Source of the DNA: a virus
Virus record (IMG/VR): IMGVR_UViG_3300036831_000044
Coordinates: 1 to 23,029 of that record
Direction: 5' to 3' (one strand)
Length of the DNA: 23,029 bases
Shown here: positions 1 through 23,029 of the stretch, piece after piece
Layout of the letters: each line of letters starts with the position of its first letter
Position numbering within the stretch: the stretch's first letter is position 1
Program-made: the position numbers and the translations under genes
The notes under the pieces: model-generated
The model's database searches: none
Told to the model about the DNA's origin: nothing
The model's input: only the letters and a program-made list of their open reading frames with translations

Positions 1-1
1 C

Positions 2-496
2 CCTGATGGAACTGTTTTCTATGTTGGTAAAGGTATGGGAGATCGTATCAATGCGCATGAGGCTGAGGCCAGATACGGGTGTGGGTGCGAGAAATGTTCT
101 GTCATACTCCAAATATGGAATAGGGATGAACAGGTTCAGAAACAGATCGTTATGGAGGGATTAACTGAGAGTGATGCATTTAGGTGTGAGCGTGACCTAA
201 TTTTAAAACACGTGGGTCCGATGCTTACCAATGTGATGCTAAATCCTAATAAAAAGATGCCTGACAAAATTATTCTGAATGAAGAGATGTCCCTTCCTGA
301 AATAATTGTGGATGGCGTTTCTTATGTGGGTGTAAAGTTTTTGCCTCAAGCCTTTTCTATTAGGAAACAACGGTTGGATTTGTATCTTGCCTATTGCCAT
401 ATTGTTAGTCATCGTTTTGCTTATCGGAGAGGCGTCTATATACAAAGTTGTGATGTAGAGCGTATCAAGGAGTTTGTACGGCAGAATAAAAGCTAA
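2..496 (+). CDS. GIY-YIG family nuclease, 5'-truncated by window edge
   Basis: The reading frame is open from the first complete codon of the window, so the true start lies to the left; the ATG at 35 is internal. The first visible residues contain FYVGKG followed by R and H about 5 and 9 residues on. This matches the second half of the GIY-YIG core (YVGKG...R...H) of LEM-3-like and phage GIY-YIG nucleases. A glutamate in CERDLI near residue 63 of the visible part fits the metal-binding Glu of the family. The C-terminal 80 residues, with SYVGVKF and a basic stretch, may be a DNA-binding tail but I do not recognise it. Family members cut DNA and in phages are often homing or host-attack endonucleases. 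The GIY motif itself is not in the window, so activity cannot be judged. Family call fairly sure; role inferred. Confidence 0.7.
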   Translation, partial: PDGTVFYVGKGMGDRINAHEAEARYGCGCEKCSVILQIWNRDEQVQKQIVMEGLTESDAFRCERDLILKHVGPMLTNVMLNPNKKMPDKIILNEEMSLPEIIVDGVSYVGVKFLPQAFSIRKQRLDLYLAYCHIVSHRFAYRRGVYIQSCDVERIKEFVRQNKS

Positions 497-732
497 AATA
501 TGCCAGAAAACACGGGGTTTTAACAAAAAAGTGCCCATTTCCACGGCTTTTTACCCTGCTGGCACTGAAAATCATCGCTCATTGCTTCGTCTGCTGGCTC
601 ATCATCCTGAAAGCTCATGTATAAAACGAGTGTGAGTATGGATGAGATTAGTTGTAGTGTAACGAGCAAGCGGTGATAGGGCGAAAAGTGCGAAAAAATA
701 CGGGAAAACACTTTTGTGAGAGGAGAAATTGA

Positions 733-1005
733 TTGAGCGATTACGATTACAAGTTCTGGTGGGCGTTCATTGAGCGGACGTATGTGAGTCCAGTTCGCTA
801 TATGCCATTGGACGAGATACGAGCGTATCTTCGGGAACAACATGATGCACTTGGTGAACGTGGCGAGTATGAATACTCTGTTGCTGGTAGAAAGCAGATC
901 CCACAGGCATACGAAGCGTCCGTAAGAGCGGAGCTTGACCGAAAAGAGGCTGTACGTCGTCTTGGTATTAAGTATGAGGATCTACGTATCAGAGACGACA
1001 TTTAG
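733..1005 (+). CDS. Small protein of unknown function (90 aa)
   Basis: The start is TTG at 733, preceded by AGAGGAGA at 719-726, a good ribosome binding site; there is no better upstream start. The protein begins MSDYDYKFWW, is rich in charged and aromatic residues, and has no membrane segment, signal peptide or cysteine motif. The C-terminal half (RAELDRKEAVRRLGIKYEDL) looks helical and charged. It is 22 nt ahead of the next small gene, which has the same style of ribosome binding site, so the two are probably co-transcribed. I do not recognise the family and infer only a small soluble cytosolic protein. Confidence 0.65.
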   Translation: MSDYDYKFWWAFIERTYVSPVRYMPLDEIRAYLREQHDALGERGEYEYSVAGRKQIPQAYEASVRAELDRKEAVRRLGIKYEDLRIRDDI

Positions 1006-1026
1006 TTAATTGTAAGAGGAGAAGAG

Positions 1027-1290
1027 ATGGGATTAGCGAGAAACTATGGGGTCCATGTAGACCTTGAAACATTTGAGGAGATCGAACGGGCGCATGTCTT
1101 AGCGGTATCGAACGGGCGCAAATATGAGGTTGTGAATGTGTCCCTGGATGGCAACAAAAGTGGTAGAAGTAAAACTAGGCTTTACTTCTATGCTCAAGGT
1201 TCTGAGGTTGACGAGATATTGAAGTGGATACAAACAGGTGAGGGAGAACAACCCAGCAAAGACTTACAGGGGCCACTAAGCAAACACTAA
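1027..1290 (+). CDS. Small protein of unknown function (87 aa)
   Basis: The ATG start at 1027 follows AAGAGGAGAAGAG, a strong ribosome binding site. The protein is soluble, with an alternating pattern in the middle (YEVVNVSL, TRLYFYAQ) suggesting a small beta-rich fold, then a short helix (EVDEILKWIQ) and a polar tail. A 10-residue stretch rich in Gly, Lys, Ser and Arg between the strands is probably a loop. There is no catalytic motif, cysteine pair or membrane segment. It is followed by the structured intergenic stretch at 1294-1389, so it may be the last gene of its small transcription unit. Function unknown. Confidence 0.65.
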   Translation: MGLARNYGVHVDLETFEEIERAHVLAVSNGRKYEVVNVSLDGNKSGRSKTRLYFYAQGSEVDEILKWIQTGEGEQPSKDLQGPLSKH

Positions 1291-1293
1291 TCT

Positions 1294-1335
1294 GTCGCTC
1301 CTCTGCTAGCCTCGTCCGCTAGTTGAGGAGCTGAC
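1294..1335 (+). other. Strong imperfect hairpin, intergenic
   Basis: CTCCTC (1298-1303) pairs with GAGGAG (1325-1330). Inside it CTAGC (1306-1310) pairs with GCTAG (1318-1322), leaving a 7-nt loop CTCGTCC, one T-T mismatch and one G-T pair. GTC (1294-1296) and GAC (1333-1335) extend the outer stem around a bulged T. No T-run follows, so it is not a standard terminator. It lies just after the gene ending at 1290 and may be a structured RNA element, mRNA end or protein-binding site. Confidence 0.5.
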
Positions 1336-1358
1336 CTACGCGATTGACACACCCAAAC

Positions 1359-1389
1359 GCTAGGCTGCTGAAACTATAGCATGCCTAGC
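1359..1389 (+). other. Second long hairpin, intergenic
   Basis: GCTAGGCTGCT (1359-1369) pairs with AGCA (1378-1381) plus GCCTAGC (1383-1389), with one bulged T at 1382 and an 8-nt loop GAAACTAT. That is an 11-bp stem. It stands 23 nt after the first hairpin and 57 nt before the likely start of the next gene. A TTGACA at 1344-1349 precedes it but no -10 box at proper spacing follows, so I do not call a promoter. Confidence 0.5.
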
Positions 1390-1446
1390 TTTCAACGGCA
1401 ATGAGAGTTAGGCATTTTTGTGCCAACTTTCGGAAAGATGGAAGAA

Positions 1447-2187
1447 ATGGCAAGTTACCCATTTCATGGAGAGGATACCGGATTCGCTGATGTAGAACGG
1501 CGTCCAGCCAACTCGAACATGATACGAAGTAGTAAATATGTTCGCACGAATACCCAGCAAGTCCCCAATCTTACGAGGTCCAGCCAGATTACCGGGCGTT
1601 CAACGCAATCTCGCCCGAAAGTTACCATAGATGTCGAGGAGGAATACGAGGTGATAGGACAAGATTATTACGCCCGTCGCTATCCTCGTCCTTCCACAAA
1701 AGATGATCCTGAGATTTCTCCGCTGAAAAAGACGCGTAGTGTTACCCGCCGCCATTTTGGGAGATGGCTGCTTGGGGGAGCTGTTTCTTTGTTCGTTGGG
1801 TTCGAGGTCGTATCGTGGGCGTCTGATCGTGTTGCTGACATGGTACAGCGTATCGACCAGGGAGGCCAGCCTAGTAAGACGGTGTACGCAGTAGTGGGGC
1901 ATGGCGATAGTGATAGACATAAGACCGTGTTGCATTTGTATGTCGATGCGGACGCACGTCGAATGATCTTCATCGAGTTGCCTGGTGGCGATGCCGCAAA
2001 GTTTCATGTGTTCTTGTCTCGCACGTTTAGCGGGGTCGATATGGATAGGCTCCATCTGGATATCTCATTGCAGCAAGTTGATGGCGGGAAATATCAGGTG
2101 TTGCTGAGTGCGACGGAGCGTGGTTCTTCTCGGCAATATGCTGATGTGCTGGTAGATCGTGGTGGTTACTTTGGTCCTGTAAAGTAG
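1447..2187 (+). CDS. Single-span membrane protein of unknown function
   Basis: The start is uncertain. GTG 1420 and ATG 1438 are also in frame, but ATG 1447 has GGAAAG (1431-1436) and GGAAG (1440-1444) upstream and gives 246 residues. The first ~100 residues are polar, Arg/Ser/Thr-rich and probably disordered. Around residues 98-125 there is TRRHFGRWLLGG followed by a hydrophobic run (AVSLFVGFEVV), one clear membrane segment with strongly basic N-flank, so the N-terminus should be cytoplasmic. The TRRHF..LL pattern resembles a twin-arginine motif but is far from the N-terminus. The last ~110 residues (VVGHGDSDRHKTVLHLYVD onward) look like an alpha/beta or beta domain outside the membrane. It ends 25 nt before the start of the polytopic membrane protein gene, probably in the same operon. 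Family not recognised. Confidence 0.7.
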   Translation: MASYPFHGEDTGFADVERRPANSNMIRSSKYVRTNTQQVPNLTRSSQITGRSTQSRPKVTIDVEEEYEVIGQDYYARRYPRPSTKDDPEISPLKKTRSVTRRHFGRWLLGGAVSLFVGFEVVSWASDRVADMVQRIDQGGQPSKTVYAVVGHGDSDRHKTVLHLYVDADARRMIFIELPGGDAAKFHVFLSRTFSGVDMDRLHLDISLQQVDGGKYQVLLSATERGSSRQYADVLVDRGGYFGPVK

Positions 2188-2212
2188 TAAGTGTAAATTG
2201 GAGGGCGATCTT

Positions 2213-3742
2213 ATGACTCAAGTAGCGCAAAATGCACAGGGGAGCGCGGCGGTAGTTTTTTGGAATGAGATGATGAAGAGGCATCCTAAACTTCATGGTT
2301 GGTTGGCTATTGCGGGAGCCGTTTTAGGGTTTTTTCTCAATGGTCATTTCTTGGTTGCCGCTGGCCGCTGGGTCATTCAGGTGAGCGGATATGTGGCAGA
2401 AACTGCGCTCCTGTTTGCGGTTCTCTGGATTAGCGGCACAAGTATTGCCCCCAGCCTGATTGAAATTGTCATGAGCAAAGAGATCATGGCCCATCTGGTA
2501 ATGGTCGCCTTGATTACGTTGGCCCTTATTCCGGAGATCATTCTTGCCAATGCCATCATTAATGCGGTTAAGCATTGGATAACTGTCGGACATGATCGGC
2601 GGCATGTGATGTCTTGGGTTTGGGCGTTCTTGTTCACAATTCCTACTCTCATGTTTTTGGCTCTGACGGCGTATACGTTGAACTCCCTTGGGTCAAATGG
2701 GGGCAATTTTGTACAGGCAAGTACGGACTCGCTCAACTTCCGAATGGATGCAGGATGGATCTATGGATTACTCGAAGTGGTCTATGCTGGAGTACGAAAA
2801 TTGGCCCCACATTTAGCGGTTTTTCCCCAGCAAAAACAGACACAAATACCACCTTCACCTGTCGATTATGAACGGATTATAGCGTCCATTTTGCCTGTCA
2901 TATCAGTCCAAATTACGGCGCAAATGACCGCCATATCTGCATCTCAAATCCAATCATTTGAGTCCCAAATTGCCGCATTAACTGCGTCATTTCAAGCAGC
3001 CAAATCAATGGCAAATGAGCCCGATATGAGTGAGGATATCAATGCTGATATGCAGGTGCAAATGGAGCCCATATCATCCCCCATATCGAACGCAAATGGG
3101 CCATTAACAAGAGCCGATTTGGGGATGATAGAAGGTGTTATGTATGACAAACTTATGGCGGACAAATCAGCGCTAAATGAGTTGCATATGCAATCCCAAA
3201 TGATGCCCATATCCGACTTCGTTATTAGCCTCCAGGGCCGTTTTAGCGCATACGCTAATTATATTAACGAGGGGCGAGTTCTGCGTGTTATGGAGGCCAT
3301 AAATGCCGCATATCTAGTGGCAAATGAGTCCCCAAATGAGCCCGATATGTCCGCCCAAATGAGCCCGATATCCGACGTAAATGATGCCCAAATAGAGATA
3401 GATATGGAGGATGATATGCCTGCAAATATCACTGATATATCGACCGCAAAACCTTCCCAAATGACACGCAAATTGGCGGATATATCAGCCCCAAATGCCT
3501 CGAATATGGGCGCGTCAAATGACGGAAATATGGGCGCTAAAAAAGGGCCATATGCAATTACAAAAGAGGCTGCATCCGAACTCTTAAAATGTCCCATATC
3601 CGAAATTGAGAGAGGGATTTCTGCGGGGCAAATCACCGAATTTGCGAAAGATAAAAGCAAAGTTTTGCGGTCCAGTTTACAGGGATTTGTGCCACAGAAA
3701 CGGGTCCGCAAAACAGGCAAAATGGCGGTAGTGAATAGTTAG
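2213..3742 (+). CDS. Four-span membrane protein with repeat-encoded linker and C-terminal helix-turn-helix
   Basis: ATG 2213 is chosen because GGAGG lies at 2200-2204; TTG 2198 would put the ribosome binding site inside the gene. The 509-residue product has likely membrane segments at about 30-50, 60-80, 94-117 and 133-155. Next comes a low-complexity linker (about 225-447) dominated by Met, Ile, Ser, Pro, Asp and Asn, with motifs such as NEPDMS and QMEPIS. The last ~60 residues contain ITKEAASELLKCPISEIERG and then SAGQI...VLRSSLQGF. This matches the layout of excisionase/MerR-type helix-turn-helix domains: 'T..EAA..L......I.R.I..G.I......' and a final strand and helix. A membrane-tethered DNA-binding protein is therefore inferred. 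Its linker DNA carries the phased A/T array described separately. Membrane topology is fairly sure, the HTH moderately sure, the role unknown. Confidence 0.75.
   Translation: MTQVAQNAQGSAAVVFWNEMMKRHPKLHGWLAIAGAVLGFFLNGHFLVAAGRWVIQVSGYVAETALLFAVLWISGTSIAPSLIEIVMSKEIMAHLVMVALITLALIPEIILANAIINAVKHWITVGHDRRHVMSWVWAFLFTIPTLMFLALTAYTLNSLGSNGGNFVQASTDSLNFRMDAGWIYGLLEVVYAGVRKLAPHLAVFPQQKQTQIPPSPVDYERIIASILPVISVQITAQMTAISASQIQSFESQIAALTASFQAAKSMANEPDMSEDINADMQVQMEPISSPISNANGPLTRADLGMIEGVMYDKLMADKSALNELHMQSQMMPISDFVISLQGRFSAYANYINEGRVLRVMEAINAAYLVANESPNEPDMSAQMSPISDVNDAQIEIDMEDDMPANITDISTAKPSQMTRKLADISAPNASNMGASNDGNMGAKKGPYAITKEAASELLKCPISEIERGISAGQITEFAKDKSKVLRSSLQGFVPQKRVRKTGKMAVVNS
2888..3553. repeat. 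Phased A/T-tetramer array, period about 11.4 bp, inside a coding region
   Basis: Tetramers AAAT, ATAT or ATTT/ATTA, set between GC-rich stretches, recur at nearly constant spacing. First block starts: 2888, 2900, 2910, 2922, 2933, 2946, 2956, 2967, 2977, 2989, 3002, 3013, 3024, 3036, 3048, 3060, 3071, 3083, 3094, 3103, 3117, then weaker TTAT-like words, then 3164, 3175, 3186, 3198, 3209. After a disturbed stretch (about 3226-3298): 3301, 3310, 3322, 3334, 3345, 3357, 3368, 3379, 3390, 3402, 3414, 3424, 3435, 3448, 3459, 3470, 3482, 3493, 3504, 3517, 3528, 3550. Most steps are 10-13 bp. The words fall in all three codon positions. Flanks are often CCC or GC before and G or C after; CCCAAAT alone occurs seven times. 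Confidence 0.8.
3331..3371 (+). repeat. 18-bp tandem direct repeat with 23-bp period, read in two frames
   Basis: The same 18 bases, CCCAAATGAGCCCGATAT, occur at 3331-3348 and 3354-3371. The offset of 23 bp is not a multiple of 3, so the copies are translated in different registers (PNEPDM and QMSPIS). A looser version without the leading CCC is at 3012-3027. This is about two units of the 11.4-bp array and shows duplication at the DNA level. Confidence 0.75.
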
Positions 3743-3766
3743 AAAGTGATGGATCACATGTAAGAA

Positions 3767-4168
3767 TTGAAACAAGAAACCACAACGAGAGAACTCTCTA
3801 TTCCTCGTGTGCGAATAGTCCTTGTTGGTTATGGAATCTGTATTCTCTTAGCGGTCATGGGTGTCATTTTAGGGGCGATTAATTTTGCAGCAGGCCCTGT
3901 TCATTATCCTGGTTTTGTTCTGGTTCTCTGGTTATTGGCAAACATCTTTTTGTTTGCCGTTGTGGTAGTTCATATGATTTATTACTTGGTTGAACTGGGG
4001 AGATGTGATAACATCGGGCCTGCTATATTGATTGGCATGTTGCTTTGTGTGCCTCTGGTTCTTGTTGGTATTGCCTCGTTGGTTGTAAGACACTATGGGT
4101 GGTTCTCTATTGGTTCATTGGCAGCTTTGGTTCTCTGTATCGTAATTAATGTGTTTGTATTCTTATAG
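3767..4168 (+). CDS. Small four-span membrane protein
   Basis: The frame is closed by a TAA at 3761-3763, and TTG 3767 is the first possible start; the only nearby ATG falls inside the first membrane segment. The ribosome binding site is weak, so translation may depend on the upstream gene ending 24 nt before. The 133-residue product has an N-terminal polar stretch of about 15 residues and hydrophobic segments at roughly 17-42, 48-72, 83-107 and 114-133, with little loop sequence. There is no cysteine, histidine cluster or transporter signature. It is longer than most holins and lies far from any lysin gene, so I do not call it one. It may act with the large membrane protein before it. Confidence 0.6.
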   Translation: MKQETTTRELSIPRVRIVLVGYGICILLAVMGVILGAINFAAGPVHYPGFVLVLWLLANIFLFAVVVVHMIYYLVELGRCDNIGPAILIGMLLCVPLVLVGIASLVVRHYGWFSIGSLAALVLCIVINVFVFL

Positions 4169-4192
4169 TCGCCGATCACAAGGAGAACAATT

Positions 4193-4525
4193 ATGATGAA
4201 TCAGGAATCCGAACGAAAGAAGTTTCTCCAGCTTTTTTTGAGCGATGTGCAATATGAGATGGTGCATCCAACTATCGTCAAAGTGTCATTTGCTGGCGAT
4301 ATCGATCATAAGAAGTTATGGATGTTCGAGAAAATGATGCGCGAATTTTACGGCGCATATGCAACTGGCCCCATCTCGACGTTTCTTCGTCCCGGTTTTA
4401 TGAGTTTTGGTTTCAAGGATCAGGAAGCGCTCAATTTTGCCCGCGAAGAATTGGGCTTGCCTGATGAGTTGCAACCAGGTTCGCCTATCTTCATTGGGCC
4501 ATATTCCGAAAAAGAAGGAGAATAA
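4193..4525 (+). CDS. Unknown soluble protein (110 aa)
   Basis: ATG 4193 (or the adjacent ATG 4196) follows CAAGGAGA at 4178-4185, a strong ribosome binding site. The product is acidic, soluble and mixed alpha/beta in appearance: helix (RKKFLQLFLSDVQYEM), strand (TIVKVSFAGD), helix (KKLWMFEKMMREFYGAY), then a Gly/Pro-rich turn and a further helix. No catalytic motif or cysteine is visible. It sits in the early operon between a membrane protein and a 12-codon mini-gene. Function unknown. Confidence 0.65.
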   Translation: MMNQESERKKFLQLFLSDVQYEMVHPTIVKVSFAGDIDHKKLWMFEKMMREFYGAYATGPISTFLRPGFMSFGFKDQEALNFAREELGLPDELQPGSPIFIGPYSEKEGE

Positions 4526-4527
4526 TC

Positions 4528-4566
4528 ATGAACATCGTAATCATTGATTATGAGGAGGGAGAGTGA
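4528..4566 (+). CDS. Possible 12-residue leader peptide or coupling mini-gene
   Basis: ATG 4528 is preceded by GAAGGAGAATAATC, an ideal ribosome binding site at good spacing. The frame reads MNIVIIDYEEGE and stops at TGA 4564-4566, which overlaps the GTG start (4563-4565) of the next gene as GTGA. Its last codons (gag gag gga gag) double as the Shine-Dalgarno of that gene. It could act through translational coupling rather than as a protein. It is too short to test by composition. Confidence 0.35.
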   Translation: MNIVIIDYEEGE

Positions 4567-4904
4567 AAAAAGAGTTTCTCGAAGCATTGATCACTTTTCT
4601 CTCTCAAGATCCATTGCCAGATTCTAACGTATGGCAAGAGACGCGAAAGTTTCTCATTGAAGAACTGATCAAGATGAGGCGTGAACCGTATCAATCAACA
4701 ATCCATTATAAGCTCCAGCGATACGACAGCATCAACGGGGCTACCATAAGCGTTTCTCTGGGCAGACACAGCACGAATATAAAGGCGGTCAGGGCGACGA
4801 TCCGGAAAGAGTTGAAGAATTACACGTTGAAAGAGTTGAGATTGTATCATGGCGCACATCGTATACATGATATTAAAGCGTTTTTAGAAGATGAGGTAAT
4901 GTAG
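4563..4904 (+). CDS. Unknown soluble basic protein (113 aa)
   Basis: The GTG start at 4563 follows GAGGAGGGAGA, a very strong ribosome binding site, and overlaps the stop of the 12-codon mini-gene. The product begins MKKEFLEALITFL and is mostly helical in appearance, with a strand-like middle (NGATISVSLGRH) and a basic segment (KAVRATIRKELKNYTLKELRLY) that could contact nucleic acid. No recognised domain and no membrane segment. It is followed after 1 nt by the next gene, so it belongs to the same operon. Confidence 0.65.
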   Translation: MKKEFLEALITFLSQDPLPDSNVWQETRKFLIEELIKMRREPYQSTIHYKLQRYDSINGATISVSLGRHSTNIKAVRATIRKELKNYTLKELRLYHGAHRIHDIKAFLEDEVM

Positions 4905-4905
4905 C

Positions 4906-5373
4906 GTGATAGAGACATTGGTTGTTGTGCATCTCTCAAGTATCGATAGTTACGTACAATTTTATGGATTCTATCCAGCCCAATTGTTCATCAATGATTT
5001 GCGTTTTGCAATTATAACGCATGCTGGCCCGGTTGTCGTGATGGATCAAGATTGGACCGAGATCTCAGACGAGGCCCAACAGTTGAGAGAGATGGTTTTG
5101 GACCTCAAGAAGTTTCACCATAATTTTGCGGTATTCCATCATGACGAATTATGCGATGTGAGTCCCTGGCAAGATGGTATGAAGGCTCTTGCTAAGGTGT
5201 TGAGAGGCTTGGGCACGCAGAGAGTCCGTATTGCCGGTCTGTGGGCTTCTCAGGATGGTTCTAGTGGGTGTGTCCACGAAGTACAGCGGCAATTGAGATC
5301 GCGAAATATACCGTGTTATGTGGATGCGAAATTGTGCGCATTTGAGGAGAATGATGTGAGAGTGAGGAGATAA
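4906..5373 (+). CDS. Unknown alpha/beta protein, distant hydrolase-like appearance
   Basis: The GTG start at 4906 has GATGAGGT (4890-4897) upstream. The 155-residue product has an alternating strand and helix pattern: ETLVVVHL, PVVVMDQDW, NFAVFHHDE, RVRIAGLWASQDGSSGCV, IPCYVDAKLCAFEE. The segment with Gly, then SGCV before a long helix, then a strand ending near Asp, recalls the C-terminal part of isochorismatase-like cysteine hydrolases, where a CV dipeptide sits at the same place after a strand. The usual N-terminal catalytic Asp and the Lys are not convincingly placed, so this is a weak resemblance and not a functional call. It overlaps the next gene by one base (TAATG). Confidence 0.6.
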   Translation: MIETLVVVHLSSIDSYVQFYGFYPAQLFINDLRFAIITHAGPVVVMDQDWTEISDEAQQLREMVLDLKKFHHNFAVFHHDELCDVSPWQDGMKALAKVLRGLGTQRVRIAGLWASQDGSSGCVHEVQRQLRSRNIPCYVDAKLCAFEENDVRVRR

Positions 5374-5777
5374 TGTCAAGAGAAAGACATGGGAGATATG
5401 ATAGTAATCGCAATCTTCCAGACAATACGATGAAGCCGGTTGGCTCTGGCATCAATGTTTGGCTAAATGAGCAGGTGCTGTCTCTACTTGGAGAAGAAGA
5501 GGGTCGCTCCCTTATCGCTCAATCGGCTAAATATGCCCCGAAACGGTATGAATGGCTGGCAAGTCAATTGATTGAGCGCGATCATGCCGAGGTTGTAGAA
5601 GAGTGGCACCGTAAGAAGAAAGAAGATGCCGCGCAAAGTCGCATTGCAGATAAGCGGAGGCAACTTTCACAATGGCAGGCGAGGCTAGCAGAAACGAACA
5701 TTGAGTCACAGAAGATCTGGTACATGAAGTGTATCGCAAAATGTGAGAAGTATCTGAAAGAGAGAGAATCCGAATAA
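5373..5777 (+). CDS. Unknown helical, coiled-coil-like protein (134 aa)
   Basis: ATG 5373 overlaps the preceding stop and has GAGGAGATA directly upstream. After a polar N-terminus of about 25 residues the rest is strongly helical and charged. The C-terminal half (EVVEEWHRKKKEDAAQSRIADKRRQLSQWQARLAE...) has coiled-coil character, and two cysteines lie near the C-terminus (MKCIAKCEKYL). It is the last gene before a rho-independent terminator that starts 15 nt beyond its stop, so it closes the early operon. Function unknown; a regulator or scaffold-type interaction protein is only a guess. Confidence 0.65.
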   Translation: MSRERHGRYDSNRNLPDNTMKPVGSGINVWLNEQVLSLLGEEEGRSLIAQSAKYAPKRYEWLASQLIERDHAEVVEEWHRKKKEDAAQSRIADKRRQLSQWQARLAETNIESQKIWYMKCIAKCEKYLKERESE

Positions 5778-5791
5778 AGAGAAGATGGCAC

Positions 5792-5820
5792 AAAAAAGCA
5801 GGCTCATCACCTGCTTTTTT
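5792..5820 (+). terminator. Rho-independent terminator, possibly bidirectional
   Basis: AGCAGG (5797-5802) pairs with CCTGCT (5810-5815) around a 7-nt loop. The stem is flanked by AAAAAA (5792-5797) and TTTTTT (5815-5820), so it can work on both strands. It ends the 1447-5777 operon and separates it from the packaging block. Confidence 0.85.
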
Positions 5821-5882
5821 GTTGTGTAGCACATCCAGAGGCGTTCTCCATCCTTCTCAACTCAAGGAAGAGCGATGGCAGT

Positions 5883-5936
5883 CTACCGCGTTCCTCTTCT
5901 CCGACTAGGCTAGCCTCGGCGTCTTAATGGCGGTAG
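5883..5936. other. Structured intergenic segment upstream of the late promoter
   Basis: CTACCGC (5883-5889) is perfectly complementary to GCGGTAG (5930-5936). The enclosed 40 nt contain smaller pairings, CCGA (5901-5904) with TCGG (5916-5919) and the self-complementary GGCTAGCC (5908-5915). The ten bases GCTAGCCTCG at 5909-5918 recur at 1305-1314 within the intergenic hairpin there. No gene is evident between 5822 and 6046. Confidence 0.4.
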
Positions 5937-5980
5937 GTTGCTAAACGATGTGATGTGCCACGCTGTGCAGTATAGCACAC

Positions 5981-6009
5981 TTGAAACTCTATACTATTTA
6001 TGCTATCAT
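5981..6009 (+). promoter_or_regulatory. Sigma70-type promoter for the packaging block
   Basis: TTGAAA (5981-5986, five of six to TTGACA) and TATCAT (6004-6009, five of six to TATAAT) are separated by exactly 17 bp. Transcription would begin near 6015-6017. A small inverted repeat, TGTGC (5964-5968) and GCACA (5975-5979), lies just upstream of the -35 box. The promoter follows a terminator and faces the small genes and the terminase. Confidence 0.65.
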
Positions 6010-6020
6010 CACTAGTGATA
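6004..6020. promoter_or_regulatory. Palindromic operator over the -10 box and start point
   Basis: ATCACTAGTGAT (6008-6019) is a perfect 12-bp palindrome that overlaps the -10 box and the predicted transcription start. Its wider form is TATCA...TGATA (6004-6020). The position is where a repressor would block RNA polymerase. The half-site GTGATA recurs in the inverted repeat at 6074-6104. Confidence 0.5.
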
Positions 6021-6046
6021 CGCAATATCTTTATGGATGATGAACA

Positions 6047-6256
6047 ATGTCTCTCTCTTCCTCCTCTCAATGTGGTGATAGTTCACTCGACGGGCTATCA
6101 CCAAAGGGAACAGAAGCTGTGCTTCAGCATATACACGTGGCATTGCTGAAGCGACTCGCAAAACTTACTGCGAATGTCGATCTCCATGTTTCAATTCGGA
6201 ACGGGAAAGTTCGCAAAATATCACATGAAATATCACACCTCGTAATTGAGGAATAG
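6047..6256 (+). CDS. Small protein of unknown function (69 aa)
   Basis: ATG 6047 is the first good start after the promoter; the upstream GGATGATG is a modest ribosome binding site. The product begins with a Ser-rich stretch (MSLSSSSQ), then a helix (GTEAVLQHIHVALLKRLAKLT) and a strand-like part (DLHVSIRNGKVRKISHEI). No motif is recognised. It is the first gene behind the 5981 promoter and is followed by a long terminator hairpin, so it may be made separately from the downstream genes. A small regulator is possible but not shown. Confidence 0.5.
   Translation: MSLSSSSQCGDSSLDGLSPKGTEAVLQHIHVALLKRLAKLTANVDLHVSIRNGKVRKISHEISHLVIEE
6074..6104. promoter_or_regulatory. Second operator-like inverted repeat
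   Basis: TGGTGATAG (6074-6082) and CTATCACCA (6096-6104) are perfect 9-bp inverted repeats with 13 bp between them. They lie within the first codons of the 6047 gene, and share GTGATA with the palindrome at the promoter (6015-6020), 61 bp upstream. In RNA they would also form a hairpin. Confidence 0.45.
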
Positions 6257-6304
6257 ACGTTAATATATGATCGGGCTCTTGCAGCCTTAATTATGATTGC
6301 ATAC

Positions 6305-6361
6305 GGCGTCTCTGGTCTAGCCTGTTGGGGAATGTCAGGCTGGATTAGGGACGCCTTTTTT
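6305..6361 (+). terminator. Long rho-independent terminator or attenuator hairpin
   Basis: GGCGTC (6305-6310) pairs with GACGCC (6350-6355). Between them TCTGGTCTAGCCTG (6311-6324) pairs with CAGGCTGGATTAGG (6336-6349) using a few G-U pairs, giving a 20-bp uninterrupted stem with an 11-nt loop. TTTTTT (6356-6361) follows directly. It lies between the promoter and the terminase genes, with no convincing promoter in between. Confidence 0.75.
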
Positions 6362-6367
6362 ATACTT

Positions 6368-6550
6368 ATGAAATTTGATAACGATGAAGAATACTGGTGC
6401 AATTCAGACGACTATTGGGACGCTCCAGATGATGAGCCAATGACGCGCAGAGAGAAAATAGCATTGGCTGTATTTATCGTGCTGCTTATTCTCGGCATGA
6501 TTGCCCTGGTCGTAGGAATTGGAACGTTTTTACCTGGACTGGTGAGGTGA
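6368..6550 (+). CDS. Small acidic single-span membrane protein
   Basis: Two starts are possible. ATG 6293 (85 aa) would run through the terminator hairpin, so ATG 6368 (60 aa), just after the T-run, is preferred even though it lacks a clear ribosome binding site. The N-terminal 35 residues are highly acidic and aromatic (MKFDNDEEYW...DDYWDAPDDEP). Then comes TRREK and one strong membrane segment (IALAVFIVLLILGMIALVVGIG) reaching almost to the C-terminus. The basic residues before the segment suggest a cytoplasmic N-terminus. It overlaps the ribosome binding site of the next gene. Function unknown. Confidence 0.55.
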   Translation: MKFDNDEEYWCNSDDYWDAPDDEPMTRREKIALAVFIVLLILGMIALVVGIGTFLPGLVR

Positions 6551-6552
6551 TC

Positions 6553-6849
6553 ATGAATATTGCACATAATAGCATCTTGCCTGACGATGACATGCTCTCA
6601 ACTCTTATTGCTGGTTATCGCGATCACGTGACACATGGCATGTTTCGTCTGCGCTGTAATAACGCGAAGAAGCGCGGTAAGATGCAGCCATTGAAAAATG
6701 TGACATGTGAGGGCACGCTATATAGTTCGGGCCACACTAATCTTGATACCCAGGAATTGCCAGTGTACGATTTCTTGAGCTTCGGACAAATGGAAGATTA
6801 TTTGTCTCAATGGGGGAATTATACGGTTGAATGGCTGGGGAGAGTATGA
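6553..6849 (+). CDS. Small protein of unknown function (98 aa)
   Basis: ATG 6553 is chosen over GTG 6547 because GAGGTG (6543-6548) then sits at a usable distance. The product contains NNAKKRGKMQPLKNVTCEGTLY split by basic and polar stretches, and an aromatic C-terminus (LSQWGNYTVEWLG). Only two cysteines are present and they do not form a zinc motif. Its stop overlaps the next start as ATGA, indicating translational coupling. No family recognised. Confidence 0.6.
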   Translation: MNIAHNSILPDDDMLSTLIAGYRDHVTHGMFRLRCNNAKKRGKMQPLKNVTCEGTLYSSGHTNLDTQELPVYDFLSFGQMEDYLSQWGNYTVEWLGRV

Positions 6850-7199
6850 GCAACTTGACCATTAATCCGATGATCCTGGTTGAGTCGCTGCCCGATGATC
6901 ATTCGCTGGTTATCTCGACGAACGAGGCGATATTGATCAAGTGTACCCGTTGCGGGCAAATGAAAGATGTATCTCTCCATGATGATCCCTCGCCTCAAGA
7001 ACTAGCACCTGGCGGCGTGTTGCGCACTGGCTCTATCTCTTACCCGTTTATGAGGCAATGTGAGTGCCGTAATGCACGTAACTTCGATGGGGATGATCTC
7101 TATAGTAGGATGCGTGACGTGTATGAGCAGGCGCTAAAGTGTCGTGGACGTGAGGCGATATTGCAGATGTTGTATCAGGCGATGGTGAGGGAGCGGTAA
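6846..7199 (+). CDS. Unknown protein with zinc-ribbon-like cysteines (117 aa)
   Basis: ATG 6846 overlaps the preceding TGA as ATGA and has GGGGAGAG just upstream; the in-frame ATG 6831 would place that site inside the gene. CTRCG near residue 33 and CEC near residue 75 could form a split zinc ribbon with the intervening strands (RTGSISYPFM). The C-terminal helix region (MRDVYEQALKCRGREAILQMLYQAMVRER) is charged. It ends one base before the small terminase gene, so it is probably part of the packaging operon. Metal binding is inferred from spacing only. Confidence 0.6.
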   Translation: MSNLTINPMILVESLPDDHSLVISTNEAILIKCTRCGQMKDVSLHDDPSPQELAPGGVLRTGSISYPFMRQCECRNARNFDGDDLYSRMRDVYEQALKCRGREAILQMLYQAMVRER

Positions 7200-7200
7200 T

Positions 7201-7728
7201 ATGCGTGAAACTCCGAAGGCGGCAGCGGCATTTGAAGAGTATGCTGCAATGGGTCCGTCTCGGAGTTTGCGTAAATTGGCTGAAAAGCACAGCGAAAGCA
7301 CAGCGAAAGCACAACAGATTTCGAGGCAATTGGCGGAATGGTCTTCCGCTCATCGGTGGCAAGAACGGGTTAGGCGGTATGATGCTGATCGCATAGAAGA
7401 GCAACGCGTTAAAAAAGATGCCGCTATCGAAGCAATGAATGAAGTTCAGGCGACACTAGGACAAGAGCGAACATTAAAAGCAATTGAGCAGATGGATGCA
7501 TTGATTGAAGCCCGCAAGTTTGGAAGTCAGGCGACAGTGCAGCTTTTTAAAGTGGCAACCGATCTTGAGCGTGTGGCGCGTGGTGCTCCAACTGAGCATA
7601 TTGAGCAAAGTAATGCTAATAGTGCTGCTGAGTGGAATGCTATTCGTGTCGTGATTATGCAAACGCTCTCAGCATTTCCAGATGCAAGAATAGCCGTCGC
7701 TGAAGCTCTAGCGCAGATGGAGGCTTAA
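7201..7728 (+). CDS. Terminase small subunit-like DNA-binding protein
   Basis: Small terminases recognise the phage packaging site and load the large terminase. The N-terminal 60 residues have the pattern seen in many small terminases of siphophages and mobile elements: a proline/alanine start, then FEEYAAMG..RSLRKLAEK as a helix-turn-helix, then LAEWSSAHRWQERVRRYD. The rest is helical and could form the oligomerisation part. It lies 2 nt ahead of the terminase ATPase gene, the usual place. An 11-bp tandem repeat (about 2.7 copies of AGCACAGCGAA, 7286-7313) encodes HSESTAKAQ in the loop after the first helices and may be a recent slippage. Assignment rests on pattern and position. Confidence 0.7.
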   Translation: MRETPKAAAAFEEYAAMGPSRSLRKLAEKHSESTAKAQQISRQLAEWSSAHRWQERVRRYDADRIEEQRVKKDAAIEAMNEVQATLGQERTLKAIEQMDALIEARKFGSQATVQLFKVATDLERVARGAPTEHIEQSNANSAAEWNAIRVVIMQTLSAFPDARIAVAEALAQMEA

Positions 7729-7729
7729 C

Positions 7730-8476
7730 ATGTTAGCCTCAACTGAATTAGCAATGGCGCTTGATCCGGTTTGCATGTCGCAAGTAGCAGGCCTTACTCC
7801 TGATCCTTGGCAAGCACGATTTCTTAGAAGCCAATCAAAACGTATTCTCGTGAACTGTTCACGGCAAACGGGTAAGAGCACTACTACGGCCACGCTTGCT
7901 GATCATGTTGCCTTCTATGAGCCCGATTCACCTGTCCTCTTGCTTTCTCCTTCGCTCAGGCAAAGTAGCGAACTCTTCCGTAAATGTCTAGAGGTTTATC
8001 GCGCATTGGGGCGGCCTGTACAAGCAGACTCGGAAAGTGCATTGAAACTTGAGCTAGAGAATGGATCTCGCATTATTTCTCTACCAGGTAAAGAGGGAAC
8101 TGTACGCGGTATCTCTAAGGTAAAAGTGCTCATTATTGATGAGGCCAGCCGTGTACCGGATGAATTATACATGGCTGTACGTCCTATGCTTGCTGTTTCA
8201 GGTGGCAAATTGATACTGTTGAGCACTCCATTTGGGACTCGTGGTTTCTTTTGGGAAGCGTGGAAGCACCGTAAAGATTGGGATTATTTTGAAGTACCTG
8301 CTACAGAGTGCCCACGTATCTCCTCTGAATTTTTGGAAGAAGAACGTCAAAATATGGGAGATTTTTGGTTTCAGCAAGAATACATGTGTAAATTTATGGA
8401 TGCTCAATCAGCCGCTTTTCGCTCCGAAGATATAGATAGAATTATTGGGCAACAAGTAGAAACGTGGGCGTTGTGA
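7730..8476 (+). CDS. Terminase large subunit, ATPase domain (separate gene)
   Basis: This is the packaging motor that pumps DNA into the prohead using ATP. GGAGG (7720-7724) precedes ATG 7730. An adenine-binding-type segment (TPDPWQARFL, 23-32) is followed by a Walker A variant, CSRQTGKST (43-51). Then come VLLLSPSLRQSS (69-80), Walker B VLIIDEAS (133-140) and the coupling motif LLSTPFG (163-169). These are the standard motifs of the Terminase_6 ATPase in the usual order. The protein stops after 248 residues, just where the linker to the nuclease domain would begin. TGA 8474-8476 overlaps the ATG of the nuclease gene as TGATG, so reinitiation by the same ribosome is likely. Very confident of the domain. 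Confidence 0.92.
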   Translation: MLASTELAMALDPVCMSQVAGLTPDPWQARFLRSQSKRILVNCSRQTGKSTTTATLADHVAFYEPDSPVLLLSPSLRQSSELFRKCLEVYRALGRPVQADSESALKLELENGSRIISLPGKEGTVRGISKVKVLIIDEASRVPDELYMAVRPMLAVSGGKLILLSTPFGTRGFFWEAWKHRKDWDYFEVPATECPRISSEFLEEERQNMGDFWFQQEYMCKFMDAQSAAFRSEDIDRIIGQQVETWAL

Positions 8477-9177
8477 TGGAAAAGCTTACTCCTGTATGTA
8501 TTGGCGTTGATGTGGGACAAATCCATGATCCCACGGCCATATCAGTTGCAGAAGTGCGACAAATCCATACAGGGAAGTATCGCTATACGTCCGAGCCAGT
8601 TCCCGCACATTTTGATGAGAATCACCAATGGGTACCGCCATTCGATGCTGAGCCTGTTATGGTGAGTGATTATCTTATCCGCAATATCAGGCGGCTACCA
8701 CTTGGTACAAGCTACCCAGATGTTGCTATGCATCTGGCAGAGTTGCTGTGTAATCCGCGTTTTGCCAATCGTGATGTGCGGATGCTAATGGATGTAACGG
8801 GCGTTGGAAGGCCGGTATATGACGATCTTAAAAAAGAGATTGCGCTCCGCAAGGAAGCCAAGCATGTGGCGCTTCGTCCCATCAGCTTTTCTCATGGGGA
8901 AAAATATAATCGCAATACGGGAGTGCTGGGTAAAGCTTATTTAGTAAGCAGGCTGCAATCATTACTTCAAGGCGGACGTGTTCACGCTCCCGATATACCT
9001 GAAGTGCATGCCACGCTGGAAGAGTTGCGCGTGTATGAGATTAAGGTAAGTGACGATGGCAAAGATACGTATGGAGCCTCGATTGGCAAACATGATGATT
9101 TAGCTACGGCATTGGCACTATCTACACTAGAAGATCCCTTCGGAGACAGAATAACTTATAGCAAGCGCGTGTATTAA
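8476..9177 (+). CDS. Terminase large subunit, RNase H-like nuclease domain (separate gene)
   Basis: The nuclease cuts the phage DNA concatemer at the start and end of packaging. ATG 8476 is preferred to GTG 8464 because of the TGATG coupling with the ATPase gene. The 233 residues show the metal-binding acidic residues of the RNase H-like fold: D12 in IGVDVGQ (with DPTAISV after it), D106 in MLMDVTGVG, and D207/D208 in GKHDDLATALAL. In most phages this domain is fused to the ATPase in a single protein of 400-600 residues. Here it is in another frame (-1 relative to the ATPase gene), but both halves are complete and all motifs are kept, which argues against simple decay. Confidence 0.88.
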   Translation: MEKLTPVCIGVDVGQIHDPTAISVAEVRQIHTGKYRYTSEPVPAHFDENHQWVPPFDAEPVMVSDYLIRNIRRLPLGTSYPDVAMHLAELLCNPRFANRDVRMLMDVTGVGRPVYDDLKKEIALRKEAKHVALRPISFSHGEKYNRNTGVLGKAYLVSRLQSLLQGGRVHAPDIPEVHATLEELRVYEIKVSDDGKDTYGASIGKHDDLATALALSTLEDPFGDRITYSKRVY

Positions 9178-9186
9178 GGATAAATT

Positions 9187-9429
9187 ATGGATGTCACACA
9201 AGATAATACGGCAATGTTGCCTCCAGGCGATTTTGAAAAGTTGGATAAGCATGAGCGTGAGGAATTTCATTCTATGCAAGAGAAGATGGTGCAGGTGCTT
9301 ATCCAAGCAAGCAACCATTTTCAAGTGCAATTTCCTAGTTTGCATGTAGAATGGCGTTTTCAGATGGAAGTTTATTCGAGTGTTCAGGCGAAAACTTCCA
9401 CCGTCCATTATAGTTCGAGGTTGTACTAG
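9187..9429 (+). CDS. Small protein of unknown function between terminase and portal
   Basis: ATG 9187 follows AAGGATAAATT. The 80-residue product has a helical middle (FEKLDKHEREEFHSMQEKMVQVLIQASNHF) and a polar, aromatic C-terminus. No motif recognised. It is 10 nt before the portal gene and 9 nt after the nuclease gene, so it is co-expressed with the packaging machinery. It could be an accessory packaging protein, which is an inference from position only. Confidence 0.6.
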   Translation: MDVTQDNTAMLPPGDFEKLDKHEREEFHSMQEKMVQVLIQASNHFQVQFPSLHVEWRFQMEVYSSVQAKTSTVHYSSRLY

Positions 9430-9439
9430 AGGTGACTAA

Positions 9440-10915
9440 ATGACACAAATAATGAATGCACCTGCAACCTCACTTGCAACTACCACACAAGCGGGTCCAC
9501 AATACGAGATAACCGACGATGATAAAGCGCGGGTCCAGGCGATAGAGAACGCCTGGAAAGCCTATCATGGGTTGCTTGATCCTCCGCTGAAAAAAATGCC
9601 AAATCAAGCCGACGATAATGTCCTCTCGAATAGATGTCAGCCAATTGTAGACCGAGGGGTAGATTTCTTATTTGGGAAGCCGGTTGAACTGACATTGCCA
9701 GAGGGAACCGCCCAAAATATTATCGATATCTCGAATGAAACGTGGGGCAAGCAAGAGGCACGAATACCGCTCCTGCAAAAATTGGCTATGAGTGGTGCTA
9801 TGTGTGGTCAGGCGTTCCTGCGCATTATGCCAGAACGAAATGGAACCTATAGATTGATCGTTGTTGATCCGAGCACGGTATTTGTCCAGACGGCTCCTCA
9901 AGATTGTGAAACCGTCTTGCTCTATTGTATCCAGTATTCCACCATCGAGACAATTGAAGGCAAGAAGCAAACTGTACAGTACCGGGAAGAAATATCACGT
10001 GTCGATCCTGATGGTGATGGAGACGACGGTGATCCGTTTGCTGATGTTGATGCTTCATGGCAAATACAGCACTGGTCTCGCATTGGTGAGCGTGGCAACT
10101 GGCGTTCAAGTGGTGATCCTATCACATGGGCCTATAACTTCCCTCCACTCTTCTCTTGCCAGAATTTGCCCTACCCTCATTCTTTCTGGGGAATGCCAGA
10201 TATTACAAGCGATCTCATTGGCGTGAATAACTCGCTCAATCTTGTGCTCTCGAATATCAATCGTGTCAACAAATTGTATGGACAGCCTCTCATCTATGCT
10301 ACTGGCGTGGCTGAGAGCGAGGTTGACTTTCGTCCCGGTCGCATTATTGGCCTTCCCCTGACTGAGAGCAAGATTGTGGCTGTCTCGTACACTACCGATC
10401 TTGTATCCGCTCTCCAATTTGCTGATGAATTATGCTCATCAATGTCCGAACAAGCTGGCGTTCCTGCCGAAGCGCTTGGCAAGAATACAAGTCAGATGCC
10501 GCGCGGTGCCGCTTCAGGTATTGCGATTGAACTTCGTTTCATGCCGCTCTTGCAAAAGACAGAGAAGAAACGATGTTTGTATGGAAAACTCATGATCGAT
10601 GTCTCAAAAGCGTTGCTTGTGCTCTCAGGTACGTATTCCGGTGACATTGATATCACACTTGGCTGGCAAGGTGCGCTTCCAGAGGACGATTTACAAAGTG
10701 TGCAGGCGGCTATTGCCAAGAAGACGGTGGGTGTCTCCGAGCAGACACTCTTGGGAGAGATGGGGTACGACGCAGACGAGGAGCAAGAACGCTGTAGGCA
10801 AGAGTATGCTGACGAGTTGCGCAATGCCACTCGCGGCCAGGGATTGCCGCCTGCATCATATACACAACCCGGGCAAGACCCACAAGCAATGCAACAACAA
10901 CCGAGTATGGCATAA
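9440..10915 (+). CDS. Portal protein, SPP1 gp6-like
   Basis: The portal is the 12-fold ring at one capsid vertex through which DNA enters and leaves. AGAGGTGA (9428-9435) precedes ATG 9440. The 491 residues have the family's features: an N-terminal region with NRCQPIVDRGVDFLFGKPVEL, a clip/stem region with SFWGMPDITSDLIGVNNSLN followed by LSNINRVNKLYGQP, and a C-terminal helix with SSMSEQAGVPAEALGKN...PRGAASGIAI. That last pattern is characteristic of Phage_prot_Gp6 portals. An acidic insertion (DPDGDGDDGDPFADVD, about residues 190-205) lies in the wing region. The last 30 residues are Gln/Pro-rich. Size is normal for the family. Confidence 0.9.
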   Translation: MTQIMNAPATSLATTTQAGPQYEITDDDKARVQAIENAWKAYHGLLDPPLKKMPNQADDNVLSNRCQPIVDRGVDFLFGKPVELTLPEGTAQNIIDISNETWGKQEARIPLLQKLAMSGAMCGQAFLRIMPERNGTYRLIVVDPSTVFVQTAPQDCETVLLYCIQYSTIETIEGKKQTVQYREEISRVDPDGDGDDGDPFADVDASWQIQHWSRIGERGNWRSSGDPITWAYNFPPLFSCQNLPYPHSFWGMPDITSDLIGVNNSLNLVLSNINRVNKLYGQPLIYATGVAESEVDFRPGRIIGLPLTESKIVAVSYTTDLVSALQFADELCSSMSEQAGVPAEALGKNTSQMPRGAASGIAIELRFMPLLQKTEKKRCLYGKLMIDVSKALLVLSGTYSGDIDITLGWQGALPEDDLQSVQAAIAKKTVGVSEQTLLGEMGYDADEEQERCRQEYADELRNATRGQGLPPASYTQPGQDPQAMQQQPSMA

Positions 10916-10932
10916 AGAAAGAGGTAAATAAA

Positions 10933-11664
10933 ATAAGCGATTTTACTACAATACGCACACAATACAACTCAGCTACCGACGCTAGCCCCTCTTGGTCATC
11001 CATCACGTTTGGTGGATCAGCAGGAGCGAATGAATATCGATGGTGTGCCGCCTCCGCAGGGGCAGGTGGTACCGCCTCGGCAAGTTGGCCGCAGTATACC
11101 CGTCCTGGTTCTGTAACGGCTGTAGCCGAGTGCTGGGCGTTCAGTGCTGATACAACAGGGGTCAAGGTAGGCACCTACGACGGGAACAAGACGAATAGCA
11201 ATGTATTTCGTATTGACTACGATAATGTAGGGACGTATGCGGCGGCACCTTCACTATCTGCTTATAGTGATGGTACCCACGCGGCGGCCAGCGCGGGAAC
11301 GCAACCAGGGGCGCAAAGTGGAAGCCCGATTATCAACGGGCATAGTTCCGATACCTCGTCTACTTCCTATCTCAAGGGCAATATGTGGGGGACTGCTCAA
11401 ACCTCGAATCTGAGTGCTGGGGCTGCTGGTACAACGCTTGCAGCAACATCGGGTACAGCCGGTTCTGTCTCTCCTGGCGCTGGGGCGTTCCTTGCTACGT
11501 GGCAATCATTGCAGGCGGCCACGCAATATATCACGTTTCCTAGCACACCAGCCGCTACTACAGCAGGTGATATCTTTTTCACGTTGGCGCTCTATACTGG
11601 GCCTAATATGAGCACCGCATCGACGATATTACCGGTAATAACTTGGCAGTACAGTTATTCATAG
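10933..11664 (+). CDS. Gly/Ala/Ser/Thr-rich virion surface protein, ATA start codon
   Basis: The frame is open from 10813 (after a TGA at 10810-10812) to TAG 11664, but has no ATG, GTG or TTG before 11383, which would leave only 93 residues. AAGAGG (10919-10924) stands 8 nt before ATA 10933. From there the product would read (M)SDFTTIRTQYNSATDAS, a natural N-terminus, for 243 residues. The composition is beta-rich and low in charge, with many Gly, Ala, Ser and Thr, as in phage structural or adhesion proteins. The region TQYN...SPSWSSITFGG resembles starts of other phage-encoded virion proteins. It lies between the portal and a block of fibre-like genes. Reading frame certain; start codon probable; role inferred. 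Confidence 0.7.
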   Translation: MSDFTTIRTQYNSATDASPSWSSITFGGSAGANEYRWCAASAGAGGTASASWPQYTRPGSVTAVAECWAFSADTTGVKVGTYDGNKTNSNVFRIDYDNVGTYAAAPSLSAYSDGTHAAASAGTQPGAQSGSPIINGHSSDTSSTSYLKGNMWGTAQTSNLSAGAAGTTLAATSGTAGSVSPGAGAFLATWQSLQAATQYITFPSTPAATTAGDIFFTLALYTGPNMSTASTILPVITWQYSYS

Positions 11665-11671
11665 AGGTGGC

Positions 11672-12160
11672 ATGGGTATACAATCAAGCTTTCAATCCAT
11701 ACTCAATGTAACCGATCCACTGCGCTCGTATTGGTCAATCAAGCTTTTGAGTGGCAAAGAAGTAAGTGAACGCTCCGTCTTACTTGATTTGCGTGCTGGT
11801 GGTCTGCGTCCGATTGATTGGAGTTTGGATATTGTGAGTACGGGCGATATCTATAAGATCAAAGAAGTCTCGCTTCGTTGTCCAGATGGACAGGTTGCTC
11901 GGTTTGACGTTGATGAGCCGGGAACGATATTCCAACTCAAGATAGCAAGTCAATCTGTGCTGGCAGGAGGCAAGATACAGGAATGCCAGATGATAGGGAA
12001 GGTTGCAGATAAAGAGAGTGGCGCGTGCATGTGCAAGATATGGGATAGGCAACAAGGATTGATCCATTTTACGAGCAGCGTCTACCAGTTTGGGACATGG
12101 AGAGATGGAGTGTTACCTCTGGGGAGATTGTCTCTTGATGTGCTAGGATTGAGGCTCTAA
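11672..12160 (+). CDS. Unknown virion-block protein (162 aa)
   Basis: ATG 11672 follows AGAGGTGGC. The product is mixed strand and helix, with repeated strand-like stretches (VLLDLRAGGLRPIDWSLDIV, DIYKIKEVSLRCPDG, ARFDVDEPGTIFQLKI) and three or four scattered cysteines. There is no membrane segment or signal peptide. It is directly followed (0 nt gap) by the repeat-containing fibre-like gene and preceded by the ATA-start gene. It most likely belongs to the same virion surface module, for example as a baseplate- or fibre-associated protein. I do not recognise the family. Confidence 0.6.
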   Translation: MGIQSSFQSILNVTDPLRSYWSIKLLSGKEVSERSVLLDLRAGGLRPIDWSLDIVSTGDIYKIKEVSLRCPDGQVARFDVDEPGTIFQLKIASQSVLAGGKIQECQMIGKVADKESGACMCKIWDRQQGLIHFTSSVYQFGTWRDGVLPLGRLSLDVLGLRL

Positions 12161-13450
12161 ATGGCACAATTAGCACAAGATACGTTTACGCGTGCCAATC
12201 AGTCAGGCTTTGGCACGTCTAGCGATGGAAATACATGGTCTACAGCGTCGGGCTCGTCTGTACAATCAATTGCAAGTAACGAAGGTCATTGTACAACGTG
12301 TAATTCTGCCACTTTTGTCAAGCTTGGCTCTGGCACTAGCGCTAATGCCGAGGGTCTTGTACGACTTCGGGCAAGTGACACAAATGCTACAAGCTCTGGT
12401 ATTGTGCTTAGAGCAACTGGGAGCACTACATTCTATAGAGCACGTTTAAGTGCGAATAGTTCATCTGTTGGTATTGCTCTTATCAAAGTTATTTCGGGCA
12501 CGTCTACCAATCTGTTCACGGCTTCTTTTACACAAACTGCGAGTACGTACTACTGGCTTCGCTTCCGTTGCGTGGGTACAAGCCTGTTTGCTAAAGTGTG
12601 GGCTGATGGTAACGCCGAACCAGGTTCCTGGACAATAAGTGGTACCGACTCTAGTATTTCCAGTGCAGGCAATTATGGAATACACACGAACAGCAATAGC
12701 ACGAGCACGACATGGGACTTTGATAATTTTACTGTAACTGATGGAGTTGCCTATCATGATGCAACTGCTAGATTTCGTTTGCTTGCGACTAAGACGGTTG
12801 ACGCCATCTTCCGCTTTGGCTTGCAATCCGTAACGCAATATAAGGATACAATTGGACGTTTCGGCTTGCAAGCCGCAGCATCTCAAGTTCTCCTCAATGC
12901 CATCGCAAGATTTCGTTTACAATCCGGCCAAGTCTACAAAGACCTGCTTTCACGTTTTCGGTTGCAATCTGGACAGATCTTCAAGGATGCCATTGCAAGA
13001 TTTCGACAGCAGTCGGGTGTAATTTATCATGATGCTTTGAGTCGGTTTCGCTTGCAGTCAGGTACCATGTATCATGACGCGGTTGCACGTTTCCGACAGC
13101 AGTCAGGAACAACGTATAAGAATGCGCTGGCAAGGTTCCGACTCCAATCGGGCGTTATCCCTCTTAGTGCATTGGCAAGGTTTCGCTTGCAGTCAGGAAT
13201 AGTTTATCATGATGTGACTGGGCGGCTTCGGTTGCAATCCGGCCAGGTCTACCACATGGTAATAGGTCGTTTTGGCCTAACTACGTCATCGATGCCATTA
13301 CTCAATATGCAGGCGAGATTCGGGCTTGTGGCTGGAACTAGGGCAACTATCACGCTTATTGCATCGAGAGGATCAGTCTTATTAGACGCGCCGAGAGGAT
13401 CAGTTACACTTGCAGGGGCAAGAGATACTATCACATTGGAGGCTCCATGA
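12161..13450 (+). CDS. Fibre-like protein: lectin-type N-terminal domain and 15-residue tandem repeats
   Basis: The first ~195 residues look like a LamG/concanavalin-type beta-sandwich: DTFTRANQSGFGTSSDGNTW near the start, YWLRFRCVG..LFAKVWADG in the middle and TTWDFDNFTVTDG at the end. Such domains bind sugars or form adhesin heads. Residues about 200-385 are tandem repeats of 15 residues of the type RFRLQSGQVYKDLLS, with R1, F2, R3, Q5, S6 and G7 best kept. About a dozen copies are seen, some diverged. The last ~40 residues have short RGSV/RDTITL strand repeats. A rigid trimeric fibre or tail spike with repeats as shaft is inferred. The ATGA overlap with the BppU-like gene couples their synthesis. 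Confidence 0.75.
   Translation: MAQLAQDTFTRANQSGFGTSSDGNTWSTASGSSVQSIASNEGHCTTCNSATFVKLGSGTSANAEGLVRLRASDTNATSSGIVLRATGSTTFYRARLSANSSSVGIALIKVISGTSTNLFTASFTQTASTYYWLRFRCVGTSLFAKVWADGNAEPGSWTISGTDSSISSAGNYGIHTNSNSTSTTWDFDNFTVTDGVAYHDATARFRLLATKTVDAIFRFGLQSVTQYKDTIGRFGLQAAASQVLLNAIARFRLQSGQVYKDLLSRFRLQSGQIFKDAIARFRQQSGVIYHDALSRFRLQSGTMYHDAVARFRQQSGTTYKNALARFRLQSGVIPLSALARFRLQSGIVYHDVTGRLRLQSGQVYHMVIGRFGLTTSSMPLLNMQARFGLVAGTRATITLIASRGSVLLDAPRGSVTLAGARDTITLEAP
12908..13270 (+). repeat. 45-bp tandem coding repeats (15-aa units)
   Basis: Units start at about 12908, 12953, 12998, 13043, 13088, 13133, 13178 and 13223, each opening with codons for RFR/RLR and QSG. Less regular copies lie upstream (from about 12770). 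Some units are nearly identical at the DNA level, for example around CAATCCGGCCA at 12920 and 13235. The period of 45 bp is in frame, so copy number can change without breaking the gene. Confidence 0.8.
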
Positions 13451-13770
13451 CGGATGATTATAGTCCTCGTTTTGTTGGGGACACAGGGAATCCACTTCGC
13501 GCAACATTTGTCGATGGTTCTAGCGTTGCTTACTCGCTCTCAGGTGCTACGCTGGCGCTCTCTCTTATCAATCTCAATGCAAGCGAACGTACAGCAACGC
13601 TAGGGACAGGTACATGGACAATTGTTGACGCTGCAAATGGAATAGCACAATATGCATGGTCTAGTGCAGATGTGGCGAACGCTGGTATTTATGGGATTGA
13701 AGTTACTGTGACATTTCCAGGGGGGCCGGTGACGTTTCAACAAAAGACATTGGAGATGAGAAGGAAATGA
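13447..13770 (+). CDS. BppU-like (baseplate upper protein) N-terminal domain protein
   Basis: BppU proteins attach receptor-binding proteins to the distal tail of siphophages. The 107 residues match the N-terminal BppU domain in plan: a polar start, then NPLRATFVDGSSVAYSLSGA, a strand (LALSLIN), TWTIVDAANGIAQYAWSSAD, and AGIYGIEVTVTFPGG near the end. It lacks the C-terminal coiled-coil and interaction regions of full-length BppU, so it may form a small adaptor between the preceding fibre-like protein and the virion. Start ATG 13447 and stop TGA 13768-13770 both overlap neighbours as ATGA. Confidence 0.65.
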   Translation: MTDDYSPRFVGDTGNPLRATFVDGSSVAYSLSGATLALSLINLNASERTATLGTGTWTIVDAANGIAQYAWSSADVANAGIYGIEVTVTFPGGPVTFQQKTLEMRRK

Positions 13771-13991
13771 TACCTGATGCGCTTCTCTCTCATTTTATGG
13801 ATCGTATGTCCTACACTGATTTTCGCTCCACTGATCATTATGCGTGGAAAATGGCTATCAAGAGGTATAATCGTATACGATGGCTAAAACATGTCGCCAG
13901 AGTATACCCGCCTCCACATCGCAAACTTCGCAAGTGCGAGATGAGGAAGATACAGCAACGTAAGAGAAAAGAGGGGAAACGCTATGAGTGA
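13767..13991 (+). CDS. Small very basic protein of unknown function (74 aa)
   Basis: ATG 13767 overlaps the BppU-like stop as ATGA, with GAGAAGGAA upstream. The product is rich in Arg and Lys, especially in the last 40 residues (HRKLRKCEMRKIQQRKRKEG), with many aromatic residues in the first half. This suggests nucleic acid or capsid binding, but no motif is recognised. It overlaps the next gene by 8 nt. Confidence 0.55.
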   Translation: MIPDALLSHFMDRMSYTDFRSTDHYAWKMAIKRYNRIRWLKHVARVYPPPHRKLRKCEMRKIQQRKRKEGKRYE

Positions 13992-14232
13992 ACGCGATAC
14001 GCATTTTGTCGGTTTTGCAAGATTGCTGATGAAAGATCTCTTATGGGATAGCGGAGGATTTAGCTTCAATGTGCCCGTTGGAGAGGCAATTGAGAAGTGT
14101 AAAGTCGTCATTGCCCAACGCGCCTATGATCTGGTGGAGCATGCACTCGAAAATACCTCGCTTTATGATCTCGATTCTTATGAGGAGCAAATTAAGCCAA
14201 TACCAGATATGACAGAATGGCCCAAAGAATGA
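13984..14232 (+). CDS. Small protein of unknown function (82 aa)
   Basis: ATG 13984 follows GAGGGGAAACGCT, a good ribosome binding site. The product has a helical middle (VGEAIEKCKVVIAQRAYDLVEHALEN) and an acidic C-terminus ending PIPDMTEWPKE. No motif recognised. It overlaps the following small gene by 4 nt (ATGA) or 16 nt, depending on that gene's start. Confidence 0.55.
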   Translation: MSERDTHFVGFARLLMKDLLWDSGGFSFNVPVGEAIEKCKVVIAQRAYDLVEHALENTSLYDLDSYEEQIKPIPDMTEWPKE

Positions 14233-14465
14233 GCGTATCAGGTGAAAATCATATAGAGCGACTTCGACGCGAGATTTCCCTTGCGCCTGATTCATTCCAG
14301 CAAGAATTTGACCAATGGCTTGTGTTCCTCAATAAGACGATTGACGATATTGTCTCATGGGAGATATGTGTTGACGAAACAAGATGGGCTCGGATTGTTC
14401 ACGTGAAGTTAATTTTTGTTGATGATAGTAACGCCTATAACACATTTGAGATAATGGTGGTATAA
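14229..14465 (+). CDS. Small protein of unknown function (78 aa)
   Basis: ATG 14229 overlaps the preceding TGA as ATGA, in keeping with neighbouring genes; ATG 14217 is an alternative adding four residues. Neither has a strong ribosome binding site, so coupling is likely. The product has a helix (HIERLRREISLAPDSFQQEFDQWLVFLNKTIDDI) and strands (VHVKLIFVDD, NTFEIMVV). It is soluble and acidic, with no recognised family. Confidence 0.5.
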   Translation: MSVSGENHIERLRREISLAPDSFQQEFDQWLVFLNKTIDDIVSWEICVDETRWARIVHVKLIFVDDSNAYNTFEIMVV

Positions 14466-14470
14466 ATTGC

Positions 14471-15448
14471 ATGAGCCTCTCTAATCTTGTCAATCGTGCG
14501 CGTTCGCAACTCCAACAACGAAAAGAACAAACATCACAAGTGCTGACTACCGCTCACAGCCAAACTGTCCAGCAAATTAAACCACAGCTTGATCATCTCT
14601 ATCAGCAGATCGACGCAAAGCAGTCTGATCAACCTGGTGATGTCACTAATAAGATCCCGCTCTCGTGGTTGTCCGAGGGTGGTAAGCTTGACGCGCTAAA
14701 GCAGTTCATTTATGAACATATTGACAGATTCGCCACGTTTGCCAGAGTAACAACTGAGCAAGTAATGCAATGGGCTTCGTCTCTCAGTCAGCAATCGGCT
14801 GATTTGCTCATGAGAGTGGCACAAGCGGGATTTATACCAGAACTACCGAATGTATCGGGCTTGCTCTCGACTGCTGTAAACAAGATGGCTGGATTGTTCG
14901 GAACGCTTGGGAAAGATGCAGCAAAGGGAGTTGGTTACGTGCTCACGTTAGGATTATCAATGGGGAGCTCGATAAAAGAGCTTGCTATAGCGATTAATCA
15001 AACGTTGGATGTTCCTCGCTGGAGAAGTATCGCTATTGCGGCTACTGAGCTGTTCCGAATATTTAATGATACGCTCATGATCCATTATCGAGGTAATCAA
15101 CCGACGATTATCGGATGGCTTTGGCAATGTAAATTATCACCGAAATCATGTGTTGCTTGCGTGGCACTCCATAACACGCTCCACAAGCTCACAGAGACGC
15201 TTGTAGATCACCCCAGCGGCGAATGTGTACCAATCCCGTATACAAGTACTCAGGCAATAGGACAGAGCGGTACAGCATGGTTTGAGGAGCAATCCGAAGA
15301 GATACAACGGGAGATATTTGGTACACAGGTAGCATTTGATTTGTGGAAGTCAGGTACTCCACTGGAGGCTTTCATTGGTGTGGATCATGATCATGAGTAT
15401 GGGGATAGTGTGTACCAGAAGAGTGTAAAGCAAATAAGGAGGGGATAA
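14471..15448 (+). CDS. Mu F-like minor head / head morphogenesis protein
   Basis: Mu F-like (SPP1 gp7-type) proteins are minor head proteins bound to the portal that help assembly and DNA entry. The C-terminal ~110 residues carry the family pattern: SCVACVALHNTLH (C-x2-C), then HPSGECVPIP (H-P...C), then TAWFEEQSEEIQREIFG and AFDLWKSGTPLEAFIG. The first ~200 residues are helical, including a hydrophobic Gly-rich stretch (LLSTAVNKMAGLFGTLGKDAAKGVGYVLTLG, broken by polar residues) that might interact with membrane or portal. It is separated from the portal gene by about 3.5 kb of fibre-like and small genes, which is unusual. The start ATG 14471 has a weak ribosome binding site. Confidence 0.8.
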   Translation: MSLSNLVNRARSQLQQRKEQTSQVLTTAHSQTVQQIKPQLDHLYQQIDAKQSDQPGDVTNKIPLSWLSEGGKLDALKQFIYEHIDRFATFARVTTEQVMQWASSLSQQSADLLMRVAQAGFIPELPNVSGLLSTAVNKMAGLFGTLGKDAAKGVGYVLTLGLSMGSSIKELAIAINQTLDVPRWRSIAIAATELFRIFNDTLMIHYRGNQPTIIGWLWQCKLSPKSCVACVALHNTLHKLTETLVDHPSGECVPIPYTSTQAIGQSGTAWFEEQSEEIQREIFGTQVAFDLWKSGTPLEAFIGVDHDHEYGDSVYQKSVKQIRRG

Positions 15449-15762
15449 TGGCAACTAATCAGGATGATAATGTTACACGGACAAGAGAAGCATCCCTTCA
15501 AATGCTGACTGAGCGTTTCAGGTTAAACGGTTTTCCTGCTTCTGTCTATGAGAGGATGGACGTAGACTATGAAGGGAAAGAGATTGACGGCAAAATTATG
15601 TTTTACGTTTTACGTATACGTAAGGTCATAGGGGAGCGGAAGCTAGGATATGATTGGGCCATAGTTCCTGATGAGCTTACACCATCGTTCTTAACCTATC
15701 AGTTAGAGCAAGCAGACCGTATCGTAAGATCACTCCATGAGGCCATAGAAAAGGGGGAATAA
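15448..15762 (+). CDS. Unknown protein (104 aa)
   Basis: ATG 15448 overlaps the previous stop (TAATG), with AAGGAGGGG upstream. The product has an N-terminal helix (REASLQMLTERFRLNG), strands (KIMFYVLRIRKVIG, YDWAIVPDE) and a C-terminal helix (YQLEQADRIVRSLHEAIEKG). It is soluble and highly charged. No family recognised; it lies in the head gene block and is coupled to both neighbours by one-base overlaps. Confidence 0.6.
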   Translation: MATNQDDNVTRTREASLQMLTERFRLNGFPASVYERMDVDYEGKEIDGKIMFYVLRIRKVIGERKLGYDWAIVPDELTPSFLTYQLEQADRIVRSLHEAIEKGE

Positions 15763-16049
15763 TGGCAATTGGCCGAGAACAAACTATGCAAGAGTTTTTC
15801 AAGTCACACGATGAACCATTTTACCATTATCTTGCTTGGTATCTGGTCATGGTTTTATTGGTGGATATTAACGCCATTCAGGAAATATTGATTGATGACA
15901 TGAGTTGGGACTGCTATTTGACCTTTAAGGATGGCCGCACACTGCATTTTACCGTTTATCTTAATGACGAGGATATGGGCGGCTATTCTGTTGCGTATGA
16001 TGGGCCTGCTTCCGAGTGGCCTGTATGGGGGAATAATGGCAAATCTTGA
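15762..16049 (+). CDS. Unknown acidic protein (95 aa)
   Basis: ATG 15762 overlaps the previous stop as TAATG, with AAGGGGGAA upstream. The protein is acidic and aromatic. A moderately hydrophobic stretch (HYLAWYLVMVLLVDI) near residues 22-36 is short for a membrane span and is followed by strand-like sequence (CYLTFKDGRTLHFTVYL). Function unknown. It overlaps the next gene by 14 nt. Confidence 0.55.
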   Translation: MAIGREQTMQEFFKSHDEPFYHYLAWYLVMVLLVDINAIQEILIDDMSWDCYLTFKDGRTLHFTVYLNDEDMGGYSVAYDGPASEWPVWGNNGKS

Positions 16050-16326
16050 CAAGCAATCAAAGCGGCGTATCCGCATCCAAGGCAAGCCTGACGACGTACG
16101 AGGCTATGCCATTATGATCTACGACGCTGACACAGGCGAGACAATTGATAATGTTTTTCGTGCTGAGATCATACTTGATGCTAACCAATTAAATAAAGTG
16201 ACGCTCTCTTATTATCCTTCCGATCAAAATGGCATTGTTACAAATAAAGTAACCAATCAGGTAGAGGCGGAGACAATCACCGTTGATAATCCTGAAGTCG
16301 ATGTTACTGCGACAGAGGTAAAATAA
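16036..16326 (+). CDS. Unknown beta-rich protein (96 aa)
   Basis: ATG 16036 is chosen because GGGGGAATA lies directly upstream; the frame is open further left to 15931 but only over the upstream gene. The product has alternating strands (RRIRIQGKPDDVRGYAIMIY, AEIILDANQLNKVTLSYY) and a Thr/Val-rich C-terminus. It could be a small beta-sandwich such as a head or tail accessory protein, but no family is recognised. Confidence 0.55.
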   Translation: MANLDKQSKRRIRIQGKPDDVRGYAIMIYDADTGETIDNVFRAEIILDANQLNKVTLSYYPSDQNGIVTNKVTNQVEAETITVDNPEVDVTATEVK

Positions 16327-16328
16327 TT

Positions 16329-16502
16329 ATGTCTGGACTTCTTCAATCAACATTTATTCTTATGTTGTTCGTGTTGGTACGTTCTGCTGATATTGCGATC
16401 AGTAGCGGTATTGCCCGCGATACGATCCGAGCTATCGTCTATGGCATTGTAGCTATATTAGCACTTATCGTTGTGGTGCTGAACTTAGTGGGAGGGCATT
16501 AG
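16329..16502 (+). CDS. Very small membrane protein (57 aa)
   Basis: ATG 16329 follows the previous stop by 2 nt. The 57-residue product has two hydrophobic segments, LLQSTFILMLFVLVRS near the N-terminus and AIVYGIVAILALIVVVLNLV near the C-terminus, with a short polar loop (ISSGIARDTIR) between. A two-span hairpin like this is compatible with a holin or another small phage membrane protein, but no lysin is adjacent. Its TAG overlaps the GTG of the next gene by one base. No strong ribosome binding site, so coupling is likely. Confidence 0.5.
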   Translation: MSGLLQSTFILMLFVLVRSADIAISSGIARDTIRAIVYGIVAILALIVVVLNLVGGH

Positions 16503-16738
16503 TGGCAAAGATCGATGTAAGCAAGAAGATCCAACGTCGCCGCTCTGAAGATGAGATGAGAAATGCTGTTGCTGATTTTATGTATGGCAAAGCACAGCGA
16601 AGCACTCCGACACAAGACGATGATACACATATCATTCTATTGGACGTGATTGCTGAATTGCTGGAGGCGAGACAGATCATGGAAGACGTGAAAGCTTTTG
16701 TGCAATCCATGACTGCCAAGACAGCGAGAAGGCAATGA
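16502..16738 (+). CDS. Small charged protein of unknown function (78 aa)
   Basis: GTG 16502 has GGGAGGGC upstream and overlaps the membrane protein stop. The product starts with a basic stretch (KIDVSKKIQRRRSEDEMRNA) followed by two predicted helices (VADFMYGKAQ; IILLDVIAELLEARQIMEDVKAFVQSM). No recognised family. Its TGA overlaps the next ATG. Confidence 0.55.
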   Translation: MAKIDVSKKIQRRRSEDEMRNAVADFMYGKAQRSTPTQDDDTHIILLDVIAELLEARQIMEDVKAFVQSMTAKTARRQ

Positions 16739-16836
16739 AACGTGTACGCCTTCTCTATTGTGCTATTTGCGGGCTAGCATTTATTGCTCCTGCTAACCAG
16801 CGTTGCCAATGCCCAACAGATCGTCCCAAGCGCTAA
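16735..16836 (+). CDS. Tiny cysteine-rich (zinc-knuckle-like) protein, 33 aa
   Basis: ATG 16735 overlaps the previous TGA as ATGA. The 33 residues carry CAIC in the first half and CQC in the second (C9, C12, C24, C26), the spacing of a small zinc ribbon, followed by a basic end (PTDRPKR). It is shorter than most annotated genes, but the overlap, the lack of other coding sequence and the cysteine spacing support it. Similar short zinc proteins are common in phage structural operons. Metal binding is inferred. Confidence 0.5.
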   Translation: MKRVRLLYCAICGLAFIAPANQRCQCPTDRPKR

Positions 16837-16888
16837 TCGTTCTTATTGATACTATGTATTGACAATATGATAAAGGATATGATACCCT

Positions 16889-17512
16889 ATGCCTAATGAA
16901 GATACCTCTCCCGTTGAACCCCTTGCGGGCGATACGGTGAATACCTCGGCCCATGCGGCCACTACCTCCACTGAACCCCTTGCGGGTGATGGAAAAGAAG
17001 CAATTTCCTTAGAGGAAGCTCGTAAGATTCGCTCAGAGTCTGCCAACCTACGCAAAAGACTTAAGGCATTTGAGGATGCCGAGGAAGCGACTCGTACCGC
17101 GCAATTAAGCGAGATGGAGAAGTCCGCCGACCGCGCCAATAAAGCAGAGGCAAAAATCCAGCAGTACCAGAAGCAACTCGTGACCGCTCAAGTCAAAATG
17201 GCCGCGCAAGCCAAAGGGATTATTGATCCCGATATTGCCGCACTCGCCATACAGCATGATTTAGAGCTAGATAGCGATGGTATGCCAACAAATTTGGATA
17301 AGGCACTTGATACGCTCGTGAAAAATAAACCGTATCTCCTGGCCGCTAAAGCTGAAGCTCCTGCTACTCAACAAGCGCAACCGACGCCGCAAGTTCCTAC
17401 TCCTCAAATACCCGCGATGAATCCAGGGCGATCCTCGATCACATCGCCAAATAGCGCCACGCTACCAGCGGGTAAAGCCATGAAGCTTACAGATATCCCC
17501 TGGAGCCGATAG
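16889..17512 (+). CDS. Capsid scaffold protein
   Basis: Scaffolds guide assembly of the capsid shell and leave before maturation. ATG 16889 follows AAAGGAT (16872-16878). The 207 residues have the usual plan: a low-complexity acidic N-terminus, a long coiled-coil helix from about 48 to 112 (SLEEARKIRSESANLRKRL...), a region with GIIDPDIAALAIQHDLELDSDG (split by short loops) typical of GP20/DUF4355-type scaffolds, and a Pro/Gln/Ala-rich C-terminus with a basic last segment. EPLAGD is repeated 19 residues apart (residues 10 and 29) through a 57-bp direct repeat of the DNA at 16917 and 16974. It lies immediately before the capsid gene, as expected. Confidence 0.8.
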   Translation: MPNEDTSPVEPLAGDTVNTSAHAATTSTEPLAGDGKEAISLEEARKIRSESANLRKRLKAFEDAEEATRTAQLSEMEKSADRANKAEAKIQQYQKQLVTAQVKMAAQAKGIIDPDIAALAIQHDLELDSDGMPTNLDKALDTLVKNKPYLLAAKAEAPATQQAQPTPQVPTPQIPAMNPGRSSITSPNSATLPAGKAMKLTDIPWSR

Positions 17513-17557
17513 GCCAGGACGCACGAGGCTCCTGGCAAACAAAAATAAACCAGGAGC
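17513..17557 (+). promoter_or_regulatory. Capsid gene leader with two mutually exclusive hairpins
   Basis: Segment 1 GCCAGGA (17513-17519) pairs with TCCTGGC (17530-17536). The overlapping segment 2 GCTCCTGG (17528-17535) pairs with segment 3 CCAGGAGC (17550-17557) around an A-rich 14-nt loop. Segment 3 contains the AGGAG (17552-17556) that serves the capsid ATG at 17565. Segment 1 begins right after the scaffold stop codon (17510-17512). All pairings are perfect. The second hairpin would hide the ribosome binding site and the first would free it. Confidence 0.6.
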
Positions 17558-17564
17558 TTACACA

Positions 17565-18575
17565 ATGGCAATCGCTACAAACTCTATGACATTGGCGGAT
17601 TATGCTTTAAATAGCAATTCTCCAGTGGTCCGGGGGATCACCTATAGTCTGATCGATAATGGATCAGTCATCCAGGATATCCCGCTCGTCACTCAAAAAA
17701 GCCTTGTCGCTAACGGGGTGCGTTTCGAGGGCAATCTCCCAACCGTCAACTGGGCACAAATCAACGCCGAGGGTGTGACCACGAAGGGCGTGCCGACCGC
17801 ATATAGCGAACAGGTTTACCTCATCCGCAACTACATTGACGTTGATTACTTGTTCGTCCAAGATGTCAATGCCATTGTCGATCCGAGGGCCGCGCAAGTT
17901 GGCGCGTATATGAAATCTCTCACCTATGACTTCAACTACAAATTCATTAACAACGATCACATTACTGGCGACGCAAACGCGCCGGTCGGACTGAAGTATC
18001 GTATCGCAAACGGTGGAACCTTCGGCGTTCGTCCTGAGAACCTCATTGATGGTGGTGGTGTCGATCTCACTCAAGCGGCGGCCACTCAGGCCACAGCCAA
18101 CAAGTTTATCGAACTCCTTGATCAGCTCTTGTGGTCCGTGAACTCTCCCGAGGGGACTGGCGTTGTGCTGTACATGAATGAAGTCATGAAACGTCGGTTT
18201 GCCTTCGTGGTCCGTCTCATGGGCACATCGGGCGGTTTTACCACGATGCAGGATCAGTTCAACCGCACGATCCAAATGTACAAAGGTGCGATTATCCGTG
18301 ATATCGGGTACAAGCAGGATCAGACCACGCGCATTATCACCAATACCGAACTTGCCACAGGGCTAGCCACAACTGGATCAACGTATACGAGTATCTATGC
18401 CGTGAATTATGGAACTGACTACTTCTTTGGCTGGCAGTTCAATGAACCGGTATTCGAGGATCTTGGTTTGATAAATAATGGAGTGATCTATAGGACAAAT
18501 ATCAACTGGGCCGTTGGATTACTCAATTCATCGACAAGATCCATTGCAAGATTATACGATATTAAGATGAGTTAG
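17565..18575 (+). CDS. Major capsid protein, HK97 fold
   Basis: ATG 17565 follows AGGAG at 8 nt. The 336-residue protein comes directly after the scaffold gene, as major capsid genes do. The N-terminal part MTLADYALNSNSPVVRGI and IQDIPLVTQKSLVANG fit the N-arm and entry to the A-domain of HK97-fold capsids of the type 'major capsid protein' in scaffold-using siphophages. Later segments (VEVN-like YLIRNYIDVDYLFVQD, then the E-loop and the P-domain helix NKFIELLDQLLW) fit too. The codons are richer in C-ending forms (ATC, CTC, ACC) than in the neighbouring small genes, as in highly expressed genes. Assignment from size, order and pattern; no single diagnostic residue. Confidence 0.82.
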   Translation: MAIATNSMTLADYALNSNSPVVRGITYSLIDNGSVIQDIPLVTQKSLVANGVRFEGNLPTVNWAQINAEGVTTKGVPTAYSEQVYLIRNYIDVDYLFVQDVNAIVDPRAAQVGAYMKSLTYDFNYKFINNDHITGDANAPVGLKYRIANGGTFGVRPENLIDGGGVDLTQAAATQATANKFIELLDQLLWSVNSPEGTGVVLYMNEVMKRRFAFVVRLMGTSGGFTTMQDQFNRTIQMYKGAIIRDIGYKQDQTTRIITNTELATGLATTGSTYTSIYAVNYGTDYFFGWQFNEPVFEDLGLINNGVIYRTNINWAVGLLNSSTRSIARLYDIKMS

Positions 18576-18602
18576 TTGGCACTATGCCAGAAAGATTATA
18601 TT

Positions 18603-18998
18603 ATGCCAACTGATGCGCTTATTCAGTTAGCCGCTAGTGCGACTGTTACGGCTACTACAAACGGTACAGCAGTAACTCTTGCAGGTGGTACTCCGAGACG
18701 AGGACTAAATGCACGCGTGATCTACTCAGCCGCTCTCAATACATCGGCCTCTGACACCATCACCTTTGGGCTCGGAGTCTCATATGATGCTGGCTCCACA
18801 TGGAATCTGGATTTCCTTGCCCCTGTAATAACTCTTACCACTACAGCCCAGAGTGGGGAGATCTTTCTCCCCTTTTCTATTAGTCCCACCAGTGTCGCTA
18901 ATGGCACGCAAGTTCGCTTGACCTGTACTTTTAGCGCTGGTAGCACGCATGGCAATACAATCACGTATACAGGTGACATTGTTGCGAGTCGTCCATAA
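18603..18998 (+). CDS. Beta-rich virion protein, possible capsid decoration
   Basis: ATG 18603 is preferred to TTG 18576 because CAGAAAGA lies upstream and the protein then begins MPTDALIQLAA. The 131 residues are Thr/Ser/Ala-rich with strands throughout (SATVTATTNGTAVTLAGG, DTITFGLGVSYDAG, ITYTGDIVA) and one cysteine, the make-up of a small beta-sandwich. Its place directly after the major capsid gene is typical of decoration (cement) or head-stabilising proteins. A hairpin TGGCA-CTA-TGCCA at 18577-18589 lies in the short gap before it. Function is inferred from position. Confidence 0.55.
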   Translation: MPTDALIQLAASATVTATTNGTAVTLAGGTPRRGLNARVIYSAALNTSASDTITFGLGVSYDAGSTWNLDFLAPVITLTTTAQSGEIFLPFSISPTSVANGTQVRLTCTFSAGSTHGNTITYTGDIVASRP

Positions 18999-19013
18999 GA
19001 AAGGAGGCGCATT

Positions 19014-19619
19014 ATGGCTGTACGGTCAACAATGGCATCACTCATAACCAGAGTGCGCCAACTTATCAACGACACGGCTGGGGCATCTCAACAGTTTTCC
19101 GACCAGGAAATCCAGGATGTTTTGGACTACTCACGTCAAGATATCTCGAATATGCCTCTCACGGCTTATCCAACCTATAGCGGTTCCACAATTTTGTACT
19201 TGGACTTCTATAGTGACAGTGCGCCCTGGGAGGATGGTTTTACGCTAAAGCAGTATCTAACTGTTACGGTAACACCATCTTCAAGTGAGCCAATTGTAGG
19301 CCATTTTGTTTTTGCCACTACGACGCTCCCGCCCGTGTACATCACCGGAAATCTACATGACCCGTATCGTGCGTCCGCAGACCTGCTAGAACGTCTCTCA
19401 GCACGTTGGGCCATGTCCTACAACGTATCGGTTGATGGGCAATCATTGCAGCGAGGCCAGGCGTTCACGGCACTGCAAGCGCTGGCTAAATCCTATCGAA
19501 TGAAACAGCGTGCTCATGTGATCGGTTTTAGTCGCTCGGATATCAGCGATGCAAGCCAAAATGATCCTCTTGGTGCTCAGGCGATAGATTATATGTCCAG
19601 CGGAAACGTGGGAGGGTAA
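19014..19619 (+). CDS. Head-tail connector / adaptor protein (gp15- or gp6-like)
   Basis: Adaptor proteins bind under the portal and extend the channel to the tail. AAAGGAGG (18999-19006) precedes ATG 19014. The N-terminal part (MASLITRVRQLINDTAG...FSDQEIQDVLDYSR) is the usual start of these adaptors, a helix then an aromatic residue, DQEIQ, and a second helix. The middle is strand-rich, and the C-terminal third has helices with DLLERLSARWAMSYN, followed by QAFTALQALAKSYR, a common pattern in these proteins. It stands first in a row of four connector-type genes after the capsid. Size (201 residues) is slightly above average. Confidence 0.75.
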   Translation: MAVRSTMASLITRVRQLINDTAGASQQFSDQEIQDVLDYSRQDISNMPLTAYPTYSGSTILYLDFYSDSAPWEDGFTLKQYLTVTVTPSSSEPIVGHFVFATTTLPPVYITGNLHDPYRASADLLERLSARWAMSYNVSVDGQSLQRGQAFTALQALAKSYRMKQRAHVIGFSRSDISDASQNDPLGAQAIDYMSSGNVGG

Positions 19620-19622
19620 ACT

Positions 19623-19997
19623 ATGCCACTCATGAACCCGATATCCAGTGCAGAACTAGCGGCATTGCGTGCTGAAGTAGCGGCGGCGGCGTGCGATCAA
19701 TCCTGTATAGTGAAACGCCCAATCAAAACGCCTGATGGTCGACTTAGCAATACGGTAACGCTTACCACGATTGGCACAATTAGCGTTGGTATGAAGCAAC
19801 CTACAACCGGTCAAGCAACACTTTACGCCAGTCTCCTTGCGAATCAAGTGGCATGGCAACTCAAGTTTCCATCGGGATCGAATGTGCAAGCTGGTGATCA
19901 TCTCTTTATAGGTAGTGATGTGCTGATTGCTCAGGTTTCACTGACGCCACAATCTTATAGCACGCTGGATACGTGGCTGGCAGTGGAGCATAAGTAG
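19623..19997 (+). CDS. Head closure protein-like (SPP1 gp16-type)
   Basis: Head closure proteins form the stopper ring below the adaptor. ATG 19623 lies 3 nt after the adaptor stop, with GGGAGGG just upstream. The 124 residues start with a helix (SSAELAALRAEVAAA), then are beta-rich (CIVKRPIKTPDGRLSNTVTL, WQLKFPSGSNVQAGDHLFIG, VLIAQVSL) in the manner of gp16-type proteins, where a small beta-barrel carries a DGR-type turn and GD.L.I.G. Assignment rests on gene order and this pattern. Confidence 0.6.
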   Translation: MPLMNPISSAELAALRAEVAAAACDQSCIVKRPIKTPDGRLSNTVTLTTIGTISVGMKQPTTGQATLYASLLANQVAWQLKFPSGSNVQAGDHLFIGSDVLIAQVSLTPQSYSTLDTWLAVEHK

Positions 19998-20423
19998 ATG
20001 AGCACAAACGAGGTTGATCTTGGCTTTCAGTACTTTGCAACTCAGCTTTCCAGCGATGCAACTCTCCTGGGTTATGCCCCTGGTGGGGGATATCGCAAAC
20101 AAGCACCTGCTAAGACATTGGTTCCCTACTGGATTGCGATCTACATGAGTGGAACCACCACCACAAACTTTGGCGGCATACGCGGCTATGTCTCTCTGCT
20201 CTATCAAGTGAAAGCGGTCGGGCCTGACTCTCAAACTGCCCAGATTGCCAGTGCAGCCGCTCGTATCGATGCGTTGATCACAACTGCTACACAAATAACA
20301 GTTACTGGGGGAATCATTAAATCTTGTATTCAGCAACAGCCGATTGAGATGGACGAACCCGTAGAAAAAGAGCAATGGACGAATATAGGTGGGCTATATC
20401 GGCTCATGATTACCGCAACATAG
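19998..20423 (+). CDS. Tail completion / terminator-like protein
   Basis: ATG 19998 directly follows the TAG of the previous gene. The 141 residues show an N-terminal helix (DLGFQYFATQLSSDATLLGY), an aromatic strand segment (VPYWIAIYMSG), VSLLYQVKAVG, a helix (QTAQIASAAARIDALIT) and a final strand (GGLYRLMITAT). This alternation and its place after head closure and before the HK97 gp10-like gene fit tail terminator or tail-to-head joining proteins. These stop tail polymerisation at the right length and join it to the head. No diagnostic residue, so moderate confidence. Confidence 0.55.
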   Translation: MSTNEVDLGFQYFATQLSSDATLLGYAPGGGYRKQAPAKTLVPYWIAIYMSGTTTTNFGGIRGYVSLLYQVKAVGPDSQTAQIASAAARIDALITTATQITVTGGIIKSCIQQQPIEMDEPVEKEQWTNIGGLYRLMITAT

Positions 20424-20431
20424 GAGGCTGA

Positions 20432-20776
20432 ATGGGTGAGGCATCTGTTGAGTGGATTGGGCTTGATACTTTTATCGCGAAGATACAGGGAATAGGCGAG
20501 AAAGCACCCGATAAAGCTAGAAGCATCATGAAAGAGATCGGCGATACAGCAAAAGATACGATGGACGCGAATACTCCTGTTCGCACTGGTGATCTCAAGT
20601 CACACAATCGAGTAGAAGAGGATGATTCGGGCGGTTTTGTGCTGATAAACGATAGCGATCATGCCATTTTTTTGGAGATGGGTACCCGCTATATGTCAGC
20701 GCAACCATTCTTAGCGCCTGCAATGGAACAAGCGGCACAAGATTTGGACAGACTTCACGAAGTTTTTGAAGAATAG
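20432..20776 (+). CDS. HK97 gp10-like head-tail joining protein
   Basis: AGGAGG (20422-20427) precedes ATG 20432. The 114 residues show the clear gp10 pattern: WIGLDTFIAKIQGIGEKAP at the start, a helix with KEIGDTAKDTMDANTPVRTGDLK, then VLINDSDHAIFLEMGTRYMSAQPFLAPAME. The PVRTG.L and YA/HAIF.E.GT....QPFL.PA elements are the strongest signature of HK97-gp10/tail completion proteins. It closes the connector block and is followed by two small zinc-type genes. Confidence 0.88.
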   Translation: MGEASVEWIGLDTFIAKIQGIGEKAPDKARSIMKEIGDTAKDTMDANTPVRTGDLKSHNRVEEDDSGGFVLINDSDHAIFLEMGTRYMSAQPFLAPAMEQAAQDLDRLHEVFEE

Positions 20777-20786
20777 ATGAGGTATA

Positions 20787-20990
20787 ATGGAGCAACGTAT
20801 ATCAATCTATTGCCCGACAACCAGAAAGTTGCTGGCACGTATAAGTGATACAGGCGATTGGCCTGCTAACTTGCTGCAATGGCTATGGTGTCGGAATTGT
20901 CACATGGAGCACGAGATAACGAGCAACGATATCAAGAGAGCGAGAGCACAAGATGCCAGAACAGTCAATCACGATTCGCGTATCGCATAA
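20787..20990 (+). CDS. Com-like small zinc-binding protein
   Basis: ATG 20787 follows GATGAGGTATA. The 67 residues have YCPTTRKLLARI near the N-terminus and WLWCRNCHMEHEI in the middle. This resembles the Mu Com-type fold (a cysteine-containing '..C....LLA..' first strand and a 'C..C...' second half), although the first element has one cysteine, not two. Com of Mu binds mRNA to activate translation of mom. Here no mom-like gene is visible in the window, so only the fold type is suggested. Its 3' end overlaps the next gene by 38 nt. Confidence 0.5.
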   Translation: MEQRISIYCPTTRKLLARISDTGDWPANLLQWLWCRNCHMEHEITSNDIKRARAQDARTVNHDSRIA

Positions 20991-21249
20991 TTGTGGGCAT
21001 GAGATCAAGCAAACGACCCAGACGGATTATTATGATGTCACATCGATTAGCGACATTCCTGAGCATATGCGCCCAACGTTTGTGGCCGGGGTGGGATATA
21101 TAGGAGGTGTTTCTTTTGAGAATTTGCCTCTTGCCTATCACAAATTTATCCCGTTGCCACCAAGAGTCTTATGGCGAGATGAGAATGGTGAGGGTATCGT
21201 TGAATGTCCAGCCTGCCATAAATACTTAGAGGCAAAGGATCTGTCATAG
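20953..21249 (+). CDS. Unknown protein with split zinc-ribbon motif (98 aa)
   Basis: ATG 20953 follows AGAGAGCGAGAGC and lies inside the preceding gene (38-nt overlap). The product has SHNCGHEI near the N-terminus and ECPACHKYLEAKDL at the C-terminus, compatible with a zinc site formed between the ends, though the first half gives only one Cys plus His. The middle is Pro- and aromatic-rich. It is the last gene before a terminator. Function unknown; the pairing with the Com-like gene may be meaningful. Confidence 0.55.
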   Translation: MPEQSITIRVSHNCGHEIKQTTQTDYYDVTSISDIPEHMRPTFVAGVGYIGGVSFENLPLAYHKFIPLPPRVLWRDENGEGIVECPACHKYLEAKDLS

Positions 21250-21306
21250 ACGAAGACGGGGGAATTGGACATAGCCACATAATTTAATAATAATTGGAGC
21301 CATTGA

Positions 21307-21342
21307 GCCATACAACCGATAAAATCGGGGTATGGCTTTTTT
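21307..21342 (+). terminator. Rho-independent terminator between connector and tail genes
   Basis: GCCATAC (21307-21313) pairs with GTATGGC (21330-21336), and inside it CCGAT (21316-21320) pairs with ATCGG (21324-21328) around AAA. TTTTTT follows at 21337-21342. The stem is interrupted by AA opposite a single G. It starts 58 nt after the last connector-block gene; the gap 21250-21306 is AT-rich without a gene. Confidence 0.85.
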
Positions 21343-21350
21343 CTATGCCA

Positions 21351-21372
21351 TATCTCCTGATAAGAGGAGATA
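21351..21372 (+). promoter_or_regulatory. Hairpin burying the tail-tube ribosome binding site
   Basis: TATCTCCT (21351-21358) is perfectly complementary to AGGAGATA (21365-21372) with a 6-nt loop GATAAG. AGGAG (21365-21369) is the ribosome binding site of the gene starting at ATG 21379. An 8-bp stem with a short loop would hide it unless melted. It lies only 8 nt after the terminator T-run. Confidence 0.6.
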
Positions 21373-21378
21373 CCTCAT

Positions 21379-21765
21379 ATGTCTTATCCAACCGCTGGAG
21401 TGGGCGGCCAACTTCTGCTAAGTAGCAATGTTGTTAGCAATGTTGACGTATGGCAACTGCAACAGAAGGCGCTGACGAAGGACACTACCTCATTTGGTGC
21501 GCCTGGAAGCTGGCAACAAAATACCACGACAATCAAAAACTGGAATGCAAAAGTCCAAGGACGCGCCGATCCATCCGATACCAATGGGCAATTGGCCTTG
21601 ATGAACGGACTAGGGAGCACGTTCACCACGAAGTTTTATGTTGACGGTACTCACTACTGGAGCGGTACAGCAATCTTGACGGATATAGCACCCAAAACCA
21701 ACGCAAACGACGTGGTAACGGTCGAGTACTCGTTTATGGGTACTGGCGCTTGCACACTAACGTAA
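21379..21765 (+). CDS. Tail tube-like protein, first of two paralogues
   Basis: Tail tube proteins stack in rings to form the tail. The 128 residues begin MSYPTAGVGGQLLLSS and contain WQLQQKALTKDTTSFGAPGS, WNAKVQGRADP, and a C-terminal strand pair (YWSGTAILTDIAP, VVTVEYSFMGTG). This is the plan of small major tail proteins: a strand-rich sandwich with a long loop and a final beta-hairpin. The next gene shares the N-terminus and several motifs, including QLTKDTT and the NxxTIK segment. The gene stands after a terminator and under a ribosome-binding-site hairpin, which suggests separate control. Head-to-tail gene order supports the assignment. Confidence 0.65.
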   Translation: MSYPTAGVGGQLLLSSNVVSNVDVWQLQQKALTKDTTSFGAPGSWQQNTTTIKNWNAKVQGRADPSDTNGQLALMNGLGSTFTTKFYVDGTHYWSGTAILTDIAPKTNANDVVTVEYSFMGTGACTLT

Positions 21766-21775
21766 GGGGTGAAAG

Positions 21776-22411
21776 ATGGCTTATCCTCTTGCTGGTGTGC
21801 AGTCTGATATATGGCTAACAGCTACGCCTTCCATTGGTGCAACTAACGAGAGTTGTACAGACTCTGGCGATCACATCACGTATACGGCTGCAACCCACAC
21901 GTTTTGGGACTGGTCTAGCACTTTTACCGTCCAGTGCTCTCCGAACGGGTCAGGTAGTTGGGCCACTGTAACCGACTATGTAATGCAGTGGAGTACCGGT
22001 AAAATTGTCTTTAACACGGCGCGTGTTGTTTCGACAAATAACTTTGTACGCATTAGCGTTGGAAGTTATTTCACTGCTACGCAACTGGACGCATCGCATA
22101 CCTGGAGCTTGCAACTGAAGCAACTCACCAAAGATACCACCTGTTTTCAAGCCACAAGTGCCTGGGCCTCCAACACACCAACAATTAAGACAAGTTCCGG
22201 CAAAATTGAGACGTATCGCAACGAAGATAGAGTCTCGAAAGAGTTAGGCAACTTGTTAGGTCTTCAGCTCTTTGTAGATAAGACCAACAACGTGCGCTGG
22301 CAGTGCTACGGAATTATCACTGGTGCCAATCCAAAAGTTGATGTGAATAATGTCGAAACGCAAGAGATAGATTTCCAGGTAGTACGTGATGCCTATTTCC
22401 TGACATCTTAG
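21776..22411 (+). CDS. Tail tube-like protein paralogue with an inserted domain
   Basis: ATG 21776 follows AGGGGTGAAAG. The 211 residues start MAYPLAGVQSDIWLTA, like the preceding protein, and from about residue 105 (HTWSLQLKQLTKDTTCF, NTPTIKTSSGKIETYRNED, then a final strand pair) again match it. Between them, residues about 20-100 form an inserted beta-rich segment (ITYTAATHTFWDWSSTFTV, GKIVFNTARVVS, FVRISVGSYF). The insertion could be an exposed domain on the tail surface. Only one cysteine pair differs notably. It is 10 nt from its paralogue and ahead of the tail assembly chaperone. Confidence 0.65.
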   Translation: MAYPLAGVQSDIWLTATPSIGATNESCTDSGDHITYTAATHTFWDWSSTFTVQCSPNGSGSWATVTDYVMQWSTGKIVFNTARVVSTNNFVRISVGSYFTATQLDASHTWSLQLKQLTKDTTCFQATSAWASNTPTIKTSSGKIETYRNEDRVSKELGNLLGLQLFVDKTNNVRWQCYGIITGANPKVDVNNVETQEIDFQVVRDAYFLTS

Positions 22412-22421
22412 AAAGATTTAT

Positions 22422-22895
22422 ATGCCAGAAGAACAGCAATGGATTGAGACGGACGATGAAAACGCGCTCCGTGCTCATATTTTCCAGAAGGATGATCGCG
22501 CAGAACTCTTGATAGAGGTTCCGGAGTGGGATACCAAGATACTTATCAAGGCGCTCACAGGAACAGCCCGTAGCGAGTTCCTTGCGTTCCAGTCCGCACT
22601 GTCACGGAATTACAAAGACACTGGCGAATATTGGAAGCGTGTCTTTTTCGAGATGGCCCGGTTGGGGTGTGTGCATCCAAAAACGAAGCGACCAATCTTC
22701 AAGATGGCCGATCAAGACACGCTCATGAACGAGCATAACGGTGAAGTAATCGAAACGCTTGGTAAGACGGTGCAAGCCTTTTGCAGCCTCGATGGTACGA
22801 CAGGCGAACGTGCAAGAAAAAACTTGTTGGGCATCCAGAGTACTACTACTACTACCGACTCACAGAACAATTCGGCGGAGACAACTGGAGAGTAG
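22422..22895 (+). CDS. Tail assembly chaperone, G-type (unshifted product)
   Basis: Tail assembly chaperones bind the tape measure protein, and a -1 frameshifted longer form is made from the same start. ATG 22422 follows TTAGAAAGA, a weak ribosome binding site. The 157 residues have an acidic N-terminus, strands (AELLIEVPEWDTKILIKAL) and helices (ARSEFLAFQSALS, YWKRVFFEMARLG), then an N/G/T-rich end after the slippery site. That tail (QSTTTTTDSQNNSAET) is not conserved-looking, as expected for the unshifted form. Position after tail tube genes is typical. Confidence 0.78.
   Translation: MPEEQQWIETDDENALRAHIFQKDDRAELLIEVPEWDTKILIKALTGTARSEFLAFQSALSRNYKDTGEYWKRVFFEMARLGCVHPKTKRPIFKMADQDTLMNEHNGEVIETLGKTVQAFCSLDGTTGERARKNLLGIQSTTTTTDSQNNSAETTGE
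22817..22823 (+). other. -1 programmed frameshift site A AAA AAC
   Basis: The zero-frame codons AGA AAA AAC (22815-22823) contain the heptamer AAAAAAC in the proper register. After a -1 slip the frame is open to the right edge. The shifted frame encodes a T-type domain, while the zero frame stops at TAG 22893-22895. This is the layout of G/GT tail chaperone genes. Confidence 0.75.
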
Positions 22896-23029
22896 AAGAC
22901 CTCGTGAACAGGATGCCAACAACGGATCTACTAGGCTGGATTGAATATTACAAAGAGCACGATAGAAGAGAACAGCAACGCATGGTCGAGGCGTTAGCTG
23001 TAGTAGCAGCAAAACTGACGCGAAAAGAG
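22823..23029 (+). CDS. T-domain of the frameshifted tail assembly chaperone, 3'-truncated
   Basis: The frame is entered by -1 slippage at 22817-22823 and is open to the window end. It reads LVGHPEYYYYYRLTEQ, then FGGDNWRVEDLVNRMPTTDL and LGWIEYYKEHDRREQQRMVE. The HPEYYYRL...FGG..W.V.DL..RM....L..W..YY pattern is the recognisable T-type portion of tail chaperones in many siphophages, so the frameshift is strongly supported. There is no ribosome binding site for independent initiation near the beginning; the ATG at 22913 is within the domain. The longer GT product would share the first ~134 residues with the G form and would recruit tube subunits onto the tape measure. Confidence 0.8.

Follow-up and report, generated by a model that had tools for sequence, protein, structure and literature searches.

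Does a long, regular row of short A/T words inside a phage gene belong to the encoded protein or to the DNA itself, and if to the DNA, what might it do there? The row lies in a virus record that is a tailed-phage fragment of 23,029 bases, the whole of which is called the window here. If the row does belong to the DNA, two codes would be superimposed, one for a protein tail and one for a rigid DNA lattice of non-integer period that shapes residues and synonymous codons alike. Strong periodicity of the curvature type is reported to be generally absent from phages (PMC3431218), so a lattice of 0.8–0.9 kb would be a strong exception.

The fragment and the array-bearing gene

Matches to a family library placed the terminase small subunit at 7201, the large subunit at 7730–8476 and 8464–9177, the portal at 9440 and the major head protein at 17565. 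The terminase is 48–49% identical to those of Thermus and Meiothermus phages and up to 67–77% identical to those of IMG/VR viral contigs. Its large subunit is split into two overlapping ORFs, with ATPase and RNaseH-like domains; a related viral contig (L008) likewise has it in two ORFs. The window also opens within a GIY-YIG endonuclease-like ORF (2–496, truncated by the window start), and at 12161–13450 it encodes a protein with about ten degenerate repeats of the ARFRLQSGxxYHDA type, 17–19 residues each.

The array-bearing gene (2213–3742, plus strand, from the ORF list) is preceded by a GGAGG ribosome-binding-like site and encodes 509 amino acids. The N-terminal third of the product is hydrophobic, with presumed membrane helices at residues ∼15–170; a long hydrophilic tail follows, whose last ∼65 residues are net-basic. 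The array occupies the 3′ half of the gene and is coextensive with the part encoding this tail. The product had no PHROG, Pfam or NCBIfam match, and family and profile searches matched its C-terminus to no known DNA-binding family. A Xis/HTH_17 identity for the C-terminus looked plausible by eye and failed the profile tests: the HTH_17 profile had no match at E ≤ 10 in the window or in the C-terminus of the gene, and a custom HTH_17 profile scored the C-terminus no better than its shuffles. Structure models, which were low-confidence and from single sequences and were given no weight, had a helical N-terminus and a C-terminus with no structural match.

Homologues of the gene were found neither in viral contigs, phage records and the loci of relatives, nor in 297 genomes of one phylum, which was picked through distant terminase matches and may not be that of the host. 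Two neighbouring genes put through the same four collections also had no relatives, and the phages related by terminase do not have the array. In two of the relatives (L006:1292–1435 and ∼L009:6298–6429) an integrase, an HTH_17 protein and a four-helix, long-tailed membrane protein lie upstream of the terminase. The array gene may be an analogue of that membrane protein.

An 11.4-bp lattice of A/T words

A/T words recur with a period of 11.40 bp through a core at 2811–3560 of ∼65 lattice positions, as seen in spectra, phase coherence, in-phase flanks and a third-position test. The original prediction of regularly spaced A/T words in two blocks was correct, with a spacing of 11–12 bp (mean 11.4 bp) and 56 A/T runs of at least 4 in 2881–3560, and the signal proved stronger than first claimed. 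Over 2888–3553 the A/T-tetramer track had a spectral power of 49.7 at 11.4 bp, against at most about 20 for 660-bp stretches of the same window clear of the array; the remainder of the window has no 11.4-bp peak. Strict words of the form [CG]A[AT]AT[CG] number 31 in 2870–3730, against 2.0 expected from their density elsewhere in the window. A/T is in phase along the lattice and G/C in antiphase.

The array does fill 2888–3553, the extent first given, but this is too short. Followed in 120-bp steps, the phase is constant within ∼1.6 bp from ∼2740 to ∼3740, and the signal fades past the stop codon. We take the lattice to be firm from about 2740/2811 to 3560 and weak to about 3740, for a total of roughly 60–80 short A/T words over ∼0.8–0.9 kb.

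Block 1 (2888–3226), with words such as CAAATG, CATATC and GATATG, has 29 runs with a best period of 11.50 bp (R 0.85). Block 2 (3299–3553), the most regular part, has 25 runs with a best period of 11.39 bp (R 0.885). From the last regular word of block 1 to the first of block 2 is ∼8 lattice periods (91 bp), and the phases at 11.4 bp are nearly equal on the two sides, −3.11 rad in block 1 and −2.82 rad in block 2, so the blocks are in register. The gap between them (3227–3298) contains a perfect 6-bp inverted repeat, TTAGCG-CATA-CGCTAA (3243–3258), which could be due to chance, and a 12-bp A/T-only run, TAATTATATTAA (3256–3267), which is among the four longest such runs in the window and is a candidate unwinding element. 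The pair is suggestive, although chance could account for both. Beyond block 2 a weak in-phase tail (3556–3739) reaches the stop codon, with a power of 15.0, or 3.8 when projected on the core phase.

The period is carried by synonymous positions

As had been predicted, the words begin in all three codon positions. Codon shuffling, the control proposed with the original prediction, gave a mixed result: only 14 of 2000 shuffles reached the observed power of 49.7, but the shuffles kept the 11.4-bp peak at a mean of 36.6. Synonymous shuffling of total A/T power is a weak test, because the codons of Met, Ile, Asn, Asp and Gln force A/T. Sharper measures gave a clearer answer. The 31 strict words compare with 15.7 ± 2.6 upon synonymous shuffling, and none of 2000 shuffles reached the observed count. 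When the amino-acid expectation was removed, third-position A/T still peaked at 11.4 bp and in the phase of the lattice (0 of 5000). This third-position signal was significant separately in the upstream flank at 2740–2888 (p 0.0018), in block 1 (p 0.006) and in block 2 (p 0.0003); that of the 3′ tail (p 0.12) was not significant by itself. Applied to 13 further genes of the window, the same test gave no significant result.

Individual codons show the same preference. Ile before TC is encoded by ATA in 8 of 8 cases, compared with 4 of 12 elsewhere; Gln before AT is always CAA (9 of 9), and Asp before AT or TT is GAT in 9 of 10. Codon choice thus tracks the words.

Fixed positions, word choice and DNA shape

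Phase coherence along the array is 0.805; shuffling the gaps lowers it to 0.51, and none of 2000 shuffles matched the array. Adjacent gaps have an autocorrelation of −0.50, as independent jitter around fixed positions would give. Together these indicate a fixed lattice, since placement of each word relative to its neighbour would lose phase. The spacers are not copies of one another: similarity is 0.35 for adjacent and 0.351 for distant spacers, with 0.369 expected from composition, which argues against an origin in recent tandem duplication.

The words themselves are selective. AWAT accounts for 31 of 44 flanked tetramers in the array and for 52 of 375 elsewhere (p 6.5e-15). ATAT, with its TpA step, is as common as AAAT, and G/C-flanked AATT does not occur in the array. 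The dominance of AWAT and the absence of AATT argue against selection for A-tract curvature; bent DNA of the A-tract type is phased, free of TpA and set to the natural helical repeat, and the array does not have this make-up.

Bending was estimated with a dinucleotide wedge model. The predicted local bend is 21 degrees per 21 bp, compared with 14.1 ± 1.2 elsewhere. At 10.5 bp/turn there is no excess over a longer distance (32 vs 35 ± 6 degrees per 120 bp), while for DNA underwound to 11.4 bp/turn the bend accumulates to 91 degrees per 120 bp. Accumulation solely at 11.4 bp/turn suggests that the sequence is suited to a helix that is underwound, whether by a bound protein or otherwise.

Explanations in the peptide, in duplication or in DNA shape

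The period equals 3.8 codons and much of the peak survives synonymous shuffling, as would be expected if the tail were amphipathic or a coiled coil, repeating every 3.8 residues and encoded by A/T-rich codons. Hydrophobicity, however, is not periodic at 3.8 residues (power 1.0), since Ile, Met, Leu and Phe are in phase with Asn and Lys; 13 prolines occur as well, and synonymous positions suffice to carry the phase. A cause at the protein level is already contradicted by these results and is most improbable, and the original prediction was right both to dismiss a repeated peptide and to regard a helical protein with a hydrophobic repeat as a poor fit. The periodic quantity is A/T, not residue chemistry, and amino acids fail as an explanation. 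Hardly any more room is left for a relic of tandem duplication, from a unit of 11–12 bp or 23 bp. TRF does find two short arrays within it, of 23 and 24 bp; against this, adjacent spacers are as dissimilar as distant ones, and with a renewal process neither a kept phase nor anticorrelated gaps would be expected. Better placed than these two, although still quite unlikely, is an intrinsic signal of DNA shape or supercoiling that needs no dedicated protein, whether curvature, plectoneme pinning or an extreme local form of the ∼11-bp A/T periodicity that is frequent in bacterial chromosomes. The raised local bend speaks for such a signal. The frequent ATAT, the absent AATT, the failure of the bend to accumulate at natural twist, the confinement of the 11.4-bp peak to the array and the general lack of strong curvature periodicity in phages speak against it, and the simple intrinsic curvature first suggested for the array was not upheld, except in the case of DNA underwound to 11.4 bp/turn.

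Word arrays in other viral contigs

A scan of viral contigs for the word recurring at intervals of 10–13 bp gave at least 120 loci. AWAT words were its seed, so its yield of CAAATG iterons is partly built in, and it shows the usual nature of such arrays rather than the identity of this one. Among the matches listed, most are CAAATG/CAAATC iterons, many of them within phage replication-initiator genes. Replication-initiation genes make up 47 of the 67 in-gene matches listed and 3 of their 13 protein clusters (DnaD-like helicase loader, 37; replication initiation, 9; replisome organiser, 1); the remaining in-gene clusters among these matches include terminase and unassigned ORFs. Another 53 of the matches listed are outside ORFs, many of them AAATGC-type 11-bp iterons adjoining A/T-rich DNA, and 31 loci of this listed set outside ORFs have one flanking protein family in common. 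Stricter scans for five words gave ten loci, including three (L223, L224 and L225) with genes that match primosomal or O-like initiation families.

Within the initiator genes CAAATG at 11 bp crosses all three frames where the protein is linker-like (for example, in L010, L019 and L113). The iterons in these genes, of the DnaD-like loader, replisome-organiser and primosomal types, thus share with the array the word CAAATG, a spacing of ∼11 bp and the use of all frames. They differ in regularity and copying. The comparison arrays mostly have 4–6 copies, with a gap of exactly 11 bp in 408 of 445 cases and a spacer identity of 77%, in contrast to the 11.4-bp period, 35% spacer identity and mixed AAAT and ATAT words found here. 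Weak peaks at 11.2–11.5 bp in four related loci (L006, L007, L009 and L160) were within background. Scanning for word lattices is a cheap way of finding candidate phage replication origins in unannotated contigs.

A candidate loading array for a nucleoprotein complex

Our preferred reading, offered tentatively, is that the array serves as an in-gene loading platform for a helical nucleoprotein complex, and most probably as an element of the replication-origin type. Selection on the DNA element would act at the nucleotide level, and the protein tail would be flexible enough to accommodate it. Many weak and more or less equivalent [CG]A[AT]AT[CG] sites would be lined up on an 11.4-bp ruler, and a multimeric protein would make one contact with each of them, turn after turn along a slightly underwound helix, so that a helical filament or wrap could assemble across about 0.8–0.9 kb. 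Replication initiation would be its likeliest use, with two blocks of sites flanking a gap that contains an A/T-only run. Candidate binders are the basic tail of the gene's own product or an initiator encoded beyond the fragment. The original prediction had proposed a multi-site protein platform hidden in a gene; a site array at the level of DNA, independent of the peptide, is present, and from its geometry we infer that a protein binds it.

The closest natural parallels found are origin iterons inside phage initiator genes. Lambdoid origins lie in the middle of gene O, where extra iterons just add residues to the protein (PMC7466680). Like the lambda O origin, the array is multi-site DNA that is translated through, and its sites are about one helical turn apart and in all frames; for the A/T-rich DNA beside the lambda iterons, the A/T-only run in the gap is a candidate counterpart. 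Unlike the lambdoid origins, which have 4–6 conserved iterons in an initiator gene, it has ∼65 degenerate positions, and its gene cannot be recognised as that of an initiator, the 509-aa product having no initiator match; nor is it made of direct repeats of a conserved unit, since words are kept and spacers are at the level of composition. No replication gene was recognised among the fragment genes scanned, phrog_186 is absent from the window, and there is no DnaA box near the array, no switch of GC skew at it and no Rfam match. The missing initiator, DnaA box and skew switch count against the origin reading, as do the 11/12 spacing, the mixed words, the unconserved spacers and the terminase relatives that have no array.

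We rank this origin-type array first, ahead of p6-like wrapping and then of membrane anchoring or partition. That the array signals wrapping by a histone-like protein, of the phage or of its host, is unlikely, but the geometry fits such a role. Protein p6 of phi29 touches the DNA at 12-bp intervals (11-bp in GA-1) and winds it into a right-handed superhelix (PMC10899789), reading a pattern of bendability rather than a sequence, with A/T minor-groove contacts and restrained supercoils (PMC10899789; PMC4974454). These two contact spacings bracket 11.4 bp, and the lattice does present bendable A/T patches every 11–12 bp, with G/C in antiphase and a predicted path that is strongly and persistently curved at 11.4 bp/turn only. 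The p6 recognition regions, however, are near genome ends and tens of bp long, unlike an array of ∼0.8–0.9 kb; AWAT dominance and the absence of AATT make the words more specific than bendability requires; no p6-like gene was recognised among the genes scanned in this fragmentary record; and the terminase, portal and capsid genes are not phi29-like. Slightly less likely again is an array for membrane anchoring or partition, in which the product would bind its own gene or a ParR-like protein would use the array as a centromere. In its favour are the membrane part and basic C-terminus of the product, the coextensive array and tail, the two in-register blocks with a gap and the membrane proteins that organise replication in phi29 (PMC4974454). 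On the other side, the C-terminus has no detectable DNA-binding family and its low-confidence model no structural match, and the genes scanned in the fragment, neighbours included, gave no ParM/ParR-like match. A centromere with a comparable spacing, parC of plasmid R1, has 11-bp iterons in two blocks and is intergenic and short. It resembles the array in its ∼11-bp spacing and two blocks; the array, by contrast, is in a gene and has no recognised partition genes in the fragment.

Filaments of winged-helix RDF/Xis-type proteins offer a geometry that would fit the preferred loading array, each turn of the DNA holding one protomer along a series of weak sites; Apl has direct repeats at 10–11 bp, and BldC and RdfS use indirect readout (PMC7498355, PMC11963761). 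An HTH_17 domain was looked for and not found in the window or in the C-terminus of the array gene. A bolder version of the loading array seems rather unlikely to us: the non-repeat lattice of 0.8–0.9 kb, laid over the codons, would act somewhat like a nucleosome signal for DNA underwound to 11.4 bp/turn and would nucleate a superhelix through an undescribed protein family, in the service of an origin, of anchoring or of compaction. The lattice is a ready test system for a helical DNA–protein assembly specified through spacing instead of a conserved repeat.

Other periodic loci

Several other loci came to notice. A 12.0-bp A/T period at L132:9303–9845, in a related phage, was considered as a DNA lattice and rejected, being an in-frame peptide repeat (NYxxDYxxVFS). 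In one phage family (L012, L067, L070, L084, L091, L117 and L120) a large ORF shows A/T with an 11.0-bp period at its 3′ end, and runs of CATTTG/CAAATG words adjoin this stretch. In an unrelated phage (L231:1815–2157; also L226 and L230) AAATGAAC occurs 14 times without change, in every reading frame, across small ORFs that overlap one another, at spacings of mostly 11, 13, 23–24 and 36; this is a further array of DNA words that spans several frames. Lastly, the first 141 bases of another contig (L222:1–141) form a 12-bp tandem array of about eleven copies of CCCACATATGGA.
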